A stretch of DNA of 64,000 bases from Lysobacter sp. yr284 (GTDB lineage: Bacteria > Pseudomonadota > Gammaproteobacteria > Xanthomonadales > Xanthomonadaceae), in NCBI RefSeq assembly GCF_900107375.1, contig NZ_FNPT01000002.1:244690-308689 (forward strand), in the 5' to 3' direction. The notes under the pieces were generated by a model. It made no database searches. It worked only from the letters and a program-made list of their open reading frames with translations, and was not told the DNA's origin. Below, one piece after another: positions 1 to 64,000 of the stretch. Each line of letters opens with the position of its first letter. The stretch's first letter is position 1. A program made the position numbers and the translations under genes.

Positions 1-132
1 TTCGCGCTGCAGCATCGGCAGGTAATCCGGGCCGCCGCGGCCGGCGCGTTCGTGCGCGACGATGATCCGCAGGCGGTCCTTGGCGACCGCGGCGGTTTGC
101 TTCTTGGCCAGCAGGAAGTCGAACAGACCCAT
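1..132 (-). CDS. minE: Cell division topological specificity factor MinE (N-terminal part)
   Basis: First 44 codons of MinE; the gene runs off the left edge of the window. The protein begins [11 protein letters not shown], the amphipathic membrane-targeting start of MinE, followed by the [17 protein letters not shown] stretch that in the family binds MinD and stimulates its ATPase. MinE confines MinCD inhibition to the cell poles so that FtsZ rings form at midcell. It lies 4 bp downstream of minD and is the last visible gene of a GNAT-minC-minD-minE operon. Only the C-terminal topological domain is missing, because of the window edge. Confidence 0.95.
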
Positions 133-136
133 GAGT

Positions 137-946
137 TCAGCCTCCGAAAATCTTGCTGAAGAAGCCCTTCTTTTCCACTTGGGTGAAGCGCATCGGACGG
201 GTGTCGCCGAGCAGGCGGGCGACGGCGTCGTCGTAGGCCTGGGCGGCATCGGATTCGGTTTCCAGGATCACCGGCTCGCCCTTGTTGGAGGCGTTGAGCA
301 CGTCGCCGGACTCCGGGATCACGCCGACGGTCTTGAGGCCGAGGATTTCCTCGACGTCGCCGATGCTGAGCATCTCGCCGGTTTCCACCCGCTTGGGGCT
401 GTAGCGGGTCAGCAGCAGGTGTTCTTTGACGCGCTCGCCGTTCTCGGCGCGGCGGGTCTTGGACGAGAGCAGGCCCAGGATGCGGTCGGAGTCGCGCACC
501 GAGGACACTTCCGGGTTCACCACCACCACCGCCTGGTCGGCGAAGTACATCGCCAGGAACGCGCCCTTCTCGATGCCGGCCGGCGAATCGCAGACGATGT
601 AGTCGAAGCCTTCGGCGGTGAGGTCCTCGAGCACCTTCTGCACGCCTTCCTTGGTCAGCGCGTCCTTGTCGCGGGTCTGCGACGCGGCCAGGATGAACAA
701 GGTGTCGAAGCGCTTGTCCTTGATCAGGGCTTGCTTGAGCGAGGCTTCGCCGTTGACGACGTTGACGAAGTCGTACACCACGCGGCGCTCGCAGCCCATG
801 ATGAGGTCGAGGTTGCGCAGACCGACGTCGAAGTCGATGACCGCGACTTTGTGGCCGCGTCGGGCGAGACCGCAGGACAGGCTGGCGCTGGTCGTGGTCT
901 TGCCGACGCCGCCCTTGCCCGAAGTGACAACAATAATCTCGGTCAA
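137..946 (-). CDS. minD: Septum site-determining ATPase MinD
   Basis: 269-residue ParA/MinD-type ATPase that oscillates on the inner membrane and recruits MinC and MinE. The deviant Walker A motif GKGGVGKTT lies near residue 9, and the C-terminal [11 protein letters not shown] is the amphipathic membrane-targeting helix. The start is taken as TTG at 946 because GGAGG lies 8 bp upstream and the protein then begins [13 protein letters not shown] like other MinD proteins. An in-frame ATG at 988 would add a nonconserved 14-residue tail and lie inside the minC end. It is 25 bp after minC and 4 bp before minE. Confidence 0.96.
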
Positions 947-971
947 AATTCGTTCCTCCGTTCGTGCGGCG

Positions 972-1772
972 TCAATCCAGCGCCGCAATCTTGATTTGTT
1001 CGTCTTCCAGCCAGACCTGCACGGGCTTGCCGCGCAGCTCCTTGGGGATTTCTTCGAGCACTTTGTAGCGGCCCGCGATGGCGACCAGTTCGGCGTAGAA
1101 CTCGCGGCAGAAGATGCGCGCTTTCGCGTTGCCCTGCGCGCCGGCCAGGGCGCGGCCGCGCAACGGGCCGTAGATGTGGACCGAGCCGTCGGCGATGACC
1201 TCGGCGCCGGCGCCGACCGTGGTCAGCACGGTCAGGTCGCGGTTGTCGGCGTAGATCTGCTGGCCCGAGCGCACCGGCGCGGATTGGATCATTCCTACCG
1301 ATGAAGCCTGCGCGACGGCCGGCGCGCCGGCCGGCGGGCGCGGCGTGCTGCGGGCCGGTTCGGCGGCCGGCGCGGGCGCCGGCGCTTCGCGTCGCGGCGC
1401 CGCGGCTTCGGCGACGGCGGCGCCGTCGGCGCGCTCGTAGGACGCGCGGAACTTGGCCAGCAGCGGCAGGCCCAGCGCCTGCGACAGTTTCTCGATCTCG
1501 CTGGTGCCGTAGGCCAGCGCCACCGGCAGCACGCCGGCCGCGCGCAGCCCGTCGAGCAGGGCCTGGGCGGAGGCGATGTCGGGCGCATGGCTGAGGCCGC
1601 CGAAGTCGATCACCACCGCGGCGCGGCCGAACATGTTCGGGGCGCGCTGCACGCGGCTGCGCATTTCCTCGACCAGGCGCGGCACGTCGAGGCTGCGGAT
1701 GCGCAGGTTGGCGATGCCGACCTGGCCGATCTTGAGTTCGCCGGCCTGTTCGTAATCCACGGCCACGCTCAC
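972..1772 (-). CDS. minC: Septum site-determining protein MinC
   Basis: 266-residue FtsZ assembly inhibitor. The N-terminal domain (about 1-105, with YEQAGELKIGQVGIANLRI) binds FtsZ. An Ala/Pro-rich linker (about 110-160) follows, and the C-terminal beta-helix domain (about 165-266, with ADGSVHIYGPLRGRALAG) dimerises and binds MinD. The start is GTG at 1772, whose GTGA overlaps the TGA of the upstream acetyltransferase gene, which implies translational coupling. The linker is longer and more Ala/Pro-rich than in E. coli (231 residues). First of the three min genes. Confidence 0.93.
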   Translation of the reverse strand: MSVAVDYEQAGELKIGQVGIANLRIRSLDVPRLVEEMRSRVQRAPNMFGRAAVVIDFGGLSHAPDIASAQALLDGLRAAGVLPVALAYGTSEIEKLSQALGLPLLAKFRASYERADGAAVAEAAAPRREAPAPAPAAEPARSTPRPPAGAPAVAQASSVGMIQSAPVRSGQQIYADNRDLTVLTTVGAGAEVIADGSVHIYGPLRGRALAGAQGNAKARIFCREFYAELVAIAGRYKVLEEIPKELRGKPVQVWLEDEQIKIAALD

Positions 1773-2383
1773 GGGCAGGTCCCGGTGGGACGCGGCGCGT
1801 CGGCGTGGACGGGCGCCACCGGCACCCGCGGGCGGGCCAGCCAGCCGGCGTCGGGCAGGGCGTCGCCGTAGGTCTGGCGCACCCATTCGAAGCTGCACAG
1901 CGGCTTCATCAGCATCGCCGCGCGCACGCCGGCCTCTTCCATCACGTGCTGGCCGACCTCGCGGAAGCCGAAGCTGCCGTGGAACAGCAGGGCCGGGTCG
2001 TTGCCGCCTTCCAGGAACACCTCGCAGGCCAGCTGCGGGTAGCGCAGCTCGGCGTAGCTCTGGGCGTCGGCATAGAAGGCGCGGCCGACGCCGCCGCCGC
2101 GGCGGCGGCTGGCGACGACGATGCGGTCGATGTAGAAGAAGTCCGGATAGCGCTCGTGGAACCAGCGGAAATTGCTGCTGTCGTGGCCGGCGCCGGAACC
2201 CACGCCGATCAGGAAACCGGCCAGGGTGCCGTCGCGTTCGGCGACGCGGAAATATTCGGCGGTGTCGAAGAAGTGACGCAGACGCGCCGCATCCAGCGGC
2301 AGGATCGCAGGCCCGGCGGCGTTGTTGAGGGCAAGGACGGAATCCAGCTCGTGCTCGCGCACGTCGCGGACGACGATCGACAT
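1769..2383 (-). CDS. GNAT-family N-acetyltransferase upstream of minC
   Basis: 204-residue GNAT acetyltransferase that would transfer acetyl from acetyl-CoA to an unknown amine. The fold is recognised from the sequence order: a beta-alpha N-terminus (MSIVVRDVREHELDSVLALN), the motif IDRIVVASRRRGGGVGRAFY with the Arg/Gly-rich pyrophosphate-binding loop near residue 110, and a C-terminal FGFREVG segment. The start at 2383 is supported by GGAG 8 bp upstream. Its stop codon overlaps the minC start by 4 bp, so it is made with the division inhibitor. The substrate cannot be read from the sequence. Confidence 0.85.
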   Translation of the reverse strand: MSIVVRDVREHELDSVLALNNAAGPAILPLDAARLRHFFDTAEYFRVAERDGTLAGFLIGVGSGAGHDSSNFRWFHERYPDFFYIDRIVVASRRRGGGVGRAFYADAQSYAELRYPQLACEVFLEGGNDPALLFHGSFGFREVGQHVMEEAGVRAAMLMKPLCSFEWVRQTYGDALPDAGWLARPRVPVAPVHADAPRPTGTCP

Positions 2384-2527
2384 TCCAGGCTCCAGATAGT
2401 TGCAAGCCGGCGCGAAATCCGTGCCGGCGCCGTCGATTATCGCACGGGGGGCGGTCGCGGGGCGAACGCCCAAGTCCATGACTTTCGGACGGCTCCGCCC
2501 GGGCACCGCTACCGTTAGCATGCGTTC

Positions 2528-3730
2528 ATGCTGGCACGCCTGACCCCCACCCAACTCATGCGCTTCGCCGGGCTGTTCACCTGGGGAGTGGCCGGGTGCT
2601 GGCTGGTGATCATGTGGCTCGAGCCGGAGGCGGCGACTTCGCTGCCCGGCGGCAGCGAGCACACCTTCTTCCTGCTGATCCTGCGCTGGGTGGCCATCCA
2701 CCTGGCCTTCGGCGCGGTCTACTGGTGGGCCAGCCGCGGCCTCGGCCAGCGCCGGCCGGGACCGGCCGACCACGCCCTGCTGCTGGTCCTGACCGCCTGC
2801 GCCATCGGCGTGGGCTACTACTCCAACAGCGGCATCGGCAGCATCCTGCTGATGGTCGTGGCCGGGCTGCTGCCGTGGCTGCTGCCGTTGCGGGTCGGGG
2901 TGGCGTGGCTGGTCCTGAGCAACCTGTCGATCATCCCGGTGTTCGTCATCGCCATCGGCCAGCCGCTGCTGGTGGCGATCGTGCAGTCGGTGGCCTACGC
3001 CGGGTTCTCCAGCCTGGTCTTCGTCAGCTCGCTGGTGGCGATGCAGCAGGCCCAGGCGCGCGAGGACCAGCGCCGGCTCAACGCCGAGCTGCGCGCGACC
3101 CGCGCGCTGCTGGCCGAAAGCGCGCGCATCAACGAGCGCACCCGCATCTCGCGCGAGCTGCACGACCTGCTCGGCCACCACCTCACCGCGCTGAGCCTGA
3201 ACCTGGAAGTGGCCGGGCACCTGTCGGAAGGCCGGGTCAAGGAACACGTGCAGCAGGCGCATACTCTGGCGCGACTGCTGCTCACCGACGTGCGCGAGGC
3301 GGTCAGCCAACTGCGCGAGAACGGCGCCATCGACCTGTCGCTGGCGCTGCGCCCGCTCGCCGAGAACGTGCCCGCCCTGGACATCCGCATGGACATCGAG
3401 ACCCCGCTGACCCTGGACGACCCCGAGCGCGCCCACGTGCTGCTGCGCTGCGCCCAGGAGATCATCACCAACGCGGTCCGCCACGCCGGCGCCCAGCACC
3501 TGTGGATCGACGTGCGCCGCAACGACGGCCACATCGTCATGAGCGCGCGCGACGACGGCCGCGGCGCCGACCACCTGATCGCCGGCAACGGCCTGCGCGG
3601 CATGCGCGAGCGGCTGGTGCAGCACGGCGGCCAACTGCGAATCGAAACCCGGGCCGAGGCCGGCTTCAGCCTGCGCCTGACCCTGCCCGCCACCGCGGCC
3701 GCCATGGGCCGCGAAGGAGCCCTGACATGA
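2528..3730 (+). CDS. Membrane sensor histidine kinase, NarL-partner type
   Basis: 400-residue two-component sensor. Five to six membrane helices occupy about residues 12-170 with little extracytoplasmic sequence, so it may sense the membrane itself, like DesK. A short coiled coil leads to the HisKA_3 dimerisation box RISRELHDLLGHHLTALS with phospho-acceptor His212. The HATPase region has the N box (QEIITNAVRHAGA) and a G box (DDGRG, GNGLRGMRERL). The gene overlaps the next gene by ATGA, so kinase and regulator are co-translated. A TACCGT hexamer at 2510-2515 could be its -10 element. The stimulus is unknown. Confidence 0.9.
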   Translation: MLARLTPTQLMRFAGLFTWGVAGCWLVIMWLEPEAATSLPGGSEHTFFLLILRWVAIHLAFGAVYWWASRGLGQRRPGPADHALLLVLTACAIGVGYYSNSGIGSILLMVVAGLLPWLLPLRVGVAWLVLSNLSIIPVFVIAIGQPLLVAIVQSVAYAGFSSLVFVSSLVAMQQAQAREDQRRLNAELRATRALLAESARINERTRISRELHDLLGHHLTALSLNLEVAGHLSEGRVKEHVQQAHTLARLLLTDVREAVSQLRENGAIDLSLALRPLAENVPALDIRMDIETPLTLDDPERAHVLLRCAQEIITNAVRHAGAQHLWIDVRRNDGHIVMSARDDGRGADHLIAGNGLRGMRERLVQHGGQLRIETRAEAGFSLRLTLPATAAAMGREGALT

Positions 3731-4380
3731 TCCCCAATCCCATCCGCGTATTGCTCGTCGACGACCAGACCCTGGTCCGGCAGGGCGTGCGCTCGCTGCT
3801 CGCCCTGGCCGAGGGCATCGAAGTCGTGGCCGAGGCCGGCGACGGCCGCCAGGCGGTCGAGATGATCCCGAACCTGCGCCCGGACGTGGTCCTGATGGAC
3901 ATGCGCATGCCGGTGATGTCCGGCCTGGAGGCGCTGCAGGCCCTGGCCCGCAGCGGCTACCTGCCGCCGACGATCATCCTGACCACCTTCGACGACGACC
4001 AACTGGTGCTGGCCGGGCTTAAGGCCGGGGCCAAGGGCTACCTGCTCAAGGACGTGTCGCTGGAGCAACTGGTCGGCGCCATCCAGACCGTGGCCGATGG
4101 CGGCTCGCTGGTGCAGCCGGCGATGACCCAGCGCCTGCTGTCGGGCCTGGAGCACATGCGCAACGACTTCGTCAGCCTGGACCGGCCCGACCCGCTGACC
4201 GAGCGCGAGACCGAGATCCTGCGGCTGATGGCCGGCGGCTTCTCCAACAAGGAGATCGCCAATTCGCTCGGGGTGGCCGAGGGGACGATCAAGAACCACG
4301 TGTCGAACATCCTGTCCAAGCTGGGCGTGCGCGACCGCACCCGGGCGGTGCTGAAGGCGTTCGAGCTGCAGTTGGTCTGA
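3727..4380 (+). CDS. NarL/LuxR-family response regulator
   Basis: 217-residue DNA-binding response regulator and cognate partner of the upstream kinase. The receiver domain (about 6-120) has the acidic pair VDDQ, the phospho-acceptor Asp58 in LMDMRMP and the conserved Lys in GYLLKDVS. The C-terminal LuxR-type helix-turn-helix (about 152-210) reads LTERETEILRLMAGG then NKEIANSLGVAEGTIKNHVS. It starts at ATG 3727 inside the kinase stop codon. The arrangement matches DesK/DesR-like pairs, but no target gene is evident nearby; the next gene is 517 bp away. Confidence 0.93.
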   Translation: MIPNPIRVLLVDDQTLVRQGVRSLLALAEGIEVVAEAGDGRQAVEMIPNLRPDVVLMDMRMPVMSGLEALQALARSGYLPPTIILTTFDDDQLVLAGLKAGAKGYLLKDVSLEQLVGAIQTVADGGSLVQPAMTQRLLSGLEHMRNDFVSLDRPDPLTERETEILRLMAGGFSNKEIANSLGVAEGTIKNHVSNILSKLGVRDRTRAVLKAFELQLV

Positions 4381-4897
4381 GCGCGGTCGCCGGCCGGGCG
4401 CGCTGCATGCCCGGCGGCCCGTCGCCGGCGCGCGAGCGGCCACGGGCGGCGCGCCGGGGCGCGGTCCGGGCCGGCCGGATCCAGCGATCCGGCCGCATCG
4501 GGGCGGGTCCGCCTCGGTAAGCCGGGCTTCGCCGTCGCCGCCGCGGTGCGCGGCCGCCGGCCGGCCGCGTCCGGCCCGGCTTCTACTTTCGTCGAATCCT
4601 TCCGCCCGGCGCGCGCCGCGGCGGCGCGCGAATGCGCAGGCGCGGGCGAGGCGAGGGCGCCTGCGCCGCGTCCGGACTTGACCGGATTTGCGCTTACGCG
4701 TCCGCATACCGGAGCGGATGCCGCTTCGAGGCGGCACAAAGCCGGCCAGTTGCGGGCTTTTCGCGGCGCGGGCCGGCCACGACGACTTTCGATGGGCTTT
4801 CTTGCCTGTGACGGCTGCCCTTGCCGGGATTTATCTTGCTACGATTGCGGGTCTGCGCCCCTGGCCCGCACCTGGGCCCGGCCCTGGAGAACCCTGA
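4381..4897. other. Gene-free stretch between the two-component pair and the SRPBCC gene
   Basis: 517 bp of very GC-rich sequence without a convincing gene. The open frames that cross it lack a ribosome binding site and encode Arg/Ala/Pro-rich, low-complexity protein. The last ~100 bp (from about 4790) are less GC-rich and probably hold the promoter of the gene at 4898; TTTATCTTGCTACGAT at 4831-4846 resembles a -10 region, but no well-spaced -35 could be assigned. No terminator with a T-run was seen after the response regulator. Confidence 0.5.
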
Positions 4898-5983
4898 ATG
4901 ACCCGTCTGATCGAGATTCTGATTTCCCTGGCGATCGTCGCCGTGCTGTTCCTGGTCGTCGGCATCGTTCTGCCGTCGAGCCGCCACCTGTCGCATTCGG
5001 TGGAGACCAACCGCAAGCTGACCATCGTCTTCGACACCTTGAACAGCGTGCGTCGCTTCAAGGAATGGAACCCGCTGGCGCTGCGCGATCCGAATATGGA
5101 GATCAAGCTGGTCGGCAAGGATGAGGGCGTGGGCGCCCGCCTGGAATACTCCTCCAAGGAACGCGGCCTGGGCCAGGGCAGCTGGGAAATCGTCAAGAGC
5201 GAGCCGGGCAAGCTGGTCGGCTACAAGATCACCAACCCCGAGCGCGGCGAGAACAAGCGCTCCGAGTTCACCTTCAAGCCGACCGGCCGCAACAACCGCA
5301 ACGTCGAGATCACCCAGACCTACGACGTCGACTACGGCTTCAACCTGCTCGGCCGCTACTCCGGCCTGTACGTCAGCAGCAGCGTCGGCGAAGACATCAA
5401 GATGGGCCTGGCGCGCCTGAGCAACCTGCTCGCGACCGTGCCGAACTACGACTACGCCAAGCTGTCGGAAACCGATCCGAACAATGCGCCGAAGGCCGTC
5501 GACCGTCCCGCCGAGAACATCCTCAGCGTCAACGCCGCGGTCGAGCGCAACAACGACAAGATCAAGGGCCAGATCCACGCCAACATGGAGTGGATCAACA
5601 AGGTCATCGCCGCCAACGGCCTGGAAGCGGTCGGCCCGGTGCGCATCGTGACCAACGAGTTCGGCACCGAGACCTACGACTTCGACACCGTGCAGGTCGT
5701 GCGCAAGAAGGGCGACACCGCCACCGGCGACGCCACCGCGCTGGAAGTCAAGGTCGAAGGCCCGGTCAAGGCTTCGCTGCTGCCGGCCTCGAAGGTCGTC
5801 GTCGCCTCCAGCGGCGGCCACAACTTCGCCGCGCTGCCGCCGGTGCGCGACGCCGTGCGCGCCTGGGCGATGACCCGCGGCTACTCGACCACCGACCGTC
5901 CGTACGAGAGCTGGAAGGCCGGCATCGACCAGAGCTTCGACCCGGCCCTGGGCCAGTTCGACGTCTACTGGCCGGTCAAGTAA
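4898..5983 (+). CDS. Membrane-anchored SRPBCC (polyketide cyclase-like) protein
   Basis: 361-residue protein with one N-terminal membrane helix (about residues 6-26, IEILISLAIVAVLFLVVGIV). An SRPBCC/START-like domain follows (about 30-180), recognised from RFKEWNPLALRDPNMEIK and KITNPERGENKRSEFTFKP. The C-terminal half (about 190-361) resembles a GyrI-like effector-binding domain (GPVRIVTNEFGTETYDFD). Such folds bind hydrophobic small molecules, and the anchor places it at the inner membrane. GGAG lies 7 bp before the ATG. It is monocistronic, ending in a strong terminator. Ligand unknown. Confidence 0.8.
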   Translation: MTRLIEILISLAIVAVLFLVVGIVLPSSRHLSHSVETNRKLTIVFDTLNSVRRFKEWNPLALRDPNMEIKLVGKDEGVGARLEYSSKERGLGQGSWEIVKSEPGKLVGYKITNPERGENKRSEFTFKPTGRNNRNVEITQTYDVDYGFNLLGRYSGLYVSSSVGEDIKMGLARLSNLLATVPNYDYAKLSETDPNNAPKAVDRPAENILSVNAAVERNNDKIKGQIHANMEWINKVIAANGLEAVGPVRIVTNEFGTETYDFDTVQVVRKKGDTATGDATALEVKVEGPVKASLLPASKVVVASSGGHNFAALPPVRDAVRAWAMTRGYSTTDRPYESWKAGIDQSFDPALGQFDVYWPVK

Positions 5984-6023
5984 TCCCGTCGCCCGCGCTT
6001 GCGCGGGCCGGATGCGACACCCC

Positions 6024-6056
6024 AACGCGCCGCGGATTCCGCGGCGCGTTTTTTTT
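6024..6056 (+). terminator. Rho-independent terminator after the SRPBCC gene
   Basis: A 12-bp perfect stem (AACGCGCCGCGG / CCGCGGCGCGTT) with a 3-nt loop is followed by six further T residues. It starts 41 bp after the stop codon at 5983. Confidence 0.93.
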
Positions 6057-6119
6057 GGCGATTCGGGATGGCGAGCGCGACGGCGGTCTTGGCCGGATCG
6101 CCGTGGCGATGGGGTGCCG

Positions 6120-6204
6120 CTGTAGGAGCGGCGCAAGCCGCGACCGCGGCCTCCCAACGCCCGGCGCTGAAGCCGCGCGGTCGCGGCTCGCGCCGCTCCT
6201 GCAG
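6120..6204. repeat. Family-1 REP-like inverted pair
   Basis: Two ~29-bp arms, TGTAGGAGCGGCGCAAGCCG... at 6121-6148 and its inverted copy at about 6175-6203, are separated by ~27 bp. The same arm recurs at 7.4, 9.5, 11.3, 28.1, 29.5, 34.7 and 52.2 kb, always outside genes. The geometry is that of REP/BIME elements, which can act in mRNA stability, gyrase binding or RAYT-mediated spread. No RAYT gene is in the window. Confidence 0.85.
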
Positions 6205-6283
6205 CGCAAGTCCGCAGCTTGCGCGAACGCGCCCGCGCCAACGCTGCTATCGTTGAACGCTCCCACTTCCCGCGTTCGCCCGC

Positions 6284-6670
6284 ATGAGCGCCAGCGCTTC
6301 CGATACCCGCATTCCCGCGCCGTTGTCCGCGCGCCTGCTCGCCGCCAGCGGCGCCGTACTTGCCGCTTTGGCGGTGGCGCTGTCGGCCTACGCCGCGCAC
6401 GCGGCGGCCGATCCGCATGCGCAGGCCCGGCTGCAGAGCGCCGCGGTGTTCGCCTTCGGCCACGGCATCGCCCTGGCGGCGTTGGCGCCGCCGGCGCGAC
6501 GCGCGTTCACGCGTGCGGTGCTGGGCGCGTTGCTGCTCGGCGTGCTCGGCTTCGCCGGCAGCCTTGCCGCGGCGCACTTCTTCGGCGCGTCGACCCGGCT
6601 CGCGCCCTACGGCGGCAGTTTGATGATCCTGGCGTGGCTGGCCTACGCCGCCGACGCGGTGCGGCGCTGA
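6284..6670 (+). CDS. DUF423 family membrane protein
   Basis: 128-residue integral membrane protein with four predicted helices (about 17-37, 50-70, 78-100 and 105-125). The family pattern is visible: an N-terminal GAVLAALAVALSAYAAHA segment, then RLQSAAVFAFGHGIALAAL, a central Gly-rich FAGSL and the C-terminal GGSLMILAWLAYA. DUF423 proteins have no settled function. TATCGT at 6248-6253 is a possible -10. The stop is 1 bp before the next gene's GTG, so the two are co-transcribed. Confidence 0.88.
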   Translation: MSASASDTRIPAPLSARLLAASGAVLAALAVALSAYAAHAAADPHAQARLQSAAVFAFGHGIALAALAPPARRAFTRAVLGALLLGVLGFAGSLAAAHFFGASTRLAPYGGSLMILAWLAYAADAVRR

Positions 6671-6671
6671 C

Positions 6672-7361
6672 GTGCCGCGCCAGGTCCGCGGGTTCGACGC
6701 GCAGGCCGCGCACGCGCACCTGAGCCGCAAGTGCCGCCGGCTCGGCGCGTGGATGAAGAAGGTCGACACGCTCGAGAACGGGCCGATCCCGAACGACGCG
6801 CGCTGGCGCCAGCGCTTCGATCCGGTCGATGCGCTGGCGCGCGCGATCTTGTTCCAGCAGCTCAGCGGCAAGGCCGCTTCGACCATCGTGGGCCGGGTCG
6901 AGGCCGCGATCGGCAGCGCGCGCCTGCACCACGGCACCCTGGGCCGCTGCGACGACGCGACCTTGCGCGCCTGCGGCGTGTCCGGCAACAAGCTGCTGGC
7001 CTTGCGCGACCTGGCCGCGCGCGAAGCGCGCGGCGAGATTCCCGACCTGCGCGCGATGGCGCACATGGACAACGACGCCATCGTCGCCGCGCTGGTGCCG
7101 ATCCGCGGCATCGGCCGCTGGACGGTGGAGATGATGCTGATGTTCCGCCTCGGCCGTCCCGACATCCTGCCGGTGGACGACCTGGGCATCCGCAAGGGGG
7201 CGCAGTTCGTCGACAAGCTGGGGGCGATGCCGGCGCCTAAAGCGTTGGGGGAGATCGCACAGCGGTGGGGGCCGTATCGGACCTATGCCAGTTTGTATTT
7301 GTGGCGGATCGCGGATATCGGCTCGGGGGTGGCCAAGCCGGTGGATCGCTCGCAGGGGTGA
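6672..7361 (+). CDS. DNA-3-methyladenine glycosylase II (AlkA-like, HhH-GPD)
   Basis: 229-residue base-excision repair glycosylase that removes alkylated purines. The HhH-GPD signature is complete: VPIRGIGRWTVEMMLMF (about 138-154) is the helix-hairpin-helix, and PVDDLGIRKGAQ provides the catalytic Asp. It lacks the Ada regulatory domain and the N-terminal half of E. coli AlkA, so it is the short form common in this group. It begins with GTG one base after DUF423. The coding sequence becomes less GC-biased over its last ~100 bp. Confidence 0.9.
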   Translation: MPRQVRGFDAQAAHAHLSRKCRRLGAWMKKVDTLENGPIPNDARWRQRFDPVDALARAILFQQLSGKAASTIVGRVEAAIGSARLHHGTLGRCDDATLRACGVSGNKLLALRDLAAREARGEIPDLRAMAHMDNDAIVAALVPIRGIGRWTVEMMLMFRLGRPDILPVDDLGIRKGAQFVDKLGAMPAPKALGEIAQRWGPYRTYASLYLWRIADIGSGVAKPVDRSQG

Positions 7362-7418
7362 GGGGGCGTATTCGATTGGTCGTGGGGGTGGTTTGCGCGA
7401 TGTTTGCGCTTGCCTGGA

Positions 7419-7827
7419 TGTAGGGGAAGCGCAAGCTGCGACCGCGGCCTCGCGGCGATTGCGGAGGTTTCGTCGTAGTGGTGGTGCCGCGGTCGCGGCT
7501 TGCGCCGCTCCTACAGTCGGACACGCAACTGCACTGCCGTCGTTGACGAGTGACGACATGCCGCAATCAACAGCTTTCGTCCGCTAGCGGCCGAGTTACT
7601 TTCTTTGGCAGCGCGCCAAAAGAAAGCAACCAAAGAAAAACGCTTGTCTGAAGTCACCAGCCACCAAGTCCAGCGCCTTGCGCGGGGATGCGCCGTAAGG
7701 GGCATCCTGCCCCTACGGCGCACGCGCGCATCCATGCGCGCGCCCTCCGGGTCTGCGCAGCGGCGGCCTCGGGCGAGGTGGGGGAATAAGGCAACGGCAA
7801 CAGCAACGGCAACGGCAGGATGGATTT
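7419..7827. repeat. Long dispersed repeat, copy 1 (with family-1 REP pair)
   Basis: Most of the 534-bp gap 7362-7895 is a ~400-bp unit present again at 29543-29953 and, inverted, at about 29215-29500. It opens with a family-1 REP pair (arms at ~7420-7448 and 7488-7516). It continues with GACGAGTGACGACA, a palindromic stretch built on CTTTCTTTGGC/GCCAAAAGAAAG, a GGGGCATCCTGCCCC hairpin, CGCGCATCCATGCGCGCG, and a run of CGGCAA/CAGCAA triplets. It contains no plausible gene, no transposase and no clear target-site duplication. Confidence 0.85.
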
Positions 7828-7895
7828 CGGCCTTCGTCGGCATTTAGTGGCGTGGCGCGGTGCGGATCGACGCGGCTGGTTCGCTGCCGGACGTT

Positions 7896-8594
7896 TCAGC
7901 CCGGTGCGGCCAGCAGGATCAGCGATGCCGGACGCTGGGTTTGCGGGTGCACGGGTTCTTGCAGTTCGCGCAGGGTCAGGCCGCTGCGTTGCAGCAGCGC
8001 CAGCCAGCCGCCGAGGGTGCGGAAGTACCACGGCGCGGGTTCGCCGAAGTCGCCTTCGCAGCCGGCCCAACTGCCGTCGCGCCAGCCGTCGCGGTAAGGG
8101 GCGTCGGCGCAGGCGGTGGGCGGGTGCAGGGTCTGGATCAGGACGTGGCCGCCTTCGTTCAGGCGCGCCGGCAGGGCCGCCAGCACGGCGTCGACCGCGT
8201 CGCCGCCGAGCAGGGAGAAGTTGCACACGATCAGGTCGAAGCGCGCGTCGAGCGCGCCGGCGGCGATGTCTTCGTAGCTCAGGCAGGCATAGCGCTGCGG
8301 CGGCGCGGCGGGATCGGCGCGGCGCGCGGCTTCGATCAGCGCCGGTACGGCGTCGCTGCCGCGGGCGTCGATGCCGCGGGCGAGCAGGGCGCGGGTCAGC
8401 CAGCCTTCGCCGCAGCCCAGGTCCAGCGCGGTGCGCGGACGCAGCCGCGCGGCGGCTTCGATCGCGGCGCGGTCGGTGACCAGGCGGCGGCTTTCGATCG
8501 CCTGCGCACGCACCGTGCGGGTCCACGGCGCGGCGTTCTCGCGCCAGGCGGCGAGCACGCGCGCATCGCTGTGGCGGGCGTCGTCGGCGCTCAT
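7896..8594 (-). CDS. Class I SAM-dependent methyltransferase
   Basis: 232-residue Rossmann-fold methyltransferase. Motif I TALDLGCGEGWLTRAL (about 54-69) binds S-adenosylmethionine, GIDARGSDAVPALIEAAR is motif II, and FDLIVCNFSLLG is the motif IV region. LNEGGHVLIQTLHP is the post-motif strand. The substrate is not identifiable. Starting at ATG 8594, it lies 16 bp downstream of the M15 peptidase gene on the same strand, so both are probably one transcript. Its end borders the repeat-filled gap. Confidence 0.87.
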   Translation of the reverse strand: MSADDARHSDARVLAAWRENAAPWTRTVRAQAIESRRLVTDRAAIEAAARLRPRTALDLGCGEGWLTRALLARGIDARGSDAVPALIEAARRADPAAPPQRYACLSYEDIAAGALDARFDLIVCNFSLLGGDAVDAVLAALPARLNEGGHVLIQTLHPPTACADAPYRDGWRDGSWAGCEGDFGEPAPWYFRTLGGWLALLQRSGLTLRELQEPVHPQTQRPASLILLAAPG

Positions 8595-8610
8595 CGCATC
8601 GCCCCGGGGT

Positions 8611-9420
8611 TCAGGCCGGCGGCGCGTAGCGCCAGTGCCAGGGTTCGTAGACGATGCCGTGCGGGTTGCCGCGCGGGTAGCTCATCGCGAAGCCGTGGCC
8701 GCCGGCCTGTTCGCGCAGCCAGGCGAAGGCGGGCGTGCGTTCGAACGATTCCTCCGCCGGCGGCTCGCCGGGCGCGCCGATGTCCAGCGCCAGCCCGCTG
8801 TGGTGTTCGCTGTAGCCGGGCGCGGCGTTGACGGTGAGGATCTCGCCGACGCTTTGGCCGCGCGCGCGCTTGCGTTCGAAGATGCCCAGTTGGTAGTCGT
8901 GGCTGCGGTAGCCGGAGATCGCCTCGAGCGCGATGCCGTCGCGCAGCGCCGCCTCGCGCAGGTGGGTCCAGGCGCGCGCGGCGGCCGGATGCAGCCACAG
9001 CGGGCGCCGGTAGCGGTCGAAGCCGGCCAGGGCCAGGCGGTCGGGTTCGGCGATCAGGTCCAGGCCGGTGCGCGCCTGGTAGCCGGCGGCGTCAAGGCCG
9101 AGCGCGTCCAGGCGCTGTTCGAGCCGGTCCAGCGGCAGTTCGGCGACCCGCAGCAAGCCTTCGCGGCGGTAGTCGACGATGCGTTCGAGCGCGTCCAGCG
9201 CGGCATCGATGCCGTCCTCGCGCATCAGCCGGTGCACCAGCGGCAGCACGCCTTCGGGCAGGTCGGCGGCGAGGAAGCGGCCGTCGCGCTTACGCCGCAG
9301 CACGTGGCGCGCGCGCGCCAGGGCGCGGGCGTCGGCGTTGCTGCGCGCGCGCAGCAGGCCGCCGGGCCAGAGCTCGATGTCCGGGGTGTTGATCAGGACG
9401 TGGCCGTGTCCGCGCAGCAT
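8611..9420 (-). CDS. M15 (VanY-type) D-alanyl-D-alanine carboxypeptidase-like protein
   Basis: 269-residue protein with an uncharacterised N-terminal half and a C-terminal M15B domain (about 130-269). The zinc-site motif SEHHSGLALDIG (SxHxxGxAxD) and EPWHWRY (ExWHW) supply the metal ligands and catalytic Glu of D,D-/L,D-carboxypeptidases. No signal peptide is visible, so it is either cytoplasmic or exported in another way. ATG 9420 is chosen because TACCCT (9432-9427) lies 6 bp upstream, the layout of a leaderless start; ATG 9456 would add 12 residues. Confidence 0.82.
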   Translation of the reverse strand: MLRGHGHVLINTPDIELWPGGLLRARSNADARALARARHVLRRKRDGRFLAADLPEGVLPLVHRLMREDGIDAALDALERIVDYRREGLLRVAELPLDRLEQRLDALGLDAAGYQARTGLDLIAEPDRLALAGFDRYRRPLWLHPAAARAWTHLREAALRDGIALEAISGYRSHDYQLGIFERKRARGQSVGEILTVNAAPGYSEHHSGLALDIGAPGEPPAEESFERTPAFAWLREQAGGHGFAMSYPRGNPHGIVYEPWHWRYAPPA

Positions 9421-9494
9421 GCGGGCAGGGTAGCGCGCATGCGGGCGGCCTGCCACGGTGGCGGCGGTCGTTGGCAGCGGGAAGTGCGCCGTGG

Positions 9495-9592
9495 TTGCGT
9501 TGTCGCGGTCGCGGCTCGCGCCGCTCCTGCAGGGAGCAACCGTAGCCGCGATTCAGACTGCAGGAGCGGCGCGAGCCGCGACCGCGACAACG
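9495..9592. repeat. Family-1 REP-like inverted pair
   Basis: Arms at about 9501-9531 and 9559-9588 are inverted copies of the 29-bp family-1 unit, here in the opposite relative orientation to the pair at 6.1 kb (loop ends face each other). The pair fills the gap between the M15 peptidase and the DUF4177 gene. Confidence 0.85.
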
Positions 9593-9613
9593 CGCCAACG
9601 ACGAAAGCCGCCC

Positions 9614-9793
9614 TCAGCCCGGCCGCTTGAAGTAAAGCCGCGTCCCCAACACGCCCGGATCGTGTTCCGCCGCGACCAGCTCCCAGCCCAGCGCGCCCTG
9701 GCGGTCGAGCTCTTCCTGGATGCGCTCGCGCATCGGCGCCTCGAACAGCTTGTAGGTCAGTTCGATGACGAGGTGCTTCCACTGCTGGCTCAT
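9614..9793 (-). CDS. Small DUF4177-like protein
   Basis: 59-residue protein starting [17 protein letters not shown]. The middle reads [18 protein letters not shown] and the end [11 protein letters not shown]. The GWELV core and terminal YFKRP are the DUF4177 pattern, a small alpha-beta fold of unknown role. Its ATG overlaps the stop of the ribbon-helix-helix gene (ATGA at 9793-9790), making it the last gene of the SPFH operon. Short but well supported by the overlap and family match. Confidence 0.82.
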
Positions 9794-9978
9794 GCGTCTT
9801 CCTCGGGGGACGGGGGCGGCGGTTCCTGGCGCGGCAGGCGGCCGTTCCTGCGCAGCGCATCGCGCAGCACATATTCGATCTGGGCGTTGAGCGAACGCAA
9901 CTCGTCGTCGGCCCAGCGTTGCGCCGCGGCCAGCACTTCGGCGTTGATCCGCAGCGGATAGGCTTTCTTCTCGCTCAC
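9790..9978 (-). CDS. Arc-type ribbon-helix-helix DNA-binding protein
   Basis: 62 residues, GTG start. [20 protein letters not shown] forms the beta ribbon and first helix; [20 protein letters not shown] is the second helix with the RSLNAQIE signature of Arc/MetJ-like regulators. The tail is Pro/acidic. RHH dimers read short palindromes with the ribbon, and two tandem TTGATATCAA sites sit in front of this operon (11258-11278), so autoregulation is the simplest inference. It overlaps its neighbours by 4 bp on each side. Confidence 0.88.
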
Positions 9979-10346
9979 TGCCGGCCGGCCCGCGGGTCGT
10001 CGCGCGGGGCGCGGTAGTCGCGCTTGAGCCGCGACAGCGCGACCAGCATCGTCACCGCCAGCCCGTTGACCGAGACCAGCAACAGCACGGTGACGACGAG
10101 GACGCGGTTGTAGTCGCCGTGGGCCCAGTAGAAGCCGAGCGCGGCCAGGAACATCGAGATCGCCACCAGCGCCAGCAGCCGGGCGAAGCGCGCGGCGACG
10201 GCGGCCGGGTCGCGCAGGCGCGAGGCGTCCAGGCCGTTGATCAGGTGCAGGTTGCCGCGCGCGACCAGGACCGCGGCGACCAGCACCGGCAGGCCGCTGA
10301 CCGCCATGATCAGCGGCAGCACCAGCGCGTTGTCGGGCAGGTTCAT
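9975..10346 (-). CDS. Small membrane protein of the SPFH operon (DUF3784-like)
   Basis: 123 residues with three hydrophobic segments (about 8-28, 57-75 and 80-105). The segment after helix 1, [20 protein letters not shown], then [15 protein letters not shown], resembles the DUF3784 layout, though this family assignment is tentative. It lies 10 bp after the SPFH gene, and its stop overlaps the regulator's GTG start. It probably works with the SPFH protein in the membrane; no catalytic motif is visible. Confidence 0.75.
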
Positions 10347-10356
10347 CGCGGCGCCC

Positions 10357-11229
10357 TCAGTACAGGCTGCCGGTGTTGACGATGGGCTGGGTGCCGCGTT
10401 CGCCGCACAGCACCACCAGCAGGTTGCTGACCATCTGCGCCTTGCGCTCCTCGTCGAGCTGGACCACGCCGTTCTTCTGCAGCTCGGCCAGGGCCATCTC
10501 GACCATGCCGACCGCGCCGGCGACGATGCGGGTGCGCGCGGCGATCACCGCGTTGGCCTGCTGGCGCTGCAGCATCGCCTGGGCGATCTCCGGCGCGTAG
10601 GCCAGGTGGCTGATGCGCGCGTCGATGACGCTGACGCCGGCGTCGGCCAGGCGTTCCTGCAGTTCCTGCTTGAGGTGCAGCGAGATCTCGTTGGCGTGGC
10701 TGCGCAGCGACAGCTGGCCCTCCTCGTGCTGGTCGTAGGGATAGCTGGTGGCCATCGCCCGCAGCGCGGATTCGGACTGGATATGGACGAAGGTCTCGTA
10801 GTCGTCGACGTTGTAGACCGCCTCGGCCGAATCCACCACCTGCCACACGATCACCGCGGCGATCTCGATCGGGCTGCCGTCGAGTTCGTTGACCTTGAGC
10901 TTGCCGCTCTCGAAGTTGCGCACGCGCTGGCTGACCTTGCGCTTGGCGTACAGCGGGTTGTTCCAGCGCAGGCCGTTGTCCTTGACCGTGCCGACGTACT
11001 TGCCGAACAGGCTCAGCACCGCGGCCTGGTTGGGCTCGACCATGTACAGCCCGGCCAGGCAGACCAGGGCCAGCACGGCCACGGCGACGAAGGCCAGCGC
11101 GCCGAAGGTGACCGGGCTGTCGGGGCCGGTGACGGTGGCGATGAAGCCGTAGCCGCAGCCGAGCAGGACCAGCAGCAGGACGAGCAGGGCCGGGATGCCG
11201 GGCAGGGACTGGATGGGGTTTTCTTTCAT
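10357..11229 (-). CDS. SPFH/band 7 domain membrane protein
   Basis: 290-residue stomatin/prohibitin-type protein. Two membrane helices occupy about residues 10-30 and 43-65. [20 protein letters not shown] starts the SPFH domain (about 66-250), with [20 protein letters not shown] as a typical strand and the Ala-rich helix [24 protein letters not shown] proteins form ring-like scaffolds that organise membrane microdomains or hold proteases and quality-control factors. It leads a four-gene operon ending in a regulator and DUF4177. Confidence 0.9.
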
Positions 11230-11257
11230 GGCGGCTCGTCCTTGGGAACTGGATGTA

Positions 11258-11278
11258 TTGATATCAAATTGATATCAA
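11258..11278 (-). promoter_or_regulatory. Tandem TTGATATCAA operator upstream of the SPFH operon
   Basis: Two perfect 10-bp palindromes, TTGATATCAA at 11258-11267 and 11269-11278, are separated by one base, so their centres are 11 bp (one helical turn) apart. They lie 29-49 bp before the SPFH start codon. This spacing is what cooperative ribbon-helix-helix dimers use, and the operon encodes such a protein. The -10 and -35 elements could not be assigned with confidence. Confidence 0.75.
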
Positions 11279-11317
11279 GTCGTCAGCTGCCGTCCGTCGG
11301 AATCGGCCGAGGCCCCC

Positions 11318-11468
11318 TGTAGGAGCGGCGCGAGCCGCGACCGCGGAGTGGCCGCTCGCGGCGGAACTCTTGGGGGCTGGATGGGGAAGGCCACCGATTG
11401 GACGGGCTTCGGGGGAGGGCGCTGGCGTGCGTCGCTTCGGTTGTTCGCGGCTCGCGCCGCTACTACAG
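11318..11468. repeat. Family-1 REP-like arms
   Basis: One full arm at 11318-11346 (TGTAGGAGCGGCGCGAGCCG...) and a diverged inverted arm at about 11446-11468 (CGGCTCGCGCCGCTACTACA), separated by ~100 bp. They lie between the SPFH promoter region and the convergent end of the 11.5-kb gene. Confidence 0.78.
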
Positions 11469-11481
11469 GGAGTGAACCGGC

Positions 11482-12522
11482 TTACGGAGCGATCCGGTAC
11501 AGCGGCGCCGGGATGAACTCGCCGGTGGCGTAGAGGAAGCGGCCGTCGGCCGACCAGCCCAGCGCCTCGGCCTGCGGCAGCCACGGCAGTTCGCTGACCC
11601 GCGGCGCGCCGGCCACGGCCTGGGCCCAGTCCTGTTGCGGCTGGCGCGGGTACAGCAGCAGGTAGCGGTAGGTCATCACCGCCAGGGTGCGACCGTCGGG
11701 CGAGACGTCGGCGGCGGTGACCTGGCCCTGGATCCGGGCCCGGAACGGGTTGTTCTGGCGCAGCTGCGCGTCGGGCTCGGGAATGCCGGCCAGATCGCCG
11801 AGCCGGGTCGCGGTCTGCAGGGCGTTGCCGGCCGGCATCAGCGGCAGCGAGAACAGCTCCGGCGGCTGGCGTTTCTTGGAGATCAGCAACACCTGCCGGC
11901 GCGCCACGTCGACCGCCACCGCCTCGCAATCGCGCGCGCCGTCGGGCCAGCGGAAGGCGATCGACCAGGCCGGCTTGAGCCGCGCGTTCTCGATCCTGTC
12001 CGGCTCTTCGATGATGTGCAGCTGCAGGCTGCGGCGCAGGCCGCCGTTGTCGCCGGTGTCGGCGATCAGCAGGTAATGGCGGCCGTCGAGCTCGAAGGCG
12101 GCCATGTCCTCCCAGTCGGTCTTGATCACGCCCTCGATCCGCGCGGTGGCCAGGCGGTCGCCGTTCTCGGCCACAGCGAACAGGCGCTCGGGGTTGCCGC
12201 CGTCGTCGTGCATCCACAGCACGCCGGGGTGCCGGCGCGAGGCGGCCAGGCCGCTGATCTCCGACAGTTGCGGGTCCAGCAGCATCCCGGCCAGCTCGCG
12301 GGTGCCCGGCGCGGGCGGCTGGGCGCGGTGCGCGCGCCACAGCATCCACCCGCCGGCGAGCGCGGCCGCGAGCAGCGCGCCGGCGGCCAGCCAGCGCCAG
12401 CGGCGCGGCGCGCGCGCGCCGCCCGGGACGGCGGAGACAGCAGGGGCGGCGACACGCTCGGCGTGCCGTTCGGACGCGGGGGACATGGCCGACAGCATCG
12501 CATGCGCCCCCGGCGCCGCCAT
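11482..12522 (-). CDS. Membrane-anchored beta-propeller-like protein of unknown function
   Basis: Up to 346 residues. One membrane helix (about 43-62, [20 protein letters not shown]) is followed by a repeat-rich extracytoplasmic domain. Motifs such as [46 protein letters not shown] and [21 protein letters not shown] look like propeller blades of the NHL/SdiA-regulated kind. Several ATGs (12522, 12498, 12486) could be the start; 12498 has a GGGGG stretch 8 bp upstream. It is divergent from purT with a short shared intergenic region. Function not identifiable. Confidence 0.75.
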
Positions 12523-12597
12523 AGCCCGGCAAGGCCGCGGCGGACGCGGAAAGTTAGACTAGGCTCATCCGCCCCATCGTTTTCGAGGTTGCACGCC

Positions 12598-13797
12598 ATG
12601 ACCACGCTCGGCACGCCGTTGTCCCCGCACGCTTACCGCGTGCTCCTGCTCGGTTCGGGCGAACTGGGCAAGGAGGTGGCGATCGAGCTGCAGCGCTTCG
12701 GCGTGGAAGTGATCGCCGCCGACCGCTACGCCGACGCGCCGGCGATGCAGGTGGCCCACCGCAGCCACGTGCTCGACATGCTCGACGGCCAGGCCGTGCG
12801 CGCGTTGATCGCGGCCGAGCGGCCGAACCTGATCGTGCCGGAGATCGAGGCCATCCACACCCAGACCCTGGTCGAGCTGGAAGACGAGTTCGCCCGCCGC
12901 GGCAGCGACACCCGGGTGATCCCGACCGCGCGCGCCGCGCGCCTGACCATGGACCGCGAAGGCATCCGCCGCCTCGCCGCCGAGACCCTGACGCTGGCGA
13001 CCTCGCCGTACCGCTTCGTCGACACGCTCGAGGACTACCGCGCCGCGGTGGCCGAGATCGGCCTGCCGTGCGTGGTCAAGCCGGTGATGTCGTCCTCGGG
13101 CAAGGGCCAGAGCCTGGTGCGCGGCGAAGCCGACATCGACAAGGCCTGGGACTACGCCCAGACCGGCGGCCGCGCCGGCGCGGGGCGGGTCATCGTCGAG
13201 GGCTTCATCGACTTCGACTACGAGATCACCCTGCTGACCGTGCGCCACGCCGGCGGCACCACCTTCTGCGCGCCGATCGGCCACCTGCAGCGCGACGGCG
13301 ACTACCGCGAGAGCTGGCAGCCGCAGCCGATGAATCCGGTGGCGCTGGCGCGCGCGCAGGAGATCGCCCGCGCGATCACCGACGACCTCGGCGGCTACGG
13401 CGTGTTCGGCGTGGAGCTGTTCGTCAAGGGCGACGAGGTCTGGTTCAGCGAAGTCTCGCCGCGCCCGCACGACACCGGCCTGGTCACCCTGATCTCGCAG
13501 GACCTGAGCGAATTCGCGCTGCACGCGCGCGCGATCCTCGGCCTGCCGATCCCGACCATCCGCGAACACGGCCCGTCCGCGTCCTGCGCGGTGCTGGCGC
13601 AGGGCCACGGCGTGCCGGTGTTCTCCGGCGTGGATGCGGCGCTGGGCCAGACCGACACCCAACTGCGCCTGTTCGGCAAGCCGCGCGTGGAAGGCCACCG
13701 CCGCGTCGCGGTGACCTTGGCGCTGGGCGGCGACATCGACGAAGCCCGCGCCAAGGCGCGCGAAGCCGCCGCGCAGTTGCGGATCGAATTGCGCTGA
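12598..13797 (+). CDS. purT: Formate-dependent phosphoribosylglycinamide formyltransferase
   Basis: 399-residue ATP-grasp enzyme that makes formyl-GAR from GAR, formate and ATP in purine synthesis. The N-terminal [26 protein letters not shown] is the preATP-grasp domain, [16 protein letters not shown] is the ATP-binding loop, and the metal-binding region reads [25 protein letters not shown]. Length matches the family (about 390-400). ATG 12598 gives the standard N-terminus. TTAGACTAGGCT at about 12553-12564 contains a possible -10 (TAGACT). The next gene follows after 40 bp. Confidence 0.96.
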
Positions 13798-13837
13798 GCG
13801 TTGTCCAAACCGCACGACCCTTCGCACCGGAGCGACG

Positions 13838-14278
13838 ATGAACGAGACCCAGGGCTACGCCGTGTTCTTCTTCCCGCAGGCGCTGGAAGCGCTGGGCGAG
13901 GCCATCCGCCCGTACCTGCTCGACGGCCCCGGCGGCCCGCACGTGCTGTGCAAGGAGATCGACACCGGCGGCGCGTTCACCGAGATGACCCTGGAAGGCC
14001 GCACCTCCGAAGGCCGCGACCTGACCCTGGAACTGATGGTGCCCGGCAACATGGTGCGGATGATCGTCTCCGCGCACGGCGAAGGCTCGTTCGGCTTCGG
14101 CCCGCGCATCGCCCGTCCGGCGGCGAAGCCGGCGAGCGCGCCGGCCGCGGCGCCCGCATCGGCTCCCGCACCGGCGCAACCGCAGTCGCCGCCGGCGGTG
14201 CCGACGCCGCAAGCGCCCGCGCCGGCGGTGCCCGACGCACCGGCGCCGGTGATCGCGGGCGACGACAAGCCGAAGTAA
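13838..14278 (+). CDS. Conserved hypothetical protein with Ala/Pro-rich tail
   Basis: 146 residues. The first ~85 form a compact, possibly globular domain (ETQGYAVFFFPQALEALGEA, then GAFTEMTLEGRTSEGRDLTLEL and VPGNMVRMIVSAHGEGSFGF). The last ~60 are a low-complexity Ala/Pro linker ending in GDDKPK. There is no signal peptide or membrane helix. GGAG lies 6 bp before the ATG. It sits 40 bp after purT and is probably co-transcribed with it. Not recognised as a characterised family. Confidence 0.72.
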   Translation: MNETQGYAVFFFPQALEALGEAIRPYLLDGPGGPHVLCKEIDTGGAFTEMTLEGRTSEGRDLTLELMVPGNMVRMIVSAHGEGSFGFGPRIARPAAKPASAPAAAPASAPAPAQPQSPPAVPTPQAPAPAVPDAPAPVIAGDDKPK

Positions 14279-14297
14279 GCCCGCGGCGATACCGCTG

Positions 14298-14384
14298 TTG
14301 TGGGAGGGTCTTCAGGCCCGACGCTTTTGTTTCAAGTCGCGCCGAGCTGAAACCACAGCGTCGGGCCTGAAGGCCCTCCCACAA
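14298..14384. repeat. Family-2 REP-like inverted pair
   Basis: Arms TGTGGGAGGGTCTTCAGGCC... (14299-14328) and its inverted copy (about 14355-14383) flank a short loop. Family 2 recurs at 14.87, 21.5, 32.8-32.9 and 40.7 kb. Its long stem is preceded by no promoter and could end transcription from the upstream gene or protect its 3' end. Confidence 0.85.
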
Positions 14385-14447
14385 AAAGTCGGAAAGCGAC
14401 GCGCGAGATCGGGTGGCTCGCTCCCGCCTCCTGGGGTTACCCTGCGC

Positions 14448-14473
14448 ACGGCCGCGAGAACGCGGCCGTTTTT
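14448..14473 (+). terminator. Hairpin with T-run just before the 14.5-kb gene
   Basis: A 9-bp stem ACGGCCGCG/CGCGGCCGT with an AGAA loop (14448-14469) is followed by four more T residues. It ends only 20 bp before the ATG at 14494, and TACCCT at 14438-14443 upstream could be a -10. It may be the terminator of the preceding transcription unit or a leader hairpin of the following mRNA. Confidence 0.65.
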
Positions 14474-14493
14474 CGTTCACAAGGATTCGTGCC

Positions 14494-14847
14494 ATGCAAG
14501 GCGACACCATCGCGCTCTACCGCCCCGTCGGCCCCAACGAACTCGCGCGCCTGCGCGAAAACGCATTCAAACGCTGGCCGCCGCGCCTGCCGGAACAGCC
14601 GATCTTTTATCCGGTCACCAACGAGCGTTACGCCGCCGAGATCGCCGAGCGCTGGAACGTCAAGGACAGCGGCTATGGCGCGGTGACCCGCTTCGAGGTC
14701 GATGCGCAGTTCATGGCCCGCTATCCGATCCAGAAAGTCGGTGGCGCGCACCACACCGAGTGGTGGGTACCGGCGGAAGAGTTGGAGGCGCTCAACGACC
14801 GCATCGTCGGCGTCATCGAAATCGTGCGCGAATTTCGCGCCGAGTGA
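14494..14847 (+). CDS. ADP-ribosylation/crystallin J1-like hypothetical protein
   Basis: 117 residues: MQGDTIALYRPVGPNELARL, then FKRWPPRLPEQPIFYPVTNE, YAAEIAERWNVKDSGYGAVT and QKVGGAHHTEWWVPAEELEA. This matches a small conserved bacterial family often labelled ADP-ribosylation/crystallin J1, whose function is unknown. AAGGA is 9 bp before the ATG. It stands alone between two family-2 repeat pairs and follows a hairpin with a T-run. Confidence 0.75.
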   Translation: MQGDTIALYRPVGPNELARLRENAFKRWPPRLPEQPIFYPVTNERYAAEIAERWNVKDSGYGAVTRFEVDAQFMARYPIQKVGGAHHTEWWVPAEELEALNDRIVGVIEIVREFRAE

Positions 14848-14867
14848 AGCGGCAATGGCTTGTTGAT

Positions 14868-14953
14868 TGTGGGAGGGCCTTCAGGCCCGACGCTTTCCGA
14901 CCCGATCGCCGCGACCTGAGCCGAACGCGTCGGGGCTGAAGCCCCTCCCACAA
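14868..14953. repeat. Family-2 REP-like inverted pair
   Basis: Left arm at about 14868-14896 (TGTGGGAGGGCCTTCAGGCC...) and inverted right arm at about 14926-14953 lie between the 14.5-kb gene and the convergent SUKH gene. The two family-2 pairs flank one gene on both sides. Confidence 0.85.
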
Positions 14954-15021
14954 CAGCGGGCCGTCCACGCCGGGACCGTCCGCTGCGGTTGCGGCGAACC
15001 CGCCTCGCGCCGATGCGTCCC

Positions 15022-15369
15022 TCAATCCACTGCGCAACCGCCGTCGACCCACGCTTGCAAGCCGGCGGCGACCGCGACGAAATCCGCCTCGCTCATGCTG
15101 CCGTGGCCGACCACGAACACGGTCGGCGGCGTCAGTGCGCCGTGGACCACGACCGCGCGCCCGCCGCCGTCGTCGCCGAGGGTCAGGTAACCGGGGCAGT
15201 ATTCGCGGGTTTCGTAGGTTTCGTTGCGCTCGACGATCTCATCGGCCGGATAGAGCCGCACCGCGCCGATCTCGCGGCCGCCGTGGGCGAGCACGAACGC
15301 GCGCAGCGGTTCGGCCAGCGGTGCGCCGTACCAGCATTCGACCGCGGCCCACGCCGCCGCGCCGCTCAT
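15022..15369 (-). CDS. SMI1/KNR4 (SUKH-1)-like protein
   Basis: 115 residues. AAAWAAVECWYGAPLAEPLR is followed by FVLAHGGREIGAVRLYPADE, VERNETYETREYCPGYLTLG and DDGGGRAVVV, the SUKH-1 pattern of an LxxHGG turn and a GDDGGG turn. SUKH domains commonly act as immunity or peptide/protein-binding modules. The ATG overlaps the stop of the ATP-grasp gene by ATGA, so both are co-translated. No partner toxin is seen nearby, so the immunity role is only a possibility. Confidence 0.78.
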   Translation of the reverse strand: MSGAAAWAAVECWYGAPLAEPLRAFVLAHGGREIGAVRLYPADEIVERNETYETREYCPGYLTLGDDGGGRAVVVHGALTPPTVFVVGHGSMSEADFVAVAAGLQAWVDGGCAVD

Positions 15370-16166
15370 CCCTGCGCCGCGAAGTGCGCGGTCGCCGCGG
15401 CGACGATCTTCTCGATGTCGTGCGCGTAGAACCCCGACGAGTTGAAGGTGTTGAACTCGATCACCTTGTAGCCCTCGTCGGTCAGCGCCACGTCCATGAC
15501 GCAGGTGCGGTGCGGCAGCCAGCCGTCGGCCAGCGCCTGCGCCGTCCCGTACAGTTCCGGCCGCGCGACCGCGTTGGCCAGGCGTTGGCCGGCGATGCGG
15601 TAGGACGAACCGTCCACCACGCGGCCGTCGACCACGAAGAAACGCCACTCGCCGTGCAGCCTCTGCACCGGCGCCACGATCACTTCGGTCTCGGCGTCGA
15701 AGCTGTAGTTGCCCGAATCCACGCTGCTCATCCAGCGGCGGATCTCGCGGGCCACGGTCACGGTGCCGTCGAAATGCTTGAGGTCCTGCACCGGCCGCAC
15801 GAACCAGACGCTGTCCTCGTCCTCGCCCTGCATCGCGGCCATGCACTCGCGCACGCTCATCTGCCGCACGCGCTGGTTGAGCATGTCGTCGCGATGGCGG
15901 TTCCAGGCGTCGACCCGGAACGCGGCCTCGTCGAAGCACAGCCCGCGCCAGCCGCGTTTCTGCGCCAGCCGGGTGAGCTTGGTCGCGCCGTAGGGAATCA
16001 CCACGCCGTCGAGCGGCGGCACTTGGTTGCCGAGTTCGTCGCAGAACGGAACGACGACGATTTCCTGCACGCGCGCGCCGGCGTCCTCGGCGGCCGCCCA
16101 GACCCGGCGGATCTGCTCGTCGGCGATGAAATTGGTCTGGATGGCCCAGGTGACGGTCGTGCTCAT
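15366..16166 (-). CDS. ATP-grasp protein, R2K-clade (DUF4343)-like
   Basis: 266-residue probable ATP-grasp ligase. From MSTTVTWAIQTNFIADEQIR the protein continues with an N-terminal domain and a C-terminal ATP-grasp core: EVIVAPVQRLHGEWRFFVVD, GSSYRIAGQRLANAV, and CVMDVALTDEGYKVIEFNTF with the metal-binding E-N pair (IEFNTFNSSGFY). This is the layout of the R2K ATP-grasp clade, thought to ligate amino acids to peptides. ATG 16166 is preferred over 16217, which adds an Arg-rich tail. Coupled to the SUKH-like gene. Confidence 0.78.
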   Translation of the reverse strand: MSTTVTWAIQTNFIADEQIRRVWAAAEDAGARVQEIVVVPFCDELGNQVPPLDGVVIPYGATKLTRLAQKRGWRGLCFDEAAFRVDAWNRHRDDMLNQRVRQMSVRECMAAMQGEDEDSVWFVRPVQDLKHFDGTVTVAREIRRWMSSVDSGNYSFDAETEVIVAPVQRLHGEWRFFVVDGRVVDGSSYRIAGQRLANAVARPELYGTAQALADGWLPHRTCVMDVALTDEGYKVIEFNTFNSSGFYAHDIEKIVAAATAHFAAQG

Positions 16167-16343
16167 GTCGAATCCTTGCGTTGCGCGTTCGCCGCCCATC
16201 CTGGGGCGGCGCGTCATGCTAGCGCGTCGATGCCGGAGCGAAAGACGCCGACCGTTCGGCGACGACGGAAGGCCCGGCCGAAGCGCGCTACCGCTGGCGG
16301 CGGCGATGCGGCGACCGTCGACGGACGGCTGCTGCGGGCGGGC

Positions 16344-17576
16344 TTACTTCGCCAGATCCACCCAAACCAGATGATGATCGCTGGCTTCGGAGATCTTCGA
16401 CTCTTCGCTCCCGGCCTTCGGCCAGAACACGCCCGTGCCCTCGACCTTCCAGCCGCGCGAGGGCAGCACGTAGTCCAGCCGCAGCGTCCCGGCCTTCGGG
16501 CCGAAGTCGCCGGTGTGGGTGGCGATGTCGCCCTTGCGCGCGAAGCCGTAGCCGCGCGCGCGTTCGCTGGCGCCTTCGCTGCGCGGGACGTGGCTGGAGT
16601 CCACGCGCGGGTGGTCGAGCAGTTGCTTGATCGCGCCGGGCACGCCGTCGCCGTCGACCGGATCGGCGTTCATGTCGCCGACGATGACGAAGCGCGCGTC
16701 CGCGTCCAGGCCGCCGCAGCGGCCCTGGTCGTCGCACAGCCACGACGGCGCGCCGCCGTCGAGGTAGCGCGCCCACAGGCCGATCTCATCGAAGTTGCGC
16801 GCGCCGTTGCGGTCCTCGGGACCGTCGAACACCGGCGGGGTCGGGTGCGCGGCGAGGAAGTGCAGCACGCCCAGCGGCGTTTTCACCGGCACGTCCCAAT
16901 GCGACTTGGACGACAGCCGCATCTGCGGCCACACCGCCGCGGAGTACCACGGCTTGCCGGTGGACGGGTCGCGCGGTTGCCGCGCGTTGGGCAGGTTCGC
17001 CCACTTGAAGGTCTGGAAGCTGCGCACCGCGGCGGCGTCGATGGGGTACTTCGACAGCACCAGCATGCCGTACTGGCCCGGGTGCAGGCCGTAGCCCCAG
17101 GCGTCGTTGCCGCGCGCGCGGTCGCTGCGCGCGGCGTCGCCGGCCTTGCCGTCGCCGTCCAGGTCCAGGCCGCTGGGCACGCCGGTGTTGACCGCGGCGA
17201 GGTAGCGATACGGATAGCGCAGCGCGTCGCCGCCGCCGGGCTGGGCGACTTCGAGGTAGTCGCGCTGGAACAGTTCGGCCGCGCGCTGCTGCGGGTCGTA
17301 GTCGAATTCGTTGAGCAGGACCAGGTCCGGGCGCACGCGCTGCAGCACCGCGGCGATCTTGCGCGCGTTGTCGTCGCCGGCCTGGAAGCGCTTGACCAGG
17401 CCGCCGTCGGCCTCGTCGTACAGCGAGGTGTTGTAGGTCGCCACGCGCAGCCGCGCCGGCGCGGCTGCGTCCTGGGCGCGGACATAGGCCTGGGGATCGC
17501 CGTGGACGTTCACTTGCGTGCAGGCCGCGAGCAGGGCCGCGGCGAGCGCGGCGCAGGGAAGGAGGTGTCTGGACAT
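16344..17576 (-). CDS. Endonuclease/exonuclease/phosphatase-family lipoprotein
   Basis: 410-residue EEP-superfamily hydrolase. The signal MSRHLLPCAALAAALLAAC ends in a lipobox (LAAC, Cys19), so it is a membrane-anchored lipoprotein. Metal-site motifs run in order: RVATYNTSLYD (Asn), LVLLNEFDYDP (Glu), FVIVGDMNADP (Asp/Asn) and SDHHLVWVDL (catalytic His). The superfamily cleaves phosphodiesters in nucleic acids, sugars or lipids; the substrate is not evident, and extracellular DNA is one option. AAGGAGG lies 9 bp before ATG 17576. Confidence 0.9.
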   Translation of the reverse strand: MSRHLLPCAALAAALLAACTQVNVHGDPQAYVRAQDAAAPARLRVATYNTSLYDEADGGLVKRFQAGDDNARKIAAVLQRVRPDLVLLNEFDYDPQQRAAELFQRDYLEVAQPGGGDALRYPYRYLAAVNTGVPSGLDLDGDGKAGDAARSDRARGNDAWGYGLHPGQYGMLVLSKYPIDAAAVRSFQTFKWANLPNARQPRDPSTGKPWYSAAVWPQMRLSSKSHWDVPVKTPLGVLHFLAAHPTPPVFDGPEDRNGARNFDEIGLWARYLDGGAPSWLCDDQGRCGGLDADARFVIVGDMNADPVDGDGVPGAIKQLLDHPRVDSSHVPRSEGASERARGYGFARKGDIATHTGDFGPKAGTLRLDYVLPSRGWKVEGTGVFWPKAGSEESKISEASDHHLVWVDLAK

Positions 17577-17718
17577 GCGCGCGATGATCGCATGGGGGAA
17601 GGTTGCCAGCGTTACAGGTTCGGGGCAGTCGCCAGGGGGCGCATGGAACCAGGGCAATGGGACGCATCGACGCGCCCGGCCGCTGCCTTGATTGCCTGTT
17701 TCCTTCGTCGCCTTCGCC

Positions 17719-17748
17719 AAAAAAAACGCCCCGGCCAGGCCGGGGCGT
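17719..17748 (-). terminator. Rho-independent terminator of the 18-kb lipoprotein gene
   Basis: On the minus strand an 11-bp stem, ACGCCCCGGCC/GGCCGGGGCGT, with almost no loop is followed by a run of T. It lies 24 bp after the lipoprotein stop codon at 17772. Confidence 0.92.
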
Positions 17749-17771
17749 CCTCACGCCGCTTGCGCAGCGAT

Positions 17772-18206
17772 TTACAGCGTGCAGCCCATCGCCGAGTACT
17801 GGGCCTTGCTCTGCTCCAGCGCGGTCTTGCAGGCGCTGGCCAGGGCGGCCTTGCCCTGCGGGGTCGAGGCGGCCTGGGTCCAGGCGGTGCGGCTCTGCTC
17901 GAGCGCGCCTTCCAGACCGGCGCGCTGCTCGGCCGGGACCTTGTCGGTCAGACAGGTCTTGACCTTGGTCAGGTAGTCGTCGCATTCCGGCACGCCGACG
18001 CTGGCGGTCGGGGCGGCGGCCGGCGCGGCGGCATCGGCCGGGGCGGCCGGAGCGGCGTCGGTCGGGGCCGCAGCCGGGGCGTCGGCAGCCGGGGCGGCCG
18101 CGGCGTCGGCGGCCGGGGCGGCGTCGGCGGGCTTGTCGGCCGGCTTGTTGCAGGCGGCCAGCGCCAGGGTAACGGCGGCGGCCAGGAACAGGACCTTCAC
18201 TTTCAT
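17772..18206 (-). CDS. Ala/Pro-rich lipoprotein with Cys-containing C-terminal domain
   Basis: 144 residues: a lipoprotein signal (MKVKVLFLAAAVTLALAAC, Cys19), a ~60-residue Ala/Pro/Asp tether and a C-terminal helical domain (PECDDYLTKVKTCLTDKVPA, then CKTALEQSKAQYSAMGCTL) with four Cys that probably pair in the periplasm. ATG 18206 has GGAG 7 bp upstream and gives a clean signal. The tether suggests it reaches through the peptidoglycan. No enzymatic motif; function unknown. Confidence 0.8.
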   Translation of the reverse strand: MKVKVLFLAAAVTLALAACNKPADKPADAAPAADAAAAPAADAPAAAPTDAAPAAPADAAAPAAAPTASVGVPECDDYLTKVKTCLTDKVPAEQRAGLEGALEQSRTAWTQAASTPQGKAALASACKTALEQSKAQYSAMGCTL

Positions 18207-18331
18207 TGCGGACTCCATGTGGCGGTAGGTGATGAGGGTGGCGGCTCCATTGCCAGGCCAGCGAGTGGCGCCATCCCGCACGTCGTGGTTACGACGCGGC
18301 TACGAGATACACGACCTGAACGTGACGCGTG

Positions 18332-19069
18332 TTACGAATGTGTAAAAACCCGCCAGTCGCGGCCATCGAAGGCCTCCAACGGTCGGAACCGGCGCTTGTA
18401 GTCCATCTTCGGATGGCCGGCGATCCAGTAGCCCAGGTACAGGTGGCGGCGGCGCTCGCGCCGCGCCCATTCGATCTGGCGCAGGATCGCCAGCGTGCCC
18501 AGGCTGCGGTCGGCGAGGTCGGGGTCGTAGAAGGTGTAGACCGCCGACAGGGCGTCCTCGACCACGTCGGTGACCGCGACCGCGAGCAGGCGGCCGTGGC
18601 CGGCCTCGCGCAGTTCCAGGAAGCGGTTCTCGCTCCAGCTGCCGATCAGGAACTGGTCGAACTCGATCGCGCCGTGGCCGTCCATGCCGCCGCCGGCGTG
18701 GCGCGAGGCGAGGTAGCGCTTGTACAGCGCCAGTTGTTCCGGCGTGCGTTCGGCGCGGTGCACGCGCATCTCCACCTGCGCGTTGCGCGCCAGGCAGCGG
18801 CGCTGGCTGCGGTCGGGCACGAAGCGGTCGACCGCAATGCGCACCGCCACGCAGGCGCGGCAGCCGCTGCAGTGCGGGCGATAGACGATGTCGCCGGAGC
18901 GGCGGAAGCCCCAGCCCAGCGCATGCGGATACCACTCGCGCAGGCGCGGGTCGCGCGGATCGAGCACCAGGTCGCGGGCGATGCGCTCGGGCCAGTAGCC
19001 GCAGGCGTGCTCGCCGGTGTGGAACAGGCGGAGGTCGTCGCTGTCCGGCTGCTGCGGTTGCGTGCCCAT
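18332..19069 (-). CDS. bpt: Aspartate/glutamate leucyltransferase (N-end rule)
   Basis: 245-residue aminoacyl-tRNA-protein transferase of the Bpt/ATE fold, which adds Leu from Leu-tRNA to N-terminal Asp/Glu and marks proteins for ClpSAP. Family motifs: [38 protein letters not shown] with the conserved Cys cluster, and [18 protein letters not shown] near the end. Length fits Bpt (about 235-250). ATG 19069 gives the standard start; ATG 19105 would add 12 residues. Confidence 0.93.
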
Positions 19070-19290
19070 GGCGGCAGCATAGCGCCGGGTCGGTGAGTTG
19101 CGCATGCAATGGCTCCCGGTTCGCGAAGCGGGGTGTCGGTGCGGCCTGGGACCCCGCCGCGGGCGCGCGCGCCGGCCGCTGCGCGGCTGGCGCCGGGCTG
19201 AACCGGCGCGGGTCCTTGTCAACCGCCACGCGGCCAGGGCGTTGATCCGGTCATCGGCGCCGCGGTGGCGCCCGCCCGCAGGAGTCCACG

Positions 19291-19935
19291 ATGAATCGTT
19301 TTCCCCTCTACCTCGCCGCGATGACCGCGGTCGCGATGTTCGCCGGCGCGGCGACGGCGGCGTTCGCCGCGCCGCAGGCCGGCGGCGACGGCGCGCAGCG
19401 TCCGCGCATGAAGATCGACGCCAACGGCGACGGCGTGATCACGCGTGAGGAAGCGGCCAAGGTCCCGCGCCTGGCCGAGCGTTTCGACGAACTCGACAAG
19501 AACCGCGACGGCAAGCTCGACGCCAGCGAGCGTCCGCAGCGCCGCGGCGGGCGCGAGCACGGCGGCCGCCACGGCGGCGCCGGCGGCGCGGCCCGGCTCG
19601 ACACCGACGGCGACGGCCGGATCAGCCAGGCCGAGGCGGCCAAGTCGCCGCGCCTGGCGAAGAATTTCGCCGCCATCGACGCCAACCAGGACGGCTACAT
19701 CGTGCGCGGCGAACTGCGCGGCTATTTCCAGCGCGAGCGCCCGAAGTGGGAGGCCGAGCGGGCCAAGCGCTTCGACGCCAAGTTCGCCGAAGCCGACCTC
19801 AACCGCGACGGCAAGCTGAGCAAGATCGAAGTGCAGGAAAAGATGCCGCGGCTGGCCGCGCAGTTCGCCTTCCTCGACGAGAACCGCGACGGCTTCCTGA
19901 GCAAGACCGAGCTCAAGCCCGACGGCAAGCGCTGA
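19291..19935 (+). CDS. Secreted calcium-binding protein with six EF-hands
   Basis: 214 residues. A signal peptide (about 1-26, ending ATAAFAA) is followed by six DxNxDG-type loops at about 43, 69, 104, 130, 159 and 187: [60 protein letters not shown] and [12 protein letters not shown]. All carry the canonical acidic positions, so Ca2+ binding is well supported. A Gly/His/Arg-rich segment (about 82-100) separates pairs 1-2 and 3-4. It is probably periplasmic or extracellular. GGAG precedes the ATG, and the gene is monocistronic with its own terminator. Confidence 0.9.
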
Positions 19936-20009
19936 CCGCCGGCGTCGCCGACGCCGCTGCGGCCGGGCGCGTTCGCGTCCGGCCGCGCACCCCACCCTAG
20001 CTGTAGTTC

Positions 20010-20037
20010 AGGGCGCCGTGAGGGCGCCCTTTCTTTT
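20010..20037 (+). terminator. Rho-independent terminator after the EF-hand gene
   Basis: AGGGCGCC (20010-20017) pairs with GGCGCCCT (20023-20030) across a 5-nt loop, followed by TTCTTTT. It lies between two convergent genes. Confidence 0.88.
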
Positions 20038-20069
20038 GCGCGCGTTTCGCGCGCGGCGCGGCGCGCGGC

Positions 20070-21335
20070 TCAACCGAAGCGGCCGTCCTTGTACAGCACC
20101 AGCGCGATGCTCGCCAGCAAGGCCAGGTTGCTCCAGACGATCGCCGGCTTGCCCAGCATCCAGCGGTAGCCGAAGCCGGCGCGCGGGTCGCGCCCGCTCT
20201 CGCGGTAGGAGCGGTCGAGCAGCGGCCCGATCTCGCGCGGCAGCCAGTGCAGCATCTGCCAGTTCATCAGCGCGACCGAGACCAGCAGGAACGCCGCCGG
20301 CGCCAGCCAGCCCGCGCTCATGGCTAGGGTCAGCAGCAGGCCCAGGCAGACCAGCGCGGCGCTCGCCGACATCGCGATCATCAGCCGGTGCACGCGCCGG
20401 CGCTCGTGCGCGTCGCGCGCGTGGCACAGCAGCAGGCGGGTCATCACGAAGGTGCCGAAAGCGCCGCCGACGATGCCGCCGACGACGCCGCCGACCTGCA
20501 CGCTCCAGCGCGCGCCGTGCTCCAGCGCCTCGCCGCCGCCGGCGGCCGCGAACGGCGCGAGCAGGCGGTCGAGCAGGGCGACCGCGCCGCCGCCGGCGGC
20601 GCCGCCGCTGGCCGAGGACGCGCCCAGGCCGAACTTGCCGGCCAGGCTGGAGCCGGCGGCGCTGCCGGCCAGGGCCGCGACGGCGATCGACGGCGGCGCG
20701 ATCAGGCCCAGGCTCGAGGCGACCAGGGTGGTGAAGCCGACCGAGGGCGCGCTGGCGCGGGCGAACGCGGCGAAGCGCTCCAGCAGTTCCTCGCGCACCG
20801 CGCCGCGCGCGCGCGACAGCCGCTTGCGCACCGCCGCGTCGCTGAGCCCGAGCAGGGCCGCGACCTGCTGCGAGCTCTGGCCTTCGCGGTAGTACAACAG
20901 CAGCACTTCGCGGCTTTCGTCGGGCAGCGCCGAGATCAGCTCGGCCGCGACCCGGGCGCGCTCGGCCTCCAGCAGGGTTTCGATCGCGCCGGGCGTGGGA
21001 TCGGCGGCCAGCTCGATCGCCAGCTCCGCGTCCTCGACCGCGCGCGGCTGGCGCACCCGCGCGCGCAGGTGGTCGCGGGCGAGGTTGCGGGTGATCTGGC
21101 GCAGCCACGGCAGGAAGCTGGACGGGTTGTGCAGCTTGCGGATGTTCTGCCAGGCGCTGAGGAAGGCCTCCTGGGCGATGTCCTCGCTGGCCTGGACGTC
21201 GCGCACCATCGCCAGGGCGATCGCGGTGACCGAGTTCTGGCAGGCGCCGACGATGCGCGAATAGGCGGCGGTGTCGCCGCGCGAGGCCAGCGGCAGGTCC
21301 AGGCCGATCAGCGAGTCCAGGGCCTCGGCGCTCAT
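20070..21335 (-). CDS. ECF-type sigma factor with fused C-terminal membrane domain
   Basis: 421 residues. The N-terminal ~190 are a complete ECF sigma factor: region 2 includes VRDVQASEDIAQEAFLSAWQ and PSSFLPWLRQITRNLARDHL, and region 4 has LPDESREVLLLYYREGQSSQ then VAALLGLSDAAVRKRLSRAR. After about residue 200 come a Gly/Ala-rich hydrophobic region (SVQVGGVVGGIVGGAFGTFV) and at least four membrane helices (about 260-275, 300-345, 395-412). ATG 21335 is chosen; ATG 21407 would add a Pro/Arg tail. No separate anti-sigma gene is adjacent, so the membrane part may hold the sigma domain itself. Confidence 0.88.
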   Translation of the reverse strand: MSAEALDSLIGLDLPLASRGDTAAYSRIVGACQNSVTAIALAMVRDVQASEDIAQEAFLSAWQNIRKLHNPSSFLPWLRQITRNLARDHLRARVRQPRAVEDAELAIELAADPTPGAIETLLEAERARVAAELISALPDESREVLLLYYREGQSSQQVAALLGLSDAAVRKRLSRARGAVREELLERFAAFARASAPSVGFTTLVASSLGLIAPPSIAVAALAGSAAGSSLAGKFGLGASSASGGAAGGGAVALLDRLLAPFAAAGGGEALEHGARWSVQVGGVVGGIVGGAFGTFVMTRLLLCHARDAHERRRVHRLMIAMSASAALVCLGLLLTLAMSAGWLAPAAFLLVSVALMNWQMLHWLPREIGPLLDRSYRESGRDPRAGFGYRWMLGKPAIVWSNLALLASIALVLYKDGRFG

Positions 21336-21507
21336 CGGGCGCGGCGTCCGGCGAAGGGGCGGTGGGCGGGGCTGCGCATGCGGACGGGCTCCTGGGATCG
21401 GCGGCATCGGCGATGCCTGCAGTCCAGGACGGCGGCGCCGCGGAAATGTGACCGCTCCGGCGGCTGGGTTGCGGGGAGCGGCCTCGGCGGGGAGCAGGCT
21501 CCTGTCG

Positions 21508-21600
21508 CAGAGGCTTCAGCCCCGACGCCCTTGGGCCGGATCGCGGCGGGGCTTCGGGCTATCGGAGAGAAAAGCATCGGGGCTGAAGCCCCTCCCACAA
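21508..21600. repeat. Family-2 REP-like inverted pair
   Basis: Diverged left arm (GAGGCTTCAGCCCCGACGC, about 21510-21528) and right arm (GCATCGGGGCTGAAGCCCCT..., about 21574-21600). The remaining part of the 349-bp gap 21336-21684 is GC-rich with no gene; it should contain the promoter of the sigma gene near 21350-21450, but no clear -10/-35 was found. Confidence 0.78.
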
Positions 21601-21684
21601 AAGCCGCTGCCGCAGAAGCGGGTTCCCACACGAGCCGCCTGCGCAGCGACCGCCGCCTGCGACAAAGCGCGAGCCCGGCGGCCC

Positions 21685-22536
21685 TCAGCCCATCGCGCGC
21701 ACGGTCTTGACCGTCTTGACCACGCGCCACTGCCCTTCGACGCGCTGGACCTGCAAGGTCTTGTACACCGCCACCGAACGGTTGTGGTACGCGCTGTACT
21801 CGACCGTGCCGGCGTCCTTCGAGGTCGGCCGGAACGCGTGCACCTCGATCACTTCCGCCGGCTGGCCGTCGCGCGCGCGGCTGCCGCTGGCCTCGTCGGC
21901 GATCTCCTCGCACTGGCTGGCCGGCAGCAGGCGCAGCTTGTCCCGCGCCAGCGCGGCCAGCAGCGGACGCGGGGCGTCGCGGCGATCCACGCGCAGGCAT
22001 TGGGTGGGCTGGTCGGCCTCGGCCAGCTGCGCGGCGAACACCGCCTGCGCCAGCGCGCGCGGGGTCGCGGCGACGCTGCCGTCGAAGGCGTGCGTGGCCA
22101 GCGCGGCCTCGGCCGGCTCCAGCGCCGGCGCCGCGGCGGGACGGGTGCGGATGCCCTGGAACAGCGCCAGCCCCATCGCCACCGCGATGCACACCAGCAG
22201 GCCGACCTTGATCCGCAGCGCGCGCTTGTCGCCGGGACGGCGCGCCAGTTCGGCGTCGGAACGGAACCGGTACGGCGCCTGGTGGCTCTGCTCGACGCGG
22301 GTGCTGTCGATCAGGCCGGCCTCGCGCAGCAGGTCGCGCGCGCGCAGCTGGTCTTCCGAGCGGATCACCCACACCGTCGGCCGTTCGCCGGCGTCTTCGC
22401 GGTAGCTGAAGCTGGAGCGGCGGTTGCCCTTGTAGGAACGGTCGTTGGTGACCCGCACCTCGATCCCGGCCTCGCGCAGCAACTGGGCGACGCCTTCCAC
22501 GTTCTCCAGGCGCGAACTGGTGAAGACCTGCCTCAT
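21685..22536 (-). CDS. DUF2007-type membrane protein (pathogenicity-like protein)
   Basis: 283 residues. The N-terminal ~75 are a DUF2007 (putative signal-transducing) domain: MRQVFTSSRLENVEGVAQLL, REAGIEVRVTNDRSYKG, then VIRSEDQLRARDLLREAGLI. One membrane helix (about 110-128, RIKVGLLVCIAVAMGLALFQ) is followed by an uncharacterised ~150-residue domain likely in the periplasm. In xanthomonads a similar protein is annotated pathogenicity-like protein beside tesB. It starts 1 bp after the tesB stop, so they share a transcript. Confidence 0.8.
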   Translation of the reverse strand: MRQVFTSSRLENVEGVAQLLREAGIEVRVTNDRSYKGNRRSSFSYREDAGERPTVWVIRSEDQLRARDLLREAGLIDSTRVEQSHQAPYRFRSDAELARRPGDKRALRIKVGLLVCIAVAMGLALFQGIRTRPAAAPALEPAEAALATHAFDGSVAATPRALAQAVFAAQLAEADQPTQCLRVDRRDAPRPLLAALARDKLRLLPASQCEEIADEASGSRARDGQPAEVIEVHAFRPTSKDAGTVEYSAYHNRSVAVYKTLQVQRVEGQWRVVKTVKTVRAMG

Positions 22537-22537
22537 C

Positions 22538-23437
22538 TCAATCCTTCGCCGGTACGTGCGCGGCCGCGTTCGGATCGGCGACGACCCTGATCAAGCCTTC
22601 CTGCGCGGTGCTGGCGACCAGCCGGCCGTCGCGGTCGTAGATCTGCCCGCGCGCCAGCCCGCGCGCGCCCTGCGCGCTGGGGCTGTCGATCGAATACAGC
22701 AGCCATTCGTCGGCGCGGAACGGACGGTGGAACCACAGCGCGTGGTCGAGCGAAGCCATCTGTACGTTGGGCTGGTAATAGCTGATCCCGTGCGGGAAAG
22801 TCGCGGTGCCGAGCAAATGGAAGTCCGAAGCGTAGGCCAGCAGCGCGCGGTGCAGCTCGGGCGCGTCGCCGACGCGCTCGCTGAGGCGGAACCACACTTG
22901 CTGATACGGCGGGCGCTTGGGCGGATTGAGCTCGTCGCGCGGGTACACGTGGCGGAACTCGAACGGCCCCTGGCGCGAGAGCCAGCGCTGCACCTTGGTC
23001 GGCAGCGTCGCCATCACCTGCGGCGGCACCGGCGGCGCCGGCGCGATGTCCTCGGGCTTGGGCACCTCCGGCATCGACAGCTGGTGCTCGCCGCCGTCCT
23101 GCTCGACCTGGAACGAGGCGGCGAGGAAGAAGATCGGCTGGCCGTGCTGGATCGCGGTGACCCGGCGCACCGAGAAGCTGCCGCCGTCGCGGGTGCGGTC
23201 GGCCTGGTAGACGATCGGCGCCTCGATGTCGCCGGCCTTGAGGAAATAGGCGTGCAGCGAGTGCGCCGCGCGCGGCGAATCCAGGGTGGCCTGCGCCGCC
23301 GACAGCGCCTGGCCCAGGACTTGGCCGCCGAACACGTACTTGGTGCCGATGTCGCGGCTCTGGCCGCGGAACAGGTTGTCTTCCAGCCGCTCCAGCGACA
23401 GCAGTTCGATCAGTTCGGAGACGGGTGAGGAAGTCAT
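22538..23437 (-). CDS. tesB: Acyl-CoA thioesterase II
   Basis: 299-residue double-hotdog thioesterase that hydrolyses medium- and long-chain acyl-CoA to free acid and CoA. Family marks: SRDIGTKYVFGGQVLGQALS, DGGSFSVRRVTAIQHGQPIF, LAYASDFHLLGTATFPHG with the catalytic Asp, and SLDHALWFHRPFRADEWLLY. The C-terminal SPSAQGARGLARGQIYDRDG carries the conserved Gln region. Length equals E. coli TesB (286) within 15 residues. Upstream TATACT at 23466-23471 is a likely -10 element. Confidence 0.94.
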   Translation of the reverse strand: MTSSPVSELIELLSLERLEDNLFRGQSRDIGTKYVFGGQVLGQALSAAQATLDSPRAAHSLHAYFLKAGDIEAPIVYQADRTRDGGSFSVRRVTAIQHGQPIFFLAASFQVEQDGGEHQLSMPEVPKPEDIAPAPPVPPQVMATLPTKVQRWLSRQGPFEFRHVYPRDELNPPKRPPYQQVWFRLSERVGDAPELHRALLAYASDFHLLGTATFPHGISYYQPNVQMASLDHALWFHRPFRADEWLLYSIDSPSAQGARGLARGQIYDRDGRLVASTAQEGLIRVVADPNAAAHVPAKD

Positions 23438-23465
23438 CGGCCGGCCGGGTGGGGAGGTCGCGGGG

Positions 23466-23471
23466 AGTATA
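23466..23471 (-). promoter_or_regulatory. Likely -10 element of the tesB transcript
   Basis: TATACT on the minus strand, one mismatch from TATAAT, 28 bp before the tesB start codon. No good -35 is visible at 16-18 bp spacing. Confidence 0.5.
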
Positions 23472-23552
23472 GCGGGACGGCGGACACGCTCCGGGCGCGC
23501 CGCGCCGGTGCGCGAAGGCTTGCGCGGGCGGCCGGCGAGCGCGCCGCGCGGG

Positions 23553-24116
23553 TCAGGGGCGAAGCCGCTCCAGCCCGCACGCGGCCAGCACCTGCGGCCA
23601 GGGGAAGCGCGGGCCGGGATCGCGCTTGCGCGGCACCTGCACGGCCGGATCGTCGCTGGCCTCGACCGTGGCGGTGTCCAGGTCCTCGTGGCCGGCGATC
23701 CAGCGCAGCGACGGCAGCTGCGCGCGCAACCGCGCGAGCAGCGCCAGCAAGGCCTCGACCTGCGCCGGCGGATAGGCCTCGTCCATCGCCTGGCGGCGCG
23801 AATCCAGCCAATGCGGGTAGCGCCCGGTGTTGACCAGTTCGATCCCCAGCGAACGCGGGTTGTAGCCGCGCACGTGGTGGGCGATGCGGTCCTCGGCGAC
23901 GTAGCGCAGCGTGGCGCCGTCGCGGTCGATGTAGTAGTGGCCGCTGTTGCCGGTGCCCGAGGCCGGATACAGCACGCGCTCGCCGTATTCGCGCGCGGCG
24001 GCCAGGTCCGGCAGCTCGGTGCAATGGATCACCACCAGGTCCACCGAGGCCGGATCGCGCGCATCCAGCCGGGTCTCGTAAGGCAGGGGCGCGAGGACGG
24101 AGTTCAGGGGCGGCAT
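23553..24116 (-). CDS. Amidase_2-family N-acetylmuramoyl-L-alanine amidase
   Basis: 187-residue zinc amidase that would cut the MurNAc-L-Ala bond in peptidoglycan or muropeptides. Zinc-site signals: VDLVVIHCTELPD (first His), GNSGHYYIDRDGATLRYV, EDRIAHHVRGYNPRSLGIEL and RWIAGHEDLDTA (second His region). It has no signal peptide, so like AmpD it may act on recycled cytoplasmic muropeptides, but it lacks the AmpD N-terminus and is not called AmpD. ATG 24116 is preceded by TAGCAT 8 bp upstream, suggesting a short leader or none. Confidence 0.85.
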   Translation of the reverse strand: MPPLNSVLAPLPYETRLDARDPASVDLVVIHCTELPDLAAAREYGERVLYPASGTGNSGHYYIDRDGATLRYVAEDRIAHHVRGYNPRSLGIELVNTGRYPHWLDSRRQAMDEAYPPAQVEALLALLARLRAQLPSLRWIAGHEDLDTATVEASDDPAVQVPRKRDPGPRFPWPQVLAACGLERLRP

Positions 24117-24158
24117 GGGCCCGGATGCTACCATTCGGGCCTTCCCCGGAGTTCCGCC

Positions 24159-24362
24159 ATGCCTGTTGCGACGCCCGCCGACTCCGCCCAGGGAATGCCC
24201 CGGGCCGCGCTGCCGCGGCCCGGCCGGGTGGGGCGCGACGGCTCGCATCGCGCGTTCGCGGCGGCTGCGGCCGCGGCGTCCCGCCGGCCGCTGGCGGTCG
24301 CCGGCGGCGATGCGCCCGCGCTGGCCCGCCACCGCCGCGCCGCCCGCCAGGCCCCGCGCTGA
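24159..24362 (+). CDS. Possible small Ala/Arg-rich ORF, uncertain
   Basis: In the 331-bp gap between divergent genes, a 67-codon frame starts at ATG 24159 with CCGGAG 7 bp upstream, and a TACCAT (24129-24134) lies before it. The encoded protein (MPVATPADSAQGMPRAALPR...) is low-complexity Ala/Arg/Pro and resembles no family. The ribosome binding site is the only positive evidence. The rest of the gap up to 24447 holds nothing else recognisable. Confidence 0.25.
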   Translation: MPVATPADSAQGMPRAALPRPGRVGRDGSHRAFAAAAAAASRRPLAVAGGDAPALARHRRAARQAPR

Positions 24363-24447
24363 GGCGACCCGGCCCCGCCCTTTCCGACGCCAAGCCGATC
24401 GCTTCGGTTCGCACGCGATCCGCCACTCCTTCCCATCGGTTCAAACA

Positions 24448-24987
24448 ATGGTCGTTACCGGACACTGCATCCTCTCGCACGGCTTCGAAAGCGGCCCCGA
24501 CGCCACCAAGGTCGCGGCCCTGGCCGAAGCGGCGCAACGCCACGGCTGGACCGCCGAGCGCCCCGACTACACCGACCTGGACGCGCGCAGCGACGTCAGC
24601 AAGTACGGCGACGTCTACGCGCGCATCGAGCGCCTGCTCGCGCTGGCGCGCGCCGCGGCCGAGCGCGGGCCGGTGGTGCTGGCCGGATCGAGCCTGGGCG
24701 CCTACATCTCCGGCGCGGTGTCGATGCAGGTGCGTCCGGCCGGCCTGTTCCTGATGGCGCCGCCGATCCACATGGGCCCGGCGCCGGCGCTGCAGGCCGC
24801 GGACGTGCCGCTGAGCCTGCTGCACGGCTGGGACGACGAACTGATTCCCGCCAGCGATGTGATCGCCTGGGCGCAGCCGCGCCGCGCGCGCCTGCTGCTG
24901 GTCGACGACGGCCATCGCCTGTCCAACCACGTCGACGCGAGCGCGGCTGCGTTCGCTCGTCTGCTGCAGAGTCTCTACAACGCATGA
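24448..24987 (+). CDS. Small alpha/beta-hydrolase (YcfP/UPF0227-like)
   Basis: 179 residues with a minimal alpha/beta-hydrolase core: [20 protein letters not shown] supplies the oxyanion [14 protein letters not shown] holds the nucleophile Ser in GSSLG, and [15 protein letters not shown] and DDGHRLSNH provide the acid and catalytic His. No cap domain or signal peptide, so it is a cytosolic esterase-type enzyme of unknown substrate. Its stop overlaps the rlmKL start by ATGA, so the two are coupled. Confidence 0.85.
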
Positions 24988-27332
24988 GCAAGTTCTACGC
25001 AAGCTGCGGCAAAGGCCTGGAATACCTGCTGGCCGACGAACTGGCCGCGCTGGGTTGCCAGCGCGCCACCGCCGCCACCGCCGGCGCCAACGTCGAAGGC
25101 ACGCTCGCCGACGCCCAGCGCGCGGTGCTGTGGTCGCGCCTGGCCAGCCGCGTGCTGTGGCCGATCGCCGAATTCGACTGCCCCGACGAACACGCGCTGT
25201 ACGCCGGCGTGGCCGCGCTGCCGTGGCCCGATCACCTGGAAGCGGTGCACACCCTGGCGGTGGACGCGCACGTCTCCGGCGAGGCCATCACCCACGCGCG
25301 CTACGCCGCGCAGCGGGTCAAGGACGCGGTGGTCGACGTGATGCGCGCGCGCACCGGCGCGCGCCCGGACGTCGATACCGAAGCGCCGGACCTGCGCTTG
25401 AATCTGGTCGTGCGCAAAGGCCGCGCGATCCTGTCGATCGACCTCGGCGGCGGCCCGCTGCACCGGCGCGGCTGGCGCCAGCACCAGGGCGAGGCGCCGC
25501 TGAAGGAGAACCTCGCCGCGGCGGTGCTGCTGCGCGGGCAGTGGCCGAAGGTCTACGCCGCGGGCGGCGGCCTGTTCGACCCGATGTGCGGCAGCGGCAC
25601 CTTGCTGATCGAAGGCGCGCTGATGGCCGCCGACGTCGCGCCGGGTTTGCTGCGCCACGGCCTGCTGCCGCCGACACGCTGGCGTGGTTTCGATTTCGCC
25701 GGCTGGCGCGCGCTGTGCGATCAAGCGCGTACGCGCGAGACCGCCGGCTTGACCGCGCTGCGGCCGGTCTTCGCCGGCAGCGACATCGATCCGCAGGCGA
25801 TCCGCGCGGCGCGCGAGAACGAGGCGATGGCGGGGCTGGCGGGATTGATCCGCTGGGATGTGGCGGCGGTGGAGTCGTTGCAGGCGGCGCCGGAGCCGTT
25901 GCGCGCGGGTGCTGCTGGGCAAGCCGGCGGTGCTGCGCAAGATGCGCCGCAAACCTTCGACCGTCATCCCCGCGAAGGCGGGGATCCGGGGATTCATCGC
26001 GACGATACTGGCGGTTTGGAGCAGGGCGCCGGGGAAGAATCTGGCTTCGCCGGTAGTGCGCCGGCGCAAAGGGATTCGGCTACCCCAGTTGGCCTCGCCG
26101 TCTGCAACCCGCCCTACGACGCCCGCCTCGCCGCCGACCCCGCGCTCTACCGCGCGCTCGGCGAAGCGCTCAAGCGCCTGGTCCCGTCCTGGCGCGCCAG
26201 CCTGCTGTGCGGCGATCCGGCGCTGGCCCAGGCCACCGGCCTGCGCGCGAGCAAGAAATACCAAGTGTTCAACGGCGCGATCGAATGCGCGCTGATCGTC
26301 TGCGACCCGATCGCCCGGGTCGGCCACGCCGAGCAGCGCGCCAAGGAGCAAGACGCCGCGCCGCAGCCGCTCAGCGAAGGCGCGCAGATGGTCGCCAACC
26401 GCCTGCGCAAGAACCTGCGCAAGCTCAAGTCCTGGCGCCAGCGCGAAGGCGTGAGCTGCTTTCGCGCCTACGACGCGGACCTGCCCGAATACGCCGCCGC
26501 CATCGACGTCTACGCCAGCGACGAAGCCGCGCCGCGCACCTGGCTGCATGTGCAGGAATACGCCGCGCCCGCCGACATCCCCGAGGCCGACCAGCGCCGC
26601 CGCCGCAACGAACTGCTGGCCGCCGCGCGCGAAGTGTTCGAGGTGCCGCGCGAACGCATCGCGGTGAAGACCCGCGCGCGCGGCAAGGGCGGCAGCAAGT
26701 ACGGCCAGTTCGACCAGCGCGGCGAGTTCGTGCCGGTGCGCGAGGGCGCCGCGCGCCTGCGCGTGAACCTGTTCGACTATCTCGACACCGGCCTGTTCCT
26801 CGACCACCGGCCGATCCGCCAGAGCATCGCCGAACAGGCGCGCGGCAAGCGCTTCCTCAACCTGTTCGCCTATACCGGCGCGGCCACGGTGCAGGCCGCG
26901 GTCGGCGGCGCGGCGCAGACCGTCACCGTCGACCTGTCGGCGACCTACCTGCAGTGGTGCGCCGACAACCTGCGCGAAAACGGCTTCGGCGGCGCCCAGC
27001 ACCAGCTCATCCACGCCGACGCCATCGCCTGGCTGGAGGCCGAGCGCGGCCGCTTCGACCTGATCTTCTGCGACCCGCCGACCTTCTCCAACTCCGCGCG
27101 CGCCGACGACTTCGACATCCAGCGCGAACACGTGCGGCTGCTGCGCGCGGCGGTGGCGCGGCTGGCCGACAACGGCGTGCTGTACTTCTCCAACAACTTC
27201 CGCCGCTTCCGCCTCGACACCGAGGCGATCGCGCAGTTCGCCCGTTGCCAGGACATCAGCGCCGCGACGATCCCGCCGGATTTCGAGCGCGATGCGCGCA
27301 TCCACCGTTGCTGGCGCCTGGAGCCGCGTTGA
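24984..27332 (+). CDS. rlmKL: Bifunctional 23S rRNA methyltransferase RlmK/RlmL with repeat-derived insertion
   Basis: 782 residues; E. coli RlmKL has 702. The N-terminal RlmL half (m2G2445) has a THUMP domain (about 45-155), a SAM-binding [16 protein letters not shown] and the catalytic [10 protein letters not shown]. The C-terminal RlmK half (m7G2069, about 560-782) has [16 protein letters not shown] and [16 protein letters not shown]. Between about residues 307 and 367, just before NPPY, there is an extra ~60-residue low-complexity segment containing HPREGGDPG, encoded by a family-3 repeat. The frame is kept, so the enzyme may still work. Confidence 0.93.
25961..25998. repeat. Family-3 repeat inside rlmKL
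   Basis: CGTCATCCCCGCGAAGGCGGGGATCCGGGG, the well-known GCGAAGGCGGG dispersed element, lies in frame inside rlmKL. The surrounding insertion probably spans about 25905-26085. Related copies without coding role are at 29.95, 40.81 and 47.08-47.19 kb. Confidence 0.88.
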
Positions 27333-27417
27333 TGATCTTGCGTAGTGTTATGGGCGCGCCGGCATGCGGCGCAGCCACGGCGCGGGCGCCCGACGCTCGC
27401 GCGGCCGGGAGCCGCGC

Positions 27418-28011
27418 ATGAAGCCGCAGCGCAAGCCCGGCGCCTGGACCTTCTTCCGCCAGTGGCTGAAGAACCCGCTGCGGGTGGCCGCAGTGGCGCC
27501 GTCCAGCGCCGAACTGGCCGCGGCGATGATCGCCGAGTTGCCCGACGACGCGGCCCGCGTGATCGAACTCGGCGGCGGCACCGGCGCGATCACCCGCGCC
27601 TTGCTCGACGCCGGCATCGCCGACGCCGACCTGCTGGTGCTGGAACTCAACGAAGAGCTGCACGCGCACCTGCGGGTGCGCTTCCCGCAGGTGCCGGTGT
27701 TGCTCGGCGACGCGCGCATGCTGCCGCAGCTGGCGCGCGAGCAGGGTTACCTGGCCGGCGGCCCGGCCGACGCGATCGTGTCCGGGCTGGGCCTGCTGAC
27801 CATGCCGCATCCCTTGCAGCGCGACATCATCGCCGCCGCGTTCCAGTGCCTGCGTCCGGGCGGGGTGTTCGTGCAGTTCACCTACGGCCCGGCCGCGCCG
27901 GTCGCCGATGCGGTCGCGCGGCAGCTGTCGCTGCGCGTGCGCCGCGGCGAGTTCGTGCTGCGCAACGTGCCGCCGGCGACGGTGTACGTCTATACGCGGC
28001 AACCGGGCTGA
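27418..28011 (+). CDS. rRNA-adenine-dimethylase-like / phospholipid N-methyltransferase
   Basis: 197-residue SAM methyltransferase of the PmtA type. FFRQWLKNPLRVAAVAPSSA, ARVIELGGGTGAITRALLDA (motif I) and DLLVLELNEELHAHLRVRFP (motif II) match bacterial phosphatidylethanolamine N-methyltransferases; the same fold underlies KsgA, so substrate is not certain. AIVSGLGLLTMPHPLQ is in the motif IV position. ATG 27418 has GGGAG 6 bp upstream. The gene begins 86 bp after rlmKL. Confidence 0.8.
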   Translation: MKPQRKPGAWTFFRQWLKNPLRVAAVAPSSAELAAAMIAELPDDAARVIELGGGTGAITRALLDAGIADADLLVLELNEELHAHLRVRFPQVPVLLGDARMLPQLAREQGYLAGGPADAIVSGLGLLTMPHPLQRDIIAAAFQCLRPGGVFVQFTYGPAAPVADAVARQLSLRVRRGEFVLRNVPPATVYVYTRQPG

Positions 28012-28109
28012 GGCCTGCGCCGCGGCCGCTGCAGCAGCGGCGTACCGCAGGGATTCGCTGCGGTCGCGGTAACGCGGCCGGGGGCGAAACTTGCGGCGCG
28101 ATCGGATAC

Positions 28110-28137
28110 CCCGCGGTCGCGGCTTGCGCCGCTCCAG
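28110..28137. repeat. Single family-1 arm
   Basis: CCGCGGTCGCGGCTTGCGCCGCTCC, one degenerate arm without its partner, downstream of the PmtA-like gene. The following 28140-28215 is unusually AT-rich for this window (TTGTTCTGTTTTTGTTAC) and probably holds the pirin promoter; TTGCGG at 28179 and TGAAAT 17 bp later is one possible pair. Confidence 0.6.
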
Positions 28138-28260
28138 GGGCTCTGTCCAGATTTGTTCTGTTTTTGTTACAGATGATTGCGGTTATGGCGGTATCGTTCT
28201 GAAATTGTGGTGCCATCCTATGCCCAGCGCCAATCCGGCGATCCCCCAGGAGCAAGGCCC

Positions 28261-29118
28261 ATGGCCACCACCGCCACCACTTACGCCCGCGTCGGCCGCA
28301 AGCTGCGCGGCCAGGCCACGTCCGACGGCGCCGGCGTGCGCCTGACCCGGGTCATCGGCGGGCCGCAGCTGCCCGACCTCGATCCGTTCCTGCTGCTCGA
28401 CGAGTTCGGCACCGACCAGCCCGAGGATTACCTCGCCGGCTTCCCCGAGCACCCGCACCGCGGCTTCGAGACGGTGACCTACATGCTCGACGGCCGCATG
28501 CGCCATCGCGACAACCACGGCAACGAGGGCGTGCTGGTGCCCGGCAGCGTGCAGTGGATGACCGCCGGCCGCGGCCTGGTGCATTCGGAGATGCCCGAGC
28601 AGGAGCAGGGCCGCATGCGCGGCTTCCAGCTGTGGGTGAATCTGCCGGGGCGCGAGAAGATGACGGAGCCGAAGTACCAGGAATTCGCGCCCGACCGCAT
28701 CGTCCAGTTGGCCCCGGCCGACGGCGTGCAGGTCAAGCTGATCGCCGGCGTTCTCGGCGACGCGCGCGGGCCGATCTCGCAGCCGGCGACCGATCCGGTC
28801 TACCTCGACGTCGAGCTGCAGCCCGGTGCGGCGTGGGAATACGAACTGCCCGAAGGCCACAACGTGTTCGCCTACGTCTACGAAGGCGGGGTGTCGCTCG
28901 GCGACGGCGCCGACGCGCGCGCGGTCGACGCGCAGGAAATGGCGGTGCTGGCCGGCGGCTCGACCTTGAAGCTTGCCGACGGCGGCCGCGGCAGCCGCCT
29001 GATCGTGGTCGGCGGCCGCCCGCTGCGCGAGCCGGTGGCGCGTTACGGCCCGTTCGTGATGAACACCAAGCAGGAGATCATGCAGGCGTTCGTGGATTTC
29101 CAGGAAGGCAAGTTCTGA
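28261..29118 (+). CDS. Pirin family protein
   Basis: 285-residue bicupin. The N-terminal pirin metal site is present as FPEHPHRGFETVTYMLDG (His pair and Glu) with GSVQWMTAGRGLVHSEMPEQ. The C-terminal cupin starts DPVYLDVELQPGAAWEYELP. Pirins bind Fe and some are quercetinases or redox sensors; the target here is unknown. AGGAG 8 bp before ATG 28261 sets the start. Monocistronic with its own terminator. A second pirin lies at 32 kb on the other strand. Confidence 0.93.
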   Translation: MATTATTYARVGRKLRGQATSDGAGVRLTRVIGGPQLPDLDPFLLLDEFGTDQPEDYLAGFPEHPHRGFETVTYMLDGRMRHRDNHGNEGVLVPGSVQWMTAGRGLVHSEMPEQEQGRMRGFQLWVNLPGREKMTEPKYQEFAPDRIVQLAPADGVQVKLIAGVLGDARGPISQPATDPVYLDVELQPGAAWEYELPEGHNVFAYVYEGGVSLGDGADARAVDAQEMAVLAGGSTLKLADGGRGSRLIVVGGRPLREPVARYGPFVMNTKQEIMQAFVDFQEGKF

Positions 29119-29175
29119 TCGAGGCCGCGCGGCCTCGCCGTCGAGGCGATGGCGCAATCGATTCGATGCATGGAC

Positions 29176-29203
29176 AAGGCCACGCTTCGGCGTGGCCTTC
29201 TTG
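29176..29203 (+). terminator. Rho-independent terminator after the pirin gene
   Basis: AAGGCCACGC pairs with GCGTGGCCTT across a TTCG tetraloop (29176-29199), followed by CTTGT. 57 bp after the stop codon. Confidence 0.88.
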
Positions 29204-29214
29204 TCGTGCGCGCG

Positions 29215-29500
29215 GCGTTTTGATCTTGCCGTTGTCGTTGCTGTTGCTCTTGCTGCTTGCTCGGACGCAACCCCACGCAAAGCACACGTCCCGCAGCCCC
29301 GGAGGGCGTGCGCATGGATGCGCACGCGCGCCATGGGGCAGGATGCCCCTTATGGCGCGGCCCCGCGCAACGATGAGCCATAGTGGCTTTTGATTCGAAA
29401 CAGCAATGCCTTTTCTTTGGTTACTTTCTTTGTGGCTTTGGACAAAGAAAGTGACCCGGCCGCTTGCGGACGGAAGCTTTGGATCTTCGCCTGTCGTCAC
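29215..29500. repeat. Long dispersed repeat, inverted copy
   Basis: In the 1066-bp gap 29119-30184 this block is the reverse complement of the 7.5-kb unit: GTTGTCGTTGCTGTTG triplets, GCGCATGGATGCGCACGCGC, GGGGCAGGATGCCCC, then GGTTACTTTCTTTGTGGC and ACAAAGAAAGTGACCCGGCC. It is more diverged than the other two copies. No gene was found in it. Confidence 0.82.
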
Positions 29501-29542
29501 GCGTAAGAACACGCAAAGGCCGACCCCACCGCGGCACGCCCC

Positions 29543-29953
29543 CTGTAGGAGCGGCGCAAGCCGCGACCGCGCCATCGCGGCGATTGCGAACGTTTCGTCG
29601 TAGTTGCGCTGTCGCGGTCGCGGCTCGCGCCGCTCCTACAGTCGGATACGCAACTCCACTGCCGTCGTTGACGAGTGACGACAAGCGACAATCAACAGCT
29701 TTCGTCCGCAAGCGGCCGAGTTACTTTCTTTTGGCAGCGCGCCAAAAGAAAGTAACCAAAGAAAAACGCTGGTCTAAGGTCACCAGCCACCAAGTCCAGC
29801 ACCGGGCGCGGGGCTGCGCCATAAGGGACATCCCGTCCCATGGCGCACGCGCGCATCCATGCGCGCGCCCTTCGGGGCTACGGAACGTGGGCCTCGGGCG
29901 CGGTTGCGTCAGGGCGAACGGCAAAGGCAACAGCAACAGCGAAATGGATTCCG
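29543..29953. repeat. Long dispersed repeat, direct copy 2 (with family-1 REP pair)
   Basis: Co-linear with 7419-7827, from the family-1 REP pair (arms at about 29543-29571 and 29611-29640) through GACGAGTGACGACA, the CTTTTGGCAGCGCGCCAAAAG palindrome core and ATGGCGCACGCGCGCATCCA to the GGCAA/CAGCAA triplets. With the inverted copy at 29215 it forms a head-to-head arrangement. A family-3-like pair (ATTCCGGCGTTCGCCGGAA, 29950-29968) adjoins it. 29977-30137 holds nothing recognisable. Confidence 0.85.
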
Positions 29954-30137
29954 GCGTTCGCCGGAACGACGGGGTAGGGCGTTGCGCCGGATGAGGGGTA
30001 GCGCGCTGCGTCGGGGCATTGCGCTGGACGATAGCGGGGTATTGCGCTGGGTAAGAGCGCGGGATCGGGTCGAATGAAGAACAGCCGTCGCGCTCCAACT
30101 TGCAGCACAACCACCCGCGGCACCCGCGCCCGCCCAA

Positions 30138-30169
30138 GAAAAAAGCCGCGCATCCGCGCGGCTTTTTTC
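30138..30169 (-). terminator. Terminator of aqpZ (bidirectional appearance)
   Basis: AAAAAAGCCGCGC and GCGCGGCTTTTTT form a long stem with a 4-nt loop; both strands end in a T-run. It lies 16 bp after the aqpZ stop at 30185. Confidence 0.93.
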
Positions 30170-30184
30170 TCGCCAAGACGACGC

Positions 30185-30898
30185 TCAGTCGTCCTTGCCC
30201 AACCAGCGATACACCGCCCCGCCGATCAGCCCGCCCAGGATCGGCGCGACCCAGAACATCCACAGCTGGCTCAGCGCCGCCGCGCCCGCGAACAGGGCCA
30301 CGCCGGTCGAGCGGGCCGGGTTCACCGAGGTGTTGGTCACCGGGATGCTGATCAGGTGGATCAAGGTCAGCCCCAGGCCGATCGCGATCGGGGCGAAGCC
30401 GGCCGGCGCGTTCTTGTGGGTGGCGCCGAGGATGATCACCAGGAACATCGCGGTCATCACCACTTCGGTCAGGAACGCCGCCGACGCGGAGTAGCCGCCC
30501 GGCGACATCAGGTCGTAGCCGTTGCTGGCGAACGTGCCGGCCGCGTTGGGATCGATGACGAAGCTGCCGGTGCCGCTGGCGATGTGGAACAGCACGAAGC
30601 CGGCGAGGACCGCGCCGAGCACCTGGGCGACGATGTACGGCAGCAGGTCCTTGGCCGGGAACCGGCCGCCGGCCCACAGGCCGAAGCTCACCGCGGGGTT
30701 GAAGTGGCCGCCGGAGATGTGGCCCAGCGCGTAGGCGCCGGTCAGCACGGTCAGGCCGAACGCCAGCGCCACGCCGAGCAGGCCGATGCCGAGCGGGTTG
30801 CCGGCGCCGCCGAAGTTGGCCGCGAGCACGGCGCTGCCGCAGCCGCCGAGCACCAGCCAGAAGGTACCGATGAACTCCGCACCCAGTCGCTTGATCAT
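30185..30898 (-). CDS. aqpZ: Aquaporin Z
   Basis: 237-residue six-helix water channel. Both NPA half-helices are present, NPAVSFG (about residue 66) and NPARSTG (about 190), with the family start [20 protein letters not shown] and [20 protein letters not shown] before the first NPA. The Arg after the second NPA (NPAR) is the selectivity-filter Arg, as expected for a water-selective pore. The long loop between helices 3 and 4 ([20 protein letters not shown]) is typical for AqpZ. Monocistronic, own terminator. Confidence 0.95.
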
Positions 30899-31093
30899 GA
30901 TCGTCTTTCCTTGGTGGATAAAAGGCGGCTCTCTCGCGAGAGGCAGCGGCCCCGAGGATCGACGATCACGCCTGTTTTGCGCCTGTCTGGCAGGGAGCGG
31001 CGTTGACGCAGACCCTGTTCAGCCAGGCCGATTCTCATGCTGCTCGAACCTGAAAAAATGTGCAATCCATCACAAAATTTCAGACTGAACCGG

Positions 31094-31129
31094 CAAAACG
31101 ATGCCACCGTCGCGAGGACGGTGGCATCG
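31094..31129 (-). terminator. Rho-independent terminator of the 31.2-kb gene
   Basis: On the minus strand a 13-bp perfect stem CGATGCCACCGTC/GACGGTGGCATCG with a 5-nt loop is followed by TTTTG. 26 bp after the stop codon at 31156. Confidence 0.92.
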
Positions 31130-31155
31130 AAGCATTCGCGTTGTGACGGCCGGGT

Positions 31156-31635
31156 TTACTTGCGGCTCAGTCGGGCCGATTGAAATCGCAGCCCCTCGGT
31201 CTGACCGAGGGCCTCCTTGAGCTGGTCCGCCGACTGCGCCTGCACCCAGATGTGGGCGAGCTTGCCGTTGCCGACTTCGATCAGGGTCTCGCGCGCCTGC
31301 ACGTCGGGCTTGCCGGCGATCTGGCTGCGGTACCAATGAACTTGCTTGCCGTCGATGGTGGCTTCTTCGACGCGGTCGCCGCGACGCGGCTGGAACGGCG
31401 ATTTGTCGGCGATGTACAGGCCGAACGCCTCGCTGCCGTCCTCGCGCAGCGCGCGGCAGAAATCCGAGTCGGCGGTGCCGCGGTATTCCCAGTGCAGGCC
31501 GGTCGAGGCCGGCAGCATCGGGCAGTTGCCCTGCGCCGGTTCGGCCGGCGGCGCTTCCTGGGCCTTGGCGTTGGCGCACAAGACGAACAACAACCCCAGC
31601 CACGGCAGTGCGCGGCCCTTCCCCCATGACTTCAC
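31156..31635 (-). CDS. Secreted hypothetical protein
   Basis: 159 residues. An N-terminal signal (WLGLLFVLCANAKA|QEAP) should be cut after AKA. The mature part has GNCPMLPASTGLHWEYRGTA, FCRALREDGSEAFGLYIADK, VEEATIDGKQVHWYRSQIAG and ARETLIEVGNGKLAHIWVQA. Two Cys could form a disulfide. It resembles no family known to me. It has its own strong terminator and lies between aqpZ and a pirin gene on the same strand. Confidence 0.72.
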   Translation of the reverse strand: MKSWGKGRALPWLGLLFVLCANAKAQEAPPAEPAQGNCPMLPASTGLHWEYRGTADSDFCRALREDGSEAFGLYIADKSPFQPRRGDRVEEATIDGKQVHWYRSQIAGKPDVQARETLIEVGNGKLAHIWVQAQSADQLKEALGQTEGLRFQSARLSRK

Positions 31636-31797
31636 GACACGTCCCCCTGGAACACGGATGTTTGGTCTAAGCGGTGTTGCGAGCCTTCCGCTGTGACCTT
31701 AGTCGAGTTTGTGGGGATTGACAAACGCTGCCGCGCAGTCATGCGGCAGTTTCGGTAAAAGTTGCGGGCGGGATGGGAAAAGCGCGAGCTGGGACGC

Positions 31798-32658
31798 TCA
31801 GCGCTCGGGCAGCGGGATGAACTCGTGTTCGCCGGGGATCTGGCCGAAGCGGCCCTCGGCCCAGTCCTGCTTGGCCTGCTCGATGCGCTCGCGCGAGCTG
31901 GACACGAAGTTCCACCACAGGTGGCGCGGGCCGTCGAGCGGTTCGCCGCCGAGCAGCATGGCCTTGAGCGGAGTCTTGGCGCGCAGGCGCGGGCGGGTGC
32001 CCGGGTCGAGCACGATCAGGTGTTTCTCCGGCAGGTCGGCGCCGTCGAGCTGCGACTGGCCTTCCAGCACATACAAGGCGCGTTCGGCGTGACTGTCCTC
32101 GATGTCCAGTTCGCTGCCGGGGTCGAGGTCGATGGCGACGTAGAGGGTGTCGGCGAACACCCGCACCGGCGATTCCTCGCCGAAGCCGCGACCGGCGACG
32201 ATGCGCAGCCACGTGCCGTCGCGGCGCTGCTGCGGCAGGGTCGCGGCGGGATGGTGGTGGAAGGCCGGCGCGGTTTCCTCGAACGAGCGCGGCAGCGCGA
32301 CCCAGGTCTGCAAACCGTGCACGGCCTGGCCGGCGGCGCGCGGCGCGTCGGGGGTGCGTTCGGAATGGGCGATGCCGCGGCCGGCGGTCATCCAGTTGAC
32401 GTCGCCGGGATGGATGTCCTGGACGCTGCCGAGGGTGTCGCGGTGGCCGATCGCGCCGGCCCACAGGAAGGTGACCGTGGCCAGGCCGATGTGCGGATGC
32501 GGGCGCACGTCAATGCCCTGGCCGGGCGCGAATTCGGCCGGGCCCATGTGATCGACGAACACGAACGGCCCGACCGAGCGGGCCTGCAGGCTGGGCACGG
32601 CGCGGCGCACCTGGAAACCGCCGAGGTCGTGAACGCGCGGGGCGACGATCGTGGTCAT
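31798..32658 (-). CDS. Pirin family protein (second copy)
   Basis: 286 residues. The pirin metal site is VRPHPHIGLATVTFLWAG with GDVNWMTAGRGIAHSERTPD; the C-terminal cupin includes YVAIDLDPGSELDIEDSHAE and ALYVLEGQSQLDGADL, ending LWWNFVSSSRERIEQAKQDW, the pattern of quercetinase-type pirins such as YhhW. It is clearly distinct from the 28-kb pirin rather than a recent duplicate. ATG 32658 has AGGAG 9 bp upstream. Confidence 0.92.
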   Translation of the reverse strand: MTTIVAPRVHDLGGFQVRRAVPSLQARSVGPFVFVDHMGPAEFAPGQGIDVRPHPHIGLATVTFLWAGAIGHRDTLGSVQDIHPGDVNWMTAGRGIAHSERTPDAPRAAGQAVHGLQTWVALPRSFEETAPAFHHHPAATLPQQRRDGTWLRIVAGRGFGEESPVRVFADTLYVAIDLDPGSELDIEDSHAERALYVLEGQSQLDGADLPEKHLIVLDPGTRPRLRAKTPLKAMLLGGEPLDGPRHLWWNFVSSSRERIEQAKQDWAEGRFGQIPGEHEFIPLPER

Positions 32659-32776
32659 GGACGGGCTCTCCTGCAGGACTGATATCTGCAGATTGGCACG
32701 TCTTGGCTGCAATCTTGCAACCGGGTGCGCAACTCGGTGTTGCAGGCGCTGGGGTGGTGTGGCGGCCCGATCGAAA

Positions 32777-32934
32777 GGCATCGGGCCTGTAGGCCCTGCC
32801 ACAAAAGCGCGGGCCTTCGAGGTCTGCAAAAGCACCGGATGTTCGAGCCGCGCAAAAGCGCAGGCCTGCAGCGGCTTGTTAAAAATCCGGCGAGCGGCCG
32901 CTGCTGTGGCAGGGCCTTCAGGCCCGACGCTTTT
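32777..32934. repeat. Family-2 REP-like arms
   Basis: Two separated arms, GCATCGGGCCTGTAGGCCCT... (about 32777-32804) and TGTGGCAGGGCCTTCAGGCC... (about 32904-32934), with ~100 bp between them. They fill the 292-bp gap between the pirin promoter and the end of the lipoprotein gene. Confidence 0.78.
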
Positions 32935-32950
32935 CGCGCCGATCGCCGGA

Positions 32951-33340
32951 TTATTCAGCCTCGAGCTTCACCGTCGCCTGCGGCGGCTCGGCGAAATCCA
33001 GCGACTGCAGTTCCAGCGTCCACGCGCCGGCGCGCTGGCGCGGTTGCGGCGCGGAGGTGTCGAACGACAGCGCGGTCTTGGCGCCGTCGCCGCCGGTGAG
33101 TTCGAACGCCAGCACCGCTTCGCCGGCGCGGATGCACTGCAGGCCGGGGCGGCAGCGCGAGTCGCTGGTCACTTCGACGAAGCGCAGGCGCGAACGGTCG
33201 GGCAGGGCGACGCTGTCGCCGGGGCGCAACGGCGCCGCTTCGCCGGCGGCGAGGGTGCGCTCGCCGCCGGCGCCGGCATGGGCGCAGGCGGACAGCGCGA
33301 GCGCGCAGGCGAGCGCGGCGGCGAACGGGGTGGATTTCAT
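32951..33340 (-). CDS. Small periplasmic lipoprotein of unknown function
   Basis: 129 residues. MKSTPFAAALACALALSAC is a lipoprotein signal with Cys19. The mature domain is beta-rich: LRPGDSVALPDRSRLRFVEV, TSDSRCRPGLQCIRAGEAVL with a CxPGxxC motif, and TLELQSLDFAEPPQATVKLE. This resembles a family of small proteins seen near copper or redox functions in xanthomonads, but I cannot name it. Separated from the next upstream gene by 216 bp. Confidence 0.75.
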   Translation of the reverse strand: MKSTPFAAALACALALSACAHAGAGGERTLAAGEAAPLRPGDSVALPDRSRLRFVEVTSDSRCRPGLQCIRAGEAVLAFELTGGDGAKTALSFDTSAPQPRQRAGAWTLELQSLDFAEPPQATVKLEAE

Positions 33341-33556
33341 CGGTGGGCTCCTGGCGGCGGCCTGGGTGCTGGATCGGTGCGCGCGCAGCGGCGCGGGACG
33401 GGCGGTCGCGCCCGATCCTCGGCGATCCGCACCGCGGCGTCCAGCCGCGGACGACGCGCTTGCGTACGCGATCACTTTCGCGCGTGCGCGCCGATGCGGG
33501 TGGGCATCGCGCCGGCGCAGCGGTCCGCCGCTTCCGCGCGCGGCCGGCGGCCGCGT

Positions 33557-34084
33557 TCAGCGGTCGCGTTCGATCCGCAGCGCGGCGCGGCCGTGCGCGT
33601 CGATGTCGACGATCATGCGCCGGTCGTATTCGCTGTCGGGCATCGGCTCGACCGCGCAGGCGCACAGCGCCGCGGCGATGTCGGGCGCGGTGTTGCTGTG
33701 GCCGACCACGAGGGTGGCGCCGGCCGGGCGCTCGCGGCGTAACTGCGCGGCGAAGTCCGCGGCCGGCGACTTGGCGTCGTAGACGATAGGGCGCAGGCCG
33801 TGCCCGCGCGCGGCCGGCTCGCCGGTCTGCAGGGTGCGCCGGTAGGCGGTGACGTAGACCGCACGCAACGGCTCTTCGCGCAGGCGTTGCGCCAGGCGCC
33901 CGGCGCGCTCGCGGCCGGCGGCGGACAGATCGGGATCGCGCGGATCGTCGCTGGCTTTTTCCGCATGCCGCACGACGATGTAGCGGGCGGCGGGTTGCGC
34001 CGGCGCGGCGGCCGGCGCGCTGGCGCAGCCGGCGAGGACCGCGGCGGCCGCCAGGGCCGAAACCAGGGCTGCGATGGGAGGCAT
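33557..34084 (-). CDS. Histidine phosphatase (phosphoglycerate mutase-like) lipoprotein
   Basis: 175 residues. The lipoprotein signal ends at LAGC (Cys20). The histidine phosphatase core follows: YIVVRHAEKASDDPRDPDLS with the RHAEK catalytic His, AVYVTAYRRTLQTGEPAA, and ATLVVGHSNTAPDIAAAL with the second catalytic His. It is the short SixA-like form, anchored in the envelope; substrate unknown. 32 bp downstream of the GlcG-like gene on the same strand. Confidence 0.88.
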   Translation of the reverse strand: MPPIAALVSALAAAAVLAGCASAPAAAPAQPAARYIVVRHAEKASDDPRDPDLSAAGRERAGRLAQRLREEPLRAVYVTAYRRTLQTGEPAARGHGLRPIVYDAKSPAADFAAQLRRERPAGATLVVGHSNTAPDIAAALCACAVEPMPDSEYDRRMIVDIDAHGRAALRIERDR

Positions 34085-34116
34085 GTCGGCTCCGTGGGTG
34101 TGCGCGAGCGCGCAGC

Positions 34117-34599
34117 TTACTTCAGCAGGTCGGCGCCGGCCTGGGCGATCTGCCCGTCCTGCGCCGCCTGCGCGCCGGACACGCCGATGCCGCCGATGGT
34201 TTGCCCGTCCAGCAGCAGGCGCACGCCGCCTTCGATCGGCAGCGAGCGCGGCAGGGCGAGCACGACGTGGTTGCCGTCTTCGAGCAGCTTCTGGTGGAAG
34301 CCGCTGTCGCGGCGATAGTCGGCCGCGTGCACGGCCTTGCCGATGGCGACCTCGACGCTGGAATTGGGGGTGCCGTCCATGCGCTGGAAGTGCAGCAGGC
34401 GGCCGGCTTCGTCGACGATGGCGATGGAGACCGACAAGCCCTGCGCGCGGGCGTGGGCCGCGGCCGCCGCGGCGATGCGCTCGGCGGCGGCGAGGTTGAG
34501 GACGGTGCGCTGCGGCAGTTGGGTCTTCAGCGGTGGCGCGGCGTGGGTGGGCATGGCGGCGAGCAGCAGGGTGGCGAGCGTGAGCGAGGTGCGGAGCAT
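34117..34599 (-). CDS. GlcG/HbpS-family heme-binding protein, secreted
   Basis: 160 residues with a cleavable signal (LTLATLLLAAMPTHA|APP). The GlcG/HbpS fold is recognised by LNLAAAERIAAAAAAHARAQ, SVSIAIVDEAGRLLHFQRMD, VEVAIGKAVHAADYRR and GGIGVSGAQAAQDGQIAQAG. Relatives bind heme or act as cofactor-binding periplasmic proteins; metal or heme binding here is inferred only. It heads a two-gene unit with the histidine phosphatase. Confidence 0.88.
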   Translation of the reverse strand: MLRTSLTLATLLLAAMPTHAAPPLKTQLPQRTVLNLAAAERIAAAAAAHARAQGLSVSIAIVDEAGRLLHFQRMDGTPNSSVEVAIGKAVHAADYRRDSGFHQKLLEDGNHVVLALPRSLPIEGGVRLLLDGQTIGGIGVSGAQAAQDGQIAQAGADLLK

Positions 34600-34681
34600 G
34601 CGCGGGGCTCGGGATGGGAGGCGCGCAGGCTAGGCAATGGGGCGGATCGGCGACAGTGCTTTTTGTACTGTGGGTTGCGAT

Positions 34682-34895
34682 CGCTGGCGTCGCAGGTGCG
34701 GTGTCGCGGTCGCGGCTTGCGCCGCTGCTACAGGAGGAGCGTGCTTGTTCGCTTTGCGAGTGAGCGCAGGGCGCTGGCGTCGCAGGTGCGCGGTCGCGGC
34801 TTGCGCCGCTCCTGCAGGGGCTTGCCGCTGTTGCGCGCCGGTCGCGGCGAAGCGGCCTGCGCTGCCTGTAGGAGCGGCGCGAGCCGCGACCGCGC
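34682..34895. repeat. Cluster of three family-1 arms
   Basis: Arms at about 34702-34733, 34790-34817 (same orientation) and 34866-34895 (inverted). The first two are preceded by the same GCTGGCGTCGCAGGTGCG, so a ~60-bp piece has been duplicated. They fill the 389-bp gap 34600-34988 between the end of mfd and the GlcG-like gene. Confidence 0.82.
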
Positions 34896-34988
34896 AGCGG
34901 CCGGTCGCGGCGTAGGCGCGATGTCGCCGGATGCGGACGTCGCCGCCGCCGAACTGCATGGGCCCAAGGCCCGGGAATCCCGGGACGC

Positions 34989-37900
34989 TCAGTGCTTGGT
35001 ATCGAGCAGGGTCAGCAATCCCTTCGCCGCCGCCAGCCGCGCCGGCGCGTCGGGCAGTTCGAGCTTGATCCGCAGCTTGTCCGGCCCGTCCATATGGTAG
35101 AGCTTGGGCTGGCCCTGGATCATCTTGATGATCGACAAGGGGTCCACGTTCGGCCGTTCGACGAATTGCAGGCGCCCGCCCTTGTCGCCGAGGTCGAGCT
35201 TGCGGATGCCCAGCGCGGTCGCGCCGAGCTTGAGTTCGGCCACCGCGAACAGGTGCTTGGCCGCATCCGGCAGCAGGCCGAAGCGGTCGATCATCTCGAC
35301 CTGCAGTTCGCGCAGTTCCTCGCTGCTGCGCGCGCCGCTGACGCGCTTGTAAAGGGTCAGGCGGGTGTGCACGTCGGGCAGGTAATCCTCGGGGATCAGC
35401 GCCGGGATGTGCAGCTCGACTTCGGCGCCGCGCGCGTCGGTGGAGTCCACGTCCGGCAGCTTGCCCTGGCGGATCGAGCGCACCGCGCGCTCCAGCAGTT
35501 CGGTGTACAGGCTGAAACCGACCTCGGCCATCTGCCCGCTCTGGTCCTCGCCGAGCAGTTCGCCGGCGCCGCGGATTTCCAGGTCGTGGGTGGCCAGGGT
35601 GAAGCCGGCGCCGAGTTCGTCCATCGAGGCGATCGCTTCCAGGCGCTTTTGCGCGTCGGCGGTGATCGAGCGCTGGTCGGGGATCACCAGGTAGGCGTAG
35701 GCGCGATGGTGCGAACGGCCGACGCGGCCGCGCAGTTGGTGCAGCTGGGCCAGGCCGAACTTGTCGGCACGGTTCATGATGATGGTGTTGGCGTTGGGGA
35801 TGTCGATGCCCGACTCGATGATGGTCGTGCACAGCAGCACGTTGAAGCGCTGCTTGTGGAAGTCGAGCATCACGCTCTCCAGCTCGCGCTCGGCCATCTG
35901 GCCGTGGGCGATGCCGATGCGCGCTTCCGGCACCAGTTCTTCGAGCTGGCGCTTCATCCGGCCGATGCTTTCCACGTCGTTGTGCAGGAAATAGACCTGG
36001 CCGCCGCGCGAGAGCTCGCGCTGGAACGCCTCGCGCAATTGCATGTCGTCCCACGGCACGACGAAGGTCTGCACCGCCAGCCGGTGCGCCGGCGGGGTGG
36101 CGATGATGCTGAGGTCGCGCAGGCCGGCCATGGCCATGTTGAGCGTGCGCGGGATCGGTGTGGCGGTCAGCGTCAGCAGGTGCACGTTGGCGCGCAGCGC
36201 CTTCAGCGCTTCCTTCTGGCGCACGCCGAAGCGCTGCTCTTCGTCGACGATGACCAGGCCCAGGTCCTTGAAGCGCACGTCGCTCTGCAACAGGCGATGG
36301 GTGCCGACGACCACGTCGATCTTGCCTTCGGTCAGCTTCTCCAGCTCGGCCTTGATCTCCTTGCCGGTCTTGAAGCGCGACAGCACCTCGACCTTGAGCG
36401 GCCAATCGGCGAAGCGGTCGCGGAAATTGCGGTAGTGCTGTTCGGCCAGCAGCGTGGTCGGCACCAGCACCGCGACCTGCTTGCCGGCGGCGGCGGCGAC
36501 GAACGCCGCGCGCACCGCGACTTCGGTCTTGCCGAAGCCGACGTCGCCGCAGACCACGCGGTCCATCGGCTGGCTGCTGCCGAGATCGCGGATCACCGCC
36601 TCGATCGAGGAATGCTGGTCGGGCGTTTCCTCGAACGGGAACGCCGCGGCGAAGGGTTCGTACATGGCCCGGTCGACGTCCAGCGCGAGGCCGGCGCGGG
36701 CCTGGCGCTTGGCCTGGATCTCCAGCAGTTCGGCGGCGACGTCGCGGACTTTCTCCGCGGCCTTGCGCTTGGCCTTGGTCCATTGCTCGCCGCCCAGCGA
36801 ATGCAGCGGCGCGGTTTCCACCGACGCGCCGGAATAGCGGCTGATCAGGTGCAACTGCGCGACCGGCACGTACAGCCGGTCGCCCTTGGCGTATTCGATT
36901 TCCAGGTATTCGCCGGGCTGGCCGCCGGCTTCGAGCACGATCAGGCCGCGGTAACGGCCGACGCCGTGGTCCTCGTGCACGATCGGCGCGCCCTCGGACA
37001 GCTCACCCAGGTCGCGGATGATCGCCTCGGGCTCGCGCCCGGCGCGCTTGCGCCGGCGCGGCTGCGAGGCGCGCTCGGGGAACAGCTGGCGTTCGGTCAG
37101 CACCGCCAGCGCCGGATCGTCGGTGGCGAAGCCGTCGTCCAGCGGCGCCACCGCGATGGCGAAGCGCGCATCGCCGGACTCGAACGCGCTCCAGTCGGCG
37201 ACCACTTGCGGGCGCAGGCCGGCCGATTGCAGCACTTCCAGCAGCGCCTCGCGGCGGCCGGCGCTGTCGGCGGCGACCAGCACGCGGCCGGGGTAGTGGC
37301 CCAGGAACGACTTGAGCGCTTCGGCCGGCGCGGCGTCGCGCGCGGCCACCGGCAGGCTCGGCGCCGGCTGGTCGCCGAGCGCGAGCGCGCGCGAACGCTG
37401 CGGGTGCTGCTCGCCGCACAGTTCGATGCGCGCGCCCTGGTTGAGCCGCTCGCGCAGGCCGACCGGGCTGAGGTAGAGCTGGTCCGGCGGCAACAGCGGG
37501 CGTTCGATGTCGTGGCGCCGCTGTTCGTAGCGCTGGCCGGTCTGGGTCCAGAACGCGTCGGCGGCTTCCAGCGCGCCGTCGGCGATCACCGGCAGCGCGT
37601 CGGCGGAAAGATAGTCGAACAAGGTCGCGGTCTGTTCGAAGAACAGCGGCAGGTAGTACTCGATGCCCGACGGCGCCAGACCGGCCTTGAGGTCCTGGTA
37701 CAGCGCGCTGCGGCGGGTGTCGAGGTCGAAGCGTTCGCGCAGCGCGTCCAGCGCGCGCTTGAGCGAGGCCTCGTCCAGCGGCACTTCGCGGCCCGGCAGC
37801 AGGTGCACGCGCTGGATCTTGTCGAGCGAGCGCTGCGATTCGGGATCGAACGCGCGGATGGTCTCGATCTCGTCGTCGAGCAGCTCGACCCGGAACGGCG

Positions 37901-38447
37901 AATCCGCGCCCATCGGGTAGACGTCGAGCAGGCCGCCGCGCACGGCGAAATCGCCGGGATCGAGCACCTGCGGCACGTGCCGGTAGCCGGCCGATTCGAG
38001 CCGGCGCTTTTCCCCGTCCAGGTCCAGGCGCTGGCCGACGCGCACGTCGAAGCTGCCGCCGACCACGTGGCGCAGCGGCGCCAGCCGTTGCAGCAGCGTC
38101 TGCACCGGCACCACCACGATGCCGCGCTTGAGCGAAGGCAGGCGGTGCAGCGCGGACAGGCGCTGGGACACGATGTCCGGATGCGGGCTGAAGACGTCGT
38201 AGGGCAGCGTTTCCCAATCCGGGAACGGCAGCACCGGCAGCGCGCCGTCGTGGCCGCCGGCGGCGCCGAGCAGGGTGCGCAGGTCGGCTTCGAGCTGGTG
38301 CGCGCCGTGGTTGTCGCGGGCGATCGCCAGCAGCGGGGCGTCGTGTTCGGCGGCGGCGCGGGCGATCGCCCAGGCCAGCGCGGAGGGCGAGGCCGGCGCG
38401 CGCCACCAGGCGCGCTGCTGGCCGGTCTTGGGCAGAAGAGCGGGCAC
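34989..38447 (-). CDS. mfd: Transcription-repair coupling factor Mfd
   Basis: 1152-residue translocase that removes stalled RNA polymerase and recruits UvrA to the damaged template strand. The N-terminal UvrB-like region has LPFPDWETLPYDVFSPHPDI. The RNA-polymerase-interacting domain lies around VHEDHGVGRYRGL. The helicase core has Walker A CGDVGFGKTEVAVRA, the DEEQ box VDEEQRFGVRQ, the TRG region RGRVGRSHHRAYAYL and the C-terminal TRCF domain. Length matches E. coli (1148). Confidence 0.97.
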   Translation of the reverse strand: MPALLPKTGQQRAWWRAPASPSALAWAIARAAAEHDAPLLAIARDNHGAHQLEADLRTLLGAAGGHDGALPVLPFPDWETLPYDVFSPHPDIVSQRLSALHRLPSLKRGIVVVPVQTLLQRLAPLRHVVGGSFDVRVGQRLDLDGEKRRLESAGYRHVPQVLDPGDFAVRGGLLDVYPMGADSPFRVELLDDEIETIRAFDPESQRSLDKIQRVHLLPGREVPLDEASLKRALDALRERFDLDTRRSALYQDLKAGLAPSGIEYYLPLFFEQTATLFDYLSADALPVIADGALEAADAFWTQTGQRYEQRRHDIERPLLPPDQLYLSPVGLRERLNQGARIELCGEQHPQRSRALALGDQPAPSLPVAARDAAPAEALKSFLGHYPGRVLVAADSAGRREALLEVLQSAGLRPQVVADWSAFESGDARFAIAVAPLDDGFATDDPALAVLTERQLFPERASQPRRRKRAGREPEAIIRDLGELSEGAPIVHEDHGVGRYRGLIVLEAGGQPGEYLEIEYAKGDRLYVPVAQLHLISRYSGASVETAPLHSLGGEQWTKAKRKAAEKVRDVAAELLEIQAKRQARAGLALDVDRAMYEPFAAAFPFEETPDQHSSIEAVIRDLGSSQPMDRVVCGDVGFGKTEVAVRAAFVAAAAGKQVAVLVPTTLLAEQHYRNFRDRFADWPLKVEVLSRFKTGKEIKAELEKLTEGKIDVVVGTHRLLQSDVRFKDLGLVIVDEEQRFGVRQKEALKALRANVHLLTLTATPIPRTLNMAMAGLRDLSIIATPPAHRLAVQTFVVPWDDMQLREAFQRELSRGGQVYFLHNDVESIGRMKRQLEELVPEARIGIAHGQMAERELESVMLDFHKQRFNVLLCTTIIESGIDIPNANTIIMNRADKFGLAQLHQLRGRVGRSHHRAYAYLVIPDQRSITADAQKRLEAIASMDELGAGFTLATHDLEIRGAGELLGEDQSGQMAEVGFSLYTELLERAVRSIRQGKLPDVDSTDARGAEVELHIPALIPEDYLPDVHTRLTLYKRVSGARSSEELRELQVEMIDRFGLLPDAAKHLFAVAELKLGATALGIRKLDLGDKGGRLQFVERPNVDPLSIIKMIQGQPKLYHMDGPDKLRIKLELPDAPARLAAAKGLLTLLDTKH

Positions 38448-38789
38448 GTGCGGAGGAGTTCGCTGGGGGCGGCTAGGTTAGCCGCAGCGGAAGGGGCCGT
38501 CACCCCGGCCGCGGCCGGCGCCGGCGTGGGGGCGGAAACGGGGTTGGAACTGGGGGCGAACGACGCCGAAACAAGCGTAGCGCGCGCCGGCGCGGCTGGC
38601 TGCTGCGGCCGGTCATGCACGGCCGGTGACTTTTGTGAGCCCGCGCGGCGGCCGCGTCGGCGGCAGCGGATGTACGGTCGCAGCGCGCGCAAGCGCCAGT
38701 GCTAGCCTGCGCGAGCGGCCGTTCGCGCGGCCGCGCAGGCGACTCCACGGACAGACGCACCATCCCGACGGACCTCAAGGAGGCAAGAC
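38448..38789. other. Divergent intergenic region mfd / DUF6289 peptide
   Basis: 342 bp. It must hold the mfd promoter on the minus strand and that of the 38790 gene on the plus strand. GTGCTAGCCTGCGC at about 38698-38711 contains a weak -10 candidate (TAGCCT) for the latter, and AAGGAGG is directly before its ATG. No repeats, RNA gene or further coding sequence recognised. Confidence 0.5.
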
Positions 38790-39068
38790 ATGCAAAGGAA
38801 GAACCGCCCTCGCGCGCTGCGGCGCGCCGCCCTCGCCGCGCTGATCCTGGCCGGCTGTGTGTTTTCGTTGAGCAGCCTGGCGCTGCCGGTGCCCCCGCCC
38901 AACGGCGGCGGCTGGTTGATCTACACCTACTACGCCAAGGACGAGAGCGGCCAGGACATCGTGGTCGGCATGCGTTACCAGGGCGGCTGCCCGGGCCCGC
39001 AGCCGCACAACTCCGGCGTGACCACCTCGCGCTTCACCTACAAGTACGTGTCCTGCGGCCAGAACTGA
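38790..39068 (+). CDS. Small secreted DUF6289-like protein
   Basis: 92 residues. A hydrophobic signal (RRAALAALILAGCVFSLSSLA) could be cut by signal peptidase I after LSSLA or act as a lipoprotein signal at Cys23 (LAGC). The mature peptide is short: GGGWLIYTYYAKDESGQDIV, VGMRYQGGCPGPQPHNSGVT and YKYVSCGQN with two Cys. This YxYY...VG...C...C pattern is that of DUF6289. AAGGAGG lies just upstream. It is followed by a related small gene. Confidence 0.72.
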   Translation: MQRKNRPRALRRAALAALILAGCVFSLSSLALPVPPPNGGGWLIYTYYAKDESGQDIVVGMRYQGGCPGPQPHNSGVTTSRFTYKYVSCGQN

Positions 39069-39267
39069 GCCGCCTGCGCGGGCCGCGGCCCGGTCGCGGC
39101 CCGCGCATTCGCAGTCGGTCCGCCAAGACGGCGGTCCGGTTGCGTCGCCAGCCCCGGTCCGCGCGGCCGCGCCGGCGTGCGCGCGCTTTGCGCGCACGGT
39201 CGCGGAAGCGCGGACGCCGGCGCGCTATACCGGCCTGCCCACCCATCGTTCAAGGAGGAAATCCCGC

Positions 39268-39528
39268 ATGTCGAATCGTTCCCGCATCGCCGTGCTGCTC
39301 GCCGCCGCGGCCGTGTCCGCCTCGGCCTGGGCCGTCGGTCCCAACCCGCCGAGCCCGGTTTCGGTCACCAGCTACTACAACGACGCCGCGCGCACCCAGT
39401 TGGTCGGGGTCAGCATGTACGGCGATTGCCCCGGGGCCAACGGCCAGCTGATCGGCCAGTACGGCCCGTTCTCGGACAACACCACGGTCATGTGCGACGA
39501 CGTCGGCAACGTGCCGATGCCGTTCTGA
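39268..39528 (+). CDS. Small secreted DUF6289-like protein (second copy)
   Basis: 86 residues: signal MSNRSRIAVLLAAAAVSASAWA, then PPSPVSVTSYYNDAARTQLV, GVSMYGDCPGANGQLIGQYG and MCDDVGNVPMPF. The SYYNDA..VG...C..G..G....C pattern matches the DUF6289 family and the neighbour at 38790. AAGGAGG lies 9 bp before the ATG. Function of the family is unknown; many gammaproteobacteria encode several copies. Confidence 0.72.
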   Translation: MSNRSRIAVLLAAAAVSASAWAVGPNPPSPVSVTSYYNDAARTQLVGVSMYGDCPGANGQLIGQYGPFSDNTTVMCDDVGNVPMPF

Positions 39529-39742
39529 TGCGCCGGCGCCGATAGCGCAATGAACCCGCGTCCGTCCGCCGTCGCCGCGCGCGGCGGCGGACGGCGCGGA
39601 TCGGGGCGTTGGGGTGTGCGCCGGGGCGCGGCGGTTGCGGGTTCAGGCCACGGCGACGCGGCCCTCGAGACGGGACGGTCGGGACGACACGATCCCAAGA
39701 GCGGCGCGATCCGCGACCGCGCGCTCCACACGACGGCGCGCA

Positions 39743-40318
39743 TCAGGCGCCGGCGCCGCCTTCGGCCGGGGCGGGCTTGTTGCGCAGGTCCAGCGAGACC
39801 CGGATCAGGCCCGGCGAATCCTGGTGGAACTCGCGCTCGAAGCCCAGCGACTGGGCCAGCGACAGCATCGGCGTGTTGTGCTCGAACACGTCGCCGTAGA
39901 GCCGGTGGACCTTCTTGCCGCGCGCCCACTTCACCAGCCGGGTCATCAGGTAGCGGCCCAGGCCCATGTTGGCGATGTAGCGGCTGACCAGGATCGCGAA
40001 CTCGGCGTCCTGGGTGCGCTCGTCGATGGCGACCCGCGCCACCGCGCCGACCAGGGCCTCGCCCGGCGGCATCGGCTCGGCCGCGACCAGGGCGAACTCG
40101 GTGCGCGGATCGACCCGGGTGAAGCGCTCGGCCATCTCGGGGGTCAGCTCCTTGAGCGCGTACAGGAAGCGCTGCCGCACTTCGTCGGGCTGGAGCAGGG
40201 TGAATCCGGCGCGCAGAGGCTCGGCATCCTCGGGCCTGACCGGGCGGATCAGGACCTCGCGCCCGTTGGGAAGACGCTGGCGTTCATGCCAGGGCGGTAG
40301 ACGTTCACGCGTGGCCAT
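39743..40318 (-). CDS. GNAT-family N-acetyltransferase
   Basis: 191-residue GNAT enzyme of the ATase domain type used alone or fused to protein acetyltransferases. It begins TRERLPPWHERQRLPNGREV with the typical LRPVRPEDAEPLRAGF entry, contains ILVSRYIANMGLGRYLMTRL (acetyl-CoA motif, RxxGxG variant NMGLGRY) and ends near LGFEREFHQDSPG. ATG 40318 is preferred; ATG 40336 is also possible. The substrate is unknown. It is convergent with the DUF6289 genes. Confidence 0.85.
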   Translation of the reverse strand: MATRERLPPWHERQRLPNGREVLIRPVRPEDAEPLRAGFTLLQPDEVRQRFLYALKELTPEMAERFTRVDPRTEFALVAAEPMPPGEALVGAVARVAIDERTQDAEFAILVSRYIANMGLGRYLMTRLVKWARGKKVHRLYGDVFEHNTPMLSLAQSLGFEREFHQDSPGLIRVSLDLRNKPAPAEGGAGA

Positions 40319-41082
40319 GGGCGGATAGTGGCACATTGTGACGAACTTGGCCCTTCATCCGGATCGCGGCCTCATGCCGGGACCCCAGCGACGCTGAACA
40401 GCCTGAATGCGCGTCCGGCAAGGTGAAGGGTGGGCCCTGCCGGGCCGTTACAGCGGTTTGCGGGTACGGCGGTCGCTGAACGGCGGCGATCGGTTCCTGC
40501 ATGATGGCCGCGTGAAAGCGGGCTGGCAATGCCCGCCCGACGGGCGTGGTGCCGGTGCCGGGCGAAGTGGCGGCGGAAGGGCGGCCGGCACCGTGGCAGT
40601 GGTGGCGGGGTGAGTCGGGGGATGGGGCGATGCGTTCGGTGGGGCGGCCCGGGCCTGATTCCCGGGGCCTGAGAGAAGAGCATCGGGCCTGACGGCCCTC
40701 CCACGGTTTGATGCAGCGCGCGCCGGGGCAGGGTGCCGACGGCTGTGGATTGCTTTAGCTGTAGCCGTGCGGGAACGACGGCGTTGGCTTGACGCCGAAC
40801 GCCTGCACAACCTCATTCCGGCGAAGGCGGGAATCCAGGGGGTCGTCGCGGCACGACCTGCAGGCCGCCCGAGCCTTCGCCGCATCGGTAGGACGCAGCG
40901 GCCGCATCGATCGACCGACCCCAGCCCCGATCCCGCGAACGCGCGCGCCGCCGCACACGCCGCCCGCGCGCATCGCTTGCGCCTGCTGCGCACGCGCCCG
41001 CGCAGGCCATGCCTCGGCCACTCAACCGCCAGCATCGGCAATGCTAGACTCCGCCGCCTCGGACCCAAGGAGCAGTTCAGTC
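40319..41082. other. Long gene-poor gap with repeat fragments
   Basis: 764 bp without a supported gene. It holds a single family-2 arm (about 40680-40706), a family-3 element CCTCATTCCGGCGAAGGCGG at 40811-40842, and GC-rich sequence with no tRNA-like cloverleaf. Near the right end TAGACT at 41045-41050 may be the -10 of the transporter gene. Short open frames across it are Arg/Ala-rich with no ribosome binding site. Confidence 0.55.
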
Positions 41083-41997
41083 ATGGCAGGTGGTGGTGAT
41101 TCGACCCGCGCGATCTTGTTCGCGCTCGGCGCCAATTTCGCGATCGCGGTCGCCAAGGGCGTGGCCGCGTTCTTCACCGGCTCCAGCGCGATGCTGGCCG
41201 AGACCGTCCACTCGCTCGCCGACTGCGGCAACCAGGGCCTGCTGATCCTCGGCCTCAAGCAGGCCAAGCGCCCGCCATCGCCGGACTATCCGCTGGGCTA
41301 CGGCAAGGCGATCTACTTCTGGTCGTTCCTGGTCGCGGTGATGCTGTTCACCGTCGGCGGCATGTTCTCGCTGTACGAAGGCATCCACAAACTGCAGCAC
41401 CCCGAGCCGCTGAAGCAGTGGTGGTGGGCGGCCGGCGTGCTGGTGTTCGGCATCGTCGCCGAAGGCATTTCGATGCGCGCCTGCCTGCAGGAAGTGTCCA
41501 AGGCGCGCGGCCAGCGTTCGCTGTGGCAGTGGTTCCGCGAGAGCCGCCAGGCCGAACTGGTGGTGATCTTCGGCGAAGACCTGGCCGCGCTGCTGGGCCT
41601 GGTGCTGGCGCTGATCGCGGTGATGCTGACCGTGGTCACCGGCAACCCGATCTGGGACGCCGTCGGCACGGTGTGCATCGGCGCGCTGCTGATCATCGTG
41701 GCGGTGTTCGTCGCCATCGAGGTCAAGGCGATGCTGATCGGCCAAAGCGTGGACCCGCTGCGCCAGCAGCAGATCCGCGAGTTCCTCGACGCGCGCCCGG
41801 AGATCGCCCGGGTCATCAGCCTGATCACCCTGCAGCTGGGCAACGAGGTGATGGTTTCGGTGCAGGCGCAGATGCGCGAGGAGCACAGCGTGTCCGGGCT
41901 GACCGAGCAGATCAACGCGGTCGAGCGGGCGATGAAGCAGGCGTTCCCGGAAGTGCGCTGGAGCTTCTTCGAGCCAGACCACAAGCCGGCGGCCTGA
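41083..41997 (+). CDS. Cation diffusion facilitator (CDF) transporter
   Basis: 304 residues with five to six membrane helices in the first ~210 residues. The metal site reads ETVHSLADCGNQ in helix 2 and FGEDLAALLGLVLALIAV in helix 5; the latter has an ED pair. The C-terminal cytoplasmic domain (PEIARVISLITLQLGNEVMV) is the CDF dimerisation domain. It probably exports Zn2+, Fe2+ or another divalent ion. AAGGAG 11 bp before ATG 41083. Confidence 0.9.
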   Translation: MAGGGDSTRAILFALGANFAIAVAKGVAAFFTGSSAMLAETVHSLADCGNQGLLILGLKQAKRPPSPDYPLGYGKAIYFWSFLVAVMLFTVGGMFSLYEGIHKLQHPEPLKQWWWAAGVLVFGIVAEGISMRACLQEVSKARGQRSLWQWFRESRQAELVVIFGEDLAALLGLVLALIAVMLTVVTGNPIWDAVGTVCIGALLIIVAVFVAIEVKAMLIGQSVDPLRQQQIREFLDARPEIARVISLITLQLGNEVMVSVQAQMREEHSVSGLTEQINAVERAMKQAFPEVRWSFFEPDHKPAA

Positions 41998-42013
41998 GGC
42001 CGCGGCGGCATGC

Positions 42014-42047
42014 GAAAAGCCCGGCCTTGCGCCGGGCTTTTCGTTTC
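42014..42047 (+). terminator. Rho-independent terminator after the CDF gene
   Basis: GAAAAGCCCGGC pairs with GCCGGGCTTTTC, 12 bp with a short loop, followed by GTTTC. 17 bp after the stop codon. Confidence 0.9.
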
Positions 42048-42113
42048 TGCGCCGCGGGCGGCGATAATCCGGCCGGACCCGCGATCGCGGGCCGGACCGA
42101 ACCGAGGAATGCG

Positions 42114-43154
42114 ATGAATACCGGCAAGGCGGTGCTGCTGTCGGCGGCGATCGTGGCGGCGCTGCTCGGCGTGGCCGGCGGCGCGGTGTATCTGCTCGAC
42201 CGCAGGATGAAGCAGGAGCACCCGAACCTTCGCTCCCCGCCCGGCTCGCCAGCAGCGCAGTCCGGGGGCGCGGCGGAAAGCACCGAGCCAACCGCGCCGA
42301 AGTGCGCTTCGCGCGACGAGCACCGCCTGGCCAAGGCCGCGCTGGCGCCTGCGGCGCTGGCGCTGGAGCGCAGCCAGCGTGCGGTGGTGCGGATCGAGCT
42401 GGAGCCGATGGCGGGCGACGAACCGCGCGCGAGCAAGGTCGGCGGGCGTGCCTACTGGGCCGCCGGCCGCGACTATCCGCGCGATCCGCAGGGCCGGGCG
42501 TTGAGCCTGCTGGCGCAGATCGACTTGGCCGCGGCGCCGAAGATGCCGGGCTATCCCGAGCGCGGCCTGCTGCAGTTCTTCATCGCCGGCGACGACTACT
42601 ACGGCGCCGCGCTCGATGCCGCCGACCGCGGCGACCGCATGCGCGCGCTGGCCCGGCAGACGGGATTCCGCGTGGTGTACTGGGCCGACGCCGCCTCGCC
42701 CGACGTGGCGACGCCGGCGGGCGCGCAGCCCGACCGGCTGCCGTTCGACCCGTCCAAGCCGCGGCGGATGAGGTTCTCCAGCGATTACGAAAGCATCGGC
42801 GCCAGCGACGTCGGCATCGGCGAGGCGCTCGGCGGCGATCCGTCCGAACTGGCCGCGCAGTACCTGCGCGACCATCCCGGGGCGGCCGGCAGCGGCGCGG
42901 ACCTCAGCGACGAGGACCTCAACGAGCGGATCGCCGACTACCTCGACCGCGGCGGCCACAAGCTCGGCGGCCACCCGCACTTCACCCAGAGCGATCCGCG
43001 CGCGCCCGGCGACCGCCGCGTGCTGCTGTTCCAGCTCGACAGCGACGACGAGATGATGTGGGGCGACTCGGGCATCGCCAATTTCTTCATCGATCCCGCC
43101 GACCTGGCGCGCGCGGATTTCAGCCGCGTGTCGTACCACTGGGACTGCTATTGA
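42114..43154 (+). CDS. DUF1963 (YwqG-like) membrane-anchored protein
   Basis: 346 residues. One N-terminal membrane helix (about 7-28, VLLSAAIVAALLGVAGGAVY) and a Pro/Ser linker precede a DUF1963 domain (about 90-346): GGRAYWAAGRDYPRDPQGRA, LLAQIDLAAAPKMPGYPERG, LLQFFIAGDDYYG, GGHPHFTQSDPR and FQLDSDDEMMWGDSGIANFF. This order of the QIDL, LQFF, GGHP and MMWGD blocks is the family signature; function is unknown. It is the only DUF1963 in the window. Confidence 0.87.
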   Translation: MNTGKAVLLSAAIVAALLGVAGGAVYLLDRRMKQEHPNLRSPPGSPAAQSGGAAESTEPTAPKCASRDEHRLAKAALAPAALALERSQRAVVRIELEPMAGDEPRASKVGGRAYWAAGRDYPRDPQGRALSLLAQIDLAAAPKMPGYPERGLLQFFIAGDDYYGAALDAADRGDRMRALARQTGFRVVYWADAASPDVATPAGAQPDRLPFDPSKPRRMRFSSDYESIGASDVGIGEALGGDPSELAAQYLRDHPGAAGSGADLSDEDLNERIADYLDRGGHKLGGHPHFTQSDPRAPGDRRVLLFQLDSDDEMMWGDSGIANFFIDPADLARADFSRVSYHWDCY

Positions 43155-43170
43155 GCGCGGCCGGCGGCGG

Positions 43171-43401
43171 CTACACCTCGCACGACACCGGTTCGCACTG
43201 GTTGTCGGTCATGCAGCGCTCGTAGCCCGAGCAGCAGCCGGCTGGATCGCCGCCGGTGCGCACGCAGTTGCGCAAGGCCGCTTCGCAGGCGAGCACGCCG
43301 TGAGGATTGCAGCCGGCGGCAGCGACCGGAAACGCCGCCGCGCCGGCGCCGAAAGCGAACGCGAAGGCGAAAGCGAGCAGGGTGAGGTTCTTCCTGAGCA
43401 T
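43171..43401 (-). CDS. Small secreted Cys-rich peptide
   Basis: 76 residues. A signal peptide of about 29 residues (LTLLAFAFAFAFGAGAAAFPVAAA) leaves a ~47-residue mature peptide with eight Cys: GCNPHGVLACEAALRNC, GDPAGCCSGYERCMTD and NQCEPVSCEV. The density points to four disulfides. It is convergent with the DUF1963 gene 16 bp away. Not recognised as a known toxin or bacteriocin; peptides of this kind occur in Lysobacter relatives. Confidence 0.7.
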   Translation of the reverse strand: MLRKNLTLLAFAFAFAFGAGAAAFPVAAAGCNPHGVLACEAALRNCVRTGGDPAGCCSGYERCMTDNQCEPVSCEV

Positions 43402-43841
43402 GGCCGAATCCTTGGTCTGGGCCCGTCATTGGGCGTCTTCGGTCTTACGGCAACGCATGCGGGCGGGGCAACCGCCGTTCGGGCCGGCGTGCGCTGGCGG
43501 GCGCGGCGCGCGCTACCGCAAAGTGGCTACGCCGCGGCTAGACCCGGCATTGGGGCGCGTAAGTCCGCCCGCGCGGGCGCGCGCAAGTGCAACCGCGGGT
43601 GGGCGGCGGCGCGGCGGAGACGGGATTTTCGTTGCGCTGCAGCGTGACGATGCGGGGCGGTGCGCGCGTGCCGCCGGGGACGATCGGTTGCGCGAAGCCG
43701 CGGTTGCGGCGGCCGGGCCACGAGCGAGCGCGGCCCTGCCGGTAGGCGCGGCGCCGGCATCGCCGGCACGGGTGTCGGCTGCGAGACGCGCGGCTCAGCG
43801 CGCGCAGGTCGCGGCGGGCGTTCGCCGCGGCCCGGTCGCGC
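43402..43841. other. Gene-free gap upstream of the Cys-rich peptide
   Basis: 440 bp of GC-rich sequence. It should include the promoter of the Cys-rich peptide gene (within ~100 bp of 43401) and the 3' end of the rlmJ transcript. No repeat family, RNA gene or convincing coding frame was seen; open frames crossing it are Arg/Ala-rich on both strands. Confidence 0.5.
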
Positions 43842-44702
43842 TCATTCGGGCTGCTTGAGCCACTGCACCGCGCCGCCGGCATCCGCGCTTTCGCCCAGCG
43901 TGCGCGCCAGCGCCGGCAGTACCGCCTGCAGTTGCTGGTCGAAATGCCACGGCGCGTTGAGCACCAGCAGGCCGCTGCCGTTCATGCGCAGCGGCGAGTC
44001 GTCGGCGCGCACCAGCAGTTCGGCGGTCATGACCGACTTCGCCGGCAAGGTCGCGGCGCGGCGGTAGAACGGCTGCAGCGCGCGCCGGCGCTTGATCGGG
44101 TACCACAGCGCGTACACGCCCTGCGGCCAGCGGCCCAGGGCGTCGCGCAGCGCGGCCAGGGCGGTGTCGAACTCGGCCAGTTGCGCCTCGAACGGCGGGT
44201 CGATCAGGACCAGGCCGCGGTTGTAGCGGGTTTCGCCGATGCGCGGCGGCAGCAGCGCCTTCATCGCCGCGTAGCCGTCGCGCTGGTGCGCGGCCATGCG
44301 TTCGTCGCCGGCGAAGGCGTGCTTGAGCTGGGCCGCCTCTTCCGGCTGCAGTTCGCAGGCGGCGATGCGGTCGTCGGCGCGCAGCGCGTGCGCCAACAGC
44401 CACGGCGAGCCCGGATAGGCGGCCGCGCCGTGGGCCTGGCGGCAGGCGCGCACCGCGGCCAGGTAGCGGCCGATCAGCGGCTGCTTGGGCGCCTCGGCGA
44501 GCAGCCGGCCGATGCCGCCCTCGGCCTCGCCGGTGCGCTGCGCCGAGTTGCCGTCCAGCGCGTACAGCCCGCGCCCGGCGTGGGTGTCCAGGGCGAACAG
44601 CGGCGCCGGCTTGGCGGTCAGCGCGTCGCACAGGGCGAGCAGGGCGATGTGCTTGAGCACGTCGGCGTGGTTGCCGGCGTGGAAGGCGTGGCGGTAATTC
44701 AT
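43842..44702 (-). CDS. rlmJ: 23S rRNA (adenine2030-N6)-methyltransferase RlmJ
   Basis: 286-residue SAM methyltransferase that modifies A2030 of 23S rRNA. The N-terminal signature MNYRHAFHAGNHADVLKH is diagnostic. SAM binding is at FALDTHAGRGLYALDG and the catalytic DPPF in LVLIDPPFEAQLAEFD. The middle has AYPGSPWLLAHALRADDRIA and the C-terminus KSVMTAELLVRADDSPLRMN and GSGLLVLNAPWHFD. Length fits the family (280). Confidence 0.95.
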   Translation of the reverse strand: MNYRHAFHAGNHADVLKHIALLALCDALTAKPAPLFALDTHAGRGLYALDGNSAQRTGEAEGGIGRLLAEAPKQPLIGRYLAAVRACRQAHGAAAYPGSPWLLAHALRADDRIAACELQPEEAAQLKHAFAGDERMAAHQRDGYAAMKALLPPRIGETRYNRGLVLIDPPFEAQLAEFDTALAALRDALGRWPQGVYALWYPIKRRRALQPFYRRAATLPAKSVMTAELLVRADDSPLRMNGSGLLVLNAPWHFDQQLQAVLPALARTLGESADAGGAVQWLKQPE

Positions 44703-44872
44703 GCTGGAGCCGGGAATGAAGGGAAAGACGGGGCGGCGGGGCCGATCCGGATTGGGGCATTATGCCGCCTGGACCGCCCGCGGTCGGCGCGAGCGCGCTC
44801 GGGCATCATTGCCCGGCGCCCCCGCCATCGCCCTTTTTCCCCCTGAGTGCCTTCATCGCCTTGCTCCAACCC

Positions 44873-45562
44873 ATGCGCATCCTCCTGGTAGAAGACGAAT
44901 CCGCCATCGCCGACACCGTGCTCTACGCGCTGCGCGCGGAGGGGTTCGAGGCGGTGCATTGCCTCACCGGCGGCGAGGCGCTGCGCGAGGTCGCGCGCGC
45001 GCCGTTCGACCTGGCCGTGCTCGACATCGGCCTGCCCGATATCGGCGGCTTCGCCCTGTGCCGCGAGTTGCGCCGCGGGCGCGACCTGCCGGTGATCTTC
45101 CTGACCGCGCAGAACGCCGAGGCCGACCGCATCCTCGGCCTGGAGATCGGCGCCGACGACTACGTCACCAAGCCGTTCTCGCCGCGCGAACTGGCCACCC
45201 GCGTGCGCGTGGTGCTGCGCCGCGCCGGCGTGGGCAACGGCGGCGCCGGCGTTGCGGCCGCGGCCGACCCCGAGCCCGGTTTCGCCCACGATCCCGAGGG
45301 CAAGCGCATCCGCTACCGCGGCCAGGCGCTGGACCTGACCCGCTACGAATACGGCCTGCTGGCCGCGCTGCTGCAGCGCCCCGGCGCGGTGCTGTCGCGC
45401 GCGCAGCTGATGGACCGGGTCTGGGGCGACGCGCTCGACAGCGGCGACCGCACCGTCGACACCCACATCAAGACCCTGCGCGCCAAGCTGCGCGAGGTCG
45501 ACGCCGAGGCCGACCCGATCCGCACCCATCGCGGCCTGGGCTATTCGCTGGACAACGGCTGA
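44873..45562 (+). CDS. creB: Response regulator CreB
   Basis: 229-residue OmpR/PhoB-type regulator. Receiver domain: VEDESAIADTV acidic pocket, phospho-acceptor Asp51 in LAVLDIGLPD, Lys in YVTKPFSPRE. The winged helix is at about 135-228: LTRYEYGLLAALLQRPGAVL, then RAQLMDRVWGDALDSGDRTV and DTHIKTLRAKLR. The call CreB rather than another regulator rests on the creC-type kinase next door and creD with a cre tag 3.3 kb downstream. It is 7 bp before creC. Confidence 0.9.
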   Translation: MRILLVEDESAIADTVLYALRAEGFEAVHCLTGGEALREVARAPFDLAVLDIGLPDIGGFALCRELRRGRDLPVIFLTAQNAEADRILGLEIGADDYVTKPFSPRELATRVRVVLRRAGVGNGGAGVAAAADPEPGFAHDPEGKRIRYRGQALDLTRYEYGLLAALLQRPGAVLSRAQLMDRVWGDALDSGDRTVDTHIKTLRAKLREVDAEADPIRTHRGLGYSLDNG

Positions 45563-45569
45563 GCCGCGC

Positions 45570-47012
45570 ATGCGCATCGGGCTGCGGATCTTCCTGGGGT
45601 ATTTCCTGATCGTGGCGCTGGCCGCGACCTTGCTGGCGCGGGTGTTCGTGGCCGAGGTCAAGCCCGGCGTGCGCCAGGCGATGGAAGACACCCTGGTCGA
45701 TACGGCCAACGTGCTGGCCGAACTGGCCGCCGACGATTTCCTGGCCGGGCGCATCGACCAGGGCGATTTCGCCAAGCGCGTGCGCGCGCTGTCCGCGCGC
45801 GACGTCGGCGCGGCGATCTGGGGCTTCCGCAAGCGTTCGTCCAGCTACCGCGTCTATGTCACCGACGCGCGCGGCATCGTCGTGTTCGACAGTTCCGGGC
45901 GCGACGTGGGCCAGGATTATTCGCGCTGGAACGACGTCTATCTCACCCTGCGCGGCCGTTACGGCGCGCGCTCCAGCCCGGATGCGGCCGGCAATCCCGA
46001 CGACACGGTGATGCACGTGGCCGCGCCGATCCGCGACGACGACGGCCGCATCGTCGGCGCGCTCAGCGTGGCCAAGCCCAACAGCGCGATCGCGCCGTTC
46101 ATCGCCCGCAGCCAGGGCGTGGTCGCGCGCTGGGGCTTCGTGCTGATGGGTGCGGCGTTGCTGGTCGGGGTCGGCGTGTCGTGGTGGCTGTCGCGCCAGA
46201 TCGGGCTGCTGCGCCGCTACGCCAACGCGGTCACCGCCGGCGCGCGCGCGACCGCGCCCGACGCGGCCGGCGAATTCGGCGAACTGGGCCGGGCGCTGGA
46301 GACGATGCGCTCGCGCCTGGAGGGCAAGCAGTACGTCGAGCAGTACGTGCATACGCTGACCCACGAGATGAAGAGCCCGCTGGCGGCGATCCGCGGCAGC
46401 GCCGAGCTGCTGGAATCGCCGCCCGGCGAAGGCGGCATGGCCGATGCCGACCGCGCCCGCTTCGCCGGCAGCATCCGCGCCCAGGCCGAACGCCTGGCGC
46501 AGATGATCGACAAGCTGTTGGCGCTGGCCGCGGTCGAACACCGCCAGAGCCTGGAGCGGCCCGAGCCGGTGGCGCTGGCGGCGATCGCCCAGGAAGCGGC
46601 CGGGCACTGCGCGCAGCGCCTGCGCGACAGCGGCGCGAAACTGCTGCTGGACCTGGAACCGAACCTTGCGCCGGTGCAGGGCGACGCCTTCCTGCTGCGC
46701 CAGGCGCTGGTCAACCTGATCGACAACGCCGCCGACTTCTCGCCCGCGGGCGGCGAGATCGCGTTGCGCCTGCGCCGCGACGGCGACCGCCAGCGCATCG
46801 AAGTCGGCGACCGCGGGCCGGGCGTGCCCGACTACGCGCTCGGCCGCGTGTTCGAGCGCTTCTATTCGTTGCCGCGCCCGGCCGGCGGCAGCCGCAGCAG
46901 CGGCCTGGGCTTGTGCTTCGTGGCCGAGGTCGCCTCGCTGCACGCCGGCGAGGTGGCGCTGGCCAACCGCGAGGGCGGCGGGGCGCAGGCGAGTTTGAGC
47001 GTGCCGGGCTAA
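45570..47012 (+). CDS. creC: Sensor histidine kinase CreC
   Basis: 480-residue inner-membrane kinase. Helix 1 is at about 7-27, a periplasmic sensor region runs to about 185 (FRKRSSSYRVYVTDARGIVV), helix 2 is at 188-206, and then a HAMP-like linker follows. The HisKA box YVHTLTHEMKSPLAAIRGSA has His265, and the catalytic domain has VNLIDNAADFSP, GDRGPGVPDYALGRVFERFY and SSGLGLCFVAEV. In E. coli CreBC responds to carbon state and in Pseudomonas relatives to beta-lactam stress; the signal here is not known. Confidence 0.9.
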   Translation: MRIGLRIFLGYFLIVALAATLLARVFVAEVKPGVRQAMEDTLVDTANVLAELAADDFLAGRIDQGDFAKRVRALSARDVGAAIWGFRKRSSSYRVYVTDARGIVVFDSSGRDVGQDYSRWNDVYLTLRGRYGARSSPDAAGNPDDTVMHVAAPIRDDDGRIVGALSVAKPNSAIAPFIARSQGVVARWGFVLMGAALLVGVGVSWWLSRQIGLLRRYANAVTAGARATAPDAAGEFGELGRALETMRSRLEGKQYVEQYVHTLTHEMKSPLAAIRGSAELLESPPGEGGMADADRARFAGSIRAQAERLAQMIDKLLALAAVEHRQSLERPEPVALAAIAQEAAGHCAQRLRDSGAKLLLDLEPNLAPVQGDAFLLRQALVNLIDNAADFSPAGGEIALRLRRDGDRQRIEVGDRGPGVPDYALGRVFERFYSLPRPAGGSRSSGLGLCFVAEVASLHAGEVALANREGGGAQASLSVPG

Positions 47013-47078
47013 CGGCGCGACTCTTGCGCGGCGCGTTTGCGTGCGCAGGCATCCGCATCCGCTGTCGTCCCCGCGCAC

Positions 47079-47190
47079 CGTCGTTTCGGCGAACGCCGGA
47101 ATCCGTTTCGCTTTCGCGCGCCTGCGGCATGGAACGAACTGCCAGGCGGGGCAGGATAAAGATGGGTTCCGGCTTTCGCCGGAATGACGC
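47079..47190. repeat. Family-3 repeat, inverted pair
   Basis: Two diverged family-3 arms, CGTCGTTTCGGCGAACGCCGG... (from 47079) and GGTTCCGGCTTTCGCCGGAATGACG (about 47165-47189), face each other in the 326-bp gap between creC and the hydrolase gene. The remaining sequence up to 47338 holds the GGAGG of the next gene and no terminator. Confidence 0.78.
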
Positions 47191-47338
47191 AGGGAGATGT
47201 CTCGCGGCGGCGAACGCGGCGGCTTCACCCCGACCCAGCATGGCTTCGTCGTCCCAGCCCGGGTTCCGTCGCGCGCCGATGGCATCGCTATCCCCGCGGT
47301 GAGAGCCTGCAGGCTCACGGCAAGCGGAGGCGACGGAT

Positions 47339-48736
47339 TTGAAACGAGCAGGGCACTCGATGCGGGCGCAATGGATCGCGACGGCCCTCGCCGCGCTGCT
47401 GTGCGCGACCCAGGCCGCCGCCGCGGCCCGGTCGGGCGCCGCCGATCCGAGCGCGGCCGAATCCAAGGCGGCCGCCGCCTGCGCCATCGGCAGCTACCGC
47501 CTCGCCGACGGCCGGCCGCTCGACATCGGCCCCGGCGCCGAAGGCCGACTGCGCTGGCGCAGCGACGACGGCCGCACCGGCGCGCTCGCGCGCGGCGCGG
47601 ACGGCGCCTGGACCAGCACCCTGGGCTGGACCGAGCGCGCCGACGGCCATCGCGTCCGCTTCGATTGCGCGCGCGACCGCCTGCGCTTCGACCACACGCC
47701 GGGACAGCGCGTGCGCCTGATCCAGCGCGACACGCGCTTTCGCGGCAGCGGCGTGGAACTCGCCGGCCGCCTGATCCTGCCGCCGGGCGAGGGCCGGGTG
47801 CCGCTGGTGGTGCTGGTGCACGGCGCCGAACACGACTCGGCCTTGCAGCGCTACTCGCTGCAGCGCGAGTTCGCCAACGCCGGCATCGCCACCTTCGTCT
47901 ACGACAAGCGCGGCACCGGCGCCTCCGGCGGCCGCTACACCCAGGACTACCTGACCCTGGCGGCCGACGCCATCCACGCCCTGGGCGAGGCGCGCCGCCT
48001 CGGCGGCGCGCGCATCGGCCGGGTCGGCTACCAGGGCGGCAGCCAGGGCGGCTGGGTCGCGCCGCTGGCGGCGCGGATCGCGCCGGTCGATTTCGTCGTG
48101 GTCAGTTTCGGGCTCGCGGTCTCGCCGCTGGAGGAAGACCGCGAAGCGATCGCCTTCGACCTGCGCCGCGCCGGATTCGGCGGCGACGCCGCGGCCATGG
48201 CCGGCGCGATGGCGATCGCCGACGCCACCGCGACGCTGATCGACAGCGGCTTCGCCGAGGGCTACGACGCGCTCGCCGCGGTCAAGGCGAAGTACGCCCA
48301 GGCGCGGTGGTACGCGTCGGTGCGCGGCAATTTCACCTGGTACCTGCTCGGCAACGACGCCGACACCATCCGCCGCGACGCGCCGGGCCTGGTCCGCGGC
48401 GTGCCCGCGCACTACGACCCGATGCCGGTGCTGGAACAGCTCGACACGCCGCAGCTGTGGGCGCTGGGCGGGCAGGACCGCGACGCGCCGCCGCAGGAGA
48501 CCCTGCGCCGGCTGGCGGCTTTGCAGCGCGCCGGCAAGCCGATCGCGCGCGCGCTGTTCGCGCGCGCCGAGCACGGCCTGTACGAATTCGAGACCTCGGC
48601 CGACGGCGAACGTGTCTCCACCCGCCAGCCCGACGGCTATTTCCGCCTGATGGCCGACTTCATCCTCGGCAAGCCGCTGCAAGCGCGCTACGGCGAAGCC
48701 GCGGTGTGCGCGGACGCGGCCTGCGCCGGCGGCTAG
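47339..48736 (+). CDS. Secreted alpha/beta-hydrolase between creC and creD
   Basis: 465 residues, starting at TTG 47339 with GGAGG 8 bp upstream (ATG 47360 is the alternative). The signal peptide (RAQWIATALAALLCATQAAA) exports it. The N-terminal ~120 residues are a separate beta domain. The hydrolase core has VPLVVLVHGAEHDS (oxyanion), RVGYQGGSQGGWVAPLAA with the nucleophile Ser, WALGGQDRDAPPQ (acid) and RAEHGLYEFE (His). Similar CocE/dipeptidyl-peptidase-like proteins are secreted esterases or peptidases. It lies in the creC-creD interval. Confidence 0.88.
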   Translation: MKRAGHSMRAQWIATALAALLCATQAAAAARSGAADPSAAESKAAAACAIGSYRLADGRPLDIGPGAEGRLRWRSDDGRTGALARGADGAWTSTLGWTERADGHRVRFDCARDRLRFDHTPGQRVRLIQRDTRFRGSGVELAGRLILPPGEGRVPLVVLVHGAEHDSALQRYSLQREFANAGIATFVYDKRGTGASGGRYTQDYLTLAADAIHALGEARRLGGARIGRVGYQGGSQGGWVAPLAARIAPVDFVVVSFGLAVSPLEEDREAIAFDLRRAGFGGDAAAMAGAMAIADATATLIDSGFAEGYDALAAVKAKYAQARWYASVRGNFTWYLLGNDADTIRRDAPGLVRGVPAHYDPMPVLEQLDTPQLWALGGQDRDAPPQETLRRLAALQRAGKPIARALFARAEHGLYEFETSADGERVSTRQPDGYFRLMADFILGKPLQARYGEAAVCADAACAGG

Positions 48737-48751
48737 CGCCGGCCACCGCGC

Positions 48752-48767
48752 TTCACCCAAGCTTCAC
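48752..48767 (+). promoter_or_regulatory. CreB-binding cre tag upstream of creD
   Basis: TTCAC at 48752-48756, six bases (CCAAGC), TTCAC at 48763-48767: a perfect match to the cre tag TTCAC-N6-TTCAC that phosphorylated CreB binds in E. coli. It begins 96 bp before the creD start codon and just after the stop of the hydrolase gene, so creD probably has its own CreB-dependent promoter. Confidence 0.85.
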
Positions 48768-48847
48768 CGGCGCCACACCGGCCCGCCATCGCTGCCCCGC
48801 ACAAGCGCATCAACCTTGCCGCCAACGTCGCGGACAAGGAGTACGAC

Positions 48848-50287
48848 ATGCGGGTGTGGTTGAAGATGCTGATGGTGCTGGGGCTGACCCTGGCGATCCT
48901 GGTGCCGCTGCTGATGATCGGCGGCGTCATCGACGAGCGGCAGGGCTATCGGGCCCAGGCCGTGGCGACGGTGGCGCGCAGCTACGCCGGCGCGCAGGCG
49001 TTCTCCGGCCCGGCGCTGATCGTGCCCTACGAGGACACCTGGATCAGCGAGGAGAAGGACGAGAAGGGCGTGGTCAAGCGCGTCGCCCATCGCGAGCAGG
49101 GCCGCTGGACCTACTTCCCGGGCAAGCTGGAAGTCGAGGGCGAACTGGTCCCGCGCGAGCGCCGGCTCGGCCTGTACAAGGTGCTGGTGTACGAATGGCA
49201 GGGCAAGGCCAAGGCCGGTTTCGTCGCCAACATCCCGGCCAATCCGGTGGCCGAGCCGGGCATGACCGTCAACGGCATCGCCCGCACCATCGGCAAGCCC
49301 TGGATCAGCTACGCCTTCGCCGACGTGCGCGGCCTGCGCGATCCCAAGCTGCGCCTGGACGGGCTGGACGCGGCGGTCGAGGACGGGCTCGGCGCGCGCG
49401 ACGGCGGCGGCATCCACGCCCGGCTCGGCGCGCCGGCGGCGGCGACCCAGCTGAAGGTGCAGACCGAACTGGAGTTCACCCTGGGCGGCACCGAATCGCT
49501 GGCGCTGGTGCCGCTGGGCAAGGACAACCGCTTCTCGCTGCATTCCAAGTGGCCGCACCCGAACTACGGCGGCAGCTTCCCGCCGAGCTCGGACAGCATC
49601 GGCAACGACGGTTTCCGCGCCGACTGGCGGGTCTCGTCGGTGGCGACCAACGCCCAGCGCCAGTACCTGGCCGGCGCGGCGCTGCCGACGGTCGGCCTGT
49701 CCGGCCGCGGCGACGAAGGCCCCGAGGCGGCGGCGGAGATCGGCAGCGAGATCAACGCGATCCAGGTCACCCTCAAGGACCCGGTCAACGTCTACTCGCA
49801 GGCCGACCGCGCGACCAAGTACGGCCTGTTGTTCGTGCTGCTGACCTTCGTCGGCTTCTTCATGTTCGAGCTGATCAAGCAACTGCGCATCCACCCGATC
49901 CAGTACGGCCTGGTCGGCCTGGCGCTGGCGATCTTCTTCCTGCTGCTGGTGAGCCTGAGCGAGCACATCGAGTTCGGCCTGTCGTACCTGATCGCCAGCG
50001 TCGCCTGCATCGGCCTGCTGGTGTTCTACCTGAGCGCGGTGCTGCGCAGCCTGCCGCGCGCGCTGGGCTTCGGCGCGATGCTGGTGACCCTGTACGGCGC
50101 GCTGTACGGCCTGCTGATCTCCGAGGACAACGCACTGGTGCTCGGCGCCGGCCTGCTGTTCGCGATCCTGGCCGCGATCATGGTGATCACCCGCAAGGTT
50201 GACTGGTACCAGCTCGGCGCCAGCGCGCCCAAGCGCCGCGAGGCCGCCGCGCCGCCGCCGCTGCCGCAGCGCGACGCGGCGCCGTGA
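48848..50287 (+). CDS. creD: Cell envelope integrity inner-membrane protein CreD
   Basis: 479-residue inner-membrane protein. An N-terminal helix (about 8-28) is followed by a large periplasmic domain (about 30-310, with RSYAGAQAFSGPALIVPYED), then six to seven C-terminal membrane helices starting YGLLFVLLTFVGFFMFELIK, IHPIQYGLVGLALAIFFLLL and LSEHIEFGLSYLIAS, the most conserved part of CreD. It supports envelope integrity and is the main CreBC target. Length is close to E. coli CreD (450). The cytoplasmic tail is Pro/Arg-rich. Confidence 0.93.
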   Translation: MRVWLKMLMVLGLTLAILVPLLMIGGVIDERQGYRAQAVATVARSYAGAQAFSGPALIVPYEDTWISEEKDEKGVVKRVAHREQGRWTYFPGKLEVEGELVPRERRLGLYKVLVYEWQGKAKAGFVANIPANPVAEPGMTVNGIARTIGKPWISYAFADVRGLRDPKLRLDGLDAAVEDGLGARDGGGIHARLGAPAAATQLKVQTELEFTLGGTESLALVPLGKDNRFSLHSKWPHPNYGGSFPPSSDSIGNDGFRADWRVSSVATNAQRQYLAGAALPTVGLSGRGDEGPEAAAEIGSEINAIQVTLKDPVNVYSQADRATKYGLLFVLLTFVGFFMFELIKQLRIHPIQYGLVGLALAIFFLLLVSLSEHIEFGLSYLIASVACIGLLVFYLSAVLRSLPRALGFGAMLVTLYGALYGLLISEDNALVLGAGLLFAILAAIMVITRKVDWYQLGASAPKRREAAAPPPLPQRDAAP

Positions 50288-50339
50288 CGCGGCGACGCTG
50301 ACGGCCGCTGCGCGCCATGCAAGGCGATGCAGGCAAAGC

Positions 50340-50530
50340 AACGTCGAGGAAGGCTGGGTCAAGGAAGGCAGGATCAAGGAAGACGACGCCTGGGAAAGGC
50401 GACGCCAAGCAGGGTAGTGCCGAGGATGGCGACGCCAGGGACGGCGATGGCAGGGAGGGCGATGCCAAGGACGGCGGCGCCACGGAAGGCGGCACCAAGG
50501 ACGGCAGCGCCAGGGACGGCGACGACGGCG
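50340..50530. repeat. Degenerate short tandem repeat downstream of creD
   Basis: About ten imperfect units of AAGGACGGCGGCGCCA-type sequence (variants AAGGCAGGATCAAGG, CCAGGGACGGCGACG, CCAAGGACGGCGGCG), roughly 15-18 bp each, run in one direction between creD and its terminator. They create an open frame rich in Gly-Asp-Lys (KDGGATEGGTKDGSARDGDD) with no ribosome binding site. The rest of the 328-bp gap is a terminator and the promoter of the next gene. Confidence 0.75.
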
Positions 50531-50561
50531 GTGGGGCCCGCGGGCCCGCCGCCGTTTTTTT
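50526..50561 (+). terminator. Rho-independent terminator after creD
   Basis: CGGCGG pairs with CCGCCG around a second stem GGGCCCGCGGGCCC, followed by seven T residues (50555-50561). It follows the short tandem repeats and precedes the promoter of the next gene. Confidence 0.88.
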
Positions 50562-50603
50562 GCGGACCCCGCGGCCCTGGCCGCGCCCGGCCCGCGCTTT
50601 CAC

Positions 50604-50609
50604 TAAGAT
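50604..50609 (+). promoter_or_regulatory. -10 element of a leaderless acetyltransferase mRNA
   Basis: TAAGAT, six bases before ATG 50616. The distance is right for a transcript starting at or near the start codon, and no Shine-Dalgarno sequence is present. Confidence 0.55.
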
Positions 50610-50615
50610 GCCCGG

Positions 50616-51224
50616 ATGAAGAAGGCCATGCCCACGATCCGCAGCTACACCGGCGCCGAGATCGCGCCGTACCTGAACGCGATCGCCGCGCTGCGCATCG
50701 CGGTGTTCCGCGAGTGGCCCTACCTCTACGACGGCGACGCCGCCTACGAGGCCAAGTACCTGCAGGTCTACCGCGATTCCTGGCGCGGCGTGGCGGTGCT
50801 GGCCTTCGACGGCGACCGCATCGTCGGCGCCTCCACCGGCCTGCCGCTGAACGACGAGATGGCCGAGATCCGCGCCGCCTTCGACGGCCACCTGGTCCAG
50901 CCCGGACACGTGTTCTATTGCGGCGAATCGGTGCTGTTGCCCGAATACCGCGGCCTCGGCGTCGGCCATCGATTCTTCGACGCGCGCGAGGCGCATGCGC
51001 GCTCGCTCGGCGATTTCCGCTGGACCAGCTTATGCGCGGTCGAGCGCGAGCCCGGCGACCCGCGCCGGCCGCCGTTCCATCGCGGCAACGAGGCCTTCTG
51101 GAAGAAACGCGGCTACACCCATCGGCCCGAGCTGGTGGCGAAACTGCCGTGGAACGAAGTCGGCCGCGGCGAACGCGAGCATTCCCTGAGTTTCTGGCTG
51201 CGGCCGCTGGAGCGCGCGCGATGA
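50616..51224 (+). CDS. GNAT-family N-acetyltransferase
   Basis: 202 residues. [40 protein letters not shown], then [20 protein letters not shown] with the RxxGxG acetyl-CoA loop ([20 protein letters not shown]) and the tail [20 protein letters not shown]. This GNAT is found next to nitrilase-type hydrolases in related genomes. It overlaps the hydrolase gene by ATGA. A second in-frame ATG (codon 5) could also start the protein, since the mRNA looks leaderless at the first. Confidence 0.87.
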
Positions 51225-52132
51225 GCGACTCGACGATCCGGATCGCGGTGGCCAAGTACGCCATCGGCGCGCCGCGCGACTTCGCCGAATTCGCCGACAA
51301 ACAGGCGCAGTGGCTGAACCAGGCCCGCGCCGGCGGCGCGCAGCTGGCGGTGCTGCCCGAATACCTGGCGCTGGAACTGGGCGCGACCTTCGGCGCGGCC
51401 ACCCAGGGCGACCTGCACGCCTCGCTGGTGGCGATCCAGCAGTACCACGGCGCCTGGCTGGCGCTGTTCGGCCTGCTCGCGCGCGAGCTGCGCCTGCACG
51501 TCGTCGCCGGCAGCTTCCTGTACGACTGCGACGGCCGCGGGCGGTACCGCAACCGCAGCTACGCCTTCGCGCCCGACGGCGGGCGGCTGTGGCAGGACAA
51601 GCTGCAACTGACCGGGTTCGAGAAACAGGCCGGGGTGATCGAGCCGGGCGATGCACTCAAGACCTTCGACGTGGCCGGCCAGCGCGCCGCCATCGCGGTC
51701 TGCTACGACATCGAATTCCCGCTGCCGGTGCGCGCGCAATGCGAGGCCGGCGCGCGGCTGCTGCTCGCGCCGAGCTGCACCGACACCCAAGCCGGCGCCA
51801 CCCGCGTGCGCGTGGGCTGCCTGGCGCGCGCGCTGGAGAACCGCGCCTTCGTCGCCCAGGCGGTGACCGCCGGCGAAGCGCTGTGGAGCCCGGCGCTGGA
51901 CACCAACACCGGCGAAGCCGCGGTGTACGCGCCGATGGATGCGGGCCTGCCGGCCGACGGCGTGCTGGCGGCAACCCGCGGCGCCCAGCGCTGGGCCTTC
52001 GCCGACCTCGACTTCGCCGCGCTCGACGCCAGCCGCGAACGCGCCCAGGTCGCCAACGACCGCGACTGGGCGGGGCAGTGGAAACCGGCGATCGCGCGCG
52101 CCCAGCGGGCCGAGTGGGGCACGCAAACCTAA
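51221..52132 (+). CDS. Carbon-nitrogen hydrolase (nitrilase superfamily)
   Basis: 303-residue amidase/nitrilase-fold enzyme. The catalytic triad is intact: Glu in LAVLPEYLALELG, Lys in GGRLWQDKLQLTGFEK and Cys in IAVCYDIEFPLPVRA. LLLAPSCTDTQAGATRVRVG and ALENRAFVAQAVTAGE follow in the usual order. The substrate is unknown; with the coupled acetyltransferase it may form a small amide-processing pair (acetylation and C-N cleavage). Followed by a tandem repeat array, with no terminator seen. Confidence 0.9.
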   Translation: MSDSTIRIAVAKYAIGAPRDFAEFADKQAQWLNQARAGGAQLAVLPEYLALELGATFGAATQGDLHASLVAIQQYHGAWLALFGLLARELRLHVVAGSFLYDCDGRGRYRNRSYAFAPDGGRLWQDKLQLTGFEKQAGVIEPGDALKTFDVAGQRAAIAVCYDIEFPLPVRAQCEAGARLLLAPSCTDTQAGATRVRVGCLARALENRAFVAQAVTAGEALWSPALDTNTGEAAVYAPMDAGLPADGVLAATRGAQRWAFADLDFAALDASRERAQVANDRDWAGQWKPAIARAQRAEWGTQT

Positions 52133-52155
52133 GCGGCGCGGCGAGCCCGCGCGAT

Positions 52156-52435
52156 GGCGGTCGCGGCTCGCGCCGCTCCTACAGGTAGCCCATGCAGGAG
52201 CGGCGCAAACCGCCACCGCGAGTTTCACCCACGACGCAACCGCCAAGGCCTACCTGTAGGAGCGGCGCAAGCCGCGACCGCGAATTTTCAGCCACGACGC
52301 AACCGCCATGGCCTACCTGCAGGAGCGGCGCAAGCCGCGACCGCGAAGTTTCATCCACGACGCAACCGCCAAGGCCCGCCTGCGCGCACGGCGCAAACCG
52401 CGACATCCCGACGGCGGCGCAACCGCCGCCCGCCC
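52156..52435. repeat. Tandem array of 62-63-bp units built on family-1 REP
   Basis: An inverted family-1 arm at about 52157-52184 is followed by four direct units starting at 52193, 52255, 52318 and 52381. Each unit is a 29-bp arm (TGCAGGAGCGGCGCAAGCCG...) plus ~34 bp (ACGACGCAACCGCCAAGGCC...). The fourth is the most diverged. The spacers are copies of each other, so this is tandem amplification, not a CRISPR array. It fills the 307-bp gap 52133-52439. Confidence 0.88.
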
Positions 52436-52439
52436 GGCC

Positions 52440-52991
52440 TCAACCGAACAACGTCACCCCGGGCACCAGCCACAGCGAGATCCCCGCCAGGGTCGAGCCG
52501 ATCACCGTCGCCGCCAGCACATCGCTGGGATAGTGCAGGCCCAGCACCACCCGCGACGCCGCCACCGAGGCGGTGAACGGCACCAGAATCCAGCCCAGCG
52601 CCGGGTAGTGCGCCATCGCCACCAGGCTGAAGGCGACCGCGTGCAGGGTGTGCCCGGACGGGAAGCTGAACTCGTCCAGCGGCGCGACCCAGGCATGGAT
52701 GCGCTGGTCGGAGGCGAACGGGCGCGGGCGCCGGGTCCAGCGCTTGAGCGCCTTGTACAGCGCCAGCGCGATCACGCCGGTCGCGGCCAGGTGCACGGAC
52801 GCGCGCAGGCCGTCGTAGCCGTCGGCGAGCACCAGCACCGCCATCAGCACATACCAGAACACGCCGTCGCCGAGCCGGCTGATCGCGGCGAAGTACGCGC
52901 GCGAGCCGCTGCGCTGGCCGAGGCGATTGGCGCGCAGGCACCAGCCGGATTCGCCGGCGATCAGACGTTTGCGCAAAGGCAACCGGTTCAT
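52440..52991 (-). CDS. PAP2-family membrane phosphatase
   Basis: 183 residues with five to six membrane helices. All three PAP2 signatures are present: KALKRWTRRPRPF (KxxxxxxRP), EFSFPSGHTLHAVAFS (PSGH) and SRVVLGLHYPSDVLAATVIG (SRxxxxxHxxxD). Such enzymes dephosphorylate lipid phosphates such as undecaprenyl pyrophosphate or phosphatidic acid at the periplasmic face. AGGAGG 5 bp before ATG 52991. Coupled by ATGA to the glycosyltransferase, so it may act on a product of that gene. Confidence 0.9.
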   Translation of the reverse strand: MNRLPLRKRLIAGESGWCLRANRLGQRSGSRAYFAAISRLGDGVFWYVLMAVLVLADGYDGLRASVHLAATGVIALALYKALKRWTRRPRPFASDQRIHAWVAPLDEFSFPSGHTLHAVAFSLVAMAHYPALGWILVPFTASVAASRVVLGLHYPSDVLAATVIGSTLAGISLWLVPGVTLFG

Positions 52992-54187
52992 ACGACCTCC
53001 TGCTCGGGCTTGTTGTCGGATCGGGCATCGTGCGGCAGCCGCTTGCGCGTGCCGCGGGTGTTGCGTTCGGCCAGGCCGTGCAGCACCGCGTCGAAATCGG
53101 CGGCGACCTGCTGCGGGCGCAGGCCGCCGATGGCTTCGCGGCCGGCGCGGGCCATGCGCGCGCGCGCGGCGTCGTCGCCGGCGATGCGCACGGCCGCGTC
53201 GATGAAGCCGGCGTCGTCGCCGTTGGCCACCGCCGCGCCGTGCTCGCCGTCGCGCAGGTGCTCGTGCGCGGCGCCGTAGTCGAAGGCCACCGTCGGCACG
53301 CCGCTGGCCATCGCTTCCAGGGTGACGTTGCCGAAGGTTTCGCTGAGGCTGGGGAACAGGAACAAGTCGCCGCTGGCGAAGTGTGCGGCCAGGGTCTCGC
53401 CGCGCTGGATGCCGCAGAACACGAAATCGGGGTTGTCGCGCTGCAGCTTCTCGCGCGCCGGGCCGTCGCCGACCCAGACGAAGCGCGCCTGCGGCCGGCG
53501 CTGCTGCAGCGCGCGGAACGCGCGCACGGCCAGGTCGAGGTTCTTCTCCGGCGCGATCCGGCCGACGTAGATCGCCACCAGCGTATCGGCCTGCGCGCCC
53601 CAGGCGTCGCGCAGCGACTGCATGCGCCGCGAGGGATCGAACAGCGCGGTATCGACCGCGCGCGGCAGCCGCACCACGTCCTCGAAGCCGCGCGCGCGCA
53701 GGAACTCGGCCAGTTCGCGGGTCGGCACCAGGGTGGCGTCGGCGCCGTTGTGGAAGCGGCGCATCCACGCCAGCGCGGCGCCGACCAGGAACGGCGCGCC
53801 GTAGTCGCGCATGTATTCGTCGAAGCGGGTGTGGAAGCCGGTCGCGGCGGGGATGCCGAGCGCGCGCGCGGCCTTCAGCGCCGAGCCGCCGAGCGGGCCT
53901 TCGGTGGCGACGTAGATCGCATCGGGTCGGCGGCCGCTCCAAGCCCGGCGCAGGCGCGCGGCGCAGGGCAGGCCGAAGCGCAGGCCGGGGTAGCGCGGCA
54001 ACGGCAGGCCGCGCACCAGCAGTTCGTGATCGGCGCCGTCGCCGCCGCCGCCGTCGGCGGCCTGGCGCGGGCGCACCACCTCGACCTCATGGCCGCGGGC
54101 GCGCAGACCCCGCTCCAGACCTTGCACGGTCAGGGCGACGCCGTTGATCTCCGGCGGATAGGTCTCGGTGACGATCGCGTAGCGCAT
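52988..54187 (-). CDS. GT4-family glycosyltransferase (mannosyltransferase-like)
   Basis: 399 residues with a GT-B fold. The N-terminal domain begins MRYAIVTETYPPEINGVALT (the E-TYPP-NGV signature of the GDP-mannose-dependent alpha-mannosyltransferase/MgtA group) and has ATGFHTRFDEYMRDY. The C-terminal nucleotide-binding domain has VAIYVGRIAPEKNLDLAVRA, FVWVGDGPAREKLQRDNPD and LFPSLSETFGNVTLEAMASG (E-x7-E). The acceptor is probably a glycolipid. The nucleotide sugar is inferred, not proven. Overlaps the PAP2 gene. Confidence 0.9.
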   Translation of the reverse strand: MRYAIVTETYPPEINGVALTVQGLERGLRARGHEVEVVRPRQAADGGGGDGADHELLVRGLPLPRYPGLRFGLPCAARLRRAWSGRRPDAIYVATEGPLGGSALKAARALGIPAATGFHTRFDEYMRDYGAPFLVGAALAWMRRFHNGADATLVPTRELAEFLRARGFEDVVRLPRAVDTALFDPSRRMQSLRDAWGAQADTLVAIYVGRIAPEKNLDLAVRAFRALQQRRPQARFVWVGDGPAREKLQRDNPDFVFCGIQRGETLAAHFASGDLFLFPSLSETFGNVTLEAMASGVPTVAFDYGAAHEHLRDGEHGAAVANGDDAGFIDAAVRIAGDDAARARMARAGREAIGGLRPQQVAADFDAVLHGLAERNTRGTRKRLPHDARSDNKPEQEVV

Positions 54188-54400
54188 GGCGCAGGCTCCG
54201 GTTTGCGCAAGCCTGGGCGTGCGCCGTGTCCCTGCGGTTGCCGGGGCATGACGCGTGCGTGACCGCACCTGGGTAACCGTTTTCCGGAACCGTTTTCATC
54301 CGGGCGGCGTCACGAAACATCGCGTAGGCACCGGTTTTGTCCCGATCCGTCAATCGTTTGCGCGAACGCGCGCCTTCCGGATCGTTAACAAGCCTGTCCC

Positions 54401-54406
54401 TACAAT
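54401..54406 (+). promoter_or_regulatory. Possible -10 element upstream of opgD
   Basis: TACAAT, 48 bp before the opgD TTG, in the divergent 266-bp gap between the glycosyltransferase and opgD. The -35 is not clear. The gap also has two GGAACCGTTTT/GGTAACCGTTTT copies at about 54274-54296 near the glycosyltransferase side. Confidence 0.4.
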
Positions 54407-54453
54407 CGCCCCGTTTATCTGATCCGCCGCCGCCACTTCCAGGGGAGCGCTGC

Positions 54454-55980
54454 TTGCACCGACGCGAATTGATCAAGGCCGGACTGGGCCTGCCGCTGGC
54501 GGCCTGGGCCGCGGGCGGCGCGTGGCCGGCCTGGGCCGCGGCGGCAGGACCGGCGCAGGCCTTCGACGCCGACACCGTGCCGGCGCTGGCGCGCGCGCTC
54601 GCGGCCAAGCCGTATCGCGCGCCCTCGGCCGATCTGCCGGCCGGCCTGGCCCAGGTCGACTACGACCGCTGGCGCGACATCCGCTTCGATCCGGCGCAGG
54701 CGGTGTGGAAGAACGACGGCCTGCCGTTCGAGCTGCAGCTGTTCCACCGCGCGTTCCTGTTCAAGCAGCGGGTCGAACTGAACCTGGTCGACGCCGGCCT
54801 CGCCACCGCGGTGGCATACCGCAGCGAGCTGTTCGACTTCGGCCAGGCGCCGCGCCCGCCCCAGGGCGCCGATGTGGGTTTCGCCGGTTTCCGCGTGCAC
54901 GCGCCGATCAACCGCAAGGATTATTTCGACGAGGTCTGCGCGTTTCTCGGCGCCAGCTATTTCCGCGCCGTCGCGCGCGACCTGCTGTACGGCCTGTCCG
55001 CGCGCGGGCTGGCGCTCGACACCGGCGTCGGCGACCGCGAAGAGTTCCCGGCGTTCGTGTCGTTCTGGATCGAGCGGCCGGCGAAGGACGCGCCATCCAT
55101 CGTCGTGCACGCGCTGCTCGACAGCGCCAGCACCGCCGGCGCGATGCGTTTCGTCATCACCCCGGGCGCCGACACCGTGTTCGACACCACGCTGCGCCTG
55201 TATCCGCGCACGACCCTGGAGCGCGCCGGCATCGCGCCGCTGACCAGCATGTACCACTTCGACGACACCGACCGCCGCGGCGTCGACGACTTCCGCCCGG
55301 CCGTGCACGACTCCGACGGCCTGGCCCTGTTCAACGGCGCCGGCGAGCAGATCTGGCGGCCGCTGCACAACCCCAAGCGCGTGCAGGAAAGCGCGTTCCA
55401 GGACCGCCGCCCGCGCGCGTTCGGGCTGATGCAGCGCAAGCGCGCGTTCGCCGACTACGCCGACAGCGAAGCCCATTACGAGCGCCGCCCGAGCCTGTGG
55501 GTGGAGCCGACCGGCGACTGGGGCGAGGGCGCGGTGCACCTGATCGAGATCCCGACCGGCGACGAATACCACGACAACATCGTCGCGTTCTGGCGTCCGC
55601 GCGCGCCGCTGGCGGCCGGGCGCGAGCACCGCTTCGACTACCGCCTGCACTGGTGCGCGAAACATGCCTGGACGCCCGGACTGGCTACGGTGTCGCGCAC
55701 CCGCATCGGCGCCGGCGGCCGCGGCGCGCGCCTGATCGTGCTCGACTTCGACGGCGGCCGCCTGCCCACGCTCGCGCGCGACACCGCGATGCGCGCGGTG
55801 GTCTGGGCCTCGGCCGGCCAGATCGCCAACGCCAGCGCGCGCGCCATCGACGGCAGCGGCGCCTGGCGCCTGTCGTTCGAACTTCAACCCGGGGACGCGC
55901 GCGCGGTCGAACTGCGCGCGGTCATGGAGGACGCGTCCGGCCCCGTTTCCGAAACCTGGCTTTATCGTTGGACCGCATGA
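54454..55980 (+). CDS. opgD: Glucan biosynthesis periplasmic protein OpgD
   Basis: 508 residues. The start is TTG 54454 with GGGGAG 7 bp upstream, giving a twin-arginine signal [20 protein letters not shown] cut after AWAAA, as expected for OpgD (Tat-exported). The OpgG/D domain is recognised by [60 protein letters not shown] and the C-terminal [20 protein letters not shown]. OpgD shapes periplasmic glucan backbones. It overlaps opgH by 4 bp; the order opgD-opgH differs from the E. coli opgGH operon, where opgD is separate. Confidence 0.93.
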
Positions 55981-57917
55981 ACGCAACTGCCGCACCGCCG
56001 CACCGTCCCGCCGCCTCCGTGCCCTACGAAGCCCTGCCGCCCGAATCGCCGATGGCGATGCCGGTGCAGTCGCTCAAGACCGGCGGGCTGTCGCCCAAAC
56101 CGCTGCCGACCGCGCCGCGCGGCATGGCCCTGCGCCGCCTGTACGTGATCGGCGGCGCCGCGCTGCTGACCCTGGTCGCGGCGTACCACATCCTGCGCGT
56201 GCTCTACGTCGGCGGGCTCAACATCCTGGAAGGCGCCTTGCTGGGGCTGTTCCTGTTCCTGTTCGCGTGGATCGCGCTGGCCTTCACCAGTTCGCTGGCC
56301 GGCTTCGTGCTGATCCTGTCGCGGCGGCGCTGGCGGCTGGGCCTGAAGCAGGGCGGCGAGCTGCCGTCGCTGGACGAGCGCACCGCGCTGCTGGCGCCGA
56401 CCTACAACGAAGACCCCGAGCGGCTGATGGCCGGCCTGCAGGCGATCTACGAATCGGTCGCGGCCACCGGCCAGCTCGACAAGTTCGACTTCTTCATCCT
56501 CAGCGACACCACCAAGGAACCGATCCGCCAGGCCGAGATCCGCGCGTTCAACGCCTTGCGCGAACGCACCGGCGGGCATGCGCGGATCTTCTACCGCCGG
56601 CGCAAGAACAACGCCGAGCGCAAGGCCGGCAACATCGCCGAATGGGTGCGCCGCTTCGGCGCCGCCTATCCGCAGATGCTGATCCTCGACGCCGACAGCC
56701 TGATGACCGGCGAGGTGATCGTGAAGCTGTCCGGGGCGATGCAGCGCCATCCGGACGTAGCGCTGATCCAGACCCTGCCGATGATCGTCAACGGCCAGAC
56801 CCTGTTCGCGCGCATGCAGCAGTTCGCCGGCCGCGTGTACGGCCCGGTGATCGCCTACGGCATCGCCTGGTGGCACGGCGCGGAGAGCAACTACTGGGGC
56901 CACAACGCGATCATCCGCACCCGCGCCTTCGCCGAGCACGCCGGCCTGCCGGAGCTGCGCGGGCGCAAGCCCTTCGGCGGCACCGTGCTCAGCCACGACT
57001 TCGTCGAGGCCGCGCTGATGCGCCGCGGCGGCTGGGCGCTGCACATGGTCCCGGGCCTGGTCGGCAGCTACGAGGAAGGCCCGCCGTCGTTGACCGACAT
57101 GCTGGTGCGCGACCGCCGCTGGTGCCAGGGCAACCTGCAGCACACCGCGGTGCTGCCGGCGCGCGGCCTGCATTGGATCAGCCGCATGCACCTGATGATC
57201 GGCATCGGCCATTACTTCACCGCGCCGATGTGGGCGATGCTGATGCTGATCGGCCTGGTGATCCCGCTCGACAAGGTCGATTACTTCAGCTGGCAGAGCA
57301 TCCGCCTGCCGGGCTTCTCGCCCAGCGCCTACTGGCGCGACCAGGACCCGGACCGGGTGCTGTGGGTGTTCGTCGCGACCATGGCGGTGCTGCTGGCGCC
57401 CAAGTTCATGGCCTACCTGGCGCTGCTGACCGATCGCGAGACCCGGCGCGGCTGCGGCGGCGCGATCCGCGCCTTCTTCAGCATGATCTTCGAGACCCTG
57501 CTGGCCGCGCTGATGGCGCCGGTGACCATGTACCTGCAATCGCGCGGCGTGGCCGAAGTGCTGTCGGGCAAGGACTCGGGCTGGGAATCGCAGCGCCGCG
57601 ACGACGGCAGCCTGCCGCTGTCGGGCCTGATCCGCAGCTACGGCGGGCTGACCTTGTTCGGCGTGTTGATCGGCGCGATGGCCTATGCGATCTCGCCGCC
57701 GCTGGCGGCGTGGATGTCGCCGGTGATCCTGGGCTTGATCGTGTCGATCCCGGTGGTGGCCTTCACCTCCGCGCGCGGGCCGGGGCAGTTCCTGCGCCGG
57801 ATCGGCATCTTCCGCATTCCCGAGGAGATCAGCCCGCCGCCGGTGCTGGTGCGGGCGACCCAGCTGCGCGCCGAGGCGGCCAAGCGCAGCGCCGCGGCCG
57901 CCGAGCCGGCGGGCTGA
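55977..57917 (+). CDS. opgH: Glucans biosynthesis glucosyltransferase H
   Basis: 646-residue membrane GT2 enzyme that polymerises UDP-glucose into beta-1,2-glucan while exporting it. Membrane helices flank the catalytic domain (about 130-400): [40 protein letters not shown] (DxD), [12 protein letters not shown] and [15 protein letters not shown] (QxxRW-type). Six to eight C-terminal helices follow. It lacks the long cytoplasmic N-terminus of E. coli OpgH (847 residues), which there couples glucose state to FtsZ. Coupled to opgD by ATGA. Confidence 0.95.
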
Positions 57918-57960
57918 GGCGCGTTCGCGCGCCCGCCGCGGGCGCGGCGAACCGGAGGAT

Positions 57961-58314
57961 TCAGACCAGCACTTGCCGGGTCCGCCGCAGATAGGCGTGG
58001 ACCGCGTTCTCGGCCGCTTCGTCGATCATCGCCTCGGGCCCGCAGCCGTTGGGGCAGCGCAGCCGCGGGGTGGTGCCGAACAACCGGCAGATCAGCGGCC
58101 GCTCCTCGTAGGCCTGGCAACCCTGCGGGCCCAGGTGCGGGCAACTCCAGGCGGCCAGCGCGGCGTCGCGCTCGGCCTCGGGCTTGAACGGCAGCCGCGC
58201 CATTTCCTGCGCCGAGGCCGTCACCGGCCCGCAGCAGTCGTGGCAGCCCGGCCGGCAGCCGAACGAAGGAATGCGCGCGCGCAGCGCTGCCAGTTCCGGG
58301 TCGTCGCGCGTCAT
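57961..58314 (-). CDS. YkgJ-family cysteine-cluster protein
   Basis: 117 residues with a Zn/Fe-S type Cys cluster: SFGCRPGCHDCCGPVTA at the N-terminus, CPHLGPQGCQAYEERPLICR in the middle and LRCPNGCGPEAM near the end, eight to nine Cys in all. YkgJ-family proteins are small metal-binding proteins of unknown reaction. It is convergent with opgH and lies 68 bp after PhnA on the same strand. Confidence 0.88.
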   Translation of the reverse strand: MTRDDPELAALRARIPSFGCRPGCHDCCGPVTASAQEMARLPFKPEAERDAALAAWSCPHLGPQGCQAYEERPLICRLFGTTPRLRCPNGCGPEAMIDEAAENAVHAYLRRTRQVLV

Positions 58315-58382
58315 CGGTGCTCCCTCGCGGCCGCGGTCGCGGCGCGCGGATTGTCTGCGGCCGGCGGCGGCTTCTCAAGCAC

Positions 58383-58595
58383 TCAGGCTTTCTTCAAGAA
58401 CTCGGTGCGCAGGACCAGGCCCTTGACCTTCTCGACGTTGCACTCGATCAGTTCCTCGTCGTCGGTCAGGCGGATGTTCTTGCACAAGGTGCCGCGCTTG
58501 AGCGTCACCGAGGTGCCCTTGACCTTGAGGTCCTTGATCACCAACACCGAGTCGCCGTCGGCGAGCGGGATGCCATTGCTGTCTTTCACGATCAT
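58383..58595 (-). CDS. PhnA-domain protein (YjdM-like, no zinc ribbon)
   Basis: 70 residues: KDSNGIPLADGDSVLVIKDL, then KGTSVTLKRGTLCKNIRLTD and NVEKVKGLVLRTEFLKKA, the C-terminal PhnA domain. E. coli YjdM has 111 residues with an N-terminal zinc ribbon; here only the PhnA domain is present and no ribbon precedes it. AGGAG 6 bp before ATG 58595 fixes the start. The family was once linked to alkylphosphonate use, which is not proven. A palindromic site lies in its upstream region. Confidence 0.88.
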   Translation of the reverse strand: MIVKDSNGIPLADGDSVLVIKDLKVKGTSVTLKRGTLCKNIRLTDDEELIECNVEKVKGLVLRTEFLKKA

Positions 58596-58705
58596 CTCGA
58601 ACTCCTGGACGGGAAGCGGCGCCGGCGTGCGCGGACGCGGGCGACACGGCGGCCCCGTCGCGAGCGACGGGAGCGGCCGTTGTGGATCGAAAAAGCCTAG
58701 CAACA

Positions 58706-58731
58706 GATGTTTTACACATCAATATGGATGT
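58706..58731. promoter_or_regulatory. Palindromic operator between phnA-like and XRE genes
   Basis: GATGT-TTTAC-ACATC (58706-58720) followed directly by ACATC-AATATG-GATGT (58716-58731), i.e. three half-sites in alternating orientation. The 15-bp GATGT-N5-ACATC element recurs with 13 of 15 identical bases at 59965-59979. This AT-rich block is the obvious regulatory site in the divergent PhnA/XRE region; the XRE protein is the likely binder. Confidence 0.7.
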
Positions 58732-58887
58732 AGTAAAAACAAGCGCAACAGGGGCGGGTGCCGAACGCTACGCAATTGGCGATGATGCGCAGCCCCGCCT
58801 ACCGCCGCTGCCGCACACCCCGATGACCTCCTGTTCCTGCGCTCGCGCCGCCTGCGTCGTTTCCCCACCGGCCACGGAGCCGCGATC

Positions 58888-59151
58888 GTGATCACGGCCA
58901 GCCAGCTGCGCGCCGCCCGCGCCTTGGTCGGCATGGACCAGAAGACCCTGGCCGAGAAGGCCGGCGTGTCGCTGCCGACGATCCAGCGCATGGAAGCCAG
59001 CCAGGGCAACGTGCGCGGCGTGGTCGACACCCTGACCAAGATCATCAACGCGCTCGACGCGGCGGGCGTGGAGCTGATCGGCGAGAACATGCCCAGTTAC
59101 GGCACCGGCCGCGGCGTGCGCCTGAAGTCGCCGCCCGGCGCGCCGGAGTGA
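58888..59151 (+). CDS. XRE-family helix-turn-helix regulator
   Basis: 87 residues from GTG 58888 with CGGAG upstream. The HTH reads RAARALVGMDQKTLAEKAGV then SLPTIQRMEASQGNVRGVVD, followed by TLTKIINALDAAGVELIGEN and GRGVRLK, a small single-domain repressor type common in alpha- and gammaproteobacteria, often beside membrane transporters. It lies between two copies of a shared palindrome (58706 and 59965), suggesting it controls itself, PhnA and the DUF1275 gene. Confidence 0.88.
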   Translation: MITASQLRAARALVGMDQKTLAEKAGVSLPTIQRMEASQGNVRGVVDTLTKIINALDAAGVELIGENMPSYGTGRGVRLKSPPGAPE

Positions 59152-59179
59152 GCCGTGCCGCTGCGTTGCGCGCGGCCGC

Positions 59180-59848
59180 TCAGTCGGAAAACGGGCGCAA
59201 CTGGCGGTAGAGCGCGTAGCCACCGCCGGCCGCGCCGGTCAGCGCGGCCGGCAGGTACAGCATGGCGCTGCCCCAATGCCGGTACAGCAGCGCGCCCAGC
59301 AGCGCCCCGGCCAGGAACCCGCAGATCACCAGCGCGCTCAGCAGGATCCGCCGGCGCGGCACGTCCTGGCCGCGCAGCGCATGGCCCAGGCCGATGCCCA
59401 GGTCGGTGAACATGCCGGTCAGGTGGGTGGTGCGCAGGACCGAGCCGCTGAAGGTCGTGGCCATCGCGTTCTGCAGCCCCATCGCCATCGCCGCCACGCA
59501 GCCGCCGAGCATCGGCTGGTGGCGCAGCAGCGGCACGGCCGCGAACAGCAGCGCCGACTCGATCGACAGCACTACGCCGTAGCGTCGGCCCAGGCGCAGG
59601 GAACGGCCCTGGACGATGGCCCCGCTCAGCATCGCGCCGGCGACATAGGCGGCGATCACGCCGAACAGTTGCAGCGCCGCCCGCGGCCGGCCCGCGGAGG
59701 CCGCGGCGCCGAGCAGCGTGGCGGTCCCGGTGAGGTGGGTCAGCGCCTGGTGTTCGAAGCCGAGCACGCCGGCGACGTTGACCATGCCGGCCACGCAGGC
59801 CAGCACGCCGCCGCCGACCCACACCCACCGCGGCAGTTGTATGCCCAC
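59180..59848 (-). CDS. DUF1275 (YoaK-like) membrane protein
   Basis: 222 residues with five to six helices. Family marks: GMVNVAGVLGFEHQALTHLT near the start, AAYVAGAMLSGAIVQGR, AMAMGLQNAMATTFSGSVLR and TTHLTGMFTDLGIGLGHALR. The GTG at 59848 is preferred because GAGGG lies 6 bp upstream and the protein then starts right before helix 1; an upstream TTG at 59962 would add 38 nonconserved residues across the operator. Transported compound unknown; related proteins are called YoaK. Confidence 0.85.
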   Translation of the reverse strand: MGIQLPRWVWVGGGVLACVAGMVNVAGVLGFEHQALTHLTGTATLLGAAASAGRPRAALQLFGVIAAYVAGAMLSGAIVQGRSLRLGRRYGVVLSIESALLFAAVPLLRHQPMLGGCVAAMAMGLQNAMATTFSGSVLRTTHLTGMFTDLGIGLGHALRGQDVPRRRILLSALVICGFLAGALLGALLYRHWGSAMLYLPAALTGAAGGGYALYRQLRPFSD

Positions 59849-59953
59849 CGTTGCCCTCGTTCTTGTCGTTGCATGGCCGTCGGCGCGCCTGGCCCCGGCC
59901 TCGCGGAGTGGGCCGGCGGCGGTGCCAATGGGGCGATGAGTTGGATGTTCTGA

Positions 59954-59979
59954 ACATATCAATAGATGTTTAATACATC
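59954..59979. promoter_or_regulatory. Second copy of the GATGT-N5-ACATC operator
   Basis: ACATATCAATAGATGT (59954-59969) overlaps GATGT-TTAAT-ACATC (59965-59979), an arrangement of half-sites similar to the one at 58706-58731. It lies about 105-130 bp before the DUF1275 start and upstream of the acyl-CoA ligase gene. Confidence 0.7.
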
Positions 59980-60284
59980 AATAGAGGGGTGTGGAGCTTG
60001 CTTTGAGTAAGCCGCCACGAGGCCCGGCGTCCGGGCGAGACCGACGCGCCGGGACGCATGCGGACGTGGAGGGCGGCCGGCCACGCCATCGCATCGCGCA
60101 GTCGCGCGCTGGATCGGTGTTTTCGCCGGGGCCAGGCGCCGCGTCGGACCTCGCCAGAGCCGGCGTCCTGGCCCACGCCTGCGCGAACCCGAGCTGCCGC
60201 AACCTCGTGCGCGTTCGCCGTCGCGGTCACGGATTCGCCGTTCGCGCGCGGACGCCGCCGCGCCGGCGCGGCGACGCCAGCGGC

Positions 60285-60290
60285 TATGCT
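60285..60290 (+). promoter_or_regulatory. -10 element of a likely leaderless acyl-CoA ligase mRNA
   Basis: TATGCT ends 6 bp before ATG 60297, with no Shine-Dalgarno sequence between. The preceding 59980-60284 is GC-rich, with no gene or repeat recognised. Confidence 0.55.
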
Positions 60291-60296
60291 CGGCGC

Positions 60297-62006
<1,710 letters not shown>

Positions 62007-62033
62007 GCGCCGCGCCGGCGCAGCGGGCCGCGA

Positions 62034-63563
62034 TCAGGCCGCCAGCAGTTTCAGCGAAATCCCCAGCCCCGCCATGTCCTGCGGCTCGCCCTCCAGGTCC
62101 GCGCGCACCAGCGGGCGCGAGTCCAGCCAGCGCCGCGATACGGTCAGGGTGAGGGTGTTGCCGTCGGCGTGGGCGTCGAGCTGCGGGATCGGGTCGGATT
62201 CGTGCGCGCGGTGCAGCAGCACCGCCAGGCGCAGCAGCGCCGAGCTGCGCCGCACCGCCGACAGCAGGCGGTCGGGCAGGGCGTCGAAGGCGGTCTTGGG
62301 GATGCTGCGGCGGTGGGTGCGCACCAGCGCGGCGAGGAACTGCTGCTGCTGGCGCGAGAAGCCGGAGATGTCCGAGTTCTCGATCACGTAGGAGCTGTGC
62401 ACGTGGTACTGGCTGTGCGCGATCGCCAGGCCCAGCTCGTGCAGGCGCGCGGCGCGCAGCAGCATCAGGCGGTCGTCGGCGTCGAGGTTCCAGGCCTTGG
62501 CGACCTGGTCGAACAGGCGCAGCAAGGTCGCCTCGACCCGCCGCGACTGCGGCTCGTCGATGCCGTAGCGCTTGACCAGCGAGGCGACGGCGGCATCGCG
62601 CGGGTCGTCGGCGCCGCCGCGGCCGAGCATGTCGTAGAGCACGCCTTCGCGCATCGCCGCCTTGCTGATGGCCATGCGCTGCAGGCCGAGCACGTTGAAG
62701 GCGGCTTCCAGGATCAAGATGCCGCCGGCGATCACCGGGCGGCGGTCGGAGGACAGGCCGGGCAGGTCGATGGCCTCGATCCGGTCGGCCTGCAGCAGCT
62801 TGTCGCGCAGCGCCGGCAGGGCCTCGGCGGTGACCGCGCCCTTGGTCAGCTTCATCGCCGCGCAGATCTCGCCGATGGCCTTGTTGGTGCCCGACGACCC
62901 CAGCGCCTCGTGCCAGCCCAGGCTGCGGTAGGTGCCGGCGAACTGCTGGAACTCGGCCGAGACCTCGTTGAGCGCGTCGCGCCATTTCTTCTTCGACAGC
63001 TTGCCGTTGTCGAAGAAGCGGCGGGTGGTGGCGATGCAGCCGACCTGCAGGCTCTCGCGCTCGATCGCCTCGAAGCCGGAACCGACGATGCACTCGGTCG
63101 AGCCGCCGCCGATGTCGATCACCAGCCGGCGTTCGTCGGGCTTGGACGGCTGGGCGTGGGCGACGCCGAGGTAGATCAGGCGCGCCTCTTCGCGGCCGGA
63201 GACCACTTCGATGGCGTGGCCCAGGGCCGATTCGGCCGGCATCAGGAACGCCTGCGGCGCGGCCAGCCGGCGCACGGTGTTGGTGGCGATCGCGCGCACC
63301 CTCTGCGGCGGCACGTCGCGGATGCGCTGGCCGAAACGCGACAGGCACTCCAGCGCGCGCTGGCGCACCTCGGGGGCGAGCCCGCCCTTGCGGTCCAGGC
63401 CCTCGGCCATGCGCACGGTCTCGCGCAGCCGGTCGACGGTGCGCAGCTGCCCGAGCACGTAGCGCGCCACCACCATGTGGAAGCTGTTGGAGCCCATGTC
63501 GACCGCGGCGAGCAGGTCGCCGTCTTCCAGCGGCAGGCGGCTGGTCGGGAATACGTTATCCAT
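62034..63563 (-). CDS. ppx: Exopolyphosphatase Ppx/GppA
   Basis: 509-residue sugar-kinase-fold phosphatase that releases Pi from polyphosphate (and possibly pppGpp). The N-terminal LLAAVDMGSNSFHMVVARYV is the phosphate-1 motif, VIDIGGGSTECIVGSGFEAI is phosphate-2, and the C-terminal HD-like domain has LLRAARLHELGLAIAHSQYH and VHSSYVIENSDISGFSRQQQ. Length matches E. coli Ppx (513). It is 15 bp after ppk1, forming the conserved ppk-ppx unit. Confidence 0.95.
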   Translation of the reverse strand: MDNVFPTSRLPLEDGDLLAAVDMGSNSFHMVVARYVLGQLRTVDRLRETVRMAEGLDRKGGLAPEVRQRALECLSRFGQRIRDVPPQRVRAIATNTVRRLAAPQAFLMPAESALGHAIEVVSGREEARLIYLGVAHAQPSKPDERRLVIDIGGGSTECIVGSGFEAIERESLQVGCIATTRRFFDNGKLSKKKWRDALNEVSAEFQQFAGTYRSLGWHEALGSSGTNKAIGEICAAMKLTKGAVTAEALPALRDKLLQADRIEAIDLPGLSSDRRPVIAGGILILEAAFNVLGLQRMAISKAAMREGVLYDMLGRGGADDPRDAAVASLVKRYGIDEPQSRRVEATLLRLFDQVAKAWNLDADDRLMLLRAARLHELGLAIAHSQYHVHSSYVIENSDISGFSRQQQQFLAALVRTHRRSIPKTAFDALPDRLLSAVRRSSALLRLAVLLHRAHESDPIPQLDAHADGNTLTLTVSRRWLDSRPLVRADLEGEPQDMAGLGISLKLLAA

Positions 63564-63578
63564 GCGCGGGAGTTTGGG

Positions 63579-64000
63579 TCATCCGCACAACTTAGCCAAC
63601 AAAGTCGCCTGGGCCGAGTGCGGCATGGCGCCGTCGGCCGGCAGCACGCGCTGGTAGCTGCCGTCGGCCTGCAGGGCCCAGGCGTTGAGGTTGTCGGCCA
63701 GGTAGTTGGCCAGCGCCTCCTCGTAGACCCGGCCGCGCAGGTCCGAATCCAGGATCGGGAAGCCGGTCTCGACCCGGCGCAGCAGGTTGCGTTCCAGCCA
63801 GTCGGCGCTGGAGCAGAACAGGTCCGGGGCGCCGTCGTTGGCGAACCAGTAGACGCGGTGGTGCTCCAGGAAGCGGCCGACGATCGAGCGCACCCGGATG
63901 TTGTCGGACACGCCGTCCACGCCCGGGCGCAGGGTGCAGGCGCCGCGCACGATCAGGTCGATCTGCACCCCGGCCTGCGAGGCCTGGTACAGCGCGCGGA
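63579..64000 (-). CDS. ppk1: Polyphosphate kinase Ppk1, C-terminal part
   Basis: C-terminal ~140 residues; the gene continues beyond the right edge. RALYQASQAGVQIDLIVRGA then CTLRPGVDGVSDNIRVRSIV and GRFLEHHRVYWFANDG are the conserved end of Ppk1, with the second phospholipase-D-like HKD-derived region. Ppk1 makes polyphosphate from ATP and Ppx degrades it; the two genes are adjacent. The N-terminal catalytic His is outside the window. Confidence 0.94.
   Translation of the reverse strand, partial: RALYQASQAGVQIDLIVRGACTLRPGVDGVSDNIRVRSIVGRFLEHHRVYWFANDGAPDLFCSSADWLERNLLRRVETGFPILDSDLRGRVYEEALANYLADNLNAWALQADGSYQRVLPADGAMPHSAQATLLAKLCG

Follow-up and report, generated by a model that had tools for sequence, protein, structure and literature searches.

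REPs of the CGTC-1 family carry a CGTC tag, an 8-bp stem, a 4-nt loop and a CC(A) tail, and they occur mostly as inverted dimers (PMC3733652). According to the available text of that report, CGTC REPs also lie inside genes, often genes for proteins that act on DNA or RNA, with no flanking transposase. In recB of Xanthomonas campestris and X. oryzae their positions nearly coincide, which gives a precedent from two species for the case described here (PMC3733652). REPINs consist of two inverted REPs and a spacer that act as a unit, and their excision has been reported (available text of PMC3116915). Rickettsia palindromic elements (RPEs) are another class of palindromic mobile elements that lie in frame inside proteins, in dozens of unrelated Rickettsia genes (available text of PMC10969869).

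The repeat found in rlmKL of Lysobacter sp. yr284 shares with the CGTC-1 family, as the available text describes it, the tag, stem, loop, tail, inverted dimers, intragenic copies and lack of a transposase alongside. It departs from that report in that one loop of one gene is involved across eight genus codes and a Luteimonas-type group, with a change of orientation and a series of decay; its main text contains none of the words 'lysobacter', 'rlm' or 'methyltransferase' (PMC3733652). Like the elements of PMC3116915, its family forms units of two inverted REPs and a spacer. Those REPINs are linked to RAYT genes in the available text, whereas here no REP lies within ~1.5 kb of a Y1 transposase at the eight loci checked, of 38 matches listed, so that a RAYT link is not seen at these loci. 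The RPEs differ in their spread over many genes; here few genes were found, one of them across a family. Intragenic REPs are already known; no report of their recurrence in rlmKL was among the papers listed by searches of the open-licence literature.

The window, the whole 64,000-nt stretch of Lysobacter sp. yr284 DNA that was analysed, contains rlmKL with an intact reading frame (Table 1). Against the RlmK/RlmL equivalog model, which has a cut-off of 466, the 782-aa product reaches 896 bits; it shows the THUMP, RlmL and RlmK domains of the RlmKL family, and its catalytic motifs are intact. The preliminary description had called the frame and the catalytic motifs intact, and both NPPY and DPMCGSGT are indeed kept. 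In DPMCGSGT, which we take to be the SAM-site motif of the RlmL half, D199, P200, M201, C202, G203 and G205 are invariant in a 61-row alignment. The closest structural match of an AlphaFold2 model of the product (61 sequences, mean pLDDT 83.7, pTM 0.58) is E. coli YcbY. Residues 1-299 and 368-779 align with E. coli RlmLK (3v8v, 702 aa), and between the two blocks 68 residues are unaligned as against 7 in the E. coli protein. RlmKL with this insert most likely works as usual.

Table 1. Features of the rlmKL locus and related repeats in the window
Feature	Position	Strand	Basis or remark
rlmKL (ycbY) gene	24984..27332	+	bifunctional 23S rRNA m2G2445 / m7G2069 methyltransferase, 782 aa
DPMCGSGT, residues 199-206	25578..25601	+	RlmL half
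Extra loop, ~residues 303-366, mostly predicted disordered	25890..26081	+	alignment and model
CGTC-1-type REP, left REPIN arm	25962..25988	+	sequence and genome copies
CGTC tag of the REP	25962-25965		
Stem of the REP	25966-25973 / 25978-25985		
Loop of the REP	25974-25977		GAAG
Tail of the REP	25986-25988		CCG
REPIN spacer remnant, orientation B (AGGGCTTCATCGCGA...)	25988..26007	+	spacer comparison
Catalytic NPPY, residues 375-378, intact	26106..26117	+	sequence and alignment
Other REP-like copy, 3 mismatches	29946..29970	-	window scan
Other REP-like copy, 2 mismatches	40812..40836	+	window scan
Two variant REP-like copies facing each other as an inverted pair (4 mismatches in one, 3 in the other)	47080..47188	.	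window scan

The extra loop ahead of NPPY spans ~64 residues (~192 bp), in agreement with the earlier estimate, upheld by the alignment to E. coli RlmLK, of some 60 extra residues in the RlmL half just before this motif. Its description as a loop also holds: residues 313-365, between a helix at 304-308 and a strand at 370-374, have pLDDT below 50 and are predicted to be disordered. In the model the loop joins the start of that strand, which precedes NPPY; the strand start is presumably at the end opposite the catalytic face in the RlmL methyltransferase fold. The proposed position next to the active site is thus right in sequence, where the loop adjoins NPPY, but in this fold the loop would enter at the end away from the catalytic face. 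An E. coli strain from which rlmKL is missing, along with other modification genes, remains viable, and the enzyme's L domain aids 50S assembly even when it is methylation-dead (available text of PMC11194073), which makes tolerance of the loop plausible.

The repeat inside the loop belongs to a large family. The 25-mer GTCATCCCCGCGAAGGCGGGGATCC at 25963-25987 has 14 exact copies in the genome, the rlmKL copy included, and 81 copies at three or fewer mismatches (41 on one strand, 40 on the other) against none in the reversed genome, and these counts identify it as a real repeat family. A dispersed, mobile-type repeat in frame in rlmKL, as first proposed from the window, is thereby corroborated. 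The window by itself is uninformative: the 17-mer quoted originally (25971-25987) occurs there once exactly and once with two mismatches, where 1.57 occurrences are expected by chance at three or fewer mismatches, and such a count is weak evidence.

The rlmKL copy has the architecture of a CGTC-1 REP, with CGTC at one end, the stem-loop ATCCCCGC-GAAG-GCGGGGAT (25966-25985; an 8-bp stem starting AT and a 4-nt loop), many genome copies and a variant tail, CCG in place of the CCA of most copies in its own genome and most carriers in the genus. In codon phase 1 it reads R-H-P-R-E-G-G-D-P. Fourteen inverted REP pairs at 57-58 bp in the same genome mark the family as REPIN-forming; the full element measures ~83 bp, mostly as 25+33+25 bp, and its spacer is 33 nt long in 20 of 20 reads of this genome and 38 of 44 reads of G006. 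The window copy alone is no such pair, having lost its right arm, which would be expected near 26021 and is unrecognisable there; it is a relic of a REPIN. Arm (~26 bp) and spacer remnant (~20 bp) together make up about a quarter of the loop, and the remainder is non-repeat and fast-changing. Of the suggestion that the repeat had been inserted as the extra loop, the exact arm inside the loop survives, but not the equation of the whole loop with repeat. Elsewhere in the window, an inverted repeat pair at 29429-29504/29671-29746 (76 nt, 79%) is nested inside another at 29237-29368/29806-29937 (132 nt, 83%); the two pairs perhaps represent another dispersed repeat family.

Within the genus, an insert with REP arms is present in 12 of 20 genomes (G000-G019, own genome included), while the other eight have a short loop. 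An insertion shared by all close relatives with a conserved non-repeat sequence, which would have spoken against the preliminary description, is accordingly not what is seen; the repeat is the conserved part and the non-repeat flanks are the most variable. Both arms are kept in four carriers (G001, G003, G006 and G016) and the left arm only in eight. The REPIN stands in orientation B in G000, G002, G004, G008, G014, G017 and G018 and in orientation A in G001, G003 and G005; G006 and G016 have an A-like spacer with a looser match. Opposite orientations imply at least two events, or an inversion, inside one genus. Supply of REPs as the sole cause of presence was considered and rejected: four of the eight non-carriers (G007, G010, G011 and G015) hold 29-89 exact REP copies, where carriers hold 21-291, and the remaining four (G009, G012, G013 and G019) are nearly free of REPs, each genome having 1-2 exact copies of the two main REP subtypes.

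Spacer sequences do not follow the relationships of the genes. G003 and G016 are 6.4% apart in the gene and differ at 13 of 33 spacer sites, while G006 and G016 differ at 7 of 33; the G005 spacer differs from that of G003 at 1 of 15 sites and from that of its sister G006 at 5 of 15. Off-tree spacers among the A carriers fit replacement of a resident copy, and interspecies recombination of the gene could also produce them. Elsewhere in the genome of the window there is a spacer that differs from the rlmKL spacer of G003 at 2 of 33 nt. For the rlmKL spacers of G006 and G016, no close counterpart (at least 11 and at least 12 of 33 mismatches, respectively), and hence no donor, is seen among 44 G006 and 20 own-genome spacers, which weighs against replacement from such copies. 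In L. enzymogenes ATCC 29487 (L111 = L004) the same loop contains, on the upstream side of its REP, a short tandem repeat coding for AQDGAA, an indication that the loop also grows by tandem duplication.

Across Lysobacteraceae, REP arms occur in this loop in 21 of 97 rows (95 distinct genes). A second set of 139 genomes evenly drawn over the family gave 135 matches, 129 of them outside the genus, from which 60 loops were taken, a non-random choice of mostly one per genus code plus extras from codes that looked near Lysobacter. Eight of these 60 carry arms and 40 had not been seen in the first set; the two new carriers are L283, with both arms exact, and L317, an apparently collapsed REPIN. In total, 23 of 135 distinct rlmKL genes have REP arms in the loop, a figure that is not an unbiased prevalence. 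The other carriers outside the genus are Lysobacter arvi (L074), L076, Lysobacter sp. Root494 (L079), L. defluvii (L084), the Luteimonas-type L087 and L091, L088, L. selenitireducens (L089, 818 aa) and L092; the loop is filled in eight genus codes and in the separate Luteimonas-type group.

Carrier loops have six or fewer mismatches on at least one arm, and reversed loops at least eight. An upstream control gave five mismatches once (L080) and six once (L125), so lone five-mismatch arms are weak. L084 (5 and 4 mismatches) was called on both arms and the peptide, L092 on its right arm (1) and L317 (6 and 4) on both arms. Presence calls near the threshold are soft: L086 (= L302), with a possible degenerate arm at seven mismatches, was scored as a non-carrier, and the non-carriers L273 and L282 reach seven mismatches on the other strand and in another phase. 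Several loops have further peculiarities. In L091 and L317 the REPINs have apparently collapsed to a single palindrome with fused left and right arms. L089, the longest rlmKL among carriers, has a REPIN whose enlarged spacer contains NSPWARA, and L078 has a similar stretch, SPWAKA, with no recognisable arms.

Sister species can differ in presence, as do L084 and L024, whose loops differ by 27 codons (81 bp), approximately one REPIN, in favour of L084, and as do L074 and the L080-L135 pair. These differences, together with the two orientations in one genus, suggest that the site has probably been filled more than once across Lysobacteraceae.

In both loop sets, every recognised left arm starts in codon phase 1 and every right arm in phase 2. 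Of 70 complete REPIN reads in both orientations from the window's genome and G006, 69 are stop-free in phase 1; the number drops to 30 in phase 0 and to zero in phase 2. The peptide read in phase 1 is hydrophilic, with a mean hydropathy of -1.47 as against +0.37 for phase 0. Were stops alone to matter and ten events to be independent, the probability that all ten fall in phase 1 would be ~0.03, so stop codons would account for most of the phase bias, and the hydrophilic peptide may account for the rest.

These observations are probably best explained by a disordered loop that tolerates REPINs entering repeatedly, the copies subsequently decaying or being replaced. Tolerance would follow from the near-complete read-through in the phase used, the hydrophilic peptide and the predicted disorder. 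A REPIN of two inverted CGTC-1 REPs would have entered the flexible loop between strands 289-293 and 370-374 of the RlmL fold, where either orientation would yield a hydrophilic peptide, R-H-S/P-R-E-G-G-N/D-P ... D-S-R-L-R-G-N-D. After entry, a copy could degenerate, shrink to a single arm or disappear, or a REPIN from elsewhere in the genome could take its place, putatively through re-insertion or gene conversion; in the yr284 genome one exact arm would have been left amid much non-repeat loop sequence. A bolder version, in which the loop ahead of NPPY acts as a revolving door where REPINs are swapped in either orientation and selection in a shared frame makes a recurring peptide, independently domesticated in many genera, is a tentative possibility that we hold at rather modest odds.

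Alternatively, one ancient insertion early in Lysobacteraceae could have been inherited vertically in one phase, with many losses, and kept REP-like by gene conversion. Every recognised carrier does share the same loop and phase, and the REP-poor G009, G012, G013 and G019 lack the insert, in line with a need for donor copies to maintain it. A tree from which the loop was excluded, though, requires 10 changes to account for presence, and 23 losses under a single gain; this tree comprises 93 of the 97 rows, has weak inner forks and omits L025, L092 (a carrier), L101 and L147, for which no anchor was found. Opposite REPIN orientations within one genus, and close sisters of carriers whose short loops have no recognisable REP, also speak against a single insertion, which we regard as unlikely. 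Parsimony alone does not separate gains from losses, and one gain followed by 23 losses could still have produced the distribution.

Another account, no more probable than the ancient insertion, is convergent domestication, by which the peptide SREGGNP...DSRLRGND would be useful in RlmL, for example as an extra RNA contact, and kept by selection. Where left arms depart from the consensus of the REP, 12 changes are synonymous and 3 non-synonymous (p 9e-6 against a uniform expectation of 24% synonymous), whereas the other 80 REPs of the own genome give 7:19 (Fisher p 0.0013). These counts are small and uncorrected for the tree; the truncated left arm of L092 and the left side of L076 are excluded, and a change common to the sisters L007 and L009 is entered once. 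The right arm of L084 likewise has four synonymous and no non-synonymous changes. Against this, right arms, taken from 11 carriers only, are at 4:3, no excess over the 11:10 of the own genome, and four of the 12 synonymous left-arm changes are one recurrent T>C, without which the ratio becomes 8:3 (p 0.001 and 0.013). Most examined family members do without the peptide, sister loops are short, and G004 and G018 drop residues of it. At the sequence level, the left-arm excess hints that the peptide is kept without proving it; the domestication first suggested for the repeat is hinted at there, and the right arms taken together give no signal.

The variation of the arm is itself mixed. It is identical in six species with up to ~17% gene divergence, species that were chosen for this identity after the data had been seen; of 722 stretches of 25 bp in the gene with like phase, only 3 are as conserved. 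Mean divergence across the full set of 12 genus carriers is of similar size in the arm (10.7%) and in the gene (13.7%), and the sisters G017 and G004 are 5.8% apart in the gene and 20% in the arm. A mixture of this kind would be expected if the arm were refreshed in some lineages while it decayed in others.

A role at the RNA or DNA level, with a hairpin in the rlmKL mRNA tuning translation or mRNA stability, is very improbable. As such a role would have it, the complete REPIN in Lysobacter sp. Root690 has a folding energy of -57.6 kcal/mol (z -7.8), but the region in the window folds barely better than shuffles (z -1.38) and eight of the 12 genus carriers have lost one arm. An accidental likeness between the repeat and a G+C-rich loop of low complexity, for which only the chance-level count in the window would speak, has practically no standing, being refuted for the window copy by the exact 25-bp match with a reversed-genome control of 0 and opposed elsewhere by the separation of carrier from reversed loops.

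In-frame placement appears to be rare for this family. By a heuristic codon-position G+C rule, the rlmKL copy is the only one of the 81 in its own genome with at least 60 coding-like codons on both sides. Four had been flagged as coding, and the three others were not accepted as genes, being antisense or having odd codon-position G+C. In G006 a scan drew on a list of 100 of the 241 REP places, which past ~0.7 Mb held forward-strand places only; it reached 2.66 Mb of the 6.06-Mb genome and covered 62 clusters with 150 REPs. In-frame REPs were found there in rlmKL, which had been included deliberately, and in one other gene. That gene encodes a PF00144 serine hydrolase (L203, complement of 967-3021) and has the REPs in its C-terminal half. 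A Y1 transposase domain occurs in 19 of the 20 genus genomes. The domain search detected none in G006, a genome in which the two main REP subtypes together number 270 exact copies; with the absence of REPs near the eight Y1 loci checked, this counts against the favoured account.

Within this one gene the site occurs empty or with a copy of a selfish element that is full, half-decayed, collapsed or apparently swapped, which makes a natural series. The series allows tests of how non-coding mobile DNA becomes protein, and of how such REPs keep moving or convert. It also raises the question of why rlmKL is the gene concerned, given that just one of the 81 genome copies was judged, by the heuristic rule, to lie well inside a coding frame.
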